This document shows positions 1 through 64,000 of a stretch of DNA of 64,000 nt, in pieces. Within the stretch, counting starts at the first letter, position 1. The number at the start of each line of letters is the position of its first letter. The notes beneath the pieces were generated by a model, which saw nothing but the letters and a program-made list of their open reading frames with translations, did no database searches and was not told the origin of the DNA. The stretch comes from Clostridiaceae bacterium (GTDB lineage Bacteria; Bacillota; Clostridia; Acetivibrionales; DTU013). The stretch covers positions 1 through 64,000 of the forward strand of contig JAAYPO010000008.1 in the NCBI GenBank assembly GCA_012519745.1. Direction: 5' to 3'. Both the position numbers and the translations under genes were made by a program.

Positions 1-248
1 CGGAAGAGGCTCATTGTCAAGAGGACCGTGGAATAAATGCGGAAACTCAGTACGTTTTTCACTTTTCAAGGTTCATTTTTGCTTTGATAGTGTTTGCCCG
101 ATTTTTCATAGGTTACTTTACACTATCTATAACACCAGGGTTATATGATTGTAGTAAAATGTAAAAAAGTGGTCTGGTACGATATCAGTCCTTGCTTCAG
201 ACTACAATATGAAGAGGCGATAGTAATCATGGAGGGTCAGGAGGCAGT
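1..248. other. upstream spacer, no convincing gene
   Basis: The first 36 bases can be read as the last 11 codons of a basic plus-strand protein ending in a TAA, which could be the tail of a gene starting outside the window, but eleven codons are not enough to support a call. The rest is AT-rich spacer leading to the ribosome binding site (AGGAGG at about 238-243) of the uvrA-like fragment. I see no clear terminator or promoter. Confidence 0.3.
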
Positions 249-728
249 ATGGATAAGTATATTGAAATCAAGGGTGCGAGAGAAAACAATCTAAAAAACA
301 TATCCTTAAGGATACCTAAAAACAAGCTTGTTGTTTTGACAGGTATATCAGGCTCAGGAAAATCGACGCTGGCCTTCGATACATTACAGAAGGAATGCCA
401 GCGCCAGTATATGGCTTCCCTAGGCATGGTGACCGACTTTGTCAGCAAGCCCAAAGTCGACAGCATTATGGGGCTGTCGCCTTCGATCAGTGTCGATCAG
501 CATCTGACCAACAGGAATCCCCGGTCAACAGTCGGAACGGTCACAGAAGTGTTCACATACCTGCGGCTTTTATATGCAAAGCTGGGGGAAAGACCATGCC
601 CGCACTGCGACTGGATGTATGTGCTCCCGCTCAATACATCGGAAGGCGGACTGCTAATACTTCAGCCTGTACTGGACGATCTTGCAGGCAGGATAAGGAG
701 GCTTTTGGATGTAGGGCTTGGCTTATAG
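249..728 (+). pseudogene. UvrA-like ABC ATPase, internally deleted remnant
   Basis: The first ~120 residues are a good match in style to the N-terminus of the UvrA2/UvrA-like excision-repair or drug-resistance ATPases: [16 protein letters not shown], a Walker [10 protein letters not shown] at residues 32-40, the QRQYM segment, [15 protein letters not shown], and a zinc-type CPHC near residue 120. A normal protein of this family has 750-900 residues; here only 159 codons remain. After CPHC the reading jumps to a segment ([18 protein letters not shown]) that resembles the part just before the LSGGE signature, hundreds of residues later, and then stops. The simplest reading is a large internal deletion plus a frameshift, leaving no signature or Walker B motif. 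The start ATG has an AGGAGG site 5-6 bases upstream. A functional short protein is unlikely. Confidence 0.75.
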
Positions 729-939
729 CAATATGGCTATACTAAGAGCTGTCCGGAAGCTTGAATCAGGTTCGGCAGAAGGACTGAAGGAGCTTCTGGA
801 TTCCCCTGAAATGGATGAAGAAAGGGGATACCTGTGCTTTACCGATACTCTGCTGACTTCTCTTCGCGCCGCTCTTGATGCGGTAAGTGAAACGATTCGT
901 TTTTTAAAGGCAAGGATCGATATGTTGCCAGTCGTTTAG
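718..939 (+). CDS. short unrecognised ORF after the uvrA-like remnant
   Basis: This 73-codon frame overlaps the end of the uvrA-like remnant in another frame. It reads as a largely helical, charged peptide with no signal peptide, membrane helix or motif that I recognise. There is no good ribosome binding site in front of either possible ATG (718 or 733). It is probably the tail of a second decayed gene joined to the uvrA-like remnant by the same deletion, or a chance frame. Confidence 0.2.
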
Positions 940-1050
940 AGCAGGTGTTGTACGGACAGTATAGGTGCGAAGGAGCTGTTAGCTTATAAAAATATGAGCT
1001 GTGTCGACAGGATAAACATTGAATTTTCTGATATTTACTCATTATGTGAT

Positions 1051-1082
1051 AAAAAAATCAGAGGCCCTTATTGAGCCCCTGA
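1051..1082 (-). terminator. rho-independent terminator of the CofE-like gene
   Basis: Read on the minus strand, TCAGGGGC pairs with GCCTCTGA (one G-U pair) around an eight-to-nine-base loop and is followed directly by seven T residues. It lies 16 bases past the stop codon of the minus-strand gene at 1098. Confidence 0.75.
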
Positions 1083-1097
1083 CTAATTGTCGTCTGT

Positions 1098-2288
1098 TTA
1101 TTCAGCAAAATTGTCGAAATAGCCTTGAATATAAACGATTGGTGTACCCTTGTCTCCGCTGCCGCTTGTCAAGTCGCAAAGCGAGCCTATCAGGTCCGTC
1201 AGTCTTCTTGGAGTCGTTCCTTGTGAAACCATTTCGCCTACAAGATGGCTGTTCTTGTTTTTGATATACTCTGCGATTGCTTTTTTGAGTTCGTCTCCCC
1301 TCAGATCTTTAAAATCATTGTCTGCAAGGTATTTCAGCTTGACTTCGTTGGGAGTGCCTTCAAGTCCCGAAGTATAGCCGGGGGATACCACCGGATCGGC
1401 CAGCTCCCATATTTTGCCCACAGGGTCCTTGAAAGCGCCATCACCGTAAACCATGACCTCGACGGTTTTTCCTGTGCGCTGCCTGAGATCTGCCTGTATT
1501 TTTTCGACGAGCTGTCTGCAATCGCGGGGGAAGAGCTTTATGGTATCTTCAGTTGCCTTGTTTGAACCAAGGAGTCCGTATTCACTATTATATCCACTGC
1601 CATTGACAGGCGATGACAATATTTCATCAAGACTATATATCTTTTGCCCGCCGTTTGCCCTCAGTATCCTTTTTGTCCTTGTCCTTGTGTGTATATCGCA
1701 TACCAGCACGCTTTTTGTATGATCCAGTATAGTCCTGGGGTTGTTGGAGAATATGACCTCACACTCAATGCCGAATTCCTCGACCAAAGACTTGTAATAA
1801 TCGATATAATCCATCCCGGTAAAGGTATGTTTGATGCATCCGAAAAGCTCGCGGAACTGCTTGAGTGTCAATACATCCGTCCATGGATTTACACCCTTTT
1901 CATCAAGAAGGTCGATATCAACAAGATGGTTGCCCACCTCATCAGACGGATAGCTCAGCATCAGCACGATTTTCCCCGCACCCTTTGCTATACCGCGAAG
2001 GCACACTGCAAAGCGGTTGCGGCTCAATATGGGGAAAATGACACCGATGGTATCATCTCCGAATTTAGCATGTATGTCGCTGGCGATATCATCGATGCTT
2101 GCATAATTGCCCTGAGCCCTGGCTACGACTGATTCGGTTATTGCAGCCACATCTCTGTCCCTGATGGCGAATCCTTCGGCTTCAGATGCTTTGACAATGC
2201 TTTGTGCAACTATGGCTGCGATATCGTCTCCATTGTTTATTATAGGTGCTCTTATACCTCTGACAACTGTTCCTGTCATTCTTTCCAT
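1098..2288 (-). CDS. coenzyme F420-0:L-glutamate ligase-like protein (CofE family)
   Basis: The 396-residue protein fits the bacterial CofE-like family, named after the archaeal enzyme that adds glutamate to coenzyme F420-0 with GTP. The N-terminus TGTVVRGIRAPIINNGDDI and the RDVAAITESVVARAQG segment are typical of the ligase fold; the C-terminal half holds the family's long extension with a GDGAFKDP segment. Firmicutes with this gene usually lack F420 synthesis, so the true substrate is open; a glutamyl transfer to another acceptor is an inference. The ATG has AAGGAG nine bases upstream. It is divergent from a LysR regulator, which suggests local control, and ends in its own terminator. Confidence 0.75.
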   Translation of the reverse strand: MERMTGTVVRGIRAPIINNGDDIAAIVAQSIVKASEAEGFAIRDRDVAAITESVVARAQGNYASIDDIASDIHAKFGDDTIGVIFPILSRNRFAVCLRGIAKGAGKIVLMLSYPSDEVGNHLVDIDLLDEKGVNPWTDVLTLKQFRELFGCIKHTFTGMDYIDYYKSLVEEFGIECEVIFSNNPRTILDHTKSVLVCDIHTRTRTKRILRANGGQKIYSLDEILSSPVNGSGYNSEYGLLGSNKATEDTIKLFPRDCRQLVEKIQADLRQRTGKTVEVMVYGDGAFKDPVGKIWELADPVVSPGYTSGLEGTPNEVKLKYLADNDFKDLRGDELKKAIAEYIKNKNSHLVGEMVSQGTTPRRLTDLIGSLCDLTSGSGDKGTPIVYIQGYFDNFAE

Positions 2289-2395
2289 GGTATACCACTC
2301 CTTGCTGATAGTTTGAATGAACCACTTGTATTATATGTGATATTGTGCTATAAGTAAAATAAATACCTTTAATACATTATATAAAGGTGAGTTAT

Positions 2396-3280
2396 ATGGT
2401 AGCGAGACTGGATCTTTATAAAATATTCTGTGAAGTGGCCAAATGCCAGAGCTTTTCAAAGGCGGCAAAGGAGCTTTACATGACCCAGCCTGCGGTAAGC
2501 CAGGCTGTTATGAATCTGGAGAGGGAGATCGGTATACGCTTGTTTACCAGGACCTCGAAGGGTGTCATACTCACAAATGAGGGTCAGCTCTTGTTCGAAC
2601 ATGTCAATTCGGCTATAAATCTGATCAATGTCGGAGAAAGCAAGCTGCTGGAATCACGCAATCTGAAGGCAGGTGAAATGAGGATAGGGGTCGGGGACAC
2701 CATATCAAAATATTTTTTGCTGCCGTATCTTGAAATATTTCGAAACAGGTACCCGAATATCAACCTGAAGATCATAAACCGTACCACCACCGAGCTATGC
2801 GCTCTCTTGAAATCCGGAGAGGCAGACATTGCAGTATGTAATTTCCCGGTAAAGGATCCGGCACTGGAAACAAGAAAGTGCAGGGATATACACGATATTT
2901 TCGTATGTGGAGAAAAATACAGGGATCTGTGCAGGAGCCGGATCAGTCTGGAGGAGATCGTCAGGCTTCCTATGATACTGCTGGAAAGGAAGTCCAATTC
3001 CCGACTTTATATAGAAAGATATATGTCTGCAAAGGGGTTCAAGGTAACTCCTGAGATAGAGCTGGGCTCACACGATCTGCTTCTGGAGTTTGCCAGGTTC
3101 AATTTCGGTGTGGCCTGCGTTGTGGAGGAGTTTTCACAGGAGTATCTCAAATCGTCAAAGCTTTACAAACTAAAGCTTTCTGAGGAGATCCCCCCCAGGG
3201 GCATCGGATTTTGTCATCTGAAGAGTGTTTCGCTGTCTCCGGCAGCCCGCAAGCTTATGGAGGAAGTGGAGAGAGCATGA
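2396..3280 (+). CDS. LysR-family transcriptional regulator
   Basis: The protein has an N-terminal winged helix-turn-helix (about residues 3-62: FCEVAKCQSFSKAAKEL, then MTQPAVSQAVMNLE) and a periplasmic-binding-like effector domain, with a total length near the usual 295-300. The start is set at the ATG at 2396 and not at the in-frame GTG at 2387, because the GTG lies inside the ribosome binding site AAAGGTGA that serves the ATG. It faces away from the CofE-like gene across a ~107-bp AT-rich spacer, the classical layout of a LysR regulator and its target; the ligand is unknown. The stop codon is inside an 11-bp tandem duplication. Confidence 0.9.
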   Translation: MVARLDLYKIFCEVAKCQSFSKAAKELYMTQPAVSQAVMNLEREIGIRLFTRTSKGVILTNEGQLLFEHVNSAINLINVGESKLLESRNLKAGEMRIGVGDTISKYFLLPYLEIFRNRYPNINLKIINRTTTELCALLKSGEADIAVCNFPVKDPALETRKCRDIHDIFVCGEKYRDLCRSRISLEEIVRLPMILLERKSNSRLYIERYMSAKGFKVTPEIELGSHDLLLEFARFNFGVACVVEEFSQEYLKSSKLYKLKLSEEIPPRGIGFCHLKSVSLSPAARKLMEEVERA

Positions 3281-3297
3281 AAAAGACATGAAAAAGA
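3276..3297 (+). repeat. 11-bp tandem duplication over the lysR stop codon
   Basis: CATGAAAAAGA occurs twice in direct succession. The TGA inside the first copy is the stop codon of the LysR gene. Small in itself, it follows the pattern seen after several other genes in this window. Confidence 0.8.
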
Positions 3298-3760
3298 CTC
3301 CAGCGAACCTTTATCACTACGGTACCTTCTGACTGACCTTTTCCCCAGACTTTTTCATCTCCCGGTTTAAATCCTCTTCATCCGGTATGCTTCCTTCAGG
3401 ATCCTTTTAAACCCCTTCGGTATCGCATCCTTTGATTCGCTTAAACCCTTTGATATAGCGGATGTTGTTTCACTCTGTGACCCAATTGATCCGCGCCTTG
3501 CCGTATAACATATACGGTGGTCGCCTCCATCGGTACTTTCATTTAGGTATTCCCTGGAGTCTATTCTGATTATAGCAGAAATTTCATGGATAACTCAACG
3601 TCTATATGGTGATAGGAGATCGGATTATACATTGATAGCTCGTCCTTTTTTTGATTTTCTCTAAATTGCACTGATTTTTGTACATAGAGAAATACTGCTA
3701 ATTGAATGAGTATGATTCCCTGATTTTTTATGATATATTATTTTTAGGCGGGTGATTTTT
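3298..3760. other. gene-free spacer with a palindrome
   Basis: No supported gene. A perfect palindrome CCGTATA-ACA-TATACGG lies at 3501-3517. On the minus strand about 75 codons are open from roughly 3594 to 3367 without a usable start codon or ribosome binding site; this may be a decayed coding remnant. The last 20 bases hold the AGGCGGGTG ribosome binding site of the next gene. Confidence 0.5.
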
Positions 3761-4792
3761 TTGGCTATAATAACTATATCCAGGCAGCTCGGGAGCTTAG
3801 GGAGCGAAACGGCAGAGATGCTTGGGAAACGGCTTGGGATGCGGCTTATACTGAAGGACACTGTTTTGAACGAGTGGATGGCGGATGTGGTGAATGATCA
3901 CCAGCTCAGGATGCTGACAGAGAGCCCAAAGTTTTACCTGAACATAATGGATGATGGCATCTCATACAAGGAGTATATCGAAAGTAAGCTCAGGGATGAG
4001 GCATCCAGGCAGCCTTTGATCATTGTCGGCATGGGGTCCCAGCTGATATTTGCCGATCACCCCGGAGTCGTGAGGGTGAGGATGGTCGCGTCAGCTGACA
4101 CCAGGACCGAAAGGATCAGGAGGAAATACGGGTTTGGCATCAAGGAAGCTGAACAAATGCTCATGCAAAGCGATAAAAAGCACAAGAGATACATATCCAC
4201 CCTGTACGGAGTTGACTGGGAGGAAACCTTCAATTACGACATGGTGCTCAACACCGACGATCTGACGGCAGAGCAGTGTGCCGACATGATAGCGCTTCTT
4301 GCAGAATCAAAGGACAAGGCCGGACCCTTCAGCCCATCGGCAGAGACATATGAGTATTCACCTGCGCAGGACAACAGGAGCATCTCATTCAAGCACCCTG
4401 CCGAGGAGGAGTTTGCACGGATCCTTGATATGTACGGTATCGAATGGCAGTATGAGCCCAGGACATTTCCGGTGCAGTGGGACGCCGAAGGGAATGTCAA
4501 GATGGCCTTCAGTCCGGACTTTTATCTGGTCAGATTCGATACATATATTGAAATAACTACAATGGATCAGAAGTATGTCACGACCAAAAACAAAAAGGTA
4601 AAAAGACTGAGAGAGCTCTATCCGGGCATCAACATAAACATCGTATATAAAAAAGACTTCAATTCGCTGCTAAAACGCTTTGGATTCGGCGGAGGAGATG
4701 TGATAGATGAATTTAACAGGAGTGAAAGAAACTCTGTTCAGCGAGGAAATGATAAGCAACAGGGTGAAGGAGCTGGGAAGGCAGATAAGTGA
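3761..4792 (+). CDS. cytidylate-kinase-like protein fused to a PD-(D/E)XK-like domain
   Basis: Residues 1-185 resemble the cytidylate-kinase-like family (AIITISRQLGSLG at the N-terminus, where the P-loop sits, and the R-x-x-R lid segment). Residues ~215-310 form a second domain with an ordered set of acidic residues, HPAEEEF, then SPDFYL, then YIEITT, which looks like the E...PD...(D/E)xK core of restriction-like nucleases, but with threonine where the lysine would be. The last ~30 residues are low-complexity and overlap hpt by 86 bp. TTG at 3761 is chosen over the GTG at 3752: it gives the family N-terminus and sits seven bases after AGGCGGGTG. The kinase call is fair; the nuclease-like call is an inference from motif spacing only. 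Confidence 0.7.
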   Translation: MAIITISRQLGSLGSETAEMLGKRLGMRLILKDTVLNEWMADVVNDHQLRMLTESPKFYLNIMDDGISYKEYIESKLRDEASRQPLIIVGMGSQLIFADHPGVVRVRMVASADTRTERIRRKYGFGIKEAEQMLMQSDKKHKRYISTLYGVDWEETFNYDMVLNTDDLTAEQCADMIALLAESKDKAGPFSPSAETYEYSPAQDNRSISFKHPAEEEFARILDMYGIEWQYEPRTFPVQWDAEGNVKMAFSPDFYLVRFDTYIEITTMDQKYVTTKNKKVKRLRELYPGININIVYKKDFNSLLKRFGFGGGDVIDEFNRSERNSVQRGNDKQQGEGAGKADK

Positions 4793-5246
4793 CGATTACA
4801 GGGACAAGCATCCCATCCTTATCAGCGTGCTCAAGGGTACAATGTATTTTGTGGCAGACCTGACCAGGGAGCTGGACATACCGATAAATATCGATTTCAT
4901 GTCTATAGGAGTGTACCCAGGCATCACAAAAAACACTGGTGTTGTCCGTATCAACAAGGATCTGGATCTGGATATTACAGGCAGACATGTATTGATGATC
5001 GAAGACATCATCAACACAGGCCTTACCATCGGCTATCTGGTGCAAAACATGGAGGCAAGAAGGCCTGCCAGCATCAAGATCTGTACATTGCTCAACAACC
5101 CGTCCAAGCGTCTGATGAATATACCGCTGGAATATGTGGGCTTCCAGGTGCCGGACATAATGATGGTGGGCTATGGCATCGATTATAACCAGGAATACAG
5201 GCACCTGCGTTATATTGCAGCATTTGATGAAAATGCGCAGTCATGA
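4707..5246 (+). CDS. hpt: hypoxanthine phosphoribosyltransferase
   Basis: This is a 179-residue type I phosphoribosyltransferase of normal length. It salvages hypoxanthine and guanine to IMP and GMP using PRPP. The PRPP-binding loop VLMIEDIINTGLT is at about residues 97-109, the flexible-loop region around FMSIGVYPG carries the usual catalytic hydroxyl residues, and the C-terminal VGYGIDYNQEYRHLRYI is the family's purine/metal-binding end. The ATG has GGAGGAG ten bases upstream. It starts inside the preceding kinase-like gene (86-bp overlap in another frame), so the two are co-transcribed and probably translationally coupled. Confidence 0.95.
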   Translation: MNLTGVKETLFSEEMISNRVKELGRQISDDYRDKHPILISVLKGTMYFVADLTRELDIPINIDFMSIGVYPGITKNTGVVRINKDLDLDITGRHVLMIEDIINTGLTIGYLVQNMEARRPASIKICTLLNNPSKRLMNIPLEYVGFQVPDIMMVGYGIDYNQEYRHLRYIAAFDENAQS

Positions 5247-5352
5247 TTGATGAAAATGGTAATATAGACTTATTTATGTTATCCTGAATCTGTAGTACAA
5301 TAGGAATGTATTGTGAGCATGTAATGCCGGCGGATCTGAAGGGAGGTGTGAG

Positions 5353-5949
5353 ATGAGCATTTACGGTATTGGCCAGAGCATGATGTACAATGGGTATTAT
5401 GGAATACCGGCAAACAACTATTTGCAGACATCTCACGCCGGAGCGTCAGGGCCCGAAGGAGCCCGGACGGCAAACTCAGCAGCCGCAGGAGGCGTAAATG
5501 CCCCAGGGACAGCCGGCGGCGCCAATGCCAGTGCGGCAGCGGACGGCAGGCCCCGCACAGCAGCAGACCTGCAGGCGCTGAAGCAGATGGGGAAGGTGGA
5601 ATGCGAGACCTGCAAGAGCCGTACATACCAGGACGGCTCCGATGATCCCGGCGTTTCTTTCAAGGCTCCGGGGCACATAGATCCGGCAAGCTCAGGTGCC
5701 GTCGTCAGAGCCCATGAGCAGGAGCACGTGGCAAATGAGCAGGCGAAAGCCAGAGCGGAAGGCAAACGCGTCGTTTCCCAGAGCGTCAGGATATTCACCT
5801 CAGTTTGTCCGGAATGCGGGCGCGCATATGTTTCCGGCGGTGTGACCAGAACTGTTACAGCTTCAGGAGGCAACAGGGGCGGTGCAGTATCACAGTACAG
5901 CAAACACAAAACCCCGCCTTCAGGCAGCAAAATCAACAGCGCAGTCTGA
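5353..5949 (+). CDS. SprA-related putative metalloprotease-like protein
   Basis: The 198-residue protein has a Gly/Ala/Asn-rich first ~75 residues followed by a compact domain: CETCKSR, then QDGSDDPGVSFK, then HEQEH (an HExxH zinc-protease motif), and finally CPECGR. This order matches the SprA-related family. The two C-x-x-C pairs may form a zinc ribbon. There is no signal peptide. The start has a GGGAGGTG site eight bases upstream. It is monocistronic between hpt and the helicase. Proteolytic activity is inferred from the motif; no substrate is known for the family. Confidence 0.75.
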   Translation: MSIYGIGQSMMYNGYYGIPANNYLQTSHAGASGPEGARTANSAAAGGVNAPGTAGGANASAAADGRPRTAADLQALKQMGKVECETCKSRTYQDGSDDPGVSFKAPGHIDPASSGAVVRAHEQEHVANEQAKARAEGKRVVSQSVRIFTSVCPECGRAYVSGGVTRTVTASGGNRGGAVSQYSKHKTPPSGSKINSAV

Positions 5950-6107
5950 CAGACCCCAGCCGCGCAATGCCATACATAAGGCTATTCAATAGGAGCGATT
6001 TTTTGCATGACCGCACTTTCCTATGATTTCTGAACAATAATCATATATTGGTGCTTTATTGCTGAAAATAAATATACTACTTAAGTTAAAGGAGCCAATA
6101 TATTATT

Positions 6108-7781
6108 ATGAAATTCAGAGAACTTGATTTATCAGAGGAAATGCAAAGAGGTATCGATGACATGGGCTTTGAGGAAGCAACACCGATCCAGACCCAGGCG
6201 ATACCCAATATATTCAGCGGACGCGATATCATCGGACAGGCTCAGACCGGCACCGGAAAAACCTGCGCCTTCGGTATACCGGCAGTCGAAATGCTGGATA
6301 GGGACAGTGAGAGCATCCAGGTACTGATCCTGTGCCCCACGAGGGAGCTGGCTATCCAGTCCTCGGAAGAGCTCAAGAGCATCTCAAAATACAAAAGCGG
6401 CATCAGGATACTCCCTGTCTACGGCGGCCAGCCTATCGACAGACAGATAAGAGCGCTGAAAAACCGACCGCAGATCATTATTGGTACTCCCGGCAGGGTC
6501 ATGGATCATATGCGCAGGCGTACACTCAAGCTGGCCAGCCTCAGGATGATAATACTCGATGAAGCGGACGAGATGCTGAATATGGGCTTTCGCGATGATA
6601 TCGACACGATCCTGAAGGAGGTTCCGCAAGAAAGGCAGACAATACTGTTTTCAGCTACGATGCCAAAGGAAATAATGGAGCTTGCCGGCAAATATCTGAA
6701 AGAACCCATCCACGTCAAAATATCGCACAGGGAACTCACTGTGCCACGTATTGAACAGTATTATCTCATGGTGAACAATTCGACAAAGAGCGAGATCTTG
6801 TCAAGAATAATCGACACAAATAATATCAAGCTTGCACTTGTTTTTTGCAATACCAAGAAGCGTGTCGATGGACTGGCCTCAGACCTGCAGTCCAGAGGAT
6901 ATGCGGCTGAAGCGCTGCATGGTGACATGAAGCAGGATCAGAGGGACAAGGTCATGGCTAAATTCAGAAACGGCAGCTTTGACATACTCATCGCAACAGA
7001 TGTTGCCGCCAGGGGAATAGATGTGGATGATGTGGAGGCGGTATTCAACTATGACCTGCCAAATGATGACGAATACTATGTCCACAGAATAGGCAGGACC
7101 GGCAGGGCCGGAAGAGCCGGCAAGGCCTATACCTTCGTTGTCGGGCGGGAAATCAACAAGCTGAAGGATATCCAGCGCTTCACAAAGGCCATCATAAACC
7201 GCATGTCACCTCCATCCATCATGGATGTGGAGGAGACAAGGATGAGCAAAATACTGAATACGGCCAGGAAGAATATCTTTGAGACCGACCTGACAAAATA
7301 TGCCGGATATATCGAGAGAATAGTCGAGGAGATCAACTCTGCCTCTGAAGGGGACAGCTTCGTCAGCCCCCTGGACTTTGCCTCAGCCATGCTCAAGATG
7401 ATCTCCGGACCGGTTGGCACAGAGGAGCAAAAGAAAGAGGCAGACACAGCTTCGCAGGAGAGCCTTGGTTTTGATGCGGACAATGAGGATACCGGTGCCC
7501 AGGAGGGTTATGTCAGGCTGTTTATCAATGTAGGGAGGAAGGACAATATCCAGCCGGGAAATATAGTTCAGAGCATTGCATCCACATCCGGTCTGCCCGG
7601 AAAGCTCATCGGCGCCATCGATATATATGAAAGCTATACTTTCGTGGAGGTCCCCAGGGAATATGCCAGAAAGGTCCTGGATTCAATGAAGGACTACATG
7701 CTGAAGGGGAGAAAGGTGAATATCGAGAAATCCAATAAGAAACCTGTTGTCAGACGGCTCAACAGGAGAAGAAGGAAATAA
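6108..7781 (+). CDS. DEAD-box RNA helicase with DbpA-type RNA-binding domain
   Basis: All helicase motifs are present in order: the Q motif around EATPIQTQ, motif I AQTGTGKT (45-52), PTRELA, TPGR, DEAD, SAT, ARGID and HRIGRTGR. Beyond the core the protein runs to 557 residues and ends in a DbpA-like RNA-binding domain (about 465-545) and a basic tail. This places it in the CshA/DeaD/CsdA group that acts on structured RNA, ribosome assembly and mRNA decay, often at low temperature. AAAGGAG stands nine bases before the ATG. The 150-bp leader with no ORF is typical of cold-responsive helicase mRNAs, but that is an inference. Confidence 0.95.
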   Translation: MKFRELDLSEEMQRGIDDMGFEEATPIQTQAIPNIFSGRDIIGQAQTGTGKTCAFGIPAVEMLDRDSESIQVLILCPTRELAIQSSEELKSISKYKSGIRILPVYGGQPIDRQIRALKNRPQIIIGTPGRVMDHMRRRTLKLASLRMIILDEADEMLNMGFRDDIDTILKEVPQERQTILFSATMPKEIMELAGKYLKEPIHVKISHRELTVPRIEQYYLMVNNSTKSEILSRIIDTNNIKLALVFCNTKKRVDGLASDLQSRGYAAEALHGDMKQDQRDKVMAKFRNGSFDILIATDVAARGIDVDDVEAVFNYDLPNDDEYYVHRIGRTGRAGRAGKAYTFVVGREINKLKDIQRFTKAIINRMSPPSIMDVEETRMSKILNTARKNIFETDLTKYAGYIERIVEEINSASEGDSFVSPLDFASAMLKMISGPVGTEEQKKEADTASQESLGFDADNEDTGAQEGYVRLFINVGRKDNIQPGNIVQSIASTSGLPGKLIGAIDIYESYTFVEVPREYARKVLDSMKDYMLKGRKVNIEKSNKKPVVRRLNRRRRK

Positions 7782-7837
7782 GGATTTCGTTGTTATTTGA
7801 GCTTTGTTTTGGGAATCATATATGAAAGTGTCAATTC

Positions 7838-9115
7838 GTGGAACACATTCCGCGTGACATATCATGCAGAAATGAGGTGGTATTTATCAGCGAATTCATC
7901 AATAACAGGGAGTACAGGCAGAAGATCCTCAAAGAGCTTATAATGGAGCTCCACAACGGCAAGACCGTCGACGAGGTCAAACCGCGTTTTCAGGAACTTA
8001 TCAAGGATATCTCCACCCACGAGATCACGCAGATGGAGCAGTCACTGATAATGGAGGGCATGCCTCCGGAGGAGATACAAAGGCTCTGTGATGTCCATGC
8101 CGAAGTGTTCAAGGGGTCCATCGAGGATATCCACAAGCCGCGGAAGCAGGAAGAGACGCCGGGTCATCCCCTGCACACCTTCAAGCTTGAAAACAAGGAG
8201 CTGGAGAAGCTCATAAACGAAAGGCTCAAGCATGATGCCCGGCGCTTTGAGAAGGATGATTCACCTGAAAATCTGGCGGCTCTGCTCAAGGATCTCAGAG
8301 ATGTACGTGAAGTAGAAAAGCATTATCTGCGCAAAGAAAACCTGCTTTTCCCGTTCCTCGAGAAATATGGCATCACAGCCCCTCCGCAGGTGATGTGGGG
8401 AGTGGATGACGAAATCAGGGCTTCACTGAAAGAGGCAGAGAGGCTTCTTGAGAATTACAGCGGAAATAAAAGAGCCGCACTTGACATGGTGAACCAAGCT
8501 GTGAACAGAGTGAGCGAAATGATCTACAAGGAAGAGAATATACTGTTCCCAATGGCGCTGGATACTATCTCAGAAGACGAGTGGATCAAGGTGGAGGAGG
8601 GCAGCGAGGAATTCGGATATTGCCTGATCGAGCCTGAGGGCAAATGGAAGCCTGCCAGGGTCGATGTGGAGGAGGAGGCCAGGGACGAAGGGGAGAAACC
8701 CACAGATAATAATGCATACGTCAAATTTGATGCCGGCATCCTCACACCTGAAGAAATCAATGCCATACTCAATACATTGCCGTTGGACATGACTTTTGTC
8801 GACAAGACCGGTGCAGTGAAATATTTCACCCAGGGCAAGGAACGGATATTCGCAAGGCCAAAGGCCATCATCGGAAGGAAGGTCGAAAACTGTCATCCGC
8901 CATCAAGTGTGCATGTGGTTCAAAAGGTCGTGGATGACCTGGTGTCGGGAAAGAAGGAGCATGAAGATTTCTGGATCAGGATGGGCGATAAATATGTGCT
9001 CATCAGGTACTATGCGGTAAGAGATGCAGATGGCGAATATCTCGGCACAATGGAGGTCACCCAGGATATTAAGCCGTTACAGGAAATAACAGGAGAAAAG
9101 AGGCTGATGGACTGA
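7838..9115 (+). CDS. DUF438 / hemerythrin / PAS protein
   Basis: The domain order is DUF438 (about residues 16-85), a hemerythrin-like four-helix segment (about 105-235, with HPLHTFKLENKEL, HYLRKENLLFPFLEKYG and EENILFPM carrying the likely iron-ligand His/Glu residues), and a C-terminal PAS domain (about 300-415, LDMTFVDKTGAVKYF). Such proteins are widespread in anaerobes and are thought to sense oxygen or redox state; the output is unknown. The true start is uncertain: GTG at 7838 has a weak site, GTG at 7877 has none, and the best ribosome binding site (GAGGTGG, 7875-7880) sits five bases before an in-frame ATC at 7886, which would give ISEFINNREYRQ, the usual family N-terminus. Confidence 0.85.
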   Translation: MEHIPRDISCRNEVVFISEFINNREYRQKILKELIMELHNGKTVDEVKPRFQELIKDISTHEITQMEQSLIMEGMPPEEIQRLCDVHAEVFKGSIEDIHKPRKQEETPGHPLHTFKLENKELEKLINERLKHDARRFEKDDSPENLAALLKDLRDVREVEKHYLRKENLLFPFLEKYGITAPPQVMWGVDDEIRASLKEAERLLENYSGNKRAALDMVNQAVNRVSEMIYKEENILFPMALDTISEDEWIKVEEGSEEFGYCLIEPEGKWKPARVDVEEEARDEGEKPTDNNAYVKFDAGILTPEEINAILNTLPLDMTFVDKTGAVKYFTQGKERIFARPKAIIGRKVENCHPPSSVHVVQKVVDDLVSGKKEHEDFWIRMGDKYVLIRYYAVRDADGEYLGTMEVTQDIKPLQEITGEKRLMD

Positions 9116-9157
9116 CCGGGATGTAAATACAGCCCTTGATATTATTCATACCCACGA

Positions 9158-9182
9158 CGAGGCGGGCATATGTCCCGCCTCG
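9158..9182. terminator. stable hairpin after the DUF438 gene
   Basis: CGAGGCGGG pairs perfectly with CCCGCCTCG around the seven-base loop CATATGT. No T-run follows, so it may work together with the terminator at 9197. Confidence 0.55.
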
Positions 9183-9196
9183 ATGAAACACTACTG

Positions 9197-9228
9197 AAGA
9201 ATTTTTCTGCAAACGAAAAATTCTTTTT
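9197..9228 (+). terminator. terminator before sfsA
   Basis: AAGAATTTTTC and GAAAAATTCTT form an 11-bp AT-rich stem with a seven-base loop, continued by TTT. It closes the transcript of the DUF438 gene before sfsA. Confidence 0.6.
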
Positions 9229-9262
9229 GCATTATGTGATATAATGTTGCGGGGGTGGATGC

Positions 9263-9943
9263 TTGAAATACGAGGGAATATACAAAGGGGAATTCGTATC
9301 ACGTCCCAACCGCTTTATTGCAAATGTGATCATCGACGGCAGGCTTGAAACCGTCCATGTAAAAAACACAGGGCGCTGCAGGGAATTGCTTGTGCCCGGA
9401 GCAGCAGTATATTTACAGCGCCATCACAATACCCGGCGAAAGACCAAATGGTCTCTGATTTCTGTCGAAAAAGGCGGACGGATGGTAAATATCGACTCGC
9501 AGGCTCCGAATAAAGCCGTATTTGAGTGGCTTTCAAAAGGCGGCCTGCCCTTTGATATCACCACTATAAAGCCTGAATTCGTATATGGCCGCTCAAGGAT
9601 GGACTTCCTTATAACTGCAGGGGATGACAGGATACTGATAGAGGTAAAAGGTGTCACCCTTGAAAATGACGGCGTTGCAATGTTTCCTGATGCGCCGACT
9701 GACAGAGGTGTCAGACACCTGTTGGAGCTGTGTGACAGCCTTGAGGACAGCTTTATGGCAGCAGTTATTTTTGTGATACAGATGGAGGGTGTAAAGTATT
9801 TCACACCCAATGTCCAAACGCACAAGGAATTTGCCGAGGCCCTTTCCTATGTCAGAAAAAAGGGTGTCCGGGTACTTGCCTTTGACTGCTGCATCGGAGC
9901 CGACTATATGCATATCAACAAGGAAGTACAAGTAGTGCTTTAA
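9263..9943 (+). CDS. sfsA: SfsA family DNA-binding/sugar-fermentation-stimulation protein
   Basis: The 226-residue protein matches SfsA in length and in its segments FVSRPNRFIANV, HVKNTGRCRELL, RSRMDFL, ILIEVKGVTLE, FPDAPTDRGVRHL and the closing YVRKKGVRVLAFD. The N-terminal part is an OB-fold and the C-terminal part a nuclease-like fold; acidic residues of the latter (the D of RMDF, EVKGVT) are intact. SfsA was first described as a stimulator of maltose fermentation in E. coli; its biochemical role is still unclear. Translation starts at TTG after GGGGGTGG. Confidence 0.95.
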   Translation: MKYEGIYKGEFVSRPNRFIANVIIDGRLETVHVKNTGRCRELLVPGAAVYLQRHHNTRRKTKWSLISVEKGGRMVNIDSQAPNKAVFEWLSKGGLPFDITTIKPEFVYGRSRMDFLITAGDDRILIEVKGVTLENDGVAMFPDAPTDRGVRHLLELCDSLEDSFMAAVIFVIQMEGVKYFTPNVQTHKEFAEALSYVRKKGVRVLAFDCCIGADYMHINKEVQVVL

Positions 9944-10012
9944 ACAACGAAGCTGGTCTGCCAAAGGTCCGGCTGTTGATTTTCACAGGGTATGGAGTCC
10001 TGGGAGGTAATA

Positions 10013-10756
10013 ATGGATCTGGTGAGGGATATGATAAGTATACTGACAGCGTTGATGCTGACATCTACAGGCTTGGCCGGACCATCTTCTATTCCGGCGA
10101 TAGGGGAGGCTATCGGTGCGATGCCTTTAGAAGAGACTGTTGAGAAAGCCGAAGAATATGACGCTGTTTTAGAGACACTTGCTGTATTAGGTACTGCGAA
10201 TGCTTTATCGGATACGGAGCTTGTTTCAGCCGTGATCACAGACATAGCGGGCGACACCTCCGAACAGCTTGGAGCTGCAGTGGGTTTCGGCAGGCAGCAG
10301 GATGATGAAAGCCAATGGTATTGCCCCGAGATACCGATGAAAAAAGAGCATCAGAAGCTGCTGTGGGAATGCAGCAGGGAAAGAGGTCTTGACTATATAG
10401 ACATGCTGGCGCTCATATCCCTTGAAAGCAATTTCGATGAGAAATGCTCAAGCGGTAAACATAAAGGATATTTTCAAATAAACGCAAGCTATGGACCTGA
10501 GCTCGCCAAGCAACTGGGCACGGAAAACAAACCCCTGGATGGAGCCGTCAACATAAAATGGGGAACGGCCTTTTACAGCTGGATACTTCAGGATGTCCGT
10601 GTAAAGGACAAGGAGGGCAAGGACAAGAGGGACACAGCCCTTTCCATATACCAGCGCGGTGCCGGCGGTTATGACAGGTCAGGCCTCAGCACGCAGTATC
10701 TGGCTAAATATTACAAGAAAAGAGATATCATTGCTTCATACTTTGAAGGTAAGTGA
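10013..10756 (+). CDS. lytic-transglycosylase-like membrane-anchored protein
   Basis: The start ATG at 10013 follows GGGAGGTAATA and is preferred to the upstream ATG at 9992. The N-terminus has a short hydrophobic segment (about residues 5-25) that could be an uncleaved anchor or a signal peptide. Residues ~105-240 form a lysozyme-like SLT domain: LALISLESNFDE supplies the catalytic glutamate, KGYFQIN matches the family G-x-(F/M)-Q-(I/V) motif, and a later SIYQRGAGGY segment corresponds to the A-Y-N-x-G region. It would cleave peptidoglycan glycan strands at the outer membrane face. A role in spore or cell-wall remodelling is possible but unproven. Confidence 0.75.
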   Translation: MDLVRDMISILTALMLTSTGLAGPSSIPAIGEAIGAMPLEETVEKAEEYDAVLETLAVLGTANALSDTELVSAVITDIAGDTSEQLGAAVGFGRQQDDESQWYCPEIPMKKEHQKLLWECSRERGLDYIDMLALISLESNFDEKCSSGKHKGYFQINASYGPELAKQLGTENKPLDGAVNIKWGTAFYSWILQDVRVKDKEGKDKRDTALSIYQRGAGGYDRSGLSTQYLAKYYKKRDIIASYFEGK

Positions 10757-10834
10757 CAGTTGTAATCACAGCAGGTTATGTGCTATTATTGTGTTAACAT
10801 AATACTGCGATAAACAGCAAAAGGGGCCTCATAA

Positions 10835-12076
10835 ATGCCGGGAATATTATTGACGGAAATTCTTATGGGTCTATCCAGCGCGATAGATCTTGTTTCTCCA
10901 CAAATGGCAGATCATCACAAGCGTGTCGCTTACATAGCCTATTCCATTTCATCCGAAATAGGACTTCCTGAAAAAGACAGACTTTCCATTCTTGCCGCAG
11001 GACTTTTACATGACTGCGGAGCAATACATGATGATGAAAAGCTGAAAACCTTCAGGTTTGACTTTGGCGATTCAATGGAGGAAAGGCTGGAGCACTGTAC
11101 AAAGAGCTGGCAGATACTCAGCGGTATAGAAGAACTCCGGAACCCTGCCGAGATTATAAAGTATCATCATCTGTATTGGAATGAAGCTGAAGAGCTGAGA
11201 AATGAAGGGGCGGTCATACCGCTGGGGAGTTACATCCTGCATCTGGCAGACCGGGTGGATGTCCTGACAGACAGAACCAGTGAGGTGCTGCGCCAGCGAG
11301 ATGATATAGTTGAAATGATACGAAGCGGAAGTGGCACCATGTTCATGCCGGATGTGGTGGATGCGTTTTTGGAGCTGTCCGGCCGGGAATACTTCTGGTT
11401 TGACCTGGTAAGTCCTTATATCGAAGGGCTTATTGGTGATCTGTTGAGGTACAACAGGGTATCTGCCGATCTGAATAAAATGGTGTCTATAGCAAAGGTA
11501 TTTACCGGTATAATAGATTTCAGAAGCAGCTTCACTGCCGCTCATTCTGTGGGAGTAGCAGAATGTGCGGTACAGCTTGCAGCTAAAATGTCATTTTCTA
11601 AAAACGATCAGAAAAGGATAAAGATAGCAGGCTTGCTGCATGATCTGGGAAAGCTGTCTATCCCGTTGGATATATTGGAAAAGCAGGGACCTCTGACTCC
11701 CGGTGAATTCAACATCATGAGGAAGCACACTTTCTATTCATACCGGATATTGAGCAGGATACATGGGCTGGACAAGATCAATGAATGGGCTTCCTTACAT
11801 CATGAAAGGCTTGACGGCTCGGGATACCCATTCAAGCTCAGCGGCAGAAATCTCGATATAGGCTCTCGGATAATGGCAGTAAGCGATGTTTTTACTGCAC
11901 TTACGGAGAAAAGACCGTACCGGGAAGCACTGTCTTACGCAGATGCGCTGGGTATTATCAACAAAATGGTGAAGGGTAAGCATCTGGATGGAGATGTGGT
12001 GAAGGTCCTGAGGCTCCATACCGAGGAAATAAATGATTTCAAGCTTCAGGCACAGTACAGAGTGATCCCCACATAA
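10835..12076 (+). CDS. HD/HD-GYP double-domain phosphohydrolase
   Basis: The 413-residue protein has an N-terminal HD domain (LLHDCGAIHDDEK near residue 55; KYHHLYW) and a C-terminal HD-GYP domain with LLHDLGKLSIP, KHTFYSYRIL and HHERLDGSGYP. HD-GYP proteins hydrolyse cyclic di-GMP; the metal-binding His/Asp residues look complete in the second domain. No receiver, PAS or membrane domain is attached, so any input probably comes through the N-terminal HD domain. It is monocistronic with AAGGGG upstream of the ATG. Confidence 0.9.
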   Translation: MPGILLTEILMGLSSAIDLVSPQMADHHKRVAYIAYSISSEIGLPEKDRLSILAAGLLHDCGAIHDDEKLKTFRFDFGDSMEERLEHCTKSWQILSGIEELRNPAEIIKYHHLYWNEAEELRNEGAVIPLGSYILHLADRVDVLTDRTSEVLRQRDDIVEMIRSGSGTMFMPDVVDAFLELSGREYFWFDLVSPYIEGLIGDLLRYNRVSADLNKMVSIAKVFTGIIDFRSSFTAAHSVGVAECAVQLAAKMSFSKNDQKRIKIAGLLHDLGKLSIPLDILEKQGPLTPGEFNIMRKHTFYSYRILSRIHGLDKINEWASLHHERLDGSGYPFKLSGRNLDIGSRIMAVSDVFTALTEKRPYREALSYADALGIINKMVKGKHLDGDVVKVLRLHTEEINDFKLQAQYRVIPT

Positions 12077-12086
12077 AAGCACAATG

Positions 12087-12115
12087 AAGGGAGGGCTTGG
12101 TGCAGACCCTCCCTT
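12087..12115. terminator. hairpin between convergent genes
   Basis: AAGGGAGGG pairs with CCCTCCCTT around an eleven-base loop. It lies between the stop of the HD-GYP gene and the end of the minus-strand coat-like gene and could serve both, though the flanking T-runs are poor. Confidence 0.55.
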
Positions 12116-12178
12116 ATCAAAATGCTCTTAGCTGCACTTTGAGCAGCTCCACAGAGCCGCCGGAAATGTTCCCTGATC

Positions 12179-12784
12179 TCAGTAGAACGGGTAGCCTCCG
12201 TAAAAGCCTCCATATGGATATCCAAAGCCGCCAAAAAACGGGCGTCTTCTTCTGCGGATCAGGCTTGTTATCAGCAGTGCTCCGATGAAGTCCCTTAAAA
12301 CTCTCCTGCCGCCGCCGTAAAACTGTCTTTCCTCAGGATTTGGACTGTTCTTGACGGCTGCTTCAACATTGGACTCCACTTTTTTGTAGACATCTGATAC
12401 CATGGAATCCAGATCATCTTTAGAAGGACATTGCTCACCATGCTTGCCCATCCATTTTTCACAAGCATTTTCTACCACCGGCGCAATAATGTTATATGTC
12501 TGTGGATATAAGCTTTCAAGATCCTCTGTTGGCATTTCGGCAAACTGGCCGTAGGGCATCATGTTAGCGTTTGGCATTGGCATCATGTTGGCGTTTTGCA
12601 TCGGCATCATGCCGGCGTTTTGCATCGGCATCATGCCGGCGTTTTGCATCGGCATCATACCGGCGTTCTGCATCGGCATCATACCAACATTCTGCATCGG
12701 GAGCACATTATCGCTCTGCATTGGCATCATACCTGTATTTTGCACCGGGAGCACATTTGCGTTGTCTCGGTAATAGCTATACAT
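12179..12784 (-). CDS. octapeptide-repeat protein, spore-coat-like
   Basis: Translation from the ATG at 12784 (GGAGG seven bases upstream) gives 201 residues. Residues 8-80 are about nine copies of an eight-residue unit, GMMPMQNA and variants (NVLPMQNV, NMMPMPNA), encoded by a 24-bp tandem DNA repeat. The middle (about 85-150) is charged and helical with two cysteines; the C-terminus is RRRRR followed by a Gly/Tyr/Phe-rich tail. Met/Pro/Gln repeats and G-Y-G-F tails recall spore coat and exosporium proteins, hence the label, but no family is recognised. The repeat number is likely to vary between strains. Confidence 0.6.
   Translation of the reverse strand: MYSYYRDNANVLPVQNTGMMPMQSDNVLPMQNVGMMPMQNAGMMPMQNAGMMPMQNAGMMPMQNANMMPMPNANMMPYGQFAEMPTEDLESLYPQTYNIIAPVVENACEKWMGKHGEQCPSKDDLDSMVSDVYKKVESNVEAAVKNSPNPEERQFYGGGRRVLRDFIGALLITSLIRRRRRPFFGGFGYPYGGFYGGYPFY
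12548..12766 (-). repeat. 24-bp coding tandem repeat
   Basis: About nine imperfect copies of a 24-bp unit (GGCATCATGCCGGCGTTTTG and four more bases in plus-strand reading) lie inside the coat-like gene. The unit length is a multiple of three, so copy number can change without a frameshift. The middle four copies are the most alike, which suggests recent expansion there. Confidence 0.9.
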
Positions 12785-12929
12785 TGATAAACCTCCTATC
12801 ACATTAATAATCACGATTGTTATCCATGTTACAATTTATGAAAGTATTATAAGAAGGGTTACGGTTTATTACTTTATGTTAATAACAAAATAGCCGTTGT
12901 ATTCAGAGAAAGGATCATGTCATACATTT

Positions 12930-12968
12930 GACGGGAGCGGGAATGTTATTATCTGCGTCTAATTAGTG
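12930..12968 (+). promoter_or_regulatory. possible ECF-type promoter of the sigma operon
   Basis: CGTCTAATT at 12956-12964, upstream of the sigma gene, resembles the CGTC -10 element used by many Firmicutes ECF sigma factors that transcribe their own genes. The -35 side (around 12934-12940) is not a clear match, so this is tentative. Confidence 0.3.
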
Positions 12969-13039
12969 TAAATCAATTAAAGTGCGTGACATTCCTCAGC
13001 CGGGAATGCTGCAGCATCTACAGTGAAAGGAGGCAGCTG

Positions 13040-13597
13040 ATGTATTCTCTTTCGGTACCAAAGGAGAATGATCCGGGCGGCAATACGGATATATCTGAAA
13101 CAGTCAGGCGATTGATGGAGCAGTACGGCAATGATGTACTAAGGACTGCATTCATGTATCTCAAGGACAGACAAAGGGCGGAAGATGCCTTTCAGGAAGT
13201 GTTCATCAGGGTCTTGCGCAAGTATGGTGACTTCAAAGGCGAGAGCAGCGAGAAGACCTGGCTCATCAAGATCACAATAAATCTGTGCAAGGATATCCTG
13301 CGCAGCTCCTGGCTCAAAATGGTCATAGTAAGCGACCGCATCGGTTCCAATAAGGCTGTGTCCGGAGTAGAGGACGGGTATATAAGAAAGGATGAAAGCA
13401 AGCAGATTTTCAATGAAGTATTATCCCTTCCGCCTGCGTTCAGGGAAGTAGTCATTCTGTATTACTACCACGGATACGACACTCCGGAGATCAGCAGTAT
13501 CCTGGATGTGAAAGAAGGGACTGTCAGAAGCAGGCTCCACAGGGCAAGAGAAATGCTGAGAACGAAACTGGGAGGGAGGTTTGAGGCAGGTGAGTAG
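13040..13597 (+). CDS. ECF-type RNA polymerase sigma factor
   Basis: The 185-residue protein contains sigma region 2 (about 25-90, with DRQRAEDAFQEVFIRVL) and region 4 (about 125-178, with YYYHGYDTPEISSILD and EGTVRSRLHRAREML), and lacks regions 1 and 3, as in ECF sigma factors. The ATG at 13040 has AAAGGAGG eight bases upstream and is preferred over the longer frame starting at 12986. Its stop overlaps the start of the next gene, a membrane protein that probably holds it inactive. Confidence 0.95.
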   Translation: MYSLSVPKENDPGGNTDISETVRRLMEQYGNDVLRTAFMYLKDRQRAEDAFQEVFIRVLRKYGDFKGESSEKTWLIKITINLCKDILRSSWLKMVIVSDRIGSNKAVSGVEDGYIRKDESKQIFNEVLSLPPAFREVVILYYYHGYDTPEISSILDVKEGTVRSRLHRAREMLRTKLGGRFEAGE

Positions 13598-14282
13598 GAA
13601 TTTTGATTTCAAAAAATTAGCTGATGAGGCTATGTGTGATATATATGTTACGCAGGCAATGATGGATGAGGTGATAAGAAGGGGAAGCGAAAGAAAGCGC
13701 CGGACGGGTATGCCGTTGTTTAGACTGGCAGCTGTCGCCGCATGCGGAGTGCTGATTTTCGGCATACTTCATTTTACCGGCATCCTGAAGCCCGATGGCA
13801 TAAATGTGCCCCAGGATGTCCAGCCCGGCATTTTCTCGGCAAATCAGCCGGAATCAGCCGAACCGAATGACAGTATGCTCAATGGGCCGCGGATACGGCA
13901 GTGGCAGCCGGGTTCGCCTGAGGAAGCGGGCAGAAGCTTTGGAGAAGGGTTTCTTATACCATCATATATCCCGGAAGGATTTGAACCGGCCGGCATATAC
14001 GCATCGGTGACCGGTGAGGGAAATGCTGACAGTGTCATACTAAGCTATATTGCCGGGGACCGTTCTTTTATGATAATGGAGCAAAAAGCAGCCGAAGAGT
14101 GGAAATTCCCTGGTTTTGAGGCGATCGATATAAATGGGGCAGAGGGTTTTGTGAATTCACAGGAGCAGTACACGGAAGTGTATTGGTTCACAGGGGGAGT
14201 CCAATACTCGGTGTCCGGCGTGGTTGACCGGGAGGAGGCCATTATGACCGCCAGATCCATGGAACCGGCATTGGAGCAATAA
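13590..14282 (+). CDS. membrane-bound putative anti-sigma factor with DUF4367-like domain
   Basis: This gene overlaps the sigma gene by 8 bp (GTG at 13590; a TTG at 13581 is also possible), so the two are translationally coupled. The ~230-residue product has a short cytoplasmic part (1-42), one membrane helix (about 43-63), a Pro/Ser/Glu-rich linker and an extracytoplasmic domain from about residue 105 (PSYIPEGFEP..., later NGAEGFVNSQ and WFTGGVQYSVSG) of the DUF4367 type. The cytoplasmic part has no H-x3-C-x2-C zinc motif, so it is not a classical zinc anti-sigma. The stop codon is in the first unit of a 19-bp tandem array. Confidence 0.8.
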   Translation: MSRNFDFKKLADEAMCDIYVTQAMMDEVIRRGSERKRRTGMPLFRLAAVAACGVLIFGILHFTGILKPDGINVPQDVQPGIFSANQPESAEPNDSMLNGPRIRQWQPGSPEEAGRSFGEGFLIPSYIPEGFEPAGIYASVTGEGNADSVILSYIAGDRSFMIMEQKAAEEWKFPGFEAIDINGAEGFVNSQEQYTEVYWFTGGVQYSVSGVVDREEAIMTARSMEPALEQ

Positions 14283-14460
14283 CAGCGTCGGAGAGCAATA
14301 GAGGCGTCGGAGAGCAATAGAGGCGGCAGAGGGGAATAACGGCGGCAGAGGGGAATAACGACGGCAGAGAGGAATAATGGCGGCAGAGAGGAATAACGAC
14401 GGCAGAGAGGAATAATGGCGGCAGAGAGGAATAACGACTGCAGAGGGGTAAAAGAGGTGC
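14271..14460 (+). repeat. ten 19-bp tandem units starting in the anti-sigma stop
   Basis: Exactly ten 19-bp units fill 190 bases (e.g. AGAGAGGAATAATGGCGGC). The first unit codes for the last residues and TAA stop of the anti-sigma gene; later units alternate between AACGAC and AATGGC variants, a sign of higher-order duplication of a 38-bp pair. Nineteen is not a multiple of three. The array separates the anti-sigma gene from the exported protein gene. Confidence 0.95.
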
Positions 14461-14577
14461 CGTGCGGCAAAAGAGACGCAGCGGAGCATTGGAATGAATG
14501 ATGAAAGCAAGGATGACAGCAATGGAACAAATAGGCAAGACCGAAATAAATAAAACAATAATTGGAGGAACAAAAAT

Positions 14578-15327
14578 ATGATCAGATCAAAAGCAATAAA
14601 GGCACTCATAGTAGGACTGGGACTTTCAATGGCATTATCTACGGCTGCATTTGCCGAAAAGCTGCCGGATGAGGAGATGAAGATACAGATCACGAGTATC
14701 GGTAAGACAACTGAAGCACTTCCGCCGGATGCTATGGTCTCCAGTGATGGGCAGGTCATACTTCCGAAGGCCGGGACCGATGCAGCTGTGAGCGGGCTGA
14801 CCGGAGCCGGGACCAACGGCTCGTCCGGTTCCATCGAACCCGCAATGGCAGCAGATGCCGTGATAAGGGAAATGTATGACAGGCAGCTGGAGGCTGACAG
14901 ATATCTTTTTGCAGACCATACCGAAGAAATAGCGGCAAAGGGGATAACCGTGACACACACTTCAGCGACAAATGAATATGTCGAGATAGGTATCATTCCC
15001 TTCAATGAAGAGAACGCCGATTTTATATACCAGGCACTTGGTAAAGATAAGATAAAGGTAGTTGAGGGTGTGCAGGCCGTAACTATGGACATAGGTCTGG
15101 CTGCCGACGGATCAGAGGCTTTGGAAGCTCAGTTATATTCCACAGAGGCAGAGATTTTAACTACAACTGCAGATGATTCGAGGGTATATATGACAGCTGC
15201 CCCGGTATCAGCACCCGTGGAATCCCAAAATGCGACATCAGTAATAATAGCAATAGCTGCGGCAGCAGTTCTGCTCGGAGGAGCGCTGCTGCTGACCCGC
15301 AGGATGAAAACTGTAAAAGGCGGCTAA
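14578..15327 (+). CDS. exported protein with C-terminal membrane anchor
   Basis: The 249-residue product has a Sec signal peptide (about 1-26, cleavage after AFA), an acidic extracellular part with a Gly/Ser/Thr-rich stretch near 65-80, and a C-terminal helix (about 220-240) followed by RRMK. That makes it a surface protein anchored by its C-terminus. No family is recognised. GGAGG lies eight bases before the ATG. It is third in line after the sigma and anti-sigma genes with a repeat-filled gap, so it may be a target or an accessory of that signalling pair. Confidence 0.75.
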   Translation: MIRSKAIKALIVGLGLSMALSTAAFAEKLPDEEMKIQITSIGKTTEALPPDAMVSSDGQVILPKAGTDAAVSGLTGAGTNGSSGSIEPAMAADAVIREMYDRQLEADRYLFADHTEEIAAKGITVTHTSATNEYVEIGIIPFNEENADFIYQALGKDKIKVVEGVQAVTMDIGLAADGSEALEAQLYSTEAEILTTTADDSRVYMTAAPVSAPVESQNATSVIIAIAAAAVLLGGALLLTRRMKTVKGG

Positions 15328-15360
15328 AAAGCAGCCGGTCTGTTAATATTAAATGGTATG

Positions 15361-15390
15361 AAGGGGACAGACCTTTGGAGTGTCCCCTTT
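15361..15390. terminator. bidirectional terminator
   Basis: AAGGGGAC pairs with GTCCCCTT around a 13-base loop; T residues follow on the plus strand and the preceding AA/TA bases give a weak run on the minus strand. It lies between the convergent exported-protein and SDR genes. Confidence 0.65.
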
Positions 15391-15404
15391 ATACTTTGTA
15401 TTTA

Positions 15405-16184
15405 TCATATCTTCTGCATCAGATGTTTTCCAAGTCCGGTAGTCATTCTTCGGGGGACAAGCCTTACAGAAAAAGCCAGAAGCTTGTTTTTTGCACCGAC
15501 AACGACGATGCGCTTTCCCTTCATAAGTGCTTTGTACCCGATTGCAGCCACTTCATCGGAACTTGATATCCTGCCTTTGAAATATCTTGTATCCTCTATG
15601 TTTCCTCTTTTGGCAAAATTGGTGCTGGTAGCGCCGGGACAGAGTGCTGTAACAGTGATCCCCGTACCGGCAAGTTCCTCGGCGATGCCTTCGGAGAAGT
15701 ATAGCACAAAAGCCTTGGATGCACAATATACGGCATTCAGGGGGCAGGGCTGGAAGGATGCGGTGGATGCGAGGTTGAGTATACGGCCGCTGCCTCTGGC
15801 TGTCATGTCAGCCAGAAAGAGCCCGGTCAGCTTGACCAGAGTATTCATGTTGAGATACATAAGTCTTTCGATGTCCTTCAGCGGCACCTGGTGAAAATTG
15901 CCGTATACCTGTATTCCCGCATTGTTTACAAGTATATCGATCCTTATGGACTTATCGGATACCGCTTTATATAATTCCTCTGCACTGCCTTCCAAAGAAA
16001 GATCCATTGGGATCGAATAAATCGTTATCTTTTTGGAAACCGATTTGATTTCAGCTTCAGCCTTTTTCAGATTTTCCTCGTTCTGCGAAACCATTACCAG
16101 ATCATATCCGTCTCTTGCGAACATCTTGGCCAGTGCAAGGCCGATCCCGCTGGATGCACCTGTAATAAGTACTGTTTTAGCCAT
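15405..16184 (-). CDS. short-chain dehydrogenase/reductase
   Basis: From the ATG at 16184 (GAGGTGAT ribosome binding site) the protein has 259 residues and the complete classical SDR set: TGASSGIG cofactor loop at residues 7-14, NNAG near 85, and the catalytic serine and YCASKAF motif near 155. It uses NAD(P)H to reduce or oxidise a carbonyl/alcohol; the substrate cannot be read from sequence. The longer upstream frame lacks a ribosome binding site. It is divergent from the AraC-type regulator at 16326 with ~140 bp between, which suggests that regulator controls it. Confidence 0.9.
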   Translation of the reverse strand: MAKTVLITGASSGIGLALAKMFARDGYDLVMVSQNEENLKKAEAEIKSVSKKITIYSIPMDLSLEGSAEELYKAVSDKSIRIDILVNNAGIQVYGNFHQVPLKDIERLMYLNMNTLVKLTGLFLADMTARGSGRILNLASTASFQPCPLNAVYCASKAFVLYFSEGIAEELAGTGITVTALCPGATSTNFAKRGNIEDTRYFKGRISSSDEVAAIGYKALMKGKRIVVVGAKNKLLAFSVRLVPRRMTTGLGKHLMQKI

Positions 16185-16325
16185 ATTTATCACCTCGGGT
16201 ATTTGATGATCACATTTTAACCTCTTACCGGAGGAGATCCAATGATTGCAGGTGCAGAAAATATTGACATTTAACGCATTCAATATTAATCTGTAGCTAA
16301 CATCTTTATTGACAGGGAGTTTGCA

Positions 16326-17420
16326 ATGGATTTCATCTCAACATTGTCTGCAGCCAAAGTATCGGCATTCCTTCACGATATAGGGGAATATGGAGTGAGC
16401 TGTGAGCAGATATTGCGCGGGGCTCGTTTGAATGAAACCATACTGCAGTATCCGGATCACCGCATCACATCCCTGGAATTCAGAAGGGTATTGCATGAGA
16501 CAGTCAGACTTACGGGGAATGAAGACATCGGACTGCTTCAGGGCAAGGGCATCGCCAGAGGATTTTCGAATATCGTCGGGTATGTTTTGATGAATTGCAG
16601 GACTCTGGGAGAAGCGGCCGATAAATACTGCAAATATGAAAAAATCGTTGACGGCACCAGTATTACGGAGCTGCAGAAGTCTGACGGACAGGTCTGCCTG
16701 AAATGCACGACGATAGATGAAGAACTGAAAGGCAACAGACAGTTTTCAGATTTTCGGGCTGCGGGGATCCTTACATATACAAAATTGCTGACAGGCACAA
16801 AGACAGAGCCTGTACAGATCCAGTTCTCATACCCCCGTCCTTCTGAAATTGCAGCATATGAGAGGATTTTTGGCTGCCCGGTTTATTTTGGCAGGGATTC
16901 AGACATATTGACATTCAGGCAGAAGGATATGGAGCAGACGGTCATGGAGCCAAACGGCGCCCTGCTTGCCGACTTTGAGGATATAGCGCGGAAAACACTG
17001 AAAAGGTTCGGCATAAAGGGTATCTATACGGGAAAGGTAACAGACATCCTCCTGCAGGAAATCAGGGGGGAGACCCCTGCCATCGGGAGAGTCGCAGAAC
17101 TGCTCTCGATGAGCATCCGTAACCTCCAGCTGTGTCTCAGACGGGAGGGCACCTCTTACTCCGCCCTTGTAGATGAGATCAGGCAGCGAATGGCTGTCAG
17201 CTATCTGAAGGACAGGACCATTTCTACGGATGAGATAGCATATGTGCTGGGATTTTCTGAGAGCAGTGCTTTTCAAAGGGCTTTTAAGCGCTGGACAAAT
17301 ATCACTCCGGGAGCGTACAGGGATCTTTTGTCTGGCAGACAGATCAATGCAGTGACCACAGAAATGACCACAGAAGTGACTACAGAAATGACCACAGAAA
17401 TGACCACAGAAGTGAATTGA
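16326..17420 (+). CDS. AraC-family regulator with arabinose-operon-regulator-type N-terminal domain
   Basis: The N-terminal ~200 residues resemble the Arabinose_bd/OruR-type sensor domain (SFSNIVGYVLMNCRTLGEAADKY region), and residues ~240-335 carry the double helix-turn-helix with the AraC signature SYLKDRTISTDEIAYVLGFSE followed by FQRAFKRW and TPGAYR. After residue 340 there is an odd tail of TTEMTTEV repeats, encoded by five 12-bp direct repeats and ending in the stop. The ligand is unknown; the divergent SDR gene is the likely target. Confidence 0.85.
   Translation: MDFISTLSAAKVSAFLHDIGEYGVSCEQILRGARLNETILQYPDHRITSLEFRRVLHETVRLTGNEDIGLLQGKGIARGFSNIVGYVLMNCRTLGEAADKYCKYEKIVDGTSITELQKSDGQVCLKCTTIDEELKGNRQFSDFRAAGILTYTKLLTGTKTEPVQIQFSYPRPSEIAAYERIFGCPVYFGRDSDILTFRQKDMEQTVMEPNGALLADFEDIARKTLKRFGIKGIYTGKVTDILLQEIRGETPAIGRVAELLSMSIRNLQLCLRREGTSYSALVDEIRQRMAVSYLKDRTISTDEIAYVLGFSESSAFQRAFKRWTNITPGAYRDLLSGRQINAVTTEMTTEVTTEMTTEMTTEVN
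17352..17420 (+). repeat. 12-bp in-frame repeats at the end of the AraC gene
   Basis: Five copies of RTGACYACAGAA code for a (V/M)TTE tail directly before the stop. The tail lies beyond the DNA-binding domain and is unlikely to be needed for it. Confidence 0.9.
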
Positions 17421-17442
17421 CTGGTATGAGGAAGGATAATAG

Positions 17443-18051
17443 ATGAATGCATGTGTGATACAGGCAGTGCTAGGTGCGGATATGTGGGAATGGATCTATT
17501 TTTTTGATGATGCTGTTTATAAGTTCGTTTCCGGTTTTATTTCTGATGATATGACCAGGATCATGAAATTTTTCACTTTCCTGGGTTCGGGATGGACTAT
17601 AGCATTTCTGACAGTGTTGCTGCCGTTTTTTATATTTGTTCTGAGAAAGAAGAAGTACTACAGGATGGCTCTTGCGCTGACGGCAAATATAGCGCTGGGA
17701 GCGCTTTTTAACCAGCTTCTGAAACATCTGTTTCTGCGGCCGAGGCCGGATATACTGAGATTGATAGAAATAAGCGGCTATAGCTTTCCAAGCGGCCATT
17801 CGATGAATTCATTGATTTTTTATGGCTTCATTGTATATTTGCTAGTGAAGAATGGCAGGCATTGGAGCAGATATATGCTTGCCGGTGCTGTCGGGCTGAT
17901 AGTCCTGCTCATCGGGATCAGCAGGATATATCTTGGCGTACATTATGCCAGTGATGTGCTGGCCGGATTTATGATCGGTTTTGGCTGGCTCGTCCTGGCG
18001 GCAAGGATCACGAAAAAGCTACACTTCGATACAAGCCGGCACACCGCCTGA
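17443..18051 (+). CDS. PAP2-family membrane phosphatase
   Basis: The 202-residue integral membrane protein has the three-part phosphatase signature: KHLFLRPRP (about 93-101), YSFPSGHSMNS (about 114-124) and SRIYLGVHYASDVLAG (about 164-179), with five or six hydrophobic helices. The family dephosphorylates undecaprenyl diphosphate, phosphatidic acid or related lipids at the outer face of the membrane; recycling of undecaprenyl diphosphate is a fair guess. AGGAAGG precedes the ATG. The gene follows the AraC gene by 22 bp and its stop codon is part of the first unit of the 41-bp array. Confidence 0.9.
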   Translation: MNACVIQAVLGADMWEWIYFFDDAVYKFVSGFISDDMTRIMKFFTFLGSGWTIAFLTVLLPFFIFVLRKKKYYRMALALTANIALGALFNQLLKHLFLRPRPDILRLIEISGYSFPSGHSMNSLIFYGFIVYLLVKNGRHWSRYMLAGAVGLIVLLIGISRIYLGVHYASDVLAGFMIGFGWLVLAARITKKLHFDTSRHTA

Positions 18052-18310
18052 CAAAAACACAGCGACCGCCGGTTTCATTTATCAAGTCCAGCCCTCCTCC
18101 TATAAAGTTGGGTGTTTCATTTAACTAGTCCAGTCTACGCCTGACAGATTGCCTATTCTATTTATCTAGTTCAGTCTACACCTGACAGATCGCCGGTTTC
18201 ATTTATCAAGTCCAGTCCACACCTGACAGATCGCCGGTTTCATTTATCAAGTCCAGTCTACGCCTGACAGATCGCCGGTTTCATTTATCAAGTCCAGTCC
18301 TCCTCCTATA
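18036..18310 (+). repeat. 41-bp tandem array starting at the PAP2 stop
   Basis: About six units related to CACCTGACAGATCGCCGGTT + TCATTTATCAAGTCCAGTCTA follow each other; the middle ones are nearly identical. The first, more divergent unit contains the TGA of the PAP2 gene (CGCCTGACA). A 19-bp side motif (CCTCCTCCTATAAAGTTGG) appears after the first unit and again at the end of the array, just before the first MITE-like element. Confidence 0.9.
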
Positions 18311-18318
18311 AAGTTGGT

Positions 18319-18447
18319 TGTTCAGAAAATCAAGTAAAGTGTGTGCGTGTTAACATAATCTCAAGTAAATCGCGATTATAGAGCGTTTTTTGCTTGTGAT
18401 TGGGTGTATTGGGTGGGAAATACACCCTTTACTTGAAATATGGAACA
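18319..18447. mobile_element. MITE-like element, copy 1 (129 bp)
   Basis: The element begins TGTTCAGAAAATCAAGTAAA and ends with the inverse, CTTTACTTGAAATATGGAACA; 20 of the 26 terminal bases match as an inverted repeat. It has no ORF. Inside it are a GTTAACATAATC segment and a hairpin GGGTGTATT...AATACACCC. A second copy starts 144 bp downstream and a third relative lies at 33063. Confidence 0.7.
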
Positions 18448-18462
18448 TATCATAAAGCCGGC

Positions 18463-18591
18463 TGTTCAGAAAATCAAGTAAAGTGTGTACGTGTTAACAT
18501 AATCTCAAGTAAATCGTGATTATAGAGCGTTTTTTGCTTGTGATTGGGTGTATTGGGTGGGAAATACACCCTTTACTTGAAATTTGGAACA
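18463..18591. mobile_element. MITE-like element, copy 2 (129 bp)
   Basis: It is almost identical to copy 1 over the full 129 bp (a few substitutions such as GTGTAC for GTGTGC and AATTTGG for AATATGG), with the same ends and internal hairpin. The two copies and the 15-bp linker form a 144-bp direct repeat, so one may have arisen by tandem duplication and not by transposition. Confidence 0.7.
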
Positions 18592-18713
18592 TAATTTTTT
18601 GGGGAGTTATTATGTCACACTAGACAGGCCGTACGTGGGTGCGGACAAAAACCTCACCCACGCACTCAGAGCCGTGAGCGAAAAATATGAACGACTGGTG
18701 AATAATATAGCCT
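18592..18713. other. spacer with a strong hairpin
   Basis: No gene. CGTGGGTG (18634-18641) pairs with CACCCACG (18655-18662) around a 13-base loop. The rest leads into the broken MFS gene. Confidence 0.5.
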
Positions 18714-19386
18714 TTGGATGGCAAAAGCTGCAATAGTATGGTAAAATGTACCTTAATAAAAACGGGAATGAAAATAGATGAGTATTTTCCGTTCAAACGG
18801 TATGCGGCAGCCTCCATAAGGTTCTTTGTAGGGAATCCGGGAGTGAGCATAGTATTGCTCGCGGGGATGATCACCGAAGCCACACTGAATTTCCTTGAGG
18901 AGTTCTGGCAGATATACATTGAAAGACTGCAGATACCTGTTGCCTGGTATGGAATGTTTTTGTCGCTCTTCATAGTGCTGAAGCTTCCGGGAAATATCCT
19001 GGCATCTGCCCTCAGAAAAAGGTTCGGTATCAGGACCATACTGTCAGGTGTTGCTGCCGGGTTCATATACATGTTGCTGTCGGGAGATCGTTCAAGCCTG
19101 GCGGTCATCGCAGTTGTCGGTTTGTTTTCGGGAGTTGCCGACCCTATGATAAGCGGTTATCTTCATCATAAAATAAGCGACAACGATATGAGAGCCACCA
19201 TTGAATCCTTCCAGTCCCTCGGGCTCAAGGGCTTTACAGCGCTGACCGGCATAGGCTTCGGCTATGTATGTATCACAACGCTTTGATATATTTGGGGGAT
19301 ATGGTTTCGCCGGTATTGTATGCGCCGTTTTTTTAGTATATTTCATTGTCGCCTCGCGTAAGGTGGTCGGGCGGGAACCGAAATAG
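18714..19386 (+). pseudogene. MFS transporter, truncated and frameshifted
   Basis: The frame starting at 18714 codes for only the second half of a major facilitator (about five membrane helices, with WYGMFLSLFIVLKLPGNIL and SGVADPMISGYLHHKI); a full transporter would have about 400 residues and twelve helices. At 19263-19272 the sequence GCTATGTATGTATC holds a 4-bp tandem duplication. Removing one copy restores a continuous, clearly MFS-like C-terminus (GYVSQRFDIFGGYGF and a last helix) that ends in a TAG at 19384-19386, inside the first unit of the 25-bp array. The gene is therefore broken twice and is unlikely to work. Confidence 0.8.
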
Positions 19387-19590
19387 GACAGTCGGGTAGG
19401 AATCCACGTAAAATAGTCGGGCGGGAACCGAAATAGGACAGTCGGGTAGGAATCCGCGAAAGGTGGTCGGGCGGGAGCCGAAATAGGACAGTCGGGTAGG
19501 AATCCACGTAAAATAGTCGGGCGGGAACCCACGCAAAATAGTCAGATGGGAGCCGAAGTAGAACAGTCGGGCGGGAATCCATGCAAAACG
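19366..19590 (+). repeat. nine 25-bp tandem units
   Basis: Nine units of exactly 25 bp fill 225 bases. Two subtypes alternate (GTCGGGCGGGAACCGAAATA+GGACA and GTCGGGTAGGAATCCACGTA+AAATA), so the array grew partly as 50-bp pairs. The first unit contains the TAG that ends the restored MFS frame. Long open frames across it on the minus strand are a by-product of the repeat. Confidence 0.95.
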
Positions 19591-19639
19591 CATACCGGTG
19601 TGGGGCCGCTCCTGTGGTTTGTCGGAGGAGGTCAAACGG

Positions 19640-20119
19640 ATGCTGGATGCCGGAGCCATCGATGAAACTAAAAGAAAGCTCAGGAAACTGAAGAAGCTGG
19701 AGATAAAGATACGCTTCGGAAGTTCAGGCAGTGCTGCCAATCTGAATGTTGACAGTGTAATGAAATCAAACCGCATCAAGCTTGTATGGGATGAGTTTTT
19801 CAGCATCGGAGGCGAGGGACGGGCAGTGGTGAAGTATAAGCTGGAAGATGTGGCGGCAATGACCAGGGATGAGTACAAAAACGTGCTTGATGAGTTTTTC
19901 TTCAATGTCTACTACAGGTATTACACCGAAAACGGAATATCTGCCGCGCAGCTGTATGATCCCGAATTGCTCGGATGGATGGGCCTTGCGCCGGATGCAT
20001 CCGCAGCGGACATCAAAAGGAGGTTCAGGGAGCTTGCAAAGAAGTATCACCCTGATACAGGCGGAGACGGCAAAAAATTTATCGAATTAATGGAGAATTA
20101 TAATAAGCTGATGGAATGA
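19640..20119 (+). CDS. protein with C-terminal J domain
   Basis: The 159-residue protein carries a DnaJ-type J domain at its C-terminus (about 105-159): LGLAPDASAADIKRRFRELAKKYHPD-like text with the essential HPD and a following TGGD. The first 100 residues are charged and helical, with no known domain. J domains stimulate Hsp70 ATPase; a C-terminal location without G/F or zinc domains points to a specialised co-chaperone. ATG at 19640 is chosen because GGAGGAGGT lies seven bases upstream. The stop codon is inside a 17-18-bp tandem repeat. Confidence 0.8.
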   Translation: MLDAGAIDETKRKLRKLKKLEIKIRFGSSGSAANLNVDSVMKSNRIKLVWDEFFSIGGEGRAVVKYKLEDVAAMTRDEYKNVLDEFFFNVYYRYYTENGISAAQLYDPELLGWMGLAPDASAADIKRRFRELAKKYHPDTGGDGKKFIELMENYNKLME

Positions 20120-20176
20120 ATCCAAGTGATGGAATGAATCCAAGGAAAAAATGAATCCAAGGAAAAAATGAATCCC
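20110..20176 (+). repeat. 17-18-bp tandem repeat over the J-domain gene stop
   Basis: Two 18-bp units GATGGAATGAATCCAAGT/G are followed by two AAAAAATGAATCC(AAGG) units. The TGA in the first unit is the stop of the J-domain gene. Confidence 0.85.
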
Positions 20177-20181
20177 GGTCT

Positions 20182-20706
20182 TTATATCAAGGCCCTTTGC
20201 TTAATCATTTCATGTACGTTATTTGCATCCGGCACATTTTCGAGAGCAGCCCTGGCTGCAGAGACCTTGATATTGCTGCCGGCTTTTGGATTGAGGCGTA
20301 TGGTTCCGCAATTCCTGAGCTTGTCAATGAGACCTGCACTTAAATGGGGGCTGTAAACTGCCTCATAGTCCAGCACATTGATATCCTTTCCCATAATGCC
20401 CGAGGTAAAATAGATGCGCTTGTCCGTGACGGCATAATGGATGTATCTCCAGTTGAAAGCGCGATAAGCAGGCATTATTACAAAGACGATCACCACGACT
20501 GCAAGACCCAGATTAAGCTCGGATTCGAAGCTGACGGATGAATTTTCCTGCGAACCGACCGTATATGAGACAAATAGATAAAATGCCAATGCCGCCAGGA
20601 TTATCAGGTAGTTCAGAAGCTTGCCGAGTATAAACGCCACTTTGTCGGGCTTGCCCTCCCATACCAGGTTTTCACCGGGAGCAAACATATCCTTTATCAT
20701 AACCAC
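20182..20706 (-). CDS. membrane protein with bacterial PH-like domain
   Basis: About 170 residues with two hydrophobic helices (near 25-45 and 65-85) and a C-terminal PH-like (bPH2-type) domain that begins around RYIHYAVTDKRIYFTSG. Such proteins are common single-gene membrane proteins of unknown role. GTG at 20706, six bases after AAGGGA, is the preferred start; ATG at 20700 is the alternative. It is convergent with the J-domain gene. Confidence 0.75.
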   Translation of the reverse strand: MVMIKDMFAPGENLVWEGKPDKVAFILGKLLNYLIILAALAFYLFVSYTVGSQENSSVSFESELNLGLAVVVIVFVIMPAYRAFNWRYIHYAVTDKRIYFTSGIMGKDINVLDYEAVYSPHLSAGLIDKLRNCGTIRLNPKAGSNIKVSAARAALENVPDANNVHEMIKQRALI

Positions 20707-20768
20707 ATTCTTTCCCTTCAATAAATCGCTTTACCGGTAACTATTATATCATTAATCCAGCCCTGGTC

Positions 20769-22697
20769 CTATAGTGCCAGATAATCCTCCAAAGTACTGA
20801 AATCGCGGCCAAGGGCGGACACGGTTACCGAACAGTCCTGCAGGGCAGATTCTTTTTGTATGAAATCAATATCAGTGTCCTCTTTGCTGTTGGTTATGAT
20901 ATAAACTGTGTTGTATGCGGCAGCATATACCTTGTCGAATTTTCCTCCCAGGATCCCGGCCAGATCGGGGCTGCTAAAGCTGAAGCCTTTGGAATGGCTG
21001 ACCTTGAGCACGAACAGCTCCAGCCCGTATTCGGCTGCCTGCTTGATTTCATTTTTAAGGTCTCTTTTAAATACTTCCTCATAGTCAGGCTTCAACATGC
21101 TCTTCTGCTCTTCGATGAGATCCAGGCTATAAAGAAGAGGAGCGATGTGACCTGATATCGTTTCTATAGTAAGGACATTTTCCTCGTCACTGATCAAACT
21201 GTCGAAAAACTCAAATACTATGATAACACCGAGGGTTTCGACCTCCGATCTGCCTATATATATTGGTGCAATAAGCGCCCCTGTTATATCTCCGAACCTG
21301 TCATGGACATCTTCGCCGAAATACTTATTCAGCTCATCGCTCTCCATGGCCAGAGCAGTTCTGCCCTTAAACACCCTGCTCCAGTTCCTGTTGGTTTTTA
21401 TTGTCGAAACACCTTCATTTATTCCGAAGCTGCTTCTGACCATAAACTTTTTTTCTTCTCTGTCGTATGTCGCTATCAAACATTTCTCGGCCAGAAATGC
21501 TATACTGAGAGTTTTCATTGTAATATCCATCAGTGTTTCGATGTTCATTGAGCTGTTGATGTTTTTTACGAGTGTATTCAATGAAATCAGCCTGTCCAGC
21601 TTATTCTGAATAATTTTTTTCTGCTCTTCCACCTGTTTGAGATGTTTTGCGTTTGATATGGCAATATATGTGGAGGAAGAGAGGCTTTCGATCAGCTCGA
21701 ATATGTTCCTTTTGTATTCCGCGCCGGTGACCGTTGCGCCGAGGGTCACAAAGCCCAGTACATGGTCGCCCTTGTTGAGGAGGATCACATATTGAGCCTT
21801 CAGCACTGTAATACTATTGACGCCGTCTTTGAAAATACTGTTGAAATACTGCTCATCTTCAGGCTTTGACAGGTCAATGATGATGCGGTTCGGATCCACT
21901 GCTGCATTTTGATTGATTTCAAGAATTAGATCCAGAGACTTGATGCTTTCAAAAATAAACCGGCAGGATCTGAGGACATATCTCTCGCTCTTTTCATCAT
22001 ACAGCACAAAGCCCGTCGAAGAACTCTGTGTCAGCTCGGAGAATACATCTATGGACAGGCTGTACAGAGAATCCAGGTCCAGCTGGCTCAGCAAGGCTTT
22101 AGATGACTGGTTTATTGCAAAAAGATTGAATATCTTTTCATCGAGGCTTGCATTGGTGTTCTTTAGCTCGTTATAAGAGGCGTAATTTCTCATTGCACTG
22201 TTGCAAAGGTTCATCAGAACCTCACATATGATGTGGTCGTTTTCGTCAAAGTTTCCCGACGTTTTTTCCGGGATCAGTATGAAGCCTTCCAACCCTGCAT
22301 CGATTATGATCGGTACGACTATTTCTACATTGCAGCGGCTGAATATTTCTTCATCAAAGAAACGCAGGATAGAAGACCTTCCTGTAAGTATATTCCCATG
22401 AAAGACAGCCAGGTCATTGAGCTTTTTGGAGCCGGGGATGGTTTTGAGCCCGATGCATCTGCCTTTTTCTCTGACCAAACGGTAGCTGTCGCCGGTAAAT
22501 GAGTACAGGGACGAGCTATCAAGGGTCAGGAGCTCGTTTACAAAGTCAAATGCCGCATTCATGATCTGCTCGGCATTGAGCTTCTGCGAAAAATAGTCGA
22601 CAGCCAGGATAAGACCTGAGTAACGGAACATCTTGCCGGAAAGCTCTCTTTCTCTCTTTTGTTCTTCAACCTTATTCAATATTTCATTGTAGCCCAT
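20769..22697 (-). CDS. multi-GAF-domain signalling protein
   Basis: The 642-residue soluble protein has three GAF-like regions (about 40-180, 200-350 and 385-525), joined by helical linkers, and a C-terminal ~100-residue part without a recognised output domain. There is no histidine kinase, GGDEF or HD domain and no membrane helix. GAF domains bind small ligands or sense redox; here any signal must pass to a partner. It lies 27 bp after the FapA-like gene on the same strand, so the two are an operon and may act together. Confidence 0.8.
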   Translation of the reverse strand: MGYNEILNKVEEQKRERELSGKMFRYSGLILAVDYFSQKLNAEQIMNAAFDFVNELLTLDSSSLYSFTGDSYRLVREKGRCIGLKTIPGSKKLNDLAVFHGNILTGRSSILRFFDEEIFSRCNVEIVVPIIIDAGLEGFILIPEKTSGNFDENDHIICEVLMNLCNSAMRNYASYNELKNTNASLDEKIFNLFAINQSSKALLSQLDLDSLYSLSIDVFSELTQSSSTGFVLYDEKSERYVLRSCRFIFESIKSLDLILEINQNAAVDPNRIIIDLSKPEDEQYFNSIFKDGVNSITVLKAQYVILLNKGDHVLGFVTLGATVTGAEYKRNIFELIESLSSSTYIAISNAKHLKQVEEQKKIIQNKLDRLISLNTLVKNINSSMNIETLMDITMKTLSIAFLAEKCLIATYDREEKKFMVRSSFGINEGVSTIKTNRNWSRVFKGRTALAMESDELNKYFGEDVHDRFGDITGALIAPIYIGRSEVETLGVIIVFEFFDSLISDEENVLTIETISGHIAPLLYSLDLIEEQKSMLKPDYEEVFKRDLKNEIKQAAEYGLELFVLKVSHSKGFSFSSPDLAGILGGKFDKVYAAAYNTVYIITNSKEDTDIDFIQKESALQDCSVTVSALGRDFSTLEDYLAL

Positions 22698-22724
22698 ATC
22701 TACGCCTCCTGGTACGATAGAAAA

Positions 22725-24305
22725 TTATATCTCTCTCATTTCATTATCCTGCATAAAGAAGCATGATGCGATGGAATCTCTGAACAATTCCTTTGTTTCA
22801 TTCTTTATTTGTATCATTGTATTCGGATAGGCCCTTTTCAATATATTGACTTCTCCCTCGCCTTTTACGCGGAAATATTTCTGCATAGTCCTCAATTCCT
22901 TTTCAAGGCGCCTGACCTCGTCTTTGGATTGAAAATACCTTTCTCTGGCTGAATCGAAGCTCTTGTACTGTTTTGAGCTTGAATCTACCGCTTCGGTGAA
23001 TATTGAAAATGCCTGCTTGGCTTTTGCAAGATTTTCTTTTGCCTTGACCAGCGATGCATGAAGCTCGTCCAGGTCCTTTTTCATTTTACTGCGGCTGAAG
23101 CCCTTCACGATGATCTGTGTGCGTATTTCTCTCTCGTTTCCTATATAAGCGGCTTCTACCTTTTGCTCCGCCTCTATGACCCCGCCGATTATCCTGCCCT
23201 TTGCTGATTCAACGATCACCTGCTTTGCTATGATATTGCTGTTCAGACAATAAAAGCCGACATAGACCACACCGTCGCTGATGACAGTGGCATCGGAAAT
23301 GAACTTTGTATATATATCCTTTGTGGACCTGATGACTGCTTTGTTTTTGCCTGCAATACCGCCCTTGATCAGTATATTGCCGCCGCGGCTGACGACCTCC
23401 TTGACACTGCCGATCCCAAACTCTCCAAGGACCTCTAGATCGTCCCTTGCAGCTACTGAAAAGTTATCTGCGATGGCGCCCTTGACAGTGAGAAAGCCGT
23501 CGAAATCAATATTGCCGGTGTTGAAATCGATATCGCTGGATATCTCAAGATAGTTGGAAACACTTATTTTATCTCCGTTATAATGCACAGCGCCGGTGGT
23601 TTTTGCATAAAGGGTGGTGACCCCGTTTTCATATACCTCCGAAACTGTGCTGGGGTCATAAAAGAGCGGAAAGCGCTTGCCTTTCAGCTGATGCACGACT
23701 TCGCCCTTTACCGACTTGCCTGGCGCTCCATCTGTGGGGTCCGTGCGCTCTCCCAGCCAATCGCCCTTCTGGACTTTATTTATCAGATTCAATTCATAGT
23801 GATCTACCTTGCCGTCCTCTTTTATTTCAGGCTTCGGCTCTTTTAACTCAAACATTTTGATAACTGAGTCCTTGCCATTTACAGGCGGTATACCTTCTGC
23901 TACCAGAACAGGCACCCTGGACTCAAGCCTGCCGGCCAGAGCATCTGCCTTGATGCCGTAAATAACTCCTCGCTCCCGCAGCTTTACTATGATCTCCTTC
24001 ATCAGGGAGGCCCTGTTTTCATGGGACAGTTCATGTTCCTCGAGGTACAATGTCACATATGCCTTCATGTCATTGTCGGTTACTTCTATTACTATCCTTT
24101 GGTCTATTATGCCGAATTTCACCGGAGGGTGGGGGGCATTGAGCAGAGCATTTCTGATGGCGATAAAGCTGGTTATCCTTATTTCCGGATTATTAGTGAT
24201 GATCACATTGAAATCCTGGATCAAATACCCTTTTTTATATGTTTCAAGGTATACGCCATCCGTGTTTTTTGTTATCCTAATGTAATCGTTTTTAATAATG
24301 TCCAT
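22725..24305 (-). CDS. FapA-family (DUF342) protein
   Basis: The 526-residue protein follows the FapA pattern: an N-terminal alpha/beta part, the motif GDWLGERTDPTDGAPGKSVKG near residues 180-200, a right-handed beta-helix region rich in I/V-x-G repeats (about 240-400), and a C-terminal coiled coil (about 405-475). FapA-like proteins are widespread and poorly understood; links to flagellar placement and polymer-type scaffolds have been proposed. It is first in an operon with the triple-GAF protein. Confidence 0.85.
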   Translation of the reverse strand: MDIIKNDYIRITKNTDGVYLETYKKGYLIQDFNVIITNNPEIRITSFIAIRNALLNAPHPPVKFGIIDQRIVIEVTDNDMKAYVTLYLEEHELSHENRASLMKEIIVKLRERGVIYGIKADALAGRLESRVPVLVAEGIPPVNGKDSVIKMFELKEPKPEIKEDGKVDHYELNLINKVQKGDWLGERTDPTDGAPGKSVKGEVVHQLKGKRFPLFYDPSTVSEVYENGVTTLYAKTTGAVHYNGDKISVSNYLEISSDIDFNTGNIDFDGFLTVKGAIADNFSVAARDDLEVLGEFGIGSVKEVVSRGGNILIKGGIAGKNKAVIRSTKDIYTKFISDATVISDGVVYVGFYCLNSNIIAKQVIVESAKGRIIGGVIEAEQKVEAAYIGNEREIRTQIIVKGFSRSKMKKDLDELHASLVKAKENLAKAKQAFSIFTEAVDSSSKQYKSFDSARERYFQSKDEVRRLEKELRTMQKYFRVKGEGEVNILKRAYPNTMIQIKNETKELFRDSIASCFFMQDNEMREI

Positions 24306-24471
24306 GATATTAACTCCATCTCATGCTGGTTATGATATTCTGTAAGTATATTTTAAGTATTCGACATGTACAGTAACTATCCTTCTTATTTCGACATATT
24401 TAGCAAGCATTTTCACATTTTATAACAAGTTGGCAATTTTGATCAGGAAAAGAGATGCAACACTTACTATA

Positions 24472-24550
24472 CAAATTTTGCAAAGTATACTTGACATCAT
24501 TTGCAAAGCTTGCTATACTAAATATGCAAAGTACACATTGCAATAGTAAG
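24472..24550 (+). promoter_or_regulatory. sigma-A promoter overlapped by three TGCAAAG operator-like repeats
   Basis: TTGACA (24491-24496), a 17-bp spacer and TATACT (24514-24519) form a near-ideal vegetative promoter. Three copies of TTTGCAAAG(T/C) or TATGCAAAG stand at about 24477-24486, 24500-24509 and 24523-24532, before, between and after the promoter elements, spaced by about two helical turns. Such spacing suits binding by the small HTH regulator encoded next, i.e. autoregulation. Confidence 0.7.
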
Positions 24551-24567
24551 TGATAAGGAGGATGTGT

Positions 24568-24774
24568 TTGAAAACCAGGATTGCAGAACTGCGTAAAAAA
24601 AACAAACTGTCTCAGGAGGAGCTGGCTCTTGCTGTAGGTGTCACAAGACAGACCATAACATCCCTGGAGTGCGGCAAGTACACCGCATCCCTTGTATTGG
24701 CCTACAAGATAGCCAGGTATTTCGGACTGACCATAGAAGATGTATTTGATTTTTCAGATGTGGAGGAGTTGTAA
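24568..24774 (+). CDS. small Cro/CI-type (YozG-like) HTH regulator
   Basis: The 68-residue protein is a bare helix-turn-helix domain: RIAELRKKNKLSQEELA, then GVTRQTITSLE, ending in TIEDVFDFSD. TTG at 24568 gives the family N-terminus KTRIAELRK and lies six bases after AAGGAGG; the ATG at 24562 touches the ribosome binding site and is unlikely. It heads a three-gene cassette with two membrane proteins and has repeated operator-like sites in its own promoter. Confidence 0.9.
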   Translation: MKTRIAELRKKNKLSQEELALAVGVTRQTITSLECGKYTASLVLAYKIARYFGLTIEDVFDFSDVEEL

Positions 24775-24776
24775 GA

Positions 24777-25217
24777 ATGGAGAGGTTTAAAGATAAAATA
24801 CGAAAAAGAACAGTTTTGATGTCGTTATCCATAATAGCAATCTCAGGGATTTATTCTGTATTATCATTATACAGGGGCAGTATGCCCGCAGTACCTTATT
24901 TTATCAAAGACCTTCATACAGGAGCGTACCTTGGCATTAAACTTGTACTTTTATTCTATGTTTTAAAATATATCAGAAGTATACGGAGGGAAGAAGCACT
25001 CAAGAGATTATACATAGAAGAGAATGATGAAAGAACGATCATGATCATGCAAAAGTCCGGTGCATCAGGTATGGTCATATGCATGATCGGCTTTGCAATC
25101 GGTACTATCGTGGCTGGGTTTTTTAATGCCATCATGTTCTTTACACTACTTAGTGCGCTAATATTCATCGCATTGGTCAGGGTCTCTATAAAAATCTATT
25201 ATCATTTCACAATGTAA
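24777..25217 (+). CDS. four-helix membrane protein paired with the HTH regulator
   Basis: The 146-residue protein has four predicted membrane helices (about 13-30, 46-66, 96-116, 121-140) and a cytoplasmic loop with ENDERT between helices 2 and 3, typical of DUF2178-like proteins that are very often encoded next to YozG-like HTH regulators. It starts two bases after the regulator's stop. The function of such pairs is unknown; a membrane-stress or antimicrobial-peptide response has been suggested by context in other genomes. Confidence 0.75.
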   Translation: MERFKDKIRKRTVLMSLSIIAISGIYSVLSLYRGSMPAVPYFIKDLHTGAYLGIKLVLLFYVLKYIRSIRREEALKRLYIEENDERTIMIMQKSGASGMVICMIGFAIGTIVAGFFNAIMFFTLLSALIFIALVRVSIKIYYHFTM

Positions 25218-25233
25218 ACAGGAGGTACTATAT

Positions 25234-25527
25234 ATGTGCTGGTTACGTGATATCATAGCTGATAAAAACAATGTACAGGAGGATACTGATAATATGGGTA
25301 ATGGAAACGGTAAAGGAGAAAGATGTTTTATGAAGAATTGGCATTTGATCGCAGGCTTGCTGGTTTACAGTTCAACTATTATCCTAAAGCACACTATCGG
25401 GCTTCATGACTTTTTGTTGGGATTCGGACACGGACTCAGCATCGTGCTCATCATTATTGGCTTGCTTGCTTCTGCCGGAAGATCGGTATGCGGCCGGATA
25501 AAGCGCCGGAGAAAGCTCTCGGCCTGA
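25234..25527 (+). CDS. small two-helix membrane protein
   Basis: A 97-residue product with an acidic/Asn-Gly-rich first 35 residues, two hydrophobic helices (about 36-52 and 62-80) and a basic tail (GRIKRRRKLS). AGGAGG is eight bases before the ATG. Third gene of the HTH cassette; no family recognised. Confidence 0.65.
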   Translation: MCWLRDIIADKNNVQEDTDNMGNGNGKGERCFMKNWHLIAGLLVYSSTIILKHTIGLHDFLLGFGHGLSIVLIIIGLLASAGRSVCGRIKRRRKLSA

Positions 25528-25551
25528 CTCACTCAACGAAAGGAGCAAAAG

Positions 25552-26202
25552 ATGAAAAACAAGACAACAATCATGTTCGATCTGGATGGTACGCTGACGG
25601 ATCCGGCAATCGGTATCACAAGATCCGTGGATCATGCGCTGGAGTTTTTCGGCATCAGGACCAAGGACCTGCGGGAACTGTGCAAATTTATAGGACCGCC
25701 GCTGAAGGATTCATTCATGAAGTATTACGGATTTGATGAGACTACTGCGATGGTGGCGGTGGACAAATACAGGGAGTATTTCAGGGAGACCGGCATATAT
25801 GAAAATGAACTGATAGAGGGCATCGATATACTGCTGGCAAAGCTTTCGGAAAGTGGAAGACAGTTGATACTGGCTACCTCCAAGCCGAAGGTTTTTGCAG
25901 ACATCATACTGGAGCATTTCGGCCTGATGAAATACTTCAGCATTGTATGCGGCAGTGAGCTTGACGGCACCAGAGTCAACAAGGATGAGGTGATAGCATA
26001 TGCTCTCGAAAAGGCCGGGATCGCTGACCTAAGGTCAACAGTCATGATAGGTGACCGGGAGCATGATGTCATAGGGGCACAGAAGGCGGGTATCGACTGT
26101 ATAGGAGTCCTGTTTGGTTATGGCAGCCGCGAGGAATTGCAGGAGGCAGGTGCAGCGCTGCTGGTTGAGACTGTTGAGGAGCTTGAGGCAGCACTGATAT
26201 AA
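25552..26202 (+). CDS. HAD hydrolase, phosphoglycolate-phosphatase type
   Basis: The 216-residue protein has all HAD motifs: DLDGTL (residues 9-14) with the nucleophile Asp, LATSKP as motif II, the motif III lysine near KDEVIAYAL, and MIGDREHDVIGA as motif IV. The helical cap between motifs I and II fits the PGP/Gph-like subgroup (YfkO-type names vary). It acts on a small phosphomonoester or on a 5'-nucleotide; the substrate is not readable. GAAAGGAG precedes the ATG. Confidence 0.9.
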   Translation: MKNKTTIMFDLDGTLTDPAIGITRSVDHALEFFGIRTKDLRELCKFIGPPLKDSFMKYYGFDETTAMVAVDKYREYFRETGIYENELIEGIDILLAKLSESGRQLILATSKPKVFADIILEHFGLMKYFSIVCGSELDGTRVNKDEVIAYALEKAGIADLRSTVMIGDREHDVIGAQKAGIDCIGVLFGYGSREELQEAGAALLVETVEELEAALI

Positions 26203-26275
26203 CAATGAACAGCGGCCTCTTAAAAACTATTGACAGAATGGTAAATATTGAAAATTGAGTATAAAGGTGTGATGA

Positions 26276-27199
26276 ATGATGCAGACAGAGCTTCGTGAAT
26301 GCTCGATGCGCGATGGGATCGATATATTGGAAATGTTGCGGGAGATCGGTCCCGGAGAGAATGGATTCCAGAACAATGCTTTTAATGTAAAGGATGAAGT
26401 GTTTCATAATGTTATTGGCAGATGGATCGATATATCCCGGGGAATCGGTCTGGAGCCGGGATTTGTGCCCCAGACTTTGTACTGGCTGTACATAGATGGG
26501 AGAGCTGTCGGCATAGCAAAGCTGAGGCACTATCTGACGGACAGCCTGAGGGCTGTCGGCGGTCATATCGGCTATTGTATCCGGCCTTCTGAAAGGGGTA
26601 AGGGCTATGGCAATATCCTCTTGTGTGAAACACTGAAAAAAGCAGCAGAAATAAATATACCAAGGGCACTGTTGATTTGCGATGAAGGAAACACCGCCTC
26701 CGGGCGTGTCATAGAAAACAATGGAGGAGTGCCGGAACGCACTGATAATGGAATGTGTTATTACTGGATCCAACTGGATATCGATTCGGGCATAAGAGAG
26801 ATACATCCCGATGATTATGAGGAAATGTTCGAGCTGTGGAAAAACACACCTGGAATGGGTATCAGTGAAGCTGATTCTAAAATCAAAATGCATCAGTTTC
26901 TCCTGAATAACCCAGGACTGAGCTTTTGCTTCAAGGAAGGGAACAGGATCGTTGCCACTTCCCTGTGTGGACATGACTATAGAAGGGGCTATATATATCA
27001 CACCGCAGTGCTGCCTGAATACAGGGGCAGAGGCATAGCCCGGATGCTGGTGAGAAAAAACCTTGAGCAGTTGAAGACAGCCGGCATCGAAAAATGCCAC
27101 TTGTTTGTGTTAGGCAACAATGAGCTGGGCAAAAGCTTCTGGCATTCGACAGGCTGGACCAGGCGGAACGATATATGCGTATATTCCCGTGATACTTGA
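26276..27199 (+). CDS. double-GNAT acetyltransferase
   Basis: The 307-residue protein contains two N-acetyltransferase domains. The first (about 1-165) has the acetyl-CoA loop RPSERGKGYGN; the second (about 170-305) has PEYRGRGIARML. Both loops look intact, so both halves may bind acetyl-CoA. The family includes mycothiol-synthase-like and antibiotic-modifying enzymes, but nothing here fixes the substrate. GGTGTGATGA precedes the ATG at 26276. Confidence 0.85.
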   Translation: MMQTELRECSMRDGIDILEMLREIGPGENGFQNNAFNVKDEVFHNVIGRWIDISRGIGLEPGFVPQTLYWLYIDGRAVGIAKLRHYLTDSLRAVGGHIGYCIRPSERGKGYGNILLCETLKKAAEINIPRALLICDEGNTASGRVIENNGGVPERTDNGMCYYWIQLDIDSGIREIHPDDYEEMFELWKNTPGMGISEADSKIKMHQFLLNNPGLSFCFKEGNRIVATSLCGHDYRRGYIYHTAVLPEYRGRGIARMLVRKNLEQLKTAGIEKCHLFVLGNNELGKSFWHSTGWTRRNDICVYSRDT

Positions 27200-27342
27200 G
27201 AAATAATACGGCATTGCTTAGGGAGCTTCAGGAGATGGGATTTTGCGTCATTGGAGCATATGCTTATGCAAGAGGGCATATCGAGGCTTTCGAAACCGAG
27301 GCAAAGAGAGGTTGTCAAGAGTCAGCAACTAATATATATTGA
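27196..27342 (+). other. 48-codon frame overlapping the GNAT stop, probable remnant
   Basis: From TTG at 27196 an open frame (ALLRELQEMGFCVIGAYAYARGHIEAF...) reads to TGA at 27342. The text looks protein-like and could be the C-terminal end of a flavodoxin-type or related domain left behind by a deletion, but there is no ribosome binding site and no family match that I can name with confidence. Confidence 0.25.
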
Positions 27343-27383
27343 AATAATGAGGGAAAGAAATAGTAAAGGAAATGCAGGATCAG

Positions 27384-27833
27384 ATGAAAATATTGGTTGA
27401 TGCAGATGCATGCCCGGTTAAAAGCATAATTGTAAGAATAGCAAAACAGCAAAACATACCTGTAATAATGCTGATCGATACGAGCCATGAGCTTGATGAC
27501 GGATATAGTACTGTCAAAGTGGTCGATAAGGCGCGGGACAGTGTTGACATCGCGCTGGCTAACCTTATTGTTAAAGGAGATATTGTTGTGACACAGGACT
27601 ACGGGGTTGCAGCAATGGCCCTTGGAAAAAGGGCAAGAGCAATAAACCAGAATGGCATGATATATAATGACAATAATATAGACAGGCTTTTGTTCGAAAG
27701 ACATCTCGGGCAGAAGGTGCGAAGAGCCGGAGGCAGGACGGCAAATGCCGGAAAGCGGACCAGGGCAGACGACGAGAGCTTCGAGGAGGCATTTGCAAGA
27801 CTGATACGTGAGGCGGCAGGCACAGAAACGTGA
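27384..27833 (+). CDS. UPF0178 (YaiI/YqxD) family protein
   Basis: About 150 residues beginning KILVDADACPVKSI, the family signature, followed by GDIVVTQDYGVAAMALGKRA and the RADDESFEEAFARLI region near the end. The fold is a PIN-like nuclease fold with conserved aspartates (DADACP, TQDYG). No function is established. ATG at 27384 is the likely start (AGGA five bases upstream), though ATG at 27372 is in frame. Confidence 0.9.
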   Translation: MKILVDADACPVKSIIVRIAKQQNIPVIMLIDTSHELDDGYSTVKVVDKARDSVDIALANLIVKGDIVVTQDYGVAAMALGKRARAINQNGMIYNDNNIDRLLFERHLGQKVRRAGGRTANAGKRTRADDESFEEAFARLIREAAGTET

Positions 27834-28004
27834 TGCCTTTTGAAGCGATTTTACGAAGCGGATGTTTATGATGAGTAATTATGAAGTGATGCTTTATGAG
27901 GTGGTGCATAATAAGTGATACTTTACATGGAATGTTGTGTAAAGTGATAGCTGAGGAAGCGACAGCACCAGAGGGAAAATACTATATGAGGTGAAAGGAA
28001 GCTG
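27834..28004 (+). repeat. degenerate repeats after the UPF0178 gene
   Basis: Three related blocks, ACGTGATGCCTTTTGAAG (with the gene's TGA stop), AAGTGATGCTTTATGAGG and AAGTGATACTTTACATGG, are spread over the spacer with about 30-65 bp between them. They look like an old, eroded version of the stop-codon-seeded arrays. Confidence 0.4.
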
Positions 28005-28847
28005 ATGAATATGGAAAATTTCACACCGATACATATAAACGCTGAGAAGGGCGACTTTGAAGGGAATGGGGCATACGGCAGGTATGTTTTGATACCGGGA
28101 TCCGATGGCAGGGCTGAGAAGATTGCTGCCATGTGGAAGGATGTCACAGTCAAGAAGCATCCCAGAAACCACAATCTGTACCTGGGCAAGATGGAGACGG
28201 AGACCGGAGATATCGATATGGCTGTCATATCCACCGGAATGGGTGCTGCAAGCGCAGACATCATAATCAGTGAACTGATCGCCTTGGGAGCCAGGAACCT
28301 CATTAGGGTTGGAACGTCAGGCTCCATGCAGCCGGAGCATATCCCGGCGGGATCTGTGGTAGTGCCGACAGGCAGTGTGAAGGACGAAACTACATCTGCC
28401 AGATACCTTCCGGCAGAAGTACCGGCCATCCCGTCAATTGAATTCATTCTGGCAGCCCACAGGGCATATGAGCAGATGCTGGCTGAGCCGGACGGGGCCC
28501 TTGCTCATCAGGTGTTTTTCGGGGTCGTTCATTCAAAGGATTCTCTTTATGCCAGGGAGATCGGAGCCGGACCTATGTGCCGGGAGAACGAGGAATACAT
28601 GAGATTGTTGAAAGAGGGAGGAGTACTGGCCTCTGAGATGGAGACCAGTATACTGTTCACTCTTGGGCAGGTTTACAGCCAGCAGTGTAGAAATGCCGGC
28701 AAAGCCCCTGTGCTGACAGGTGCCGTCCTTGCTGTTATAGGCGGATCTACGCCCTTTGGCGACAAGGACACCGAAGCTTTGGCTACTGATGCGGCTATAT
28801 CATTTTCCCTAAGGACCATTGAAGCACTGGATAATATGCGCTCATAA
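28005..28847 (+). CDS. nucleoside phosphorylase (uridine-phosphorylase type)
   Basis: The 280-residue protein belongs to the NP-I family: YVLIPGSDGRAEKIA for phosphate binding near the N-terminus, ISTGMGAASADIIISEL, the RVGTSGSMQ loop, and EMETSILFTLG as the Mg/ribose motif near residue 213. It splits uridine or another nucleoside with phosphate to base and ribose-1-phosphate. AAAGGAAG precedes the ATG. It fits with hpt in nucleoside salvage but is 23 kb away. Its last codons overlap the end of the convergent GntR gene by 6 bp. Confidence 0.9.
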   Translation: MNMENFTPIHINAEKGDFEGNGAYGRYVLIPGSDGRAEKIAAMWKDVTVKKHPRNHNLYLGKMETETGDIDMAVISTGMGAASADIIISELIALGARNLIRVGTSGSMQPEHIPAGSVVVPTGSVKDETTSARYLPAEVPAIPSIEFILAAHRAYEQMLAEPDGALAHQVFFGVVHSKDSLYAREIGAGPMCRENEEYMRLLKEGGVLASEMETSILFTLGQVYSQQCRNAGKAPVLTGAVLAVIGGSTPFGDKDTEALATDAAISFSLRTIEALDNMRS

Positions 28848-29264
28848 TGCTCCCGCTGTGCGCCGGACTCTGCCGGACCGCTTATAGTACCGGCGCGGTT
28901 TGCGGCTGGCGTGAAGATACAAGATAAGCTGCAGCACTAAAGAGCAAGGCAGTTTTTTTGCCTCATCCAGCAGTGTGGTCACATACTTGTCATAAAAGCT
29001 GCTCCTGCGCTCCTCCTGGATCACTTTTTTAGCTCCTGCTGCAACAAACATCCCGATTCCTCTCCTTTTATACAGAATACCCCGGTCGACAAGAAGATTT
29101 ATGACCTTGCCGGCAGTAGCAGGGTTGATTTCAAATATGACAGCCATCTGGTTCGTTGAGGGTATTTGAGTCTCCTCCTCTATCACGCCTCTGATTATGT
29201 CATCTTCGATGCTCTCTGCGATCTGCAGATAAATCGATTTCTCGTTGTTGAAGTCCAATTTCAT
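28842..29264 (-). CDS. GntR-family (YtrA-type) regulator, odd C-terminus
   Basis: The ATG at 29264 follows GGGAGGTG. The ~140-residue protein has a winged helix (SIYLQIAESIEDDIIRG, then IPSTNQMAVIFEINPATA, then KRRGIGMFVA) and the short helical YtrA-type tail FYDKYVTTLLDEAKKL. After about residue 112 the text (PCSLVLQLILYLHASRK...) no longer looks like the family, which usually ends soon after a LISLEE-type helix, so a 3' frameshift or extension is likely. These regulators usually sit next to an ABC transporter they control; none is adjacent here. Confidence 0.8.
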   Translation of the reverse strand: MKLDFNNEKSIYLQIAESIEDDIIRGVIEEETQIPSTNQMAVIFEINPATAGKVINLLVDRGILYKRRGIGMFVAAGAKKVIQEERRSSFYDKYVTTLLDEAKKLPCSLVLQLILYLHASRKPRRYYKRSGRVRRTAGAL

Positions 29265-29334
29265 TTTCACACCTCCCTGTTGGATCATTTGCCAAACCAA
29301 GTTCCATGTCAACACAAAAAATTAAACTTTATAG

Positions 29335-29368
29335 AAAAGACGCATTTCCCTGTGGGGAAACGCGTCTT
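29335..29368 (-). terminator. terminator of the amidase gene
   Basis: On the minus strand AAGACGCGTTTCCC pairs with GGGAAATGCGTCTT (one mismatch) around a four-base loop, followed by TTTC. It is 54 bases past the stop of the minus-strand gene at 29422. Confidence 0.75.
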
Positions 29369-29421
29369 GGAAAGGATCGCAGTCTATGTAACTGTTGAGA
29401 TCTGTCCTTTCTTCAGCACCG

Positions 29422-32400
29422 TCAGCGCTGGAGTGAGAAGTAGTCGACGATGCCTGAAGCAAGCTTCTTTGCCAGGTAGGTCTGCTCCAGATCATCTGTG
29501 AGCAGCTCTGCTTCACGGGGGTTGGGCATGAAGCCCATCTCGATGAGCATGGATGGTGTCCAGGTGCCCCTGACAACGTAGAAGTTTGCCCAGTAAAGGC
29601 CTCTTCCTCTTCGGCCGGCATCCACTGAGCCTTCCAAAAGCTTCTGGGATAGAGGCTTTGCTATGGATTCCTTGTAATGTACCGAGAAACCCTCGATTTT
29701 TGAGATGTCTACATTTTCAGCCATACTGTTTGCATGCAGCGACAAGAACATGTCGGGCTTTGCATCTCTTGAGGCTGTAAGCCTGTCGGACAGGGACATG
29801 GTTTTGTCTGTGGTCCTGGTCATCAGCACCTTGGCACCCAGCTTCTGCAGTTCTGTTCTGAGCTTCAGCGCTGTATTAAGGTTTACCCTTTTCTCAGGGT
29901 AGACAGTGCCCAAGGGTCCGGTAGCACCACTGTCGTCACCGCCATGACCTGGGTCGAGCATAATGACTATTCCGGTGAGGGGTTTGTCGCCCTTTGCCGC
30001 TTTTACCGGTCTCTTTATATGAACGATGATACCGTCGGATACCTTTTCTATATAGTATCCGTCGATATTTGCACCTGCTTTCATGGTAAGGGTATACTGG
30101 CCTATATGCCCGGATTTGCTGAACACCGCGGAAGAGAAGGGCGCATCTGCCGGCAGTACAGGTATCACACCTGAGGCAGCAGCAGATATGTTGACCTTGA
30201 GCTTGGAGCCGTTAAATGAAGCAGTTGCCGCAAGAGATGAGGGATAGGTCAGCTTGAGGGTGTCCCACTGTTGCCCGGTTTTGTAAACCGCAGAAGTGAT
30301 TTTTGGATTCAGAGCTGCCTTTGATGTATATGTGGAAATGCTTATCTTCCTTACCCACAGGCCGGAGGCAAGCCGTGCATAGCTGCCTGTCATGCCCGTC
30401 ACATAGTCCACCATGCCCTTTCTGAGCTCATACGCCGCACCGTTGCTGGAGTTGGGAGTTTCAAAGGTATCGATATCTTCATTTGTTATCTCTGCATAAA
30501 AGGGAGAACCCTTCATAATGACTCCGACCTTGGCCGGTGCTGTGACGCTTTTAACAGTACCGTTATAATTCATCGTATAGACCGGCTTGCCAAGATCTAT
30601 GTTTCTGGGGGTCCCGGTATATGTCGGGATAGTGTAAGTATAGGTGAATTTTGCCTGATAGAGACCGCCGCTCTTGGAGGCTGTTGTCATCGCATATGTC
30701 TTGCCGCCGATCTTGACCGAGACCTTTGCACCTGCGGGGGCCTGGCAAGTCAACGTTATTTTTTCACCCGGCATCCTGTATTCCTGTGACTGGGGGAATA
30801 CAGAGGAGGCTATGATCTCGGCCTTGCTCATCTTTGTTGCAGCCGAGGAGCCCGTTGACCTTGTGATGATCCGTGTCACATATGAGCCGTCCTGTGAAAA
30901 GGTAAATGTATTGGCACCCTTCTCCAGATCCATTAAAACACCGAAATAGCCTCTGGGCGAGCGGTTTTCAACCAGCTTCCCGTTTATATAGAAGGGCTTT
31001 GTGGGATCGGAGGTGCCTGTCAGATAAAACTTTGTATAGCTTGTGGTAATATCACGGGAAGGCCATGCAACTGTGACAGGCGTACCGGCGGTATTTCCGT
31101 CCAGCCGGCTGTAGACGCTCTTTATAGTGGCGCTGAGAGCAGGATATTTGGCAAGGGAGGTGTAATTATAGAACAAGCTTCCCTTGACCTCAGGGTAGTT
31201 TCTGTTCAGCAGGATCTGTCTCTCTATCTCCGCCACACCGTACCATGGGCTGGATTTGCTTGAATTGCCCGCCTTGTAGGCGGCATGGCCGACATACAGA
31301 TCCACTGATGTACCGCTGACCACATTTTTCCACCATGTGAGCAGCTTGCTGTAGTCAGCTATATTGTATCCGATATTCCAATAGATCTGAGGACAGATAT
31401 AGTCAATGATCCCGTCCCTGACCCATTTTCTTGAATCGGCATAATGCTCGTAATATGATTCAAGGCCGTTTGTATCGCTTCCAAGAGAGTTGTTTTTCTT
31501 ATTTGCCCAGATGCCAAAGGGGCTTATGCCAAAGCGAACGTCTCTGTCAGCCGCCTTGACTGCGCTGTGGACCTCTGAAACCAGCAGGTTGACATTGTTT
31601 CTTCTCCAGTCACCGATGCTTTTAAAGCCTTTTCCGTACTTGGTGTATGTTGCGGAATCATTGAAATCACTTCCGGGATAGAAGTAATCATCAAAATGTA
31701 TGCCGTCGATTTCATAATTGTTGATGATCTCCATAACACTATCCACGATCAGTTTGCGTACTTCCGGTATGCCGGGGTTGAAATAGAGGTTGCTGTCCTT
31801 GTACTGTACTACCCAGGAAGGATTTTTCCTTGCCGGATGGCTCGAATGCAGCGAATTCACAGTTGGCTTGGCCTCGGATACCGTCTTTTTTGTTATGCGG
31901 TATGGATTGATCCAGGCATGCAGCTCGATACCGCGCTTATGGGCTTCTGTGATCCAGAAGGCCAGCGGGTCAAAGCCGCCGCTGGGTGCCTTGCCTTGTG
32001 TTCCTGTAAGGAATTTTGACCATGGGAAGTATTGGGATTTGTAGAAAGCATCCGCTGTGGGCCTGACCTGGAGAAAGACTGCGTTGAAGCCTGTGTCCCT
32101 GGCATGGTCCAATATCTTCAGCGCCTCTGCCTTCAGTGTCTCAGGATCGGTGGTGGGCTTTGTCGGGTAATCAATATTAACCACGGATGCTACCCAAACG
32201 CCCCTCATTTCTTTTTGCTTATCTGTGATGGTATATGTGGCGTCACCTTTTACGGCAGTATTGTTTGCCAGTATCAAGTCGTCAGGAGGCAATATGGTTC
32301 CTGACGATGTATTGCCGAATCCGTCTTCTGTACTGCCGTTTGATCCTATTACAGAAGCGGTATTCGCTGCGGCCGTGGCTGCAGCTGCGGTATCGCTGAG

Positions 32401-32679
32401 CGATTCGGCTGTGGGGCCGCTTAGCGCTCCGGCTGTGGCAGACCCACCGTTCATGGCAGACCCACCGTTCACGGCAGACCCACCGTTCATGGCAGACCCT
32501 CCGTCCACGATAGACCCACTGTTCATGGCGTCAGTTTTTGACCCATCCAGCGATGTGTCCGCCGACGCTGCAGGAACTGCGGTGGGTCGTTCCAGTGCGC
32601 AGGTATTTGCCGTTAACAGTGCAACAAACACTACAAACATCATAATAGGGGTTGCAATTCTTTTAGACATTTTTTTCAT
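29422..32679 (-). CDS. GHL10 glycosidase-like / N-acetylmuramoyl-L-alanine amidase fusion
   Basis: This 1085-residue exported protein has a signal peptide (1-28), a low-complexity linker with GGSAMNGGSAV repeats (about 55-80), a GHL10 (DUF187-type) glycoside-hydrolase-like domain (about 155-510; EMRGVWVASVVNIDY, HAWINPYRIT, IDGIHFDDYFYPG), two or three beta-sandwich segments, and a C-terminal amidase_3 domain (about 900-1085). The amidase zinc ligands and catalytic residue are all visible: DPGHGGDDSG, YPEKRVNLN, LSLHANS and LIEMGFM. It should cut the amide bond between N-acetylmuramic acid and the stem peptide, while the GHL10 part may cut glycan. A role in cell separation or spore cortex/mother-cell wall lysis is possible. 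GGAGC lies nine bases before the ATG. Confidence 0.9.
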   Translation of the reverse strand: MKKMSKRIATPIMMFVVFVALLTANTCALERPTAVPAASADTSLDGSKTDAMNSGSIVDGGSAMNGGSAVNGGSAMNGGSATAGALSGPTAESLSDTAAAATAAANTASVIGSNGSTEDGFGNTSSGTILPPDDLILANNTAVKGDATYTITDKQKEMRGVWVASVVNIDYPTKPTTDPETLKAEALKILDHARDTGFNAVFLQVRPTADAFYKSQYFPWSKFLTGTQGKAPSGGFDPLAFWITEAHKRGIELHAWINPYRITKKTVSEAKPTVNSLHSSHPARKNPSWVVQYKDSNLYFNPGIPEVRKLIVDSVMEIINNYEIDGIHFDDYFYPGSDFNDSATYTKYGKGFKSIGDWRRNNVNLLVSEVHSAVKAADRDVRFGISPFGIWANKKNNSLGSDTNGLESYYEHYADSRKWVRDGIIDYICPQIYWNIGYNIADYSKLLTWWKNVVSGTSVDLYVGHAAYKAGNSSKSSPWYGVAEIERQILLNRNYPEVKGSLFYNYTSLAKYPALSATIKSVYSRLDGNTAGTPVTVAWPSRDITTSYTKFYLTGTSDPTKPFYINGKLVENRSPRGYFGVLMDLEKGANTFTFSQDGSYVTRIITRSTGSSAATKMSKAEIIASSVFPQSQEYRMPGEKITLTCQAPAGAKVSVKIGGKTYAMTTASKSGGLYQAKFTYTYTIPTYTGTPRNIDLGKPVYTMNYNGTVKSVTAPAKVGVIMKGSPFYAEITNEDIDTFETPNSSNGAAYELRKGMVDYVTGMTGSYARLASGLWVRKISISTYTSKAALNPKITSAVYKTGQQWDTLKLTYPSSLAATASFNGSKLKVNISAAASGVIPVLPADAPFSSAVFSKSGHIGQYTLTMKAGANIDGYYIEKVSDGIIVHIKRPVKAAKGDKPLTGIVIMLDPGHGGDDSGATGPLGTVYPEKRVNLNTALKLRTELQKLGAKVLMTRTTDKTMSLSDRLTASRDAKPDMFLSLHANSMAENVDISKIEGFSVHYKESIAKPLSQKLLEGSVDAGRRGRGLYWANFYVVRGTWTPSMLIEMGFMPNPREAELLTDDLEQTYLAKKLASGIVDYFSLQR
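32440..32530 (-). repeat. 18-bp coding repeats in the amidase linker
   Basis: Five imperfect 18-bp copies (CCACCGTTCATGGCAGAC in plus-strand reading) code for GGSAMN/GGSAVN units. The unit is a multiple of three, so length change keeps the frame. Confidence 0.85.
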
Positions 32680-32995
32680 CTTTAGCTCCTTATGTAAGAT
32701 CTGGCTTCAAAACGCACCGCACACAACAGAATCTGAGCGGTTGGATCTTTGACATTGTACATTATGCGATGCGAGGACATCCACCAACTCGTCATACCTA
32801 TTTCGACATATTATTTCTACAAAAGTTCTGCTATTACCTGTTTGTTTAATTTATTTTAAACTATTGTAACTAAATAGTAATATACGACGGAGGATTTTTG
32901 CAGACCAAATCCACCGCCGATTCCTTCGTCTGGATAAATATATAAATGGCATGGAGTCTCACGATGGTACATGCATTCCGCATGTATAAAAATAC

Positions 32996-33074
32996 AGGCA
33001 AAGGGTATCAATGACCAATCTCTGTTCCAAGACACAGGTAAAGGGTACCCACGACCAGTCTCTGTTCCAAAATT
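32996..33074 (+). repeat. 40-bp direct repeats leading into the MITE-like element
   Basis: Two units of the form CAGGYAAAGGGTAYC...GACCARTCTCTGTTCCAA run directly into the left end of the element (TGTTCCAAAATTCAAGTAAA). The repeats therefore look like partial copies of the element's terminus. Confidence 0.75.
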
Positions 33075-33203
33075 CAAGTAAAGTGTAATATTTCCCAATA
33101 GTGAGTTAACATAGATTGCATAGTGCCCGATTTATGTAGACTATTTATTGAAAAAACACATTATTATTTCCCCAAAAACACACTTTACTTGCATTTTGGA
33201 ACA
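33063..33203. mobile_element. MITE-like element, copy 3 (141 bp)
   Basis: The ends form an inverted repeat of 24 bases with 23 matches: TGTTCCAAAATTCAAGTAAA(GTGT) on the left and the inverse of TGTTCCAAAATGCAAGTAAA(GTGT) on the right. It shares the ends and the internal GTTAACATA with the two copies at 18.3-18.6 kb but differs in the middle. No ORF; any movement would depend on a transposase elsewhere in the genome. Confidence 0.75.
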
Positions 33204-33214
33204 CGACCAAAGAT

Positions 33215-33379
33215 GCAGGAGGTATGAGTCGCATGGATTCGCAAAGCATCGCCAGAAGATGACTGTGTGCAACCAGATCAGCAGGCGGTATGAGCCTCAT
33301 GGATCCGCAAAGCATCGCCAGAAGATGACTGTGTGCAACCAGATCAGCAGGCGGTATGAGCCTCATGGATCCGCAAAGC
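33215..33379 (+). repeat. 66-bp tandem repeat (2.5 copies)
   Basis: Units at 33215-33280 and 33281-33346 are nearly identical, and a third stops after 33 bases. Because 66 is a multiple of three, an open frame with a 22-residue period crosses it, but no ribosome binding site or sensible start supports coding. Confidence 0.9.
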
Positions 33380-33492
33380 CTCCGGAGTTGGTTTGGATGG
33401 GGAAGTTGATTATTTTATTCATATAAAAATATATTATCACAGAACCGGCATATTTATATTATAAAGCAGTTCCGGAGGTTGGTGGTGGATAT

Positions 33493-34461
33493 ATGAATGA
33501 AAGAAAAACGGACATAATGCTATATATTATTTTAGCCATATCGATCCTTATTTTTTTATATATAAATGTATTTAGTACATGGAATCATCGCAGTCTCGCG
33601 GATAGGCGCAGGATTGGGGACAGGGCGGTTGATCAGGAGGGGGATCACATTTCCAGCTGTGGAGGAACTGAAAGGACAACCCAGGGATTTTTAGACTCGG
33701 ATGATGCCGAGACGATGAAAATTCAGGCTGTTGACAGCCTTGACGGACAACCTCTCAAAGAAGAGGCAAGCTCGGTCCATTTCGAAGAAGATACCGGGGA
33801 GAAGGAGCATAAGATAAATCCCACAGGGTGGCATCTTTTTGTGGATCTTGATAACCTGCTGATGTATGTCTACAAAGATGGCGAGCCGGTGAAAACATAT
33901 GAAGTATCCGGAGGAAAGCCCAGCGCTCCCTCTCCCATAGGGACATGGAGGATCATCAGCAAGGATACCTGGGGAGAAGGGTTCGGGGGAGCATGGCTCG
34001 GCTTCAATGTTCCCTGGGGAAAATACGGCATCCACGGAACCACAGAACCATGGGCCGTTGGCAGAAGCAACAATTCCAAAGGCTGTATCAGAATGAGGAA
34101 CGAGGATGTGCGGGAATTGTATGGGATCGTCCCGCATAATGCGCTTGTGACCATAGTGTATGAAGGCATGCCGTTTTATCCGATGAGGGACGGAGACAGA
34201 GGATCTGATGTTCAGGCTGTTGAAAGAGCGCTGAAAAAGCTGGGTTATTATCACGGCAGCGAGGATGGCGTCTTCGGCAGTTCGCTGAAAAATGCCGTAT
34301 TGAAATTCCAGAAGGAAAACAAGCTTTATGCTACAGGTGTGATAAACAACAGCACCTACGAAAGGATCCTCCAGTTGGAGAAGGAGTATGACGAGAAGCA
34401 AAAGCAGCTCAATAGGCAGCAGGAAGAGGAGCGCAAAAGGCTGGAGCAGGAGTTGGAGTAG
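33493..34461 (+). CDS. L,D-transpeptidase (YkuD) with peptidoglycan-binding domain
   Basis: The 322-residue protein has an N-terminal membrane helix (about 8-27), a ~75-residue linker, a YkuD catalytic domain (about 115-230) and a PG_binding_1 domain (about 232-290; RGSDVQAVERALKKLGYY, GVFGSSLKNAVLKFQ), then a Gln/Glu/Lys coiled-coil tail. The active-site signature is complete: YGIHGTTEP and NSKGCIRMRN with the nucleophilic cysteine. It makes 3-3 cross-links in peptidoglycan or attaches proteins to it, outside the membrane. GGAGG precedes the ATG by about 14 bases with GGTGG nearer. It is divergent from the amidase gene. Confidence 0.93.
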   Translation: MNERKTDIMLYIILAISILIFLYINVFSTWNHRSLADRRRIGDRAVDQEGDHISSCGGTERTTQGFLDSDDAETMKIQAVDSLDGQPLKEEASSVHFEEDTGEKEHKINPTGWHLFVDLDNLLMYVYKDGEPVKTYEVSGGKPSAPSPIGTWRIISKDTWGEGFGGAWLGFNVPWGKYGIHGTTEPWAVGRSNNSKGCIRMRNEDVRELYGIVPHNALVTIVYEGMPFYPMRDGDRGSDVQAVERALKKLGYYHGSEDGVFGSSLKNAVLKFQKENKLYATGVINNSTYERILQLEKEYDEKQKQLNRQQEEERKRLEQELE

Positions 34462-34542
34462 TGACAGGAGGGACGGACACGCACCGGGAACAATCTCCGG
34501 CACCCAAGACAAGAAATATCAAAAAAAATTGTAAAAAACTTC

Positions 34543-34571
34543 TTGACTAGTTGACGGTTTTGCTATAACAT
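34543..34571 (+). promoter_or_regulatory. sigma-A-like promoter of the small-protein gene
   Basis: TTGACT and TAACAT with a 17-bp spacer lie about 60 bp before the start of the 52-residue ORF. It supports independent transcription of that gene. Confidence 0.5.
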
Positions 34572-34631
34572 AAATCCATGTGGTCGCAAACAAATTGTTG
34601 TTCCACAAATATTAGAAAAGGAGGCAGGAAG

Positions 34632-34790
34632 ATGTCAGGCAGATTTAACAGGAAGACCAGAGCAAATACATTGATCGCACATAACGCACTTATGGCGGCA
34701 GATGCAGCAATCGCAGCAAATGCAGCAAAACTTGATATGAATGGAATAATGACATCCGATGACCCTGCCTTACTCACTGTAATTATCTGA
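34632..34790 (+). CDS. 52-residue small protein, unrecognised
   Basis: ATG at 34632 has AAGGAGG eight to nine bases upstream. The product starts basic (SGRFNRKTRANT), continues with an Ala-rich amphipathic helix (LMAADAAIAANAAKLD) and ends in a short hydrophobic stretch (LLTVII). It has no cysteines and no signal peptide. With its own promoter, strong ribosome binding site and terminator it is a good candidate for a real, highly expressed small protein. Function unknown. Confidence 0.65.
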   Translation: MSGRFNRKTRANTLIAHNALMAADAAIAANAAKLDMNGIMTSDDPALLTVII

Positions 34791-34815
34791 CGATTTTCAA
34801 CAGCTAATGAACGAG

Positions 34816-34845
34816 AAGGCCGTGGGTTATCCCGCGGCCTTTGAT
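34816..34845 (+). terminator. terminator of the small-protein gene
   Basis: AAGGCCGTGGG pairs with CCCGCGGCCTT (one G-T or mismatch position) around TTAT; only a short T-run follows. Confidence 0.65.
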
Positions 34846-34981
34846 TATATCTACAGGCTGCGGAGTGTGGATCTGCGGCTTCTTTTCATGCTTGTCAGGA
34901 TCTTCTGATGGTCTTTGGGTAAGGCCTGTCATCGGTGGGAAAAGAAAGCTCTGAAATGAAATGAGCTAAGGGGGAGTTTTT

Positions 34982-36718
34982 TTGAAACGTCTGATAAAAT
35001 TGATCAGGAAGCAATGGTTGGGCTACTTGTTTGGGATTTTGACCTTGTTGACCTCCATTGTACTGGATATGTATAATCCCTATTTTGTAGGAGAAATAAT
35101 CGACAGGTCGATCATCGGCGGAGAGCTGGGGTATCTCAGGATAGCTTTGCTTGCGCTTGCCGGTATCACACTGGGTCGTGCGGTTCTCGGTTACACCAAG
35201 GAGCTGAGTTTTGACATAGCCAGCTCTAAGGTCATCGTGGATCTCAGGAAAAAAATGTTCGACCACATACAGAAGCTGTCATTCTCTTTCTTTGACGAGA
35301 ACAATACAGGTGAGCTGATGTCAAGGATCAAGGAAGACACAGAAAACATAATGAATGCGATCTGCTACGGCATAATGCTGTTCCTTGAGCAGATCATATA
35401 TTTCATCATCGCAACCGTCATACTGCTGACCATCAACTGGAAGCTGGCACTGATAAGCCTTGTGACGATGCCGGTGATAGAGTATGTGGTGTTCAGGCTT
35501 GAAAGGTCTGTGGGCAAGACCTATGAAAAAATCAGCGACCAGAGAGCCGTGCTCAATACCACAGCTCAGCAGAACATCGCAGGGGTAAGGGTCGTAAAGG
35601 CTTTCGGACGGGAAAAGTATGAAATACAGAAGTTCCTTCGTCAGAATGAGGAGAATTACAAGATAAATTATGAACAGGCACAGGCAATGGCCAGATACAA
35701 TCCTCCGATTGAATTCCTTTCGAATTTGGTCCTGGTACTCGTCGTCAGCGTCGGAGGCTATTATGTGATAGGCGGGGATATGTCCCTGGGGACCCTTGTT
35801 GCATTCAGTAATTACATTTACATGCTGATTTGGCCGATGCGCATGATGGGTTGGCTGACAAATGTACTGGCACAGTGTATGGCATCTGTTAAAAAGATCG
35901 ATAAGCTGTTTGAAGAGGAGCCGTCGATACGGAACTGTGATGCTCCTATAAAGCCGGAGCGGCTGGAAGGACATGTTGAGTTCAGGAATGTGAGCTTCGA
36001 GTATGCCGGGACAAATGTACTGGAGAAGATCGACATCGATGCGAAGCCCGGCAGCACGATTGCCATCATGGGCATGACAGGAGCCGGTAAAAGCTCGCTG
36101 GTCAATCTTATAGGCAGGTATTACGACTGTTCTTCAGGACAAGTGATGATTGACGGCGTCGATGTGAGAGAGATGGATCTGACGGTGCTCAGAAAAAATG
36201 TGTCGGCCGTAATGCAGGATACATTCCTGTTCTCGGATACTATCGAAGACAACATCAAATTTGGAGCCGGAGAGGTGCCGGAGGAGGTATTCAAAGCGGC
36301 CTGCAGCGATGCGATGGTGGACGAATTCGTGTCCCAGATGCCGGAGGGTTATCAGACAGTCATCGGCGAAAGGGGCATGGGACTGTCGGGAGGCCAGAAA
36401 CAGCGGATCTCGATAGCAAGGGCTCTTGTCAGGGATGCCAGGGTGCTGATAATGGACGATTCCACATCGGCTCTGGACATGGAGACAGAATACGCGATCC
36501 AAAAGGCAATGGAAAAGAGAAAGGGTATAACCTGCTTCATTATTGCCCACAGGGTATCGGCGGTCAAAAATGCCGATGAGATCCTTTACTTCCAGGACGG
36601 CAGGATCGCTGAGAGAGGAACACACAGCGAGCTTCTCAGGCTGCGGGGAAGGTATTATGACACATATTGTGAGCAGTACCGCGACTATGTGGAAGCATTG
36701 GAAAAAGAGGTGGTATAA
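34982..36718 (+). CDS. heterodimeric ABC exporter, subunit with degenerate ATPase site
   Basis: A 578-residue half-transporter: six membrane helices (about 15-310) and an ATPase domain (about 340-570) with Walker A GMTGAGKSS, signature LSGGQKQR and Walker B VLIMDDSTSALD. The residue after the Walker B aspartate is Asp where the catalytic Glu should be, the mark of the non-hydrolysing half of exporters such as BmrC/LmrC/TM287. TTG at 34982 follows GGGGGAG. It is directly followed (0-base gap) by the partner gene. Substrates may be drugs, peptides or lipids. Confidence 0.93.
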   Translation: MKRLIKLIRKQWLGYLFGILTLLTSIVLDMYNPYFVGEIIDRSIIGGELGYLRIALLALAGITLGRAVLGYTKELSFDIASSKVIVDLRKKMFDHIQKLSFSFFDENNTGELMSRIKEDTENIMNAICYGIMLFLEQIIYFIIATVILLTINWKLALISLVTMPVIEYVVFRLERSVGKTYEKISDQRAVLNTTAQQNIAGVRVVKAFGREKYEIQKFLRQNEENYKINYEQAQAMARYNPPIEFLSNLVLVLVVSVGGYYVIGGDMSLGTLVAFSNYIYMLIWPMRMMGWLTNVLAQCMASVKKIDKLFEEEPSIRNCDAPIKPERLEGHVEFRNVSFEYAGTNVLEKIDIDAKPGSTIAIMGMTGAGKSSLVNLIGRYYDCSSGQVMIDGVDVREMDLTVLRKNVSAVMQDTFLFSDTIEDNIKFGAGEVPEEVFKAACSDAMVDEFVSQMPEGYQTVIGERGMGLSGGQKQRISIARALVRDARVLIMDDSTSALDMETEYAIQKAMEKRKGITCFIIAHRVSAVKNADEILYFQDGRIAERGTHSELLRLRGRYYDTYCEQYRDYVEALEKEVV

Positions 36719-38515
36719 ATGCCGATAAATAATTTTAGAGAAGATGAAGAACTGCAGGAAAGCTTGAATATTTCGCTGATCAGGAGACTGGCTTCCTATC
36801 TGAAGCCTTATGCAGGGCCTGTCATAAAGACGCTGCTGCTGATGGCAGTGGTGATAGCAGTTGAGCTTTTCAACCCGTATTTTCTGAAGATAGGCATAGA
36901 CAGGTTCATCGCACAGGGTGACTGGCAGAACCTGTTTGTGCTGGCGGGAGTAATGATACTGGTAAATGCGGTTGCCATGCTTTGTTCCAGATTCAGGACC
37001 CTTATCATGGGAAGGGTGTCAAACAGCATCCTTCTTACGATACGCCAACAGCTGTATGGGCATATACAGAAGCTATCGTTCTCATTTTTTGATAATAGAC
37101 CTGCAGGAAAGATCCTGGCCAGGATCATAGGGGATGTCAATTCCCTCAACGATCTGTTCACAAATGCTGTAACCAGCCTGATCCCGGAGCTTGTGAAAAT
37201 ATCGTCAGTTATCGTGATAATGATGGTGATGAACTACAAGCTGGGGCTGGTGGCACTGGCAACGCTGCCTGTAATGGTGGTTGCATTCACATTCATATCT
37301 ATATCATCGAGGAAGAGATGGCAGCTGACCAGAAAGAAATCCTCGAACCTGAATGCGTTCACCCACGAGGATTTCTCCGGAATAAGGGTAGTTCAGAGCC
37401 TTGCTGCCGAGAATGAGACCTCATCGATATTCCTGAAGCTTTGCAATGAATGGAAGAATGCATTTATCAGCGCGATACGGATGAATGACTTTTTCTGGCC
37501 TACAGTTGAAATGTCCTGGGGAGTCGGAACCATCCTGGTATTCTGGTTTGGCGCAAGCCTCATACAAACGGGCTCGATAACACCGGGCCTCCTGGTGGCG
37601 TTCACCAGCTATGTTTCGATGTTCTGGCAGCCCATAATGAACATCAGCAATTTTTATAACCAGCTTGTTACCAATATGTCAGGCGCGGAAAGGATATTCG
37701 AGATACTTGACATCGATCCCGACATAAAGGACAGAGCCGGTTCAAAGCCCCTTCCAAAGATACAGGGGAATGTTTCCTTCAGGAACGTTACCTTTGGATA
37801 TGATGAGGGGCAGCAGGTGCTAAGAGATGTCAGCTTTGATATCTCGGCAGGGCAGACCATCGCGCTGGTCGGCTCGACAGGCGCCGGCAAGACGACTATA
37901 GTGAATCTGATCAGCAGGTTTTATGAGGTAACGGCGGGAGAAGTGCTCATCGACGGGCATGATCTCAACTATGTTACGCTGGAGAGTATCAGAAGCCAGA
38001 TCGGTCTCATGCCGCAGGATACCTTCCTGTTCTCCACGACGATAAAGGAAAACATCCGGTACGGCAAGCTGGATGCGACAGACGAAGAGGTTATAGAAGC
38101 TGCAAAGGCCGTGTCTGCCCACGATTTCATCATGAAGTTCGAGAAGGGCTATGATACGGATGTGAACGAGCGGGGAACGCGGCTTTCTGCGGGACAGCGG
38201 CAGTTGATTGCGTTTGCAAGGACGCTGCTTGCCGATCCGAGGATCCTGATACTCGACGAGGCTACGGCCAGCATAGATACACACACAGAGCGGCTTGTCC
38301 AGCAGGGCATCAGGAAGCTGCTCAAGGGAAGGACTTCCTTTGTGATAGCCCACAGGCTTTCGACCATCAGAAATGCCGACCGCATCATGGTGGTGGAAGA
38401 AGGCGGCATCGTGGAGTCAGGCACACATGAGGAGCTTATCAAGCTCCAGGGTCAGTACTACAACCTTTACACCTCCCAGTTCAGGTTCCTGAACGATGAG
38501 GAAGAGGCAGGATAA
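36719..38515 (+). CDS. heterodimeric ABC exporter, catalytic partner subunit
   Basis: The 598-residue half-transporter has six membrane helices (about 35-330) and an ATPase domain (about 355-590) with Walker A GSTGAGKTT, a signature LSAGQRQL and Walker B ILILDEATASID, where the catalytic Glu is present. With the upstream subunit it would form an asymmetric pair with one active ATP site. Its ATG directly follows the TAA of the first subunit. Its stop codon is inside the left end of the long inverted repeat. Confidence 0.93.
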   Translation: MPINNFREDEELQESLNISLIRRLASYLKPYAGPVIKTLLLMAVVIAVELFNPYFLKIGIDRFIAQGDWQNLFVLAGVMILVNAVAMLCSRFRTLIMGRVSNSILLTIRQQLYGHIQKLSFSFFDNRPAGKILARIIGDVNSLNDLFTNAVTSLIPELVKISSVIVIMMVMNYKLGLVALATLPVMVVAFTFISISSRKRWQLTRKKSSNLNAFTHEDFSGIRVVQSLAAENETSSIFLKLCNEWKNAFISAIRMNDFFWPTVEMSWGVGTILVFWFGASLIQTGSITPGLLVAFTSYVSMFWQPIMNISNFYNQLVTNMSGAERIFEILDIDPDIKDRAGSKPLPKIQGNVSFRNVTFGYDEGQQVLRDVSFDISAGQTIALVGSTGAGKTTIVNLISRFYEVTAGEVLIDGHDLNYVTLESIRSQIGLMPQDTFLFSTTIKENIRYGKLDATDEEVIEAAKAVSAHDFIMKFEKGYDTDVNERGTRLSAGQRQLIAFARTLLADPRILILDEATASIDTHTERLVQQGIRKLLKGRTSFVIAHRLSTIRNADRIMVVEEGGIVESGTHEELIKLQGQYYNLYTSQFRFLNDEEEAG

Positions 38516-38882
38516 CGACAGGAAGACCGGTATGACATTCTGGCTGTATCAAGAACAGTAATATACGGCACTTGCGTAACATGATGAAGACCGGTAGGGC
38601 ATTCGGACTGCTTCGCGAACAGCTACTAATCGACATCACTTGTTCAAATGAGGGCGCTGGTCACTCGCCGTCCATGGCTCGGGACGCAGCGCCTGCGGCA
38701 TCCGTGCCGCAGGTTGTGGGTCCTGCGGCCTCATTTGAACTGCGTGACGCCGAAGTATCTGTAACACTTGCAGTCATGAATGCTGTACCGGTCTTCATCA
38801 TGTTACCAAACAAGTGCCCTGCAACAGTTGCTGCAAAGCAGTCAGAAAGCCGTACCGGTCTTCAGCATGTTCGTTATCTAAT
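38511..38882. repeat. ~370-bp composite inverted repeat filling a convergent spacer
   Basis: The core is a perfect 21-bp inverted repeat: GTAACATGATGAAGACCGGT+A at 38576-38596 and its exact complement at 38786-38806. Around it, four copies of a ~45-bp unit (key text GAAGACCGGTA...GCATTC...GACTG...GAACAG) are arranged as two direct copies on the left and two inverted on the right. Nested inside are TTCAAATGAGG/CCTCATTTGAA and the hairpin CCTGCGGCA-TCCG-TGCCGCAGG. The left end includes the stop codon of the ABC gene; the right end includes the stop of the small minus-strand gene. Confidence 0.85.
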
Positions 38883-39048
38883 ACTTCAGTATGAGCATGA
38901 TCACCGGAGCGGCCACGGTGATCAGGGAGAGAAATATCGTGCCGAAGGCTGCCAGAGCATTTTTCTCCTTTTTGGCAAGGTATATGCCGTAGCTGAAGGT
39001 ATAGATCCCTGCTGCCACTACAAACAGTATTATGATAAATATGATCAA
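38878..39048 (-). CDS. 56-residue two-helix membrane protein, possible germinant-receptor D-type subunit
   Basis: This gene is easily missed because it is short and starts with TTG. The TTG at 39048 overlaps the TGA of the GerC-type gene and follows AAGGAGGGTG by ten bases. The product has two hydrophobic helices (about 1-23 and 33-54) joined by LAKKEKNA, and ends in LILKY. Small two-helix D proteins are known next to some Bacillus ger operons, where they modulate receptor function; position and topology fit that role, sequence homology is not claimed. Confidence 0.7.
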   Translation of the reverse strand: MIIFIIILFVVAAGIYTFSYGIYLAKKEKNALAAFGTIFLSLITVAAPVIMLILKY

Positions 39049-40325
39049 TCCTTATCACCCTCCTTGCGGTCGATCTTCTCATAGGACTGAAAGATCGTGC
39101 CTGTTCGGCGTATTTTCAGGTTGAGGGACGGATTTATGATGACATCCGGGTATTGGCTCAGCCAGTTGAAGGCTTCCCATTCTTCTATGGTAAAGAAGTT
39201 GCCGGCCATATTTTCCCCAAAGCCGAATATATCTGCTTCCAGTTCTTTTTGTGACTTTTTGATAGTATGCTTTATCGAATCCAACAGGAAAGACTTTATT
39301 TGATCCTCCAGCTCATATGTGAGCTCAAGCTTCTCATATTTCACATCACTTTGAATAGCATATATTTCGGCTTCGAGACCCACTGTCACATCGATCACAG
39401 GCTTGCCGTCCTTAAAATACGCTTTGATTTTAGTCGGCCTGCTTTTATGGACATCAAAAATAATATTCTTATCAGAAAAGCTTTTGTCGGGTACCGACAT
39501 CATGCCGCTCCTGTATTTGCCTTTTATCATCAGGTATGCTGCAGTTTCATATGCGTCCAGATAGCCGATCATCCTGCCGGTGTGGAACACAGCCATACCC
39601 GACAGCTCTCTTTTTGAGACACTGGATCTGGGTGTTTCGCCGGGGATGATGCCTTTACGCCCGTCAAGCTTTGTGGTATTGTTTTCAAAGTCGAAATCAT
39701 TTATTCCTCCATATAACGCTATCGGGCACTTATAAGAGGATATCATAGCGGTATGGAAGTCCATAAATTCGACCATGGGAAACAGACTTGTGAATTTTGA
39801 TTGGGTCAACAGTAATTCTATCGACTTGGAAAGGCTGCCTCCGATACTTGACTCATTTGCTTCTATAAATTCCTCAGCGGATCCTCTTACTACGACAATA
39901 GACATGCTTGGACGGGTCTCGTTATATCTTTCAAGGCCTGCTATATGGCCTGCTATGTCTTCTCGTGCGTATTCCTCAGAAAATATGACCCATTTGGCAT
40001 GCATCAGCGATACCCGCCTGGATATGCTCGTGTTCAGCATATCTATAGCCTCTAGCATAGTAGGAGCCTCGATAGTGTGTACAAGACTGTTGGACTGTGC
40101 CTTTTTGTTTTCATTTCCTGAAGCGCCGCCCGCACTGTCAGCGCCGCCGGGGCCTGTGTATGTTGGATATTGGATGGTAAGCCTGAGCCTTCCCTCTGAG
40201 CCTTTATCAACACCTACAGAGATGGCATATACTTCATCATCGATCTCGCGTGCATCAAAACAGCCTGCGAGAAGGGATGCGGATATTACTGACATGAGTA
40301 CCAGTGCTAGGATCTTCTCAGGCAT
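39045..40325 (-). CDS. gerC-like: germinant receptor C-type lipoprotein (Ger(x)C family)
   Basis: A 426-residue lipoprotein with signal peptide and lipobox LLAGC (Cys at about residue 22), followed by FDAREIDD, a family hallmark, and three mixed alpha/beta domains ending in the LRRTG-like KIRRTGTIFQ segment. It is anchored to the outer face of the inner spore membrane and is one of three subunits that sense germinants. It overlaps the gerB-type gene by 8 bp. Confidence 0.92.
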   Translation of the reverse strand: MPEKILALVLMSVISASLLAGCFDAREIDDEVYAISVGVDKGSEGRLRLTIQYPTYTGPGGADSAGGASGNENKKAQSNSLVHTIEAPTMLEAIDMLNTSISRRVSLMHAKWVIFSEEYAREDIAGHIAGLERYNETRPSMSIVVVRGSAEEFIEANESSIGGSLSKSIELLLTQSKFTSLFPMVEFMDFHTAMISSYKCPIALYGGINDFDFENNTTKLDGRKGIIPGETPRSSVSKRELSGMAVFHTGRMIGYLDAYETAAYLMIKGKYRSGMMSVPDKSFSDKNIIFDVHKSRPTKIKAYFKDGKPVIDVTVGLEAEIYAIQSDVKYEKLELTYELEDQIKSFLLDSIKHTIKKSQKELEADIFGFGENMAGNFFTIEEWEAFNWLSQYPDVIINPSLNLKIRRTGTIFQSYEKIDRKEGDKD

Positions 40326-41418
40326 CTGCTATATCACCCTTTTTTCTTGTTATAAATGCCAGAAGCAATATAGCGGCAGGGATCAGATACATGATATACA
40401 AGCTGTACTGTCTGAGGAAGGTGATGTTTTTCTGGGTCACCTCCTGCATGCTCTGGGGCAGTATCGCCACTATATATACGAGTATGGCAAATGGCAGAAG
40501 TATCGGCAAGTGGTCCTTTATCCTAAATGTTTTGCAATATAGCAGCATGCTGATATAATAGGAAGCTGTCGTTGTAATGACTGATGAAATGACCCATATG
40601 AACAGGAATACGGATTCAAGTCTTTGTACATATCTGTTGAAATATATTGATCTGGATAATTCAAAAACGCCTGAGATACTTTCACTGCCTGATGTGTAAC
40701 CATATATCGACAAATAACAAAGCAATGATATGGAAAAGACGACGCCTGATATAAGTATACTGGTAAGAGCTGCTTTTTTATAATCCCTGTGCCCTTCCAG
40801 TGCGTTTACTGTAAAGGCAAGGAGAAGAAATTCGTTATATGCCGAGCTTCTGCTCAAGCCAAACATGATTGTTTTTTCAAGCCCGTGGCCCCCGATGGGG
40901 TTCAGCAGGTTAAAATTGAAGCGATTTGCGGACAGCAGCAAAATAAAAACCAGGCCGGCCATGGATGGAATGAAACAAATGGCGCAGAGCCGCGCTATTG
41001 CTTGAAAGCCGTATCTCGAGATTATCAGCGAGGCAACCAGAAAGAGAGATATTATCAGGCTTGTAGGTGTATATGGCAGATTGTACACCTTGATCATTTC
41101 CACAAATTCCCGCAATGTTGATCCTGCATTGAAGACACAATATGCGCTTATTGCCAGTATCAGCAGCTTGCCGATGAACCTGCCGGCGACTATTTCGAAA
41201 ATCGCTGCCAGGTCCTTGCCCGGGAATCGTTTCAGCAGCATATAAACAAGCATGAACACAACGACTGTCACTACACAGGAGATCAGCGTAGTATACCAGG
41301 CAGCCGTACCCGTCTGACTGATGATGCTCCCTACGCTTGTAAAGAATATTTTATTTACCGTGATGACCGAAACGAATGAAATGGCCTCAAACACTCCGAT
41401 CTTGCCCTCGCTGTTCAT
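40318..41418 (-). CDS. gerB-like: germinant receptor B-type permease (spore_permease family)
   Basis: A 366-residue integral membrane protein of the GerAB/ArcD family with about ten helices, related to amino-acid permeases. The N-terminus GKIGVFEAISFVSVITVNKIFFT is typical. It probably holds the germinant-binding pocket of the receptor, often for an amino acid. It overlaps gerA by 4 bp and gerC by 8 bp, so all three are translationally coupled. Confidence 0.92.
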   Translation of the reverse strand: MNSEGKIGVFEAISFVSVITVNKIFFTSVGSIISQTGTAAWYTTLISCVVTVVVFMLVYMLLKRFPGKDLAAIFEIVAGRFIGKLLILAISAYCVFNAGSTLREFVEMIKVYNLPYTPTSLIISLFLVASLIISRYGFQAIARLCAICFIPSMAGLVFILLLSANRFNFNLLNPIGGHGLEKTIMFGLSRSSAYNEFLLLAFTVNALEGHRDYKKAALTSILISGVVFSISLLCYLSIYGYTSGSESISGVFELSRSIYFNRYVQRLESVFLFIWVISSVITTTASYYISMLLYCKTFRIKDHLPILLPFAILVYIVAILPQSMQEVTQKNITFLRQYSLYIMYLIPAAILLLAFITRKKGDIADA

Positions 41419-43181
41419 TTTTGATTTCCTCCCGTCTTATTGCTTCTATATCGGTTCGACAAGATCCATTTTCTCGATATTTCAGGCTGCCGTCTTTCGT
41501 CAAGAGGGTCAGCATAATCAGGCCGCAGTTCCTGCTTCCAAATAGGCAGCCTTACCAGCAGGTCGCTGCTTTTTCGTGTTGTTGGCGCCAGCTGTGAGAA
41601 TAACGGCACTCCAAATGATTCCTGACTCACCCCGAATGTAAGCATTATGATCAAGGCAAGTGATATGCCGAAAAATCCAAGAAAGGCCCCTGAGAAAATG
41701 TAGATCATTCGCATGATCCTCATGGAAAATGCCAGATTGAAGTCCGGTATGGCAAAATTGCCCAGACCGGTGAATGCGACGATAATGATCAGGACAGGAC
41801 TTACAAGATCTGCCTGAACAGCGGCTTGTCCCAGTATCAGGGCGCCGATGATGCCGATGGTATTTCCGATAATGCCAGGTATCCTGATACCGGCTTCGCG
41901 TATCAGCTCAAAGGAAAGCTCCATAAGGATGACCTCTGCCAGTGTTGGAAATGGCACATTTTCCTTGGCCTGAGCTATGGCGATCAGCAGATCCGTTGGG
42001 ATCATCTCCCTGTGGAAGGTAGTCAGAGCCACATAAAGCCCGGGCAGCAGTGAGGCAACAAAGACTGCGAACAGCCTGACGAATCTTAAAAAAGTGCCGA
42101 ATTGCCATCTAAGCGTAGTGTCCTCCGGTGTATTCAAAAAATCGAAAACCGTTACCGGCACAATAAGTGCAAAGGGACTTCCGTCAGCGAGAATGGCGAC
42201 CTTGCCGTCTGTGAGATGAGCTACTGTCCTGTCGGGCCTTTCAGTCGATATTATGGTTGGGAAAATGGAGTTTGGATTGTCTTCTATAAAATGCTCCAGT
42301 ACACCGTCGCTCATTATAAGATCTGTTACAAGTCCCCTGATCCTTCGTTTGACTTCGGCTACCAGAGACGGATTTGCAAGATCCTTCAGATATAGGACGG
42401 CTATCTGTTCATTGTTGCGCTCTCCAAGCTTGAAGAATTCAGTGGTAAGTTCTTTGTTCTTCAATATCCTCCGGACCAGAGTTATATTGGTCCTGAGATT
42501 TTCGTTGTACGCCTCCTGAGGTCCCTTGACCACGCCCTCTACCTGTGGCTTGTCAACATTGCGCTTATCAAACCCCTTTGTCTCACATAGTATATAATTC
42601 GGGTAACCGTCTATACATAAGGCAGTGTTGCCTGTCAGTACATCGTTTATCGCTTTTTCATGGGTGTCGGCCTTTTCGATCTGATGAGTCTCTATCACAC
42701 TGTCGTATATGTAGTCGAAAAGATTTTTTCCACCCAGGTCATTGTACTTGCTTTTATCCAGCAGCGGTCTTAAGATTGACTGATTGATGGTGTTGCGGTC
42801 TGACATTCCGTCCAGATAAAATATAAAGGCATTCACCCCATCGCCAATACACAGTCTGCGAATGACGATATCCTTGTTGTCCGGGTGATTGAACGCATTC
42901 TCTATATATGAAAGGTTTTTTCCAAGCTGGTGATAGGCTTTTGTTTTTTTGTATTTTGACTGCTTTGTAGTTTCACCACTGCTGTATCCAGCCTTGTTCA
43001 CATGATTGGCTTTAGCGCTGTCGGCCTTGTCTCTGCCGGTTTTGCCGCCGCTGCCGCTGTCTCTGCCGGTTTTGCCGCCTCCGCCGCTATATGCTGCTCC
43101 ATCCGCATTGTTGGCAGATGTTGAGGGATCCTTGTATATAAGCCATGAGAATATGCTTTTTGAAGAAGCTTTTTTGCCCAT
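41415..43181 (-). CDS. gerA-like: germinant receptor A-type subunit
   Basis: A 588-residue protein: a variable Gly/Lys-rich first 75 residues, a large cytoplasmic domain with the GerA signatures (IVIRRLCIGDG, DGMSDRNTINQSILRPLL, GNTALCIDGY, GPQEAYNENLRTN), then about five membrane helices from residue ~385 (EMIPTDLLIAIAQAKENVPFP and PDFNLAFSMRIMR between them). It starts at ATG 43181 after AAAGGTGAC and is the first gene of the operon. Expression in the forespore by sigma-G is expected from the family, though I could not assign a clear sigma-G promoter. Confidence 0.94.
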   Translation of the reverse strand: MGKKASSKSIFSWLIYKDPSTSANNADGAAYSGGGGKTGRDSGSGGKTGRDKADSAKANHVNKAGYSSGETTKQSKYKKTKAYHQLGKNLSYIENAFNHPDNKDIVIRRLCIGDGVNAFIFYLDGMSDRNTINQSILRPLLDKSKYNDLGGKNLFDYIYDSVIETHQIEKADTHEKAINDVLTGNTALCIDGYPNYILCETKGFDKRNVDKPQVEGVVKGPQEAYNENLRTNITLVRRILKNKELTTEFFKLGERNNEQIAVLYLKDLANPSLVAEVKRRIRGLVTDLIMSDGVLEHFIEDNPNSIFPTIISTERPDRTVAHLTDGKVAILADGSPFALIVPVTVFDFLNTPEDTTLRWQFGTFLRFVRLFAVFVASLLPGLYVALTTFHREMIPTDLLIAIAQAKENVPFPTLAEVILMELSFELIREAGIRIPGIIGNTIGIIGALILGQAAVQADLVSPVLIIIVAFTGLGNFAIPDFNLAFSMRIMRMIYIFSGAFLGFFGISLALIIMLTFGVSQESFGVPLFSQLAPTTRKSSDLLVRLPIWKQELRPDYADPLDERRQPEISRKWILSNRYRSNKTGGNQK

Positions 43182-43297
43182 AAAGTCACCTTTTGTCTAT
43201 TTTGTGCCGGACTGTCAGACATCGCCAGCATTTCTCAGTCATATTATTTCCACAACTTGTGCAGGATATGTCTGATTTCAACGGTTGGTTTCATCTA

Positions 43298-43329
43298 TTG
43301 ACGGCTGTAAGTTAAAGTGCTAGTATACT
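43298..43329 (+). promoter_or_regulatory. possible promoter of the GNAT gene
   Basis: TTGACG and TATACT are separated by 20 bases, longer than ideal, but the TAAAGTGCTAGTATACTAC text closely matches the tyrS promoter region (TAAAATGCTAGTATAATAC), which supports a real promoter. Confidence 0.4.
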
Positions 43330-43419
43330 ACAAAGATTACTATCTTTTACCTGTACTGCTTGCCTGGTACTCACGAAATGACACAGGCACCGCATTTTCA
43401 GAACGAAAGGGAACAGGTG

Positions 43420-43929
43420 ATGAGTAAAATAAGTATGATCGAATTAAACAGCAACGACAGGGAAAGAGCAATCGAGCTCGAGGAATTGGCGCGTGAGATA
43501 TGGATGGAGCACTATACGCCGATAATAGGCACTGACCAGGTCGACTATATGCTGTCTAACTTTCAGAACGCCGACAGTATACTCAAAAGTATTAGATCGG
43601 ACAACTACAGGTATTTCATGGTATTTGAGGGTTCAAGACCTGTCGGTTATTTTGCCGTCAAGCCGGAGGGTGACAGAAAGAAGCTGCTGCTGAGCAAGCT
43701 TTATTTGCATAGGGACTGCAGAGGCCGGGGCATCTCGAGGCTGATGCTGGAAAGGGTGCGGCTGATAGCCCGGGAATGCGGCATGGATCGCATCCAGCTG
43801 TTCGTCAACAAGCACAACAGCTCAGTAAATATATATAAAAAGCTTGGTTTCAGGATCGTTGAGGAGCTTGTGACCGATATAGGCAACGGTTATGTTATGG
43901 ACGATTACAGAATGGCACTTGATGTTTGA
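43420..43929 (+). CDS. GNAT acetyltransferase
   Basis: A 169-residue single-domain N-acetyltransferase with LHRDCRGRGISRLML as the acetyl-CoA loop and NSSVNIYKKLGF near the C-terminus. ATG at 43420 has GGGAACAGGTG upstream and gives a normal length; the longer frame from 43360 lacks a site. The closest general resemblance is to spermidine/ribosomal-type acetyltransferases, substrate unknown. Monocistronic. Confidence 0.88.
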   Translation: MSKISMIELNSNDRERAIELEELAREIWMEHYTPIIGTDQVDYMLSNFQNADSILKSIRSDNYRYFMVFEGSRPVGYFAVKPEGDRKKLLLSKLYLHRDCRGRGISRLMLERVRLIARECGMDRIQLFVNKHNSSVNIYKKLGFRIVEELVTDIGNGYVMDDYRMALDV

Positions 43930-44071
43930 GCAGCGGCGTGAAATGAGATCGCCGGGCAAGAGAACTTTCATGGGGAAAAGCGCTTGTGCACCGGAGGATA
44001 TACATACCGGATAAGCTGCCGGTGATTTTATCGCATAAAGAAGGACGACATGACAATGGAGGTATAATAAA

Positions 44072-45514
44072 ATGGGAAGAAAGAATCTGACGATGCTGAC
44101 GGATTTTTATGAGATCACCATGGCCAACGGCTATCTGCAGACCGAGCTTAAGGATAAAATTGCATATTTCGATATGTTTTTCAGAAAAGTGCCGGATAAC
44201 GGCGGCTTTGCAATAATGGCAGGGATCGAGCAGTTCATTGAATACATCAGGGAACTGAGATTCGACGATGCGGATATAGAGTATTTGAGAAGCAAAAAGC
44301 AGTTTTCCGAGGACTTTCTGGAGTACTTGAAAAATTTCAAGTTCACCTGTGACATATGGGCTATACCGGAGGGAACCCCCATATTTCCCAATGAGCCCAT
44401 CGTGACAGTGAGAGGACCTGTGATAGAGGCACAGTTCATAGAGACGATGCTCCTTTTATCGGTAAACCATCAAAGCCTTATTGCCACCAAGGCAAACAGG
44501 ATAGTGACCGCAGCCGGGGGACGCCCGGTAATGGAATTCGGATCGAGGAGAGCACAGGGGTATGATGGTGCGGTCAACGGTGCAAGGGCATCATATATAG
44601 GGGGCTGTGCAGGGACGGCCTGTACGATAGCCGACCGTGATTACGGTATCCCGGCGCTGGGCACCATGGCCCACAGCTGGGTCCAGATGTTCCCTACGGA
44701 GCTTGATGCATTCAGGGCATATGCAAGGATATATCCCTCAAACTGCACCCTGCTGGTTGATACATATAGTGTGCTTAAGTCAGGGGTGCCAAATGCCATC
44801 AGGGCCTTCAAAGAGGAAATACTGCCCAGGGGCTTCAGGCCGGTGGGCATCAGGATAGATTCAGGCGACATAACCTACCTTTCGAGAAAGGCCAGGAAAA
44901 TGCTCGATGAGGCCGGCTTCGAGGACTGTGCCATAGTTGCCTCCAATTCACTTGATGAATACATCATCAGGGACATACTGACCCAGGGCGCAAGGGTGGA
45001 TTCCTTTGGTGTGGGCGAGAGGCTCATAACATCCAGATCGGAGCCTGTTTTCGGCGGTGTATACAAGCTCAGTGCAATAGAGGAGAACGGGCAGATCATA
45101 CCGAAGATAAAGGTCAGTGAGAATGTGGGAAAGATAACGAACCCTGGATTCAAGCAGGTCTGGAGGCTCTTTGACAGAGAGAGCGGAAAGGCCATCGCAG
45201 ATGTTTTGACTACTAACGATGAGGTCATAGATGACAGCAAGCCCTATGAGATATTCGATCCCGAATTCACATGGAAGAGGAAAACTGTCACCGACTTTTA
45301 TGCGAAAAAGCTCATGGTCCAGCTGTTTAAAAACGGAGAATGCATATATGAATCGCCGGCTCTCGACAAAATCAGGGACTACTGCCGCGAGCAGGTGAAC
45401 ACACTCTGGGAAGAGGTCACCCGTTTTGAAAATCCTCATGAGTACTATGTGGACCTTTCACAGAAGCTTTGGGACATGAAGGAGAAGCTGCTGCATGAGC
45501 ATTCAATGAAATAA
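44072..45514 (+). CDS. pncB: nicotinate phosphoribosyltransferase
   Basis: The 480-residue protein has the NAPRT landmarks: LTDFYEITMANGY at the start, EFGSRRAQG, GTMAHSWVQMF and SGDITYLSRKARKML. It converts nicotinate and PRPP to nicotinate mononucleotide with ATP, the first step of the Preiss-Handler NAD salvage route. The length fits the longer Gram-positive form. GGAGG is eight to nine bases before the ATG. It probably shares a transcript with the next GNAT gene, 30 bp downstream. Confidence 0.95.
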   Translation: MGRKNLTMLTDFYEITMANGYLQTELKDKIAYFDMFFRKVPDNGGFAIMAGIEQFIEYIRELRFDDADIEYLRSKKQFSEDFLEYLKNFKFTCDIWAIPEGTPIFPNEPIVTVRGPVIEAQFIETMLLLSVNHQSLIATKANRIVTAAGGRPVMEFGSRRAQGYDGAVNGARASYIGGCAGTACTIADRDYGIPALGTMAHSWVQMFPTELDAFRAYARIYPSNCTLLVDTYSVLKSGVPNAIRAFKEEILPRGFRPVGIRIDSGDITYLSRKARKMLDEAGFEDCAIVASNSLDEYIIRDILTQGARVDSFGVGERLITSRSEPVFGGVYKLSAIEENGQIIPKIKVSENVGKITNPGFKQVWRLFDRESGKAIADVLTTNDEVIDDSKPYEIFDPEFTWKRKTVTDFYAKKLMVQLFKNGECIYESPALDKIRDYCREQVNTLWEEVTRFENPHEYYVDLSQKLWDMKEKLLHEHSMK

Positions 45515-45544
45515 TCTGTAAAATGTATGTTGGGAGATGCCGGA

Positions 45545-46045
45545 ATGGTTGATAAGAAGGCAGAAAACAGGCAGGATACGGCCGATAACAGGAAGGATAC
45601 GGCCGATAAGGTAAGAAAGGTGAGGCGGGATGAGCTGGAAAAGCTGCTGGAGCTTTACAGGTATCTTAACCCGGAGGATCCCGATATTTTTGGTGAAGAG
45701 GCAACAAACAAGCTCTGGGATGAGATCCGCGGGGATCCCCGGCAGAGTATTTTGGTGCTGGAGGAGGATGGCTGCCTTGCCGCATCCTGTACATTGGTGA
45801 TCGTCAGCAATCTGACAAGGGGCGGCCGGCCTTATGCGCTTATCGAAAACGTTGTGACCAACGGCAGCTTCAGAAGGAAAGGATATGGTACCGCTGTGCT
45901 CGATAAGGCGGTGGCCATGGCTCGTGAAAAAGGCTGCTACAAGGTTATGCTGCTCACAGGCAGAAATAACGAGGGCGTATTTTCGTTCTATGAAAACGCA
46001 GGATTTAACAGGTATGCCAAAACAGCTTTTTACATGAAGCTTTGA
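45545..46045 (+). CDS. GNAT acetyltransferase
   Basis: From ATG at 45545 (GGGAG upstream) the 166-residue product has a short repeat-bearing N-terminus (RQDTADNRKDTADK, from a 24-bp duplication) and a GNAT domain with GSFRRKGYGTAVLDKAV and NEGVFSFYENAGF. The fold is complete; the substrate is unknown. It follows pncB closely. Confidence 0.85.
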   Translation: MVDKKAENRQDTADNRKDTADKVRKVRRDELEKLLELYRYLNPEDPDIFGEEATNKLWDEIRGDPRQSILVLEEDGCLAASCTLVIVSNLTRGGRPYALIENVVTNGSFRRKGYGTAVLDKAVAMAREKGCYKVMLLTGRNNEGVFSFYENAGFNRYAKTAFYMKL

Positions 46046-46081
46046 TGATATCCATTTTTGTGTTTTACTGTCAGGTATCTA

Positions 46082-46111
46082 TTGACAGATAGAATAAAAT
46101 GCTAGTATAAT
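46082..46111 (+). promoter_or_regulatory. sigma-A promoter of tyrS
   Basis: TTGACA (46082-46087) and TATAAT (46106-46111) with an 18-bp spacer, immediately upstream of the T-box leader. Confidence 0.8.
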
Positions 46112-46446
46112 ACCAGAAACAATGCTGTTCATTGATATGAACATGATGAATAATGGCGATGACCGAGAAGAAGTAGGAATGATGGATCCCGACAGAGAGT
46201 TCCCGGGAGGTGAGAGGGGCGGGGAGACGCATTTTGAATACATCTTGCGAGCTGCGGGCTGAAAATGCGGCGAAATGCTGCACGAGTAGGCTGACGCCGG
46301 AAGCCTGCGACCGTTACAGCGCTAGTGAATAATACATTTATACGTTCACAACAAGGTTGATGCCGCAAGGCATCAATAAATTGAGGTGGTAACACGAAGC
46401 CACAGCTCTCGTCCTCTGACTTTAATCAGGGGACGGGGGCTTTTTT
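46112..46446 (+). ncRNA. T-box leader (tyrosine) of tyrS
   Basis: The leader has a stem I region with AGAGAG and GGTGAGAG elements, a GAATACATC segment whose TAC (46239-46241) would be the tyrosine specifier codon, and a T-box GGTGGTAACACG (46385-46396) whose TGGT pairs with the ACCA end of uncharged tRNA-Tyr. The competing terminator is AGCTCTCGTCCTCTGA/TCAGGGGACGGGGGCT (46404-46441) followed by six T residues. Uncharged tRNA-Tyr should stabilise the antiterminator and switch on tyrS. Confidence 0.92.
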
Positions 46447-46494
46447 GATTTAGCCGGAGAGTGATATTACTAATAACAGAAGGGAAGGATTTTT

Positions 46495-47718
46495 ATGTTA
46501 TCAATCGATGAACAGATCAGAATAATCTCAAAGGGGACCGAAGAGATAATTGACATTGCTGAACTGAGGGAGAAGCTCGTCCGATCGCAGAAGTCAGGCA
46601 AACCCCTGACTGTGAAGCTGGGATTGGATCCGACTGCGCCTGATATCCATCTCGGGCATACGGTAGTACTGCGCAAGATCAGACAGTTCCAGGACCTTGG
46701 CCACAGGGCGGTGATCATCATCGGTGATTTTACCGGCATGATCGGAGACCCCACAGGCAGGTCAAAGATGCGCAGACAGCTGACCCGTGAAGATGTGATC
46801 GAGAACGCCAAAACCTACGAGACTCAGATATACAAAGTGCTGGACAGGACAAAGACCGATCTGCGGTTCAACAGTGAATGGCTTGGAAAGCTGAACTTTG
46901 CCGATGTTATCAGCCTGGCCTCCAAATACACGGTTGCCCGTATGCTGGAGAGGGAGGACTTCCAAAAACGTTTTTCAGCAAATGAACCAATCGGCATACA
47001 TGAGTTTTTCTATCCGCTGATGCAGGGCTACGATTCTATAGAGATAAAGGCGGATATCGAGCTGGGCGGAACCGAGCAGCGGTTCAACATCCTAATGGGC
47101 AGGAAGCTGCAGAAGGATTACGGACAGGAGAGTCAGACCGCATTGTTTATGCCGGTGCTGGAAGGTACTGACGGTATCGACAAAATGAGCAAGAGTCTGG
47201 GTAACTATATTGGGGTAAGTGAAGATGCCGGCAATATGTACGGTAAGGTAATGTCCATTCCTGATCAGCTGATCATCAAGTACTTCAGGCTGGTGACAGA
47301 TGTACATCCAGATGAGGTCGATGCCATGGAGAAAATGCTGCAAAGCAGCAAAGTCAATCCGAGGGATCTGAAAATGAAACTGGCCCGCGAGATAACGGGA
47401 CTGTATCATGGTGCTGATGCGGCGAACCAGGCGGAGGAAGGTTTCGTGTCAGTGTTTCAGAAAAAAGGCGTACCTGATGATATAGAGGATTTCAGACTCT
47501 CCAAAGAACTGTGTGAAGGCGGGAGTATGGATATACCGGGCTTGCTGGTGAAGCTTGGCTTCTGCCCCAGCAAAAGCGAGGCCAGGAGGCTTGTAGCCCA
47601 GGGGGCTGTGAGGATCAACGGTGAAAAACTGGCAGATTTCACAGTGGCCGGCATAAAGAGCGGTGATGTTTTGCAGGCGGGGAAGCTGAAGTTTGCGCGG
47701 CTAGTATTTGATGAATGA
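46495..47718 (+). CDS. tyrS: tyrosyl-tRNA synthetase
   Basis: The 407-residue class I synthetase has HLGH (in DIHLGHTVVLRK, the HIGH motif), KMSKSLGN, and a C-terminal S4 RNA-binding domain (about 340-405). The KMSKS form and the GDFTGMIGDPTGRS segment place it in the TyrZ/TyrS-2 group common in clostridia rather than the KFGKT group. AGAAGGG lies upstream of the ATG. Its expression is set by the T-box leader. Confidence 0.95.
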   Translation: MLSIDEQIRIISKGTEEIIDIAELREKLVRSQKSGKPLTVKLGLDPTAPDIHLGHTVVLRKIRQFQDLGHRAVIIIGDFTGMIGDPTGRSKMRRQLTREDVIENAKTYETQIYKVLDRTKTDLRFNSEWLGKLNFADVISLASKYTVARMLEREDFQKRFSANEPIGIHEFFYPLMQGYDSIEIKADIELGGTEQRFNILMGRKLQKDYGQESQTALFMPVLEGTDGIDKMSKSLGNYIGVSEDAGNMYGKVMSIPDQLIIKYFRLVTDVHPDEVDAMEKMLQSSKVNPRDLKMKLAREITGLYHGADAANQAEEGFVSVFQKKGVPDDIEDFRLSKELCEGGSMDIPGLLVKLGFCPSKSEARRLVAQGAVRINGEKLADFTVAGIKSGDVLQAGKLKFARLVFDE

Positions 47719-47744
47719 GCCTGGGGCGAACTCCGTGCCGGAGC

Positions 47745-47905
47745 ACGGTGTGCAAAAACCTCATTATCTGGGCACCCAGCTCTATCGTTAAGTTTCCATA
47801 ACTCTGAAATATCCGTTTTATGTGCCCTTATCATAGTATAATACATTGAATTCTATGGAATTTTCAATGAAATCGCGCCCATATGATGAAGATTTTGCAC
47901 ACCGT
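47745..47905. mobile_element. 161-bp element with inverted termini, MITE-like
   Basis: The left end ACGGTGTGCAAAA and the right end TTTTGCACACCGT are exact inverse copies; the match continues imperfectly to about 25 of 29 bases (left CCTCATTATCTGGGC, right GCCCATATGATGAAG). No ORF. It is unrelated to the TGTTCC family. A structured RNA or a second MITE family are the two obvious readings. Confidence 0.5.
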
Positions 47906-48008
47906 ACGTCGTTTGCTGGGAAATAATGATTATTTCCCAGACTGTGACTATAAGTGCATATTGGAATTATTCGTAATGTTTGATATTCTATAAGTGAATA
48001 GTGATCGG

Positions 48009-48114
48009 CAGCAGCATCGATGACGAGTCGGCAGGGTGTATCGCTGATAGGGCAGCATCGATGACGAGTCGGCAGGGTGTATCACTGATAGGGCAGCGTC
48101 CGTGGCAAGTCCTG
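48009..48114 (+). repeat. 41-bp tandem repeat (2.5 copies)
   Basis: Two nearly identical 41-bp units (GGCAGCATCGATGACGAGTC then GGCAGGGTGTATCRCTGATAG) and one partial third. It lies just upstream of the WYL-regulator gene and, unlike the other arrays, is not joined to a stop codon. Confidence 0.9.
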
Positions 48115-48141
48115 ATGTTACTGTGAAGCGGGGACATTTGT

Positions 48142-49068
48142 ATGAAGATCAACAGGCTCCTGGAGATAACCATATTATTGATGAGCAGGGGAACAGTCAC
48201 AGCGAGGGAGCTGGCCGACAGGTTCGGGGTATCTACCCGTACCATATACAGGGATATTGATGTTCTGTCCGTTGCGGGGGTGCCGGTCTATACCTGCAAG
48301 GGCAGCAACGGCGGGATTCATCTCATGGAGGGCTATTCACTCAACAAAACTATCGTAAATGAGCATGAGGCTGACAGCCTGGTGCTCGCTCTTAAAACTC
48401 TCCAGGCGACCAGATATCCGGAGCTGAGTGCCACTCTTGACAAGCTTGGGGCATTATTCAAAAGAAGCGTGCAGAATGACTGGGTCCGGGTCGATTTTTC
48501 TCCATGGGGCAGTGCACCAAACGATGATAATAAGTTCATGAATATCAAGATGGCCATTTTGAACAAGAAGGTCATCAGCTTCGATTACCTGAGCTCACTT
48601 GGGGAAAAAACAGCACGAACAGTTGAGCCGCTTCAGTTGATATACAAGGGACAAGCCTGGTACCTGCTGGGTTGGTGCAGAAGCAGGGAGGACCATAGGC
48701 TGTTCAGGATCTCGCGCATTAAGAAGCTGGCTCTGACACAGGAGAGTTTCAGGCCCCGCAGTGTGCAAAGCTGGTCAGGAACTGACACGCCTGCGTCTGT
48801 TCCGCAGATCATCAGGACAGTATTGAGATTCAGACCTGAAATAATGCACAGAGTATATGATGATTACGATGAAGAGATGATAAAAAGAAATGCTGATGGA
48901 ACCTGTGATGTAGAGTTGATACTTCCCGAGGACGAATGGGTGTATGGATATATCCTGTCTTTTGGCAGCTATGTTGAGGTAATGAGCCCTCATAGCCTGA
49001 GGGAGAGAATCATTGAAAGACTGGAAAGTGCGCTGATGAATTACCGAGGGAGCCATAGTGAAAAATGA
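48142..49068 (+). CDS. HTH/WYL-domain transcriptional regulator (YafY type)
   Basis: The 308-residue protein has an N-terminal DeoR-like winged helix (RLLEITILLMSRGTVTAREL, RFGVSTRTIYRDIDVL), a WYL domain (about 135-200, with IYKGQAWYLLGWC) and the usual C-terminal extension (WCX). WYL regulators bind nucleotide-like or nucleic-acid ligands and often control stress or defence genes; here no defence genes are nearby. GGGGACATTTGT precedes the ATG. Confidence 0.9.
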   Translation: MKINRLLEITILLMSRGTVTARELADRFGVSTRTIYRDIDVLSVAGVPVYTCKGSNGGIHLMEGYSLNKTIVNEHEADSLVLALKTLQATRYPELSATLDKLGALFKRSVQNDWVRVDFSPWGSAPNDDNKFMNIKMAILNKKVISFDYLSSLGEKTARTVEPLQLIYKGQAWYLLGWCRSREDHRLFRISRIKKLALTQESFRPRSVQSWSGTDTPASVPQIIRTVLRFRPEIMHRVYDDYDEEMIKRNADGTCDVELILPEDEWVYGYILSFGSYVEVMSPHSLRERIIERLESALMNYRGSHSEK

Positions 49069-49084
49069 TAATCATTTTGATTAT

Positions 49085-49170
49085 GTCACAAGGTCAAGCA
49101 GCTATCGGATAGAGCCGATGCAAAACACCACTGTTTATTCCGGTGGCATGGTGGTAATAATCAAATCAAT
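49085..49170 (+). ncRNA. structured mscL leader, faint c-di-GMP-I-like features
   Basis: The 118-bp leader holds CACAAGGTCAAGC, a small stem CTAT-CGG-ATAG, GATGCAAAACACCAC, and a closing CCGGTGGCATGGTGG. The order recalls a GEMM (c-di-GMP-I) riboswitch (ACAGGGCAAACC, GACGCAAAGC, GGTAGC...), but several conserved positions differ. I list it as a structured leader whose class is unproven. Confidence 0.2.
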
Positions 49171-49186
49171 AAAGGGGGAGAGCTGA

Positions 49187-49624
49187 ATGTCATTTTTTAA
49201 GGAGTTCAAGGAGTTTGCAGTAAAGGGCAATGTTGTGGATCTGGCTGTCGGTGTTATCATTGGAGGAGCTTTCGGAAAGATCGTGACCTCACTGGTAAAT
49301 GATATCGTAATGCCGCTGATCACACTGGTGACTGGCAATCTGAGCTATGAGAACCTGTACATAGCACTTGACGGCAAGACGTATGAAACGCTGAAGGCCG
49401 CTCAGGAGGCAGGTGCTGCCACCTTTAACTATGGGCTGTTCCTGACAAATGTTATCGATTTTCTGATAATAGCATTTGTGATCTTTCTGTTTATCAGGCA
49501 GATAAACAAATTTAAAAAGAAGCCTGCACCTGCGCCGGCAACTACAAAGGAATGCCCTTACTGCCGCACCAGCATCCATATAGAGGCTGCAAGGTGTCCC
49601 AATTGTACATCGGAGCTCAAGTGA
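49187..49624 (+). CDS. mscL: large-conductance mechanosensitive channel with C-terminal zinc ribbon
   Basis: Residues 1-100 are a typical Msc[32 protein letters not shown] with the first membrane helix, then [20 protein letters not shown] as the second. The channel opens under membrane tension to release solutes during osmotic downshock. The last ~30 residues after a Pro/Ala linker are a zinc ribbon ([18 protein letters not shown]), a cytoplasmic extension seen in some Firmicutes MscL proteins in place of the plain helical bundle. GGGGGAG precedes the ATG. Confidence 0.95.
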
Positions 49625-49652
49625 GACAGTACTGGATAAGGAGCATAGAAGA

Positions 49653-50405
49653 ATGGGGTTTTATGAGGAAATAGCGCCTTATTATGACTATATTTTTCCT
49701 GCCGGAGAGGAACAGCTCAGACTGATATCCGATATTGCCGGGGAGCCTCCAAAAAGGATACTTGACATAGCCTGCGGCACCGGGGCATACTCAGTGAGAC
49801 TGGCCCGGGAAGGTCATGTGGTATGGGGCATGGATGCTGATGCTGAAATGATAAGGCTTGCGGGTTTGAAGGCGGCGCAGGAGGATGTGCCCGTCAGATT
49901 TTTTGCCGGTGACATGCTTGAGCTTGGCAAAGGCATAGGCGGCGCCGATGACAGGTTTGACTGCATCTTCTGTATCGGCAATTCTATAGTCCACCTTGGC
50001 AGCAAGGAAGCTGTAGGGGCAGCAGTGACAGAGATGAAGGAGCATCTGGCGCCCAGCGGGAGCATCGTGCTCCAGATCATCAATTTCGACCGTGTCCTTG
50101 AGAAGGGGATCACATCACTGCCTACGTTAAAAAATGAAGATATAGGTCTTGTGTTTCAAAGAAATTATACACGTGATGAAGACACCGGGCTGATCAATTT
50201 TGATACGGTTTTGTCTGTGGACGAAGAGACAGGACCGGTCCGGCTAAGCAACAGGGTGGAGCTGTTCCCGCTCACATCCTCCATGCTCAGGGAACTTTTG
50301 GCCAATGCAGGCTTTGATTCATTTGAGTTCTTTGGAGACTTTGATAAAAATCCATATATCCCAGATGAATCATTCATGCTGGTGGCGGTAATAACCGGGC
50401 GATAA
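49653..50405 (+). CDS. class I SAM-dependent methyltransferase
   Basis: The 250-residue protein has the SAM-binding motif ILDIACGTGAYSVRLA (residues ~36-51), an acidic motif II (VWGMDADAEMI), and FDCIFCIGNSIVHL as motif IV. This fits the methyltransferase_11/25 group; the substrate (small molecule, protein or RNA) is unknown. It follows mscL by 28 bp, so the two may be co-transcribed. Confidence 0.88.
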   Translation: MGFYEEIAPYYDYIFPAGEEQLRLISDIAGEPPKRILDIACGTGAYSVRLAREGHVVWGMDADAEMIRLAGLKAAQEDVPVRFFAGDMLELGKGIGGADDRFDCIFCIGNSIVHLGSKEAVGAAVTEMKEHLAPSGSIVLQIINFDRVLEKGITSLPTLKNEDIGLVFQRNYTRDEDTGLINFDTVLSVDEETGPVRLSNRVELFPLTSSMLRELLANAGFDSFEFFGDFDKNPYIPDESFMLVAVITGR

Positions 50406-50440
50406 TTTCCCATGCTTCGCCATGTATCTATGAGTATTTA

Positions 50441-50472
50441 CAGCCGTCAGGCTGAAATATGCCTGACGGCTG
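50441..50472. terminator. perfect hairpin between convergent genes
   Basis: CAGCCGTCAGGC and GCCTGACGGCTG form a perfect 12-bp stem with an eight-base loop, midway between the methyltransferase stop and the TadG-like stop. No long T-run follows in either direction. Confidence 0.6.
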
Positions 50473-50479
50473 ATATAGA

Positions 50480-51571
50480 TCATCTTATCAGCTTTATGCC
50501 CTCGTCAAAGGATTCCATGAACAAGGTATCGCCGTCGGAGCTGTATACCTCGATACCGCCGTTAAATATTATCCTTTGGGCGATTATCCTTCCGTACACC
50601 TCATGTATGCCGTTGTTGAGCACCACTGTCCCGTTTGGTGCATAGATAGTACCTCGTATCACCGCACCCGTATTGTTGAAATGTATGCTGCCGTTCTGGG
50701 AGTAGATACAGATGGAATCTGCGCCGGGCCCCTCATATACGACTGAATGGTTGAACATTATATTATCCTTTGCCAATATCGTTCCGACACCTGAGAATTT
50801 ATTGCTGTTGAAATTGATGTGCCCATTTACATAAATGGCTTCATTTACATGAAGATCACCGTTGAAGCTTTGGCTTGTGTTATAGTAGGTGCCTTCTCTC
50901 TGGGCCAGCTGCTTTATTTCCTCTGAAAAATCGGGCATCTCTATAAAGTCACTGAAGGGGATCTGTTCACCGATAGTTGTGTGAGAGCTGTTCAGTGTGA
51001 TCCTGCCGACTGTGTCGAGAGCGCCTGTTATTTCAAGGGAATCCTGGTTGCCGTTATACCTGAATCCATTGTTGGAATGCACACTGCCCTGTATATGGGT
51101 GTCTATGCCATTTGAGTTGATGCAGAGCTCATCATTTTTGCTGCCGGAAAACACGGCATATTCAAAGGCCCCTTTGAGATATTTACCGCCATTTTGGGCT
51201 GTGGCAGAGGCTTTCACGTCAGCCGAGCCCAATCCAAGAGCGCCTGCGAAAACATAATTTACCGTCTGGACTGCATCGACGGTTATCTGCTTGTTTGAGC
51301 CGGCAAAGCTGATATTCAAAGCAGCGTCGCCAAAGCCGTTGCTTTCCAGATAATCGGCAGCAACTGCGGCAGCTGCAGCTGTGCTGGGCAGATCCTGTGC
51401 TGCTGCCAGCGCAGCCGAGTCAACGGCGTTTTGCAGCCTGCTTCTCTCCAGACTGACGCTGCCGATGTCAACGACAAGGGCGCAGAACCCAAGCAATACC
51501 GTCATCAGTATGGCCGTCATTACGGCAGCTGTCCCTTTCTGACTCCTGAACGAAACATACAGAGCAGACAC
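50480..51571 (-). CDS. TadG-like protein with beta-repeat C-terminal domain
   Basis: The first ~60 residues are a Flp-pilus-assembly TadG-type N-terminus (RSQKGTAAVMTAILMTVLLG, a membrane helix, then DSAALAAAQDLP). From about residue 150 the chain is made of short N/G-rich repeats (INSNGIDTHIQGSVHSNNG..., later VLNNGIHEVYGRIIAQRIIF) typical of a right-handed beta-helix. It is probably exported and stays at the cell surface. No tad/cpa genes are nearby. The start is unclear: GTG at 51571 directly touches the AAGGAGG site, and the better-spaced in-frame codon is CTG eight bases after it. Confidence 0.7.
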   Translation of the reverse strand: MSALYVSFRSQKGTAAVMTAILMTVLLGFCALVVDIGSVSLERSRLQNAVDSAALAAAQDLPSTAAAAAVAADYLESNGFGDAALNISFAGSNKQITVDAVQTVNYVFAGALGLGSADVKASATAQNGGKYLKGAFEYAVFSGSKNDELCINSNGIDTHIQGSVHSNNGFRYNGNQDSLEITGALDTVGRITLNSSHTTIGEQIPFSDFIEMPDFSEEIKQLAQREGTYYNTSQSFNGDLHVNEAIYVNGHINFNSNKFSGVGTILAKDNIMFNHSVVYEGPGADSICIYSQNGSIHFNNTGAVIRGTIYAPNGTVVLNNGIHEVYGRIIAQRIIFNGGIEVYSSDGDTLFMESFDEGIKLIR

Positions 51572-51723
51572 CTCCTTCTATCTATCATTCTATTCCTTTT
51601 AGAGAAAGATAAAAGGTACCAGAGTCTCTAAATATATGAGAAAAAAGTACTAGTTTTGGCATGAAACCAATGATACGCTATAATATGAATTGACACAGAC
51701 AGAGTGAAAGGGGACATTGCATT

Positions 51724-52149
51724 ATGGTGGAGATCATCAAAGCTGAAACGGATGAACAGATGGAGCAGGTGTTTGAGATAAGGCGAGAGGTTTTTGTTCG
51801 CGAGCAGGGCGTACCGGAAGAAATAGAGATGGATGAACTGGACAGTGAAGCTATCCATGTACTGGCCAGTGAAAACGGAGTGGCTGCAGGCTGCGGAAGG
51901 CTTTTGCTCAAAGGCGGGGATGCCCGGATCGGCAGGGTCGCAGTCAGAAAGGCAATGAGGCGAAGCGGCATAGGGGATGGCATATGCAGGCTGCTGATGG
52001 CCATGGCAGGTGACAGCGGTGCACAAAATGTTACTGTAAACGCACAGCTCACTGCAGTGGATTTTTATGAAAGCCTTGGCTTTGAAAAAGAAGGGGAAGC
52101 ATTTATGGAAGCTGGAATAGAGCATGTCAGGATGGTCAGAGAATTGTGA
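51724..52149 (+). CDS. GNAT acetyltransferase (ElaA/YjcF-like)
   Basis: A 141-residue compact N-acetyltransferase: IRREVFVREQGVPEEIEMDE is characteristic of the ElaA/YjcF subgroup, followed by RIGRVAVRKAMRRSGIGDGI (acetyl-CoA loop) and AVDFYESLGFEKEGEAF. Substrate unknown. GAAAGGGGAC stands upstream of the ATG. Confidence 0.9.
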   Translation: MVEIIKAETDEQMEQVFEIRREVFVREQGVPEEIEMDELDSEAIHVLASENGVAAGCGRLLLKGGDARIGRVAVRKAMRRSGIGDGICRLLMAMAGDSGAQNVTVNAQLTAVDFYESLGFEKEGEAFMEAGIEHVRMVREL

Positions 52150-52270
52150 TGCATGGGCATTATTATAGAAATAAGTTGAAAAAAACCAGTGATAATAATA
52201 AAATGTTTTAAAGGCAGTTATGCAAACAATGGTAACGCCTGATTGCAATATGGATCAGGAGGTAAAAGTG

Positions 52271-52708
52271 ATGAGCGCTTCAGATGAGAAGGAACTGAGG
52301 GAACGGCTGAAAAACAGCGGTTACAAGTTCACAGGCCAGAGAGGCGCAGTGCTTGATGTGCTTTTGCGCTACAGCGGAGATCATTTGAGCACTGATGAAA
52401 TATTCAATTACGTAAAAGCTGATCACCCTGAGATCGGTATTGCGACGGTTTACCGTACCTTAACGCTCCTGGAGAAGATAGGAGTGGTAATAAAGCTGGA
52501 TCTGGATGACGGCTTCAGCCGATATGAGCTTACAAGAGAGAATGAAGACCATCGCCATCATCATTTGATCTGCAGCAAATGCGGCAGCGTATCAGAGGTG
52601 GAGGATGATCTTCTGGATTCTCTTGAAGCTCAGATATTGCAAAAGAATGATTTTCTTGTGACGGATCACAGGGTAAAGTTTTACGGTATCTGCAGCAAGT
52701 GCAGGTAG
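52271..52708 (+). CDS. Fur-family metal-dependent regulator
   Basis: From ATG at 52271 (AGGAGGTAAAAG upstream) the 145-residue protein shows the Fur/PerR/Zur fold: helix-turn-helix with STDEIFNYVKADHPEIGIATVYRTL, the metal-site cluster HRHHHLICSKCG, and a second CSKC pair at the C-terminus (structural zinc). It could be Fur, Zur or PerR; sequence reading alone does not decide. It stands alone, convergent with a ferredoxin-type gene. Confidence 0.9.
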   Translation: MSASDEKELRERLKNSGYKFTGQRGAVLDVLLRYSGDHLSTDEIFNYVKADHPEIGIATVYRTLTLLEKIGVVIKLDLDDGFSRYELTRENEDHRHHHLICSKCGSVSEVEDDLLDSLEAQILQKNDFLVTDHRVKFYGICSKCR

Positions 52709-52726
52709 GCCTCGGACAGTATCATC

Positions 52727-53506
52727 TCAGCTTTCTACAATGTTTCCGTCGGTGCTTATGGTAACTACATTCCAGGGAACCATTTTCCCGCTGCTCATCA
52801 TTGCGTTTTTCACAGCGTGGACTATACCACTGCAGCAGGGAACTTCCATGCGCAGCACAGTTATACTCCTGATATCATTATTTGCCAGTATCAGCGCCAG
52901 CTTTTCCGAGTAATCCACATCATCAAGCTTCGGACAGCCTATGATAGTGATCTTGTTTTTCATAAAATCCTTATGGATATCGGCGTAGGCAAAGGCTGTA
53001 CAATCTGCAGCCACCAGCAGGTGAGCGTTGTTGAAATATGGCGCTGCCGGATGTACCAGCTTTATCTGGCATGGCCATTGTCCAAGCTGAGATTCGTTTC
53101 CGGCTGCAGGACCGGTCTCAGCTTTGCTGCTTGCCGTGTCAGCCAGAGCATCAGATGCAGACCGCCTGTTCATAACACGGGCACGTGATCCCGGACAGCC
53201 CATATGCTGACCTGAATGGCCGCCGTTGGAGGGAGCTGTATGGCAATGGCCCCGGGTCAGGGCTTCTCTTTCTTCAATACGCTTTTTTACAGCATCTTCA
53301 TCATATTCTTCCGCTTCTCTTTCGATTATTTCGATAGCACCGGTAGGGCACTCAGGCAGGCAATCCCCCAGACCGTCACAATAGATATCTGATATCAGCT
53401 TTGCCTTTCCGTCCTCCATCGTGAGTGCACCCTCATGACAGGCATTGACACAGAGGCCGCAGCCGTTGCATTTATCCTCATGAATCGTTATTATTTTTCT
53501 CTTCAT
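52727..53506 (-). CDS. 4Fe-4S ferredoxin-domain protein
   Basis: From ATG at 53506 the ~259-residue protein starts with a double-cluster ferredoxin domain (CNGCGLCVNACHEGAL and CDGLGDCLPECPTGAI, residues ~14-55), followed by a His/Cys/Ser-rich linker (about 85-140) and a C-terminal domain (about 145-255) with VAADCTAFAYADIH, IIGCPKLDD and EVPCCSGIV. These proteins are common single genes in anaerobes and probably pass electrons to an unknown partner; the later cysteines may bind another cluster. Confidence 0.85.
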   Translation of the reverse strand: MKRKIITIHEDKCNGCGLCVNACHEGALTMEDGKAKLISDIYCDGLGDCLPECPTGAIEIIEREAEEYDEDAVKKRIEEREALTRGHCHTAPSNGGHSGQHMGCPGSRARVMNRRSASDALADTASSKAETGPAAGNESQLGQWPCQIKLVHPAAPYFNNAHLLVAADCTAFAYADIHKDFMKNKITIIGCPKLDDVDYSEKLALILANNDIRSITVLRMEVPCCSGIVHAVKNAMMSSGKMVPWNVVTISTDGNIVES

Positions 53507-53515
53507 ATTTATCAT

Positions 53516-53776
53516 CCCTTCTTGTCAGCTATTTTCCTTAATCAAATTGTATAATGAAAAACAGTGTGAATCGGTAACCAAGGTTACGAAAACCGTTGTA
53601 CAACAGCCTGTCCGGTTTGATATAATTATGAAATAAAAATTTATTAACCGCATTTTGGCAATATTGCCGGCCTAAATGATATGCTTTGGAGTAATCAGTG
53701 ATTTAATTGCCGTTCGCATATTCGAAAATTTTTCTTTGAACGATGCGTTATAATATGATGAAAGGAAGTGTTGTGT
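53516..53776. other. AT-rich spacer upstream of the DUF1538 gene
   Basis: No gene. It must hold the promoters of the divergent ferredoxin and DUF1538 genes, but I do not see a clear -35/-10 pair. AAAGGAAG at 53761-53768 is the ribosome binding site of the next gene. Confidence 0.4.
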
Positions 53777-55270
53777 TTGAATGTACTCCTTGACAAGTTC
53801 AAAGAAGTTATCTACTCGATTTTGCCCATCACTGTAATAGTGCTTATTCTGAACTTTACATTTGTACCGCTTGGTCTCCCAATGCTGATCAGGTTATTAG
53901 CCGGGGCCTTCATTATAATCATAGGATTAACGATTTTTCTGATGGGAGTAGATCTGGGGGTCACACCGGTCGGTAAGCTGATGGGCTCCTCTCTTGCAAA
54001 ATCCAATAAAGTTTCTATAATCGCGATTGCAGGGCTTTTGCTTGGATTCATTGTATCCATCGCAGAGCCTGATCTGCAGATTCTTGCCGGACAGGTGGAT
54101 GCCGTCACAGCCGGAGTGATATCAAAATGGCTTCTGGTGGTGGTGGTTTCAGCCGGCATAGGTTTACTGCTGGCAACGGGACTGCTGAGGATATTGTTCA
54201 ATATTCCTTTATACAAGACCCTGATGGTATTGTATATCATCATTTTTGTACTTGCCCTGTTTTCATCATCGCCCATATTCCTGGGAATAGCCTTTGACGC
54301 GTCGGGCGCTACTACCGGAGCATTGACGGTGCCTTTTGTGATGGCTCTTGCCCTGGGCATATCGGTCATGAAAAAGGACAGCAAGGCATCGGAAAAGGAC
54401 AGCTTTGGATTGGTAGGCATCGTGTCCGCCGGTGCGATCATAGCAGTGCTCTTTATGAGCACTTTTGTCAGGAAAGGTGAATTATCCGGCATACTTGAGA
54501 AAAGTTCATACCAGACAGATTCGATCCTGGCACCGTTTATGAACAAGCTTCCGGTAGTTGCACTGGAATCGGCTGTAGCGCTGCTCCCTCTGCTGGTCAT
54601 ATTCATCATATTTCAGAAAATATCATTCAAGTTGAAAAAGAGGCACTTTGTGGATGTAATGAAGGGCTTCATATATGCTTTTATCGGGCTGACACTTTTT
54701 CTGACAGGCGTAAATGCAGGATTCATGGATGTGGGAAAGCTTGTCGGCTATAAGATCTCAGCATTTGGCAATGCTCCTCTATTGATCGCCATAGGTTTTG
54801 CTCTTGGGCTTGTTACGATCCTGGCCGAACCGGCCGTGCACGTACTGACTCACCAGATCGAGGATGTTACCAGCGGCTATGTGAACAGGAAGCTTGTAAT
54901 GCTGGCGCTGGCTATCGGGGTAGGAGCCGCAGTGGCACTGTCCATGCTGCGGATCGTTGTGCCGGGTGTAAAGCTGTGGCATTATTTACTGCCAGGGTAC
55001 GTAATTTCTATTATTTTGTCATTTTATACACCAAAGCTGTTTGTCGGTATTGCTTTTGACTCGGGAGGAGTTGCTTCAGGTCCGATGACAGCCACATTTA
55101 TCCTTGCATTTGCGCAGGGTGCGGCTGATGCCGTTACAGGCGCAGATGTATTGGTAGACGGGTTTGGGATGATTGCAATGGTGGCTATGACGCCCCTTAT
55201 TGCACTTCAGACCCTGGGGCTGATCTACAAGACCAGATCTCGCAAAGGAGGTTTGACAAAGGATGGATAA
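53777..55270 (+). CDS. DUF1538 membrane protein (two repeats), transporter-like
   Basis: The ~497-residue protein is an internal duplication: each half (about 1-230 and 260-490) has five or six helices and the same landmarks, LTIFLMGVDLGVTPVGKLMG versus LTLFLTGVNAGFMDVGKLVG, then AEPDLQILAGQVDAVTAG versus AEPAVHVLTHQIEDVTSG, then AFDASGATTGALTVPF versus AFDSGGVASGPMTATF. Inverted-topology repeats and polar motifs in membrane segments are typical of secondary transporters, but no substrate is known for DUF1538. TTG at 53777, eight bases after AAAGGAAG, is the likely start. It overlaps a tandem-PII gene. Confidence 0.85.
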   Translation: MNVLLDKFKEVIYSILPITVIVLILNFTFVPLGLPMLIRLLAGAFIIIIGLTIFLMGVDLGVTPVGKLMGSSLAKSNKVSIIAIAGLLLGFIVSIAEPDLQILAGQVDAVTAGVISKWLLVVVVSAGIGLLLATGLLRILFNIPLYKTLMVLYIIIFVLALFSSSPIFLGIAFDASGATTGALTVPFVMALALGISVMKKDSKASEKDSFGLVGIVSAGAIIAVLFMSTFVRKGELSGILEKSSYQTDSILAPFMNKLPVVALESAVALLPLLVIFIIFQKISFKLKKRHFVDVMKGFIYAFIGLTLFLTGVNAGFMDVGKLVGYKISAFGNAPLLIAIGFALGLVTILAEPAVHVLTHQIEDVTSGYVNRKLVMLALAIGVGAAVALSMLRIVVPGVKLWHYLLPGYVISIILSFYTPKLFVGIAFDSGGVASGPMTATFILAFAQGAADAVTGADVLVDGFGMIAMVAMTPLIALQTLGLIYKTRSRKGGLTKDG

Positions 55271-55931
55271 TGTAAAGAGTATGGATGTTTTGGGGATCGA
55301 ATTGATATGTGTCATTGTTAATTGCGGGCATGGCAGCAAGATACTCAAAGCCGCCAAGCAATACGGAGTACGGGGCGGTACTATCCTGCTGGGAAGGGGC
55401 ACCGTCAAGAGCCGCCTCCTTGAATTCCTCAGTTTATACGACGTGAGGAAGGAGATAGTTTTGATGCTGGCTGAAAAGAATGATGCTTATTATACCCTTC
55501 AAAAGCTGGATGAGGAGATACATTTTGATAAGCCTCACCATGGGATAGCATTCACTATTCCTGTTTACAAAATCATGGGGACAAGTTGCATCGACTGCAG
55601 AATAACCACGGAGGGAGGTACTGATGTTATGTATAAAGCGATTTTTACAATAGTGGAAAAGGGCAGAGCCGAGGATGTGATAGATGCGGCTGCGCAGGCA
55701 GGTTCAAAGGGCGGTACCATTTTGAATGCGAGGGGCTCGGGCATACATGAGACAAGCAAGCTGTTTTCAATGGAGATCGAACCGGAGAAGGAAGTAGTGC
55801 TCATACTGGCTGAAGTGGATGCGACGGAGGCCATCGCAGCTTCTATAAGGGACAGCCTGAAGATAGAGGAACCCGGAAACGGTATCATCTTTATCCAGGA
55901 TGTGAGCAGTGTTTACGGTATATACCGGTGA
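55263..55931 (+). CDS. tandem PII-like regulator
   Basis: The 222-residue protein holds two PII-like (GlnB/GlnK-fold) domains in one chain, about 8-110 and 123-220, with GVRGGTILLGRG and GSKGGTILNARG as the matching nucleotide-loop motifs and VVLILAEV/IVLMLAEK as the strand that follows. A true trimeric PII has 112 residues, so this would form a pseudo-hexamer or three-chain ring with six domains. No uridylylated T-loop tyrosine is apparent. The ATG has AAGGAGG eleven bases upstream and overlaps the DUF1538 gene by 8 bp, so the two proteins probably work together, PII gating the membrane protein in response to a nucleotide. Confidence 0.85.
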   Translation: MDNVKSMDVLGIELICVIVNCGHGSKILKAAKQYGVRGGTILLGRGTVKSRLLEFLSLYDVRKEIVLMLAEKNDAYYTLQKLDEEIHFDKPHHGIAFTIPVYKIMGTSCIDCRITTEGGTDVMYKAIFTIVEKGRAEDVIDAAAQAGSKGGTILNARGSGIHETSKLFSMEIEPEKEVVLILAEVDATEAIAASIRDSLKIEEPGNGIIFIQDVSSVYGIYR

Positions 55932-56015
55932 AAAATGCATGTTGATGTCTTCCACCGGTTTTCAATGATGATCCCGGCTTTCAAAGCCTGATAAATCAAG
56001 CCTGCCCTGGGCAAC

Positions 56016-57584
56016 TCAAGGGCCCTGGTCACTGCTGTCTTCGCCCAGTCCGCTTTCCAGCGGCTTTATCGATTCAGCGGCGGGCCCTTCGATAATATCG
56101 CCTTCATAGGTGAACCGGGAGCCGTGGCATGGACAGTCCCACGACAGCTCCGCCGAGTTCCACTTCAGCTCGCAGCCCAGATGGGTGCATGTGGTGCTTA
56201 CATAATGAAGCTTGTCATTATTATCGCGGTAAACACCGACTTTATAGCCCTCGACTTCTGTTATGACGGCCTTGCCCTTCTCCACAGCCTGGTTTCCAAG
56301 GGGCATGTTCAATTTGCCTGAAATCAGTTTTATTGCCACATCTGCATTTTCAATGATAAAATTCTTCGCCGATGCGCCGGGCGTGAAGCGGGACGGACTG
56401 TATACTTCCTCCCAGGGGCTTTCTCCCTTTACGATCAGATCCGTGATGAGCATTGCGGACGCTGTACCGTTGGTTATGCCCCATTTGTCGAATCCTGTGG
56501 CGACAAATATCCTGTCCCGGTTGGCTGTCATATGTCCGGCAAACGGTATTTCGTCCATCGCGGTATAGTCCTGTGCCGACCACCTGTAGGGTATGCCGTA
56601 AATATCGAATATGGGTTTGGCGAAGTCCCTTATTATTTCGTAATGGTTGTGCAGATTGTCACCATGACCGGTTTTGTGGCTGTCGCCTCCAACCAGCATC
56701 AGTCCAGCATCCTTTCCTGCGTGGAAACGCATGGTCCTGGAGGGCTTCTCTGCATTGATATACATGCCGTCGGGAAAGCTCCCGTTTATTCGGATACCCA
56801 TCAGATAGGTGCGTTCAGGATATACTCTTGCAAAATAGAGCCCGGGTTTATCAAAAAATGGGTACCGAGTCGCCTGCACCACATATTTGGCTTTGATTTT
56901 CCTTCCGCTGTCTGTGATCACGGTATGTGTATCGCCCTCCCGGATGTCGACTGCCCGCGTGTTTTCATATATCCGGCAGGCCTCGCCTTCAATGACCGAT
57001 GCCAGAGCCAGCAGGTACTTCCTTGGATGGAAATATGCCTGATCATCGAACCTCATTGCACCCGAAATGCCGAAGGGCAGGTCAAGGGTGTCGGTGTATG
57101 CGGCAGGCAACCCCATTTTGAGGGCTGACTCCGTTTCATGCTCTAGCTTTTGGATATAGCTTTCGTCTTGCGTGTATACATATGCGGGCACTTTTTTGAA
57201 ATCACAGTCTATGTTGTTCTCGCGTACTATTCTTTCGATCATATCTATTGCAGCCTGATTTGCAGAAGCATATTGTTTTGTTCTTTCTTCTCCTACTGCG
57301 TTGATCATCTTATAGTACTTTAGCGAATGCTGTGATGTGATCTTGGCTGTGGTATGGGCTGATACGCCTTTGGCTATACGATTGGCTTCGATTATTGCTG
57401 TTTTTATTCCATGCTTTTTTAGCATATATGCCGTAGTCAGGCCTGTTATCCCGCCGCCGACTATCACGGCGTCCACCTCGATATCGCTCTCAAGAGCAGG
57501 GTAATCGGTATCATCGGCAGTGTCTATCCAAAACGACACCGGTACCTCGGTCATTTTCAGATCATCCTCTCGGTTCTTGTCCAT
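56016..57584 (-). CDS. FAD-dependent oxidoreductase with C-terminal Rieske domain
   Basis: ATG at 57584 has GGAGG seven bases upstream and is preferred over the longer frame. The ~522-residue protein starts with a DAO/GlcD-like FAD domain (VDAVIVGGGITGLTTAYML, FAD loop at about residues 36-54) and ends with a Rieske [2Fe-2S] domain carrying CTHLGCEL and CPCHGSRF (Cys-x-His ... Cys-x-x-His). This is the YhfW-like fusion known from Gram-positive bacteria. It should oxidise an amine or hydroxyacid and pass electrons to an internal iron-sulfur centre; the substrate is unknown. Confidence 0.93.
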   Translation of the reverse strand: MDKNREDDLKMTEVPVSFWIDTADDTDYPALESDIEVDAVIVGGGITGLTTAYMLKKHGIKTAIIEANRIAKGVSAHTTAKITSQHSLKYYKMINAVGEERTKQYASANQAAIDMIERIVRENNIDCDFKKVPAYVYTQDESYIQKLEHETESALKMGLPAAYTDTLDLPFGISGAMRFDDQAYFHPRKYLLALASVIEGEACRIYENTRAVDIREGDTHTVITDSGRKIKAKYVVQATRYPFFDKPGLYFARVYPERTYLMGIRINGSFPDGMYINAEKPSRTMRFHAGKDAGLMLVGGDSHKTGHGDNLHNHYEIIRDFAKPIFDIYGIPYRWSAQDYTAMDEIPFAGHMTANRDRIFVATGFDKWGITNGTASAMLITDLIVKGESPWEEVYSPSRFTPGASAKNFIIENADVAIKLISGKLNMPLGNQAVEKGKAVITEVEGYKVGVYRDNNDKLHYVSTTCTHLGCELKWNSAELSWDCPCHGSRFTYEGDIIEGPAAESIKPLESGLGEDSSDQGP

Positions 57585-57652
57585 TTCAGTGCCTCCACAT
57601 TCTATTGATATTGACTTTACCTTATCATTTTCAATAGCATGGGATTTCATAC

Positions 57653-57674
57653 AAAAAGCCGCCTTTCGGCGGCT
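57653..57674 (-). terminator. terminator of the DUF1189 gene
   Basis: On the minus strand AGCCGCC-GAAA-GGCGGCT is followed by TTTTT. It ends the transcript of the DUF1189 gene before the Rieske oxidoreductase gene. Confidence 0.85.
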
Positions 57675-57707
57675 GTAAATTATACTCAGACTATCTGCAG
57701 TCCATCA

Positions 57708-58529
57708 TTAATTGTCGATTCCATTATTTTCGTGCCGTACACCTGCAGCCTCAAGGTTTCTCTTGATCCTGTTCATTGCTCCGAATATATATATCCCCGA
57801 GCCGATGTAAAACAGCAAAGTCTGAAATGGTATGTTTATCATCAGTGCGTCGGCTATAGTACATACAACAAGAGGGAGGGTCATTGAGAAAATGCTCAGC
57901 TTGAAAATGTTCTTGTATGACATATTTATCCTGTAGGATGAATTGGCTATCAGGCCTATAACACTTACAGCAAGGGCGGATAGGAACTTCCCTGCCACAA
58001 AGAATATACTTATGAAAATACCTGTGATAATAAACATGATATTCATATATGCCTCTATCATTGGCATCGATTCCATCAGTTTATCCTTGGTCACATCAAT
58101 ACCTTCAAATGCGCTGAGGGGATATTCCTGTCTATTGACGTAATTCTTCATCACCAGTTTGTCATCGGTAAAAAGCAGGACGATATCATACTGGCCGATG
58201 ATCCTGTCTTCAGCTCCGGGATTGGTATCTATCACTACCGGCAGATCATTGTCCTCGATCACGATAGGCATCTCTCCGTATACTTCAAGGCGCCCCTCGG
58301 AAAACCTGAAATCAGGCATGCTATCGGTGATGTATGACAATGCTTCACTGGACTTCTCATATGTCAGCTGATATACGGGGACAAATACCGCCACTGAAAG
58401 CAAGAACGTGAGAAGTATAAGATAGCCGACAGCCTTGCCCATGCTCTGCCTCAATAGGATTTTGTACCTGTCAAAGCCGGTGATGCTGTAAATGAAGCAC
58501 TTAAAAATGTTGATTTTATGCTGGATCAT
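57708..58529 (-). CDS. DUF1189 membrane protein
   Basis: ATG at 58529 (GGAGG six bases upstream) gives ~273 residues. One helix near residue 35, an extracytoplasmic domain of ~110 residues and four helices at the C-terminal end match the DUF1189 family, which is widespread in Firmicutes and of unknown function (possible role in maltose/maltodextrin uptake has been suggested for relatives). Monocistronic, own terminator. Confidence 0.85.
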   Translation of the reverse strand: MIQHKINIFKCFIYSITGFDRYKILLRQSMGKAVGYLILLTFLLSVAVFVPVYQLTYEKSSEALSYITDSMPDFRFSEGRLEVYGEMPIVIEDNDLPVVIDTNPGAEDRIIGQYDIVLLFTDDKLVMKNYVNRQEYPLSAFEGIDVTKDKLMESMPMIEAYMNIMFIITGIFISIFFVAGKFLSALAVSVIGLIANSSYRINMSYKNIFKLSIFSMTLPLVVCTIADALMINIPFQTLLFYIGSGIYIFGAMNRIKRNLEAAGVRHENNGIDN

Positions 58530-58646
58530 AATATACCTCCGGTACAGTGGGATCAAATCATACTAATTATACAATACAGGAAGTATTTTGCAAGAAAATT
58601 ATCATCGATGATAGGAGAACCTATATTTGGAGGGCGAGGCCTGAAA

Positions 58647-58853
58647 ATGCTTGCAAAGCAGGGGAAAACAGCGGCTCCGGTTTTGATAATTGTAGTGTTT
58701 GCTATATTCGCTGTATTGGTATATATTGTATCAATAAGGATATCAATAGGATTTTCAGAAGAAAGCTGCTGTTTTAGGAGGAACGATGTCGAAACTTCAA
58801 TTGATAGCAACGTCTGCTTTTGGTATAGAGGCGGTCGTGGCAAGGGAACTTAA
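58647..58853 (+). CDS. small one-helix ORF overlapping the methyltransferase start
   Basis: A 68-codon frame with a basic start (LAKQGKTA) and one strong hydrophobic helix (about 9-31), running 68 bp into the next gene in another frame. GGAGGG is present but about 15 bases upstream, which is far. It could be a real small membrane protein coupled to the methyltransferase, or a chance frame. Its last third has the composition of a shadow frame. Confidence 0.3.
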   Translation: MLAKQGKTAAPVLIIVVFAIFAVLVYIVSIRISIGFSEESCCFRRNDVETSIDSNVCFWYRGGRGKGT

Positions 58854-59943
58854 GTGGCTGGGATATACCGACCAGCAGGTGGAGAACGGAAGGGTGACAT
58901 TCGCCGGAGACGAAGAGGCGATCTGCAGGGCAAACCTCTGGCTGCGCTCTGCCGACCGCATACTTGTCAAAATGGGTGAATTCAAAGCGCTGACCTTTGA
59001 TGAGCTCTTCGAGGGTACAAAAGCGCTGCCCTGGGACGAGTGGCTGCCTGAGGATGCGGAATTCCCGGTGGACGGCAAGTCTGTGGATTCAAAGCTGTCA
59101 AGCGTACCTGATTGCCAGGCCATTGTAAAAAAGGCCATAGTGGAAAAAATGAAGCAAAAGTATAAAAAGGACTGGTTCGATGACAACGGACCGCTATACA
59201 GGATCGAAGTCAGTTTACTCAAGGATACGGCAACACTCACCATAGACACATCGGGCCCCGGACTGCATAAGCGCGGCTACAGGGATCTGGTATCAGGCGC
59301 TCCTTTGAAGGAAACACTGGCAGCCGCCCTGCTGATGATCAGCAGGTGGAAGCCCGAAAGGGCCTTGATAGATCCCTTCTGCGGTTCGGGCACGATCCCC
59401 ATCGAGGCTGCTCTAATAGCGGCGAATATTGCTCCCGGCTTAAAGCGCAGCTTTTCCGCCGAAGGGTGGCACCAGACTCCTGCCGGATTATGGTCCAGGG
59501 TCAGGGAGGAAGCACAGGACAGTATAAAAAGGGATAATGAGATCAGAATCCACGGATCGGACATAGATGATTCCGTGATCAGTCTGGCGCGCCACCATGC
59601 CGAAAAGGCGGGGGTCCTGCAGAATATCCACCTGCAGAGACTGCCGTTTTCCGATATCAGTTCCAGATACAAATATGGCTTCATCATATGCAATCCGCCA
59701 TACGGAGAGCGCCTTGGTGAAATGACCGGGGTCGAAGGCCTGTACAGAGAGATGGGCGGAGTATTCAAACGTTTCGATACATGGTCGTTCTATGTGATCA
59801 CCTCCCATCCCCGTTTCGAAGCACTGGTGGGGAGACGGGCGGATAAAAAGCGCAAGCTCTACAATGGGCGCATATTGTGCAATTACTATCAGTTCTTCGG
59901 TCCGCCGCCGAAAAAAAGGGATCAGGGCGGAGAGAAGTTGTGA
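58786..59943 (+). CDS. THUMP-domain RNA methyltransferase (RlmL/YpsC type)
   Basis: The 385-residue protein has an N-terminal ferredoxin-like and THUMP RNA-binding region (about 1-160) and a Rossmann methyltransferase domain (about 170-370) with DPFCGSGTIPIEAAL for SAM binding and NPPYGERLG as the catalytic motif. It methylates 23S rRNA guanine, like the N-terminal half of E. coli RlmKL. AGGAGG precedes the ATG. Confidence 0.93.
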   Translation: MSKLQLIATSAFGIEAVVARELKWLGYTDQQVENGRVTFAGDEEAICRANLWLRSADRILVKMGEFKALTFDELFEGTKALPWDEWLPEDAEFPVDGKSVDSKLSSVPDCQAIVKKAIVEKMKQKYKKDWFDDNGPLYRIEVSLLKDTATLTIDTSGPGLHKRGYRDLVSGAPLKETLAAALLMISRWKPERALIDPFCGSGTIPIEAALIAANIAPGLKRSFSAEGWHQTPAGLWSRVREEAQDSIKRDNEIRIHGSDIDDSVISLARHHAEKAGVLQNIHLQRLPFSDISSRYKYGFIICNPPYGERLGEMTGVEGLYREMGGVFKRFDTWSFYVITSHPRFEALVGRRADKKRKLYNGRILCNYYQFFGPPPKKRDQGGEKL

Positions 59944-59952
59944 TTTGACGTT

Positions 59953-60000
59953 AACGCTGCCATATATTAATATATAAGTATTATTTTTCAGCGTTTTTTG
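59953..60000 (+). terminator. terminator after the RNA methyltransferase gene
   Basis: AACGCTG pairs with CAGCGTT at the ends of a 29-base loop that itself contains the palindrome ATATATTAATATAT; six T residues follow. The long loop makes it less certain than the others. Confidence 0.55.
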
Positions 60001-60028
60001 CAGAATGGTAGGAAGGTTGATTGGAAAT

Positions 60029-61348
60029 ATGCTGTTTAAAGTTAGAAAATCGGATATGCACGGTACTGTAAGCATACCCGGATCAAAGTCTCATACCATC
60101 AGGGCCCTGTTCATAGCCAGCCTGGCTGAAGGCAGGTCTGTCATATCCCATCCCCTTTTTTCAAGAGATGCTTTTTCTGCTGCGGATGTTTGCAGGGCAT
60201 TTGGCGCACGGTTTGAAAAAACGGAGGAAAGCTTTGTTATAGACGGTTTCGGGGGCGTGCCCTCAATACCTGAAAATATAGTTGATGTGGGCAATTCAGG
60301 AACCTCACTGCGGTTTGCATTGATGAGTGCGGGGCTTGCCGACGGCTGGACTGTCTTTACCGGAGATCACCAGATACGCAGCAGGCCGTTGGGCCCGTTG
60401 ATCCGCGCTATGAACGCCCTTGGGGGCAATGTGTTTTCCATACGCGGAAATGATATGGCCCCGGTGGCAGTCAGAGGAAGGCTGAAGGGCGGCAGCACAG
60501 AGTTGGATTCGTTCACCTCCCAGTACCTTTCATCGATCCTTATAAATGCTCCGCTGTTGGAGCGGGATACCGAGGTGACCATCACCAGGCTCAATGAAAG
60601 ACCGTATGTCGAGATGACTATGTGGTGGCTTGACAATCAGGGTATCGAGTACCATAATGACGATTTCAAAGTGATGCGCATCAAGGGCGGCCAGAAATAT
60701 AAAGCATTCGATATGGCCATTCCGGGGGATTTCTCATCTGCGACGTTTTTTATGGTGCTGGCTGCTGTCTCCGGAGGGGAATTTGTACTCAACAATCTTG
60801 ACATGTCCGACCCCCAGGGAGACAAGAAGGTGCTGGATTATCTGGCCGAGATGGGTGCTGTTGTAAGATATGCAAATAATGGTATAATAATAAAAGGCGA
60901 CGGGCTCAAAGGCATTGAGATAGATATGAACTCCACACCTGATGCGCTGCCTGCGATGGCGGTGGCAGGGTGCTTTGCCGAGGGTGAGACCAGGCTTGTC
61001 AACGTCCCGCAGGCAAGGATGAAGGAAACGGACAGGATAAAGGTCATGGTCGGGGAACTGTCTAAGATGGGCGCGGATATTGAAGAGCTGCCCGACGGGC
61101 TCGTAATAAGGAACAGCAAATTAAAGGGCTGCAGGGTCAATGGGCACGATGACCACAGGATAGTGATGGCTCTTGCTGTAGCCGGCCTCAATTCCGAAGG
61201 CGAGACATGCATCGAGACAGCTGAGGCCGTAAATGTAACACTGCCTGCCTTCTCAAATATGATAAGGGAATGCGGCGGCAATATCGAATTGGTATGTGAA
61301 GGCCATGAAACAATAAATGGCCCGGATATGACCCGGGAAGGAAGATAG
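60029..61348 (+). CDS. aroA: 3-phosphoshikimate 1-carboxyvinyltransferase (EPSP synthase)
   Basis: The ~439-residue enzyme has SIPGSKSHTIRALFIASLAEG, GNSGTSLRFAL, and DHRIVMALAVAG, with the conserved Lys, Asp and Glu of the active site in place. It joins PEP to shikimate-3-phosphate, sixth step of the chorismate pathway. The sequence resembles the class II enzymes of Gram-positive bacteria. ATG at 60029 is the preferred start; ATG at 60005 lacks a site. First gene of aroA-aroC-aroK-spo0A. Confidence 0.95.
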   Translation: MLFKVRKSDMHGTVSIPGSKSHTIRALFIASLAEGRSVISHPLFSRDAFSAADVCRAFGARFEKTEESFVIDGFGGVPSIPENIVDVGNSGTSLRFALMSAGLADGWTVFTGDHQIRSRPLGPLIRAMNALGGNVFSIRGNDMAPVAVRGRLKGGSTELDSFTSQYLSSILINAPLLERDTEVTITRLNERPYVEMTMWWLDNQGIEYHNDDFKVMRIKGGQKYKAFDMAIPGDFSSATFFMVLAAVSGGEFVLNNLDMSDPQGDKKVLDYLAEMGAVVRYANNGIIIKGDGLKGIEIDMNSTPDALPAMAVAGCFAEGETRLVNVPQARMKETDRIKVMVGELSKMGADIEELPDGLVIRNSKLKGCRVNGHDDHRIVMALAVAGLNSEGETCIETAEAVNVTLPAFSNMIRECGGNIELVCEGHETINGPDMTREGR

Positions 61349-61434
61349 TCATGTACCAGGCCGGAAAGGCCGGAAATGAGCCGCTATGGCTGCTGGGTGC
61401 AACGGACTGTGTATTTTTATAGCGGAGGTATCGT

Positions 61435-62613
61435 ATGCTGGGTAATACATTCGGCAGGATGTTCAGGATAACAACATGTGGTGAGTCATATTCGGGCGGT
61501 TTCAGAAAAGACCCGTCCATTCCGTCTGAGCTGTATGGCGGGCAGATGGTCATCGTGGACGGTGTGCCGGCAGGGCTTAAAATAACCGCTGATATAGTAG
61601 AGCAGGAGCTTGACAAGCGCAGACCGGGATTGTCAAAGCTCAGCACGCCCCGCAGGGAGAAAGACAGGGTGTTCATTTTTTCGGGAGTCATGGAGAATGA
61701 TTTGTCAACAGGGGCCCCCGTAGGCATGGTCATTCCAAACAGTGATATAGAAGATAAGCATATACGGCAGCATAAGGAGAACAGAAATCTCGTCCGGCCG
61801 GGACAGGCCTCATATACATATTATAAGAAGTATGGAAAGTACTATGACTGGGCCGGCGCAGGAAGAGCTTCAGCCAGAGAGACTGCCGCCAGGGTGGCGG
61901 GAGGAGCCGTGGCCAAGATCATTCTTGACGCAATGGGTATCGATGTGATCGCATATACTGTGGAATCCCATGGAATAAAGGCTGCTCCTGTGACTTATGA
62001 AACAGCTAAGGACAATTACAGAAAGAATGACATAAATTGTCCGGACCTGGAAAAGGCTCAGGAAATGATGGAGGATCTGCTGAAGGTAAAAGCGGATGGA
62101 GATTCCTGCGGCGGTGTCATCGAAATAATAGCAAAAGGTGTGCCCGCAGGTCTGGGAGAGCCGGTATTTGACAAGCTGAGCGCGCTGATAGCTCATGCGA
62201 TGCTCTCCATCGGCTCTATCAAGGGCATCGAATTCGGAGATGGCTTCGAGCATGCCAGACTGACAGGTTCACAGTCAAATGATACTCCGTATGTCGACGA
62301 GGAGGGCACACTGAGGTTCAGGACAAACAGGGCAGGAGGTCTTCTGGGGGGCATAACCAACGGAGAGGAAATAAGGGTAAGGGTGGCGGCAAAGCCGATC
62401 CCAACCATACTGAAGCGGCAGGATACAGCAGATATCGCAAAAGGTCAGAATGTGGACCATGTTTTTGCTTCCAGAAGCGATCCATCGGCACTTACAAGAC
62501 TGTACCCGGTCTGCGAGGCAATGATGCGGATGGTTTTGGTAGACGCGATCTATATGTATAAGGGATTCAGTAGTATCAACTCCATTATCGACCCTGATTG
62601 GGAGGAGATATAG
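61435..62613 (+). CDS. aroC: chorismate synthase
   Basis: The 392-residue protein has the family blocks GNTFGRMFRITTCGESYSGG, RPGQASYTYYKKYG, GRASARETAARVAGGAVAK and GEPVFDKLSA, plus a C-terminal DPSALTRLYPVCEAM. It makes chorismate from EPSP using reduced FMN. The length is usual for the clostridial type (360-400). GCGGAGG precedes the ATG. Confidence 0.96.
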   Translation: MLGNTFGRMFRITTCGESYSGGFRKDPSIPSELYGGQMVIVDGVPAGLKITADIVEQELDKRRPGLSKLSTPRREKDRVFIFSGVMENDLSTGAPVGMVIPNSDIEDKHIRQHKENRNLVRPGQASYTYYKKYGKYYDWAGAGRASARETAARVAGGAVAKIILDAMGIDVIAYTVESHGIKAAPVTYETAKDNYRKNDINCPDLEKAQEMMEDLLKVKADGDSCGGVIEIIAKGVPAGLGEPVFDKLSALIAHAMLSIGSIKGIEFGDGFEHARLTGSQSNDTPYVDEEGTLRFRTNRAGGLLGGITNGEEIRVRVAAKPIPTILKRQDTADIAKGQNVDHVFASRSDPSALTRLYPVCEAMMRMVLVDAIYMYKGFSSINSIIDPDWEEI

Positions 62614-62618
62614 AGAAA

Positions 62619-63116
62619 ATGACCGGATCATCAGGAAACCTTATACTTATTGGAATGCCGGGCTCAGGCAAAAGTACGGTGGGTCCGGTCCTTGCCGAAA
62701 GGACAGGGAAGGATTTCGTTGATACTGATAGTATAGTAAAGGCCGCCGATGGCAGGGAACTCAGGGACATCGTGAGGGAAGAGGGATACGAGCGCTTCCT
62801 GGAGCTGCAGCAGAGCATCATCATGTCACATCGGTTTTCAAATTGTGTGATTTCCACCGGCGGCGGTGTAGTAAAAAGCAGTAGTCTTATGAAATACATG
62901 AAAAGGTCAGGGACTGTCATTTTTCTTGATGAAGAGCCGGATGTGCTGGAGGGGAGACTTGCTCCCGACAGGCGGCTTGTCAGGAAGGAAGGCCAGAGCT
63001 TCAGAGACGTTTACCAGGAACGGAGGCCACTTTATCTGGAATACTCGGATATTGTCATAAAGTGCACCGGTAAAACTATAGAAGACATAGTACGGGAGAT
63101 AATGTTTAATGACTGA
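62619..63116 (+). CDS. aroK: shikimate kinase
   Basis: The 165-residue kinase has Walker A GMPGSGKSTVG (about residues 12-22), the DTDS shikimate/Mg motif, STGGGVV, and RRPLYLEYSDI near the end. It phosphorylates shikimate, fifth step of the pathway. ATG at 62619 is chosen because GGGAGGAG lies upstream; the frame from 62598 overlaps aroC. Its end overlaps spo0A by 8 bp. Confidence 0.94.
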   Translation: MTGSSGNLILIGMPGSGKSTVGPVLAERTGKDFVDTDSIVKAADGRELRDIVREEGYERFLELQQSIIMSHRFSNCVISTGGGVVKSSSLMKYMKRSGTVIFLDEEPDVLEGRLAPDRRLVRKEGQSFRDVYQERRPLYLEYSDIVIKCTGKTIEDIVREIMFND

Positions 63117-63903
63117 AATCATTAATGTATTGCTAGTCGATGACAATAAGGAATTATGTAACCTTATTGAGACAAATCTAAACGGAAAAAGCGGGATAAA
63201 AGTAGTTGGGACTGCCAGTGATGGGGTCTCTGCCATCAGAATGATCAGTGAACTGGAGCCCGATATCGTATTGCTTGACATAATCATGCCAAATCTCGAT
63301 GGTTTGGGCGTGCTTGAAAGGACCATGGGAGCAGGCCAGGGGAAAAGGCCGTTGTTCATAGTCTTTACAGCAATGGGTGGAGATATGGTGGTCCAAAAGG
63401 CTATGGAGCTTGGAGCCGATTATTATATGATGAAGCCTGTAGACATGGATCTGCTTATATCCCGTATCGTGCAGATATTCAATGACAGACAAGTCGCCGG
63501 AGGGTGTTTAGCCGGCAATTCGGCTCACTCAGTGTGCATCCCCTCATCAGCAGGCCGTATAGAGCAGATTATTACCGACCTTATAAAGTCCATGGGTGTC
63601 ACTCCTAATCTTGCCGGATACAGCTATCTCAGGGAAGCGGTGATGATGGCGGTGGAAGAGCCCCAAAGGCTGAGTTCTGTTTCCCGGAACATTTATTCTG
63701 AAGTGGCAAAGAACCATAAGACCAATACGAGAAATGTGGACAGGGCTATAAGATGTGCTATAGACAGTGCACATAAAAAGACAAAAAATATGAATAATCC
63801 CATTCAGGATGCTTATATGTCATTATCCAACAAAAAAAGACCAAACTCCGCACAAATAATAAGCTTCCTGGCCGAAATGGCCGGGCGCAAGCACAGGACA
63901 TAG
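63109..63903 (+). CDS. spo0A: Spo0A-type sporulation response regulator
   Basis: The 264-residue protein has a receiver domain (1-122) with VDDNKEL at the acidic pocket, LLDIIMPNLDG carrying the phospho-acceptor Asp, the T of FTAMG and the Lys of MMKPVD, then a short linker and a Spo0A_C effector domain (about 145-260) with GYSYLREAVMMAVEEP and RNVDRAIRCAIDSA, the DNA-recognition helix. Phosphorylated Spo0A starts sporulation. Length and domains are normal. What is odd is the position: it overlaps aroK by 8 bp, whereas spo0A is usually next to spoIVB. It may be the main spo0A or a second copy. Confidence 0.92.
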   Translation: MTEIINVLLVDDNKELCNLIETNLNGKSGIKVVGTASDGVSAIRMISELEPDIVLLDIIMPNLDGLGVLERTMGAGQGKRPLFIVFTAMGGDMVVQKAMELGADYYMMKPVDMDLLISRIVQIFNDRQVAGGCLAGNSAHSVCIPSSAGRIEQIITDLIKSMGVTPNLAGYSYLREAVMMAVEEPQRLSSVSRNIYSEVAKNHKTNTRNVDRAIRCAIDSAHKKTKNMNNPIQDAYMSLSNKKRPNSAQIISFLAEMAGRKHRT

Positions 63904-63914
63904 CTTCCAACACG

Positions 63915-63944
63915 CAAAAAAGCTGCCCTTTGGCAGCTTTTTTT
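63915..63944. terminator. bidirectional terminator between spo0A and the HU gene
   Basis: AGCTGCC-CTTT-GGCAGCT is flanked by A6 on the left and T7-8 on the right, giving a good T-run on both strands. Confidence 0.9.
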
Positions 63945-63962
63945 GGGAATAAGTAAATAAAA

Positions 63963-64000
63963 TTACTTGTTGACAGTATCCTTTAAGCCCTTACCAGCTT
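63963..64000 (-). CDS. HU-family DNA-binding protein, 3' end only
   Basis: The last 38 bases, read on the minus strand, give AGKGLKDTVNK and a TAA stop. This is the standard C-terminus of bacterial HU (nucleoid protein). The rest of the gene lies outside the window. It is convergent with spo0A and shares the terminator. Confidence 0.75.
   Translation of the reverse strand, partial: AGKGLKDTVNK

Follow-up and report, generated by a model that had tools for sequence, protein, structure and literature searches.

PII proteins are textbook nitrogen sensors. Their control of transporters appears, according to a review, to be restricted to trimers (PMC10710835), and PII genes have been noted beside NuoL-YbcC operons (PMC5700660). 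In the DUF1538 family of membrane proteins, UmpAB of Halomonas zhaodongensis has been described as a heterodimer of two 7-span proteins that carries out pH-dependent Na+(Li+,K+)/H+ antiport with K0.5 values of 0.26–0.46 mM. Cloned UmpAB, for which no PII partner is mentioned, showed activity in E. coli (PMC5484666); a PII protein is at least not required for UmpAB activity in E. coli. Our literature search revealed no link of DUF1538 with PII and nothing equivalent to a pairing of PII-like proteins with antiporters, but most subscription journals lay outside this search, so that the absence is not proof.

Here, we analyze a gene pair of a Clostridiaceae bacterium in which a DUF1538 membrane protein is encoded together with a PII-like protein. 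The pair lies in a 64,000-nucleotide stretch of contig JAAYPO010000008.1, the whole of which is referred to below as the window. The DUF1538–PII pairing appears to be undescribed so far, and PII-controlled transporters are a known kind of system.

The pair was compared with described systems. With UmpAB, it shares the DUF1538 family and the construction from two homologous 7-span parts, one UmpA-type and one UmpB-type. In contrast to UmpAB, the window protein is one fused chain that scores under the equivalog cut-offs and has a PII partner, whereas the UmpAB paper mentions no PII. As in GlnK-AmtB, a PII gene is located beside a membrane transporter gene, and the window PII-like protein would likewise bind its transporter from the cytosol; however, the transporters are unrelated, and the window PII-like protein is a tandem with a short T-loop that lacks the ATP/2-oxoglutarate residues. 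SbtB-SbtA is similar in that a dedicated PII-like protein serves one ion-coupled transporter and uses ligands in a non-classical way, but the transporter is a different one, SbtA being a trimer and UmpAB a heterodimer, and the partner in the window is a DUF1538 protein.

Results

Overlapping genes for a DUF1538 protein and a tandem PII-like protein

The features of the gene pair are listed in Table 1. The membrane protein matches Pfam family PF07556 in two copies (E 7.3e-134; 444 bits against a gathering cut-off of 22.6), and its halves are 30% identical (E 1e-36 in a mutual alignment). The second protein matches PF00543 in two copies (51 bits; cut-off 25), with 31% identity between the two domains (E 1e-12). 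The initial sequence-only reading had described a membrane protein with two homologous halves, whose reading frame overlaps by 8 bp that of a single chain with two PII-like domains, and all of these observations were confirmed.

The TTG start codon of the DUF1538 gene at 53777 aligns with the ATG of relatives; an alternative in-frame GTG at 53768 is possible, yet it overlaps the GGAAG Shine-Dalgarno-like sequence. A scan for promoters and terminators returned sites no more frequently than in shuffled sequences. A gene for a 4Fe-4S ferredoxin-type protein is found nearby (52727–53515), and a similar one is present near another DUF1538–PII locus (L070:947–1672), which may be a matter of chance.

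PDB matches to the AlphaFold model of the PII-like protein (pLDDT 83) include GlnK1 and GlnK2 with ATP, so that the protein combines a PII fold with a Pfam score above the gathering cut-off. No match to the PII-like families PstA, CutA or DUF190 was obtained, PF00543 being the only Pfam family reported at E values up to 1. PDB entry 9p1x, considered as a possible DUF1538–PII complex, was rejected: it is a separate PII-family protein with no DUF1538 chain, and its matched stretch retains GDGRIF.

Table 1 Features of the DUF1538 and PII-like genes (positions in the window)
Feature	Position	Strand	Basis
Shine-Dalgarno-like GGAAG, DUF1538 gene	53764–53768	+	8 nt upstream of TTG 53777
DUF1538 membrane protein, 497 aa, fused UmpA-type and UmpB-type halves	53777–55270	+	PF07556 x2, half tree, AlphaFold
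N-terminal UmpA-type half, 7 predicted spans, predicted N-in	53780–54472	+	clade with UmpA-type split genes; K+R bias +8
E97, AEP break of helix 3	54065–54067	+	E in 20/20; helix break in model
D174, FDASGATTG break of helix 6	54296–54298	+	D in 18/20, otherwise E; helix break in model
C-terminal UmpB-type half, predicted opposite orientation and cytosolic C-terminus	54530–55246	+	clade with UmpB-type split genes; K+R bias -3
E351, equivalent of E97 in C-terminal half	54827–54829	+	E in 21/21
D428, equivalent of D174 in C-terminal half	55058–55060	+	D in 21/21
Shine-Dalgarno AAAGGAGG, PII gene, within end of DUF1538 frame	55244–55251	+	sequence
8-bp overlap of both reading frames	55263–55270	+	TAA ending at 55270, ATG from 55263
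Tandem PII-like protein, 222 aa	55263–55931	+	PF00543, 51 bits; AlphaFold pLDDT 83
PII-like domain 1	55284–55583	+	domain alignment, PII tree
PII-like domain 2, better conserved; GGTI..ARGxG, EPEKE, PGxGIxF signatures	55626–55925	+	domain alignment, PII tree

A probable monovalent cation/proton antiporter with halves of predicted opposite orientation

The top NCBIfam matches of the window DUF1538 protein are UmpA and UmpB, the subunits of a Na,Li,K/H+ antiporter. The scores indicate homology and fall below the equivalog cut-offs of NF041627 and NF041628 (168.4 of 490 and 151.1 of 500 bits, respectively), so that the transported ion could differ from that of UmpAB. In a tree of DUF1538 halves, built with UmpA/B-type split genes and not with the Halomonas proteins themselves, all N-terminal halves group with the UmpA-type split genes and all C-terminal halves with the UmpB-type, a well supported branch lying between the two; the fused forms group together. 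The window protein is thus a fusion of the UmpA-UmpB type and, by analogy, probably a monovalent cation/proton antiporter. The earlier assessment that the substrate is unknown was too strong, because antiport by the DUF1538 pair UmpA/UmpB has been published (PMC5484666) and the window protein is a fusion of this type, its own ion being surmised from that kinship. In the window and at 26 loci, no riboswitch that could point to the ion was linked to DUF1538 when the gathering threshold was applied, and no other independent link of the window unit to sodium was found.

The AlphaFold model of the DUF1538 protein (pLDDT 88, pTM 0.88, from a 51-row alignment) contains about seven spans per half, two of which are broken in each half. 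The breaks fall at the AEP (E97 and E351) and FDxSGxxTG (D174 and D428) motifs. A Foldseek comparison of this model with the PDB yielded no significant match (best E 0.03, TM about 0.2) and hence no assignment to a known fold, and a search of the PDB for DUF1538 chains gave none. Because a confident model lacks a significant PDB match, the fold of this protein of about 14 spans may be unsolved so far.

Residue conservation and charge bias were scored on 41 halves, 20 UmpA-type and 21 UmpB-type. The K+R bias ranges from +3 to +10 in all 20 UmpA-type halves and from -1 to -7 in all 21 UmpB-type halves; the positive charges are located on opposite sets of loops in the two types, in 41 of 41 cases. 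By the positive-inside rule, the two halves are predicted to be inserted in opposite orientations, with the C-terminus in the cytosol. The rare single-gene form (L070) has a bias of +2, which is near balance, and by the same rule may insert both ways. This single-half protein is possibly a dual-topology relic of the state that preceded the duplication.

DUF1538 genes adjoin PII-like genes across genomes

PF07556 was found in 44 of 100 relatives, at 48 loci, one of which is cut by a contig end. One or more PII-like genes adjoin DUF1538 in all 47 testable loci, and the two overlap or touch in 29 of 46 cases and are at most 60 bp apart in 44 of 46. The same arrangement was observed in 79 of the 79 testable loci among 80 further loci from named genomes, mostly of Bacillota but also of Spirochaetota, Mobiluncus, a Fervidobacterium bin and a Caldisericia bin, a sample that leans to relatives because these 80 loci are the closest matches. 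Altogether, adjacent PII-like genes accompany 126 of 126 testable DUF1538 loci, whether split, fused or single. Conversely, a search of 100 genomes with a tandem-PII profile gave strong matches that all neighbor DUF1538 or lie at the end of a contig, apart from one PII-like pair that adjoins a ZIP gene (L191). No conserved third partner gene was found around the DUF1538–PII loci. The co-occurrence of the two genes, which the sequence-only reading had proposed as a check, was therefore seen at every testable locus of both samples, in support of its view of a membrane transporter with a PII-type protein as its own partner.

The source genome carries three different DUF1538–PII modules, at 53777–55931 of the window and at L031 and L032 (G000:C49). 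Two of the three share a contig, at a distance of about 13 kb, and one module has two separate PII genes.

The pairs differ in architecture. Fused DUF1538 genes are accompanied by a tandem PII or by two PII genes; split DUF1538 genes are accompanied by two PII genes or, in Alphaproteobacteria (two plasmid loci, of Methylocystis and Chelativorans, in addition to the 126 above), by one; the single-half DUF1538 gene is accompanied by one single-domain PII gene (L070:4710–5753). In a further form, DUF1538 and PII are joined in one chain that is encoded downstream of a separate tandem PII (L037, L122, L129, L132, L133 and L134). The number of PII domains per DUF1538 pair is accordingly one in Alphaproteobacteria, two at most loci and three where a PII domain is also fused to DUF1538. 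In the PII tree, in which many forks are not resolved, domain 1 clusters with the first of the split genes, and the single form is placed near the base. An ancient duplication common to the split and fused forms agrees with both gene trees.

The earlier suggestion that both partners have duplicated holds for the duplications themselves. A matched design, with one PII domain per membrane half, was rejected on the predicted inversion of the halves, as oppositely inserted halves would not be equivalent partners for two PII domains, and on a PII copy number that varies from 1 to 3.

Loss of the canonical ligand residues

Thirty first and 30 second PII-like domains were aligned with canonical PII proteins of related genomes and with E. 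coli GlnB, the numbering of which is used here. Equivalents of D88, K90 and R101 are absent from all 60 domains. The K90 position is occupied by I, V, L or T, and the R101 position is mostly G, including all second domains. Of the 30 second domains, no more than 3 align an Arg to R103, and the first domains have none; Q39 is replaced by H/E/K/R or S/N/K, and the T-loop is shorter than in canonical PII by about 6 residues. The DUF1538-linked domains therefore essentially lack the residues that contact the ATP phosphates (D88, K90, R101, R103) as well as Q39 and the long T-loop with Y51 that serve 2-oxoglutarate. The K58 column is uncertain because the MAFFT and HMMER alignments differ by one residue. 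Domain 2 largely retains the equivalents of T29, G27, G35, G37, G87 and G89, and 28 of 30 second domains have an Arg at the K34 position.

With the canonical ligand residues gone, classical ATP/2-oxoglutarate sensing is unlikely for the DUF1538-linked PII proteins. The notion of a nucleotide-gated system, which PII motifs incapable of binding nucleotide were to refute, is weakened by losses that come close to this situation; a different ligand is quite possible.

A second PII-like family beside CPA2 exchangers

A separate PII-like family, in which GxGIMF replaces GDGKIF, is encoded directly beside CPA2-type Na+/H+ exchangers (PF00999) in 30 of 37 testable loci. The survey comprised 39 loci (L196–L202 and L205–L234; 30 of 39 overall), two of them cut by contig ends, and the source genome itself carries one such locus (L206). 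Other members of this family neighbor ZIP or ClC genes or are found near a FeoB-like gene. In L229, L231 and L232, the PII-like gene is close to genes for a DtxR-like regulator and a FeoB-like protein, with no adjacent antiporter.

The CPA2-linked proteins are the nearest other PII-like proteins to the DUF1538-linked ones, and GxGIMF is common to both. They form a clade of their own, apart from canonical PII and DUF1538-linked PII, in a tree that does not settle the relative closeness of the three. The two pairings are alike in that a cation/proton antiporter has a neighboring PII-like partner in which GxGIMF stands where canonical PII has GDGKIF, but the CPA2 membrane family is unrelated to DUF1538 and its partner usually has one PII domain. 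The fact that PII-like proteins accompany two unrelated families of cation/proton antiporters supports the antiporter reading of DUF1538.

Discussion

In our judgment, the unit in the window probably pairs an UmpAB/DUF1538-type antiporter, which exchanges monovalent cations (Na+/K+) for protons, with a dedicated PII-like regulator in the cytosol. The antiporter would consist of two 7-span halves in opposite orientations, in which the conserved acids E97/D174 and E351/D428 of the broken helices are probably ion or proton sites. Through the overlapping genes, the PII-like protein would be made in step with the antiporter; it would then bind the antiporter from the cytosolic side and switch or tune the antiport rate on a signal. 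Sensing of ATP plus 2-oxoglutarate in the classical manner is improbable, and the candidate effectors are a different nucleotide, an ion and pH. A regulator is favored over an essential subunit because E. coli showed UmpAB activity with a clone for which no PII is mentioned.

A specific form of this explanation, possible but doubtful, is that the PII-like protein senses another adenine nucleotide (AMP, cAMP, ADP or c-di-AMP) through the remaining glycine scaffold and the conserved Arg. The glycines, T29 and the Arg at the K34 position in domain 2 are in line with such binding, as are the altered sites of SbtB and PstA and the action of AMP-bound SbtB on SbtA (PMC10710835). c-di-AMP in particular has been described as a signal of potassium availability in Firmicutes. 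However, DUF1538–PII pairs also occur in Alphaproteobacteria, from which c-di-AMP is generally absent.

Alternatively, the PII-like protein could be a structural subunit required for assembly or stability of the antiporter and not a ligand-operated switch. The near-obligate pairing, the variable copy number and the direct DUF1538–PII fusions would fit this role, but we consider it improbable, given that PII is apparently dispensable for UmpAB in E. coli and that the strong conservation of the ligand-site region of domain 2 suggests sensing. Least probable is a classical nitrogen- and energy-sensing PII that binds ATP/ADP/2-oxoglutarate in the style of GlnK-AmtB and controls a nitrogen or carbon solute transporter: it has the PF00543 membership and the fold matches to ATP-bound GlnK1/GlnK2 in its favor, but a plain nitrogen sensor is rejected on the residue losses and on gene context, as the source genome already has a canonical PII with an intact GDGKIF that is fused to Amt and adjoins a glutamine-synthetase-like gene (L235:2757–4616), and amt/gln genes do not recur around DUF1538 loci.

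In a wider proposal, which we advance tentatively and with somewhat less than even confidence, a branch of PII proteins with a dismantled ATP/2-oxoglutarate site would act as the cytosolic gate of unrelated monovalent cation/proton antiporters (DUF1538, CPA2 and perhaps the ZIP-, ClC- and FeoB-linked loci), and would respond to an ion, to pH or to another nucleotide rather than to nitrogen status.

The constant PII-like partner of a heterodimer-type antiporter would put the trimer-only view of PII control (PMC10710835) to the test. If the proposed regulation holds true, PII control is not limited to trimeric transporters, and many annotations as 'P-II family nitrogen regulator' would be misleading. 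If the PII-like protein gates sodium/proton exchange, salt and pH homeostasis of many anaerobes would run through an unrecognised branch of the PII family.
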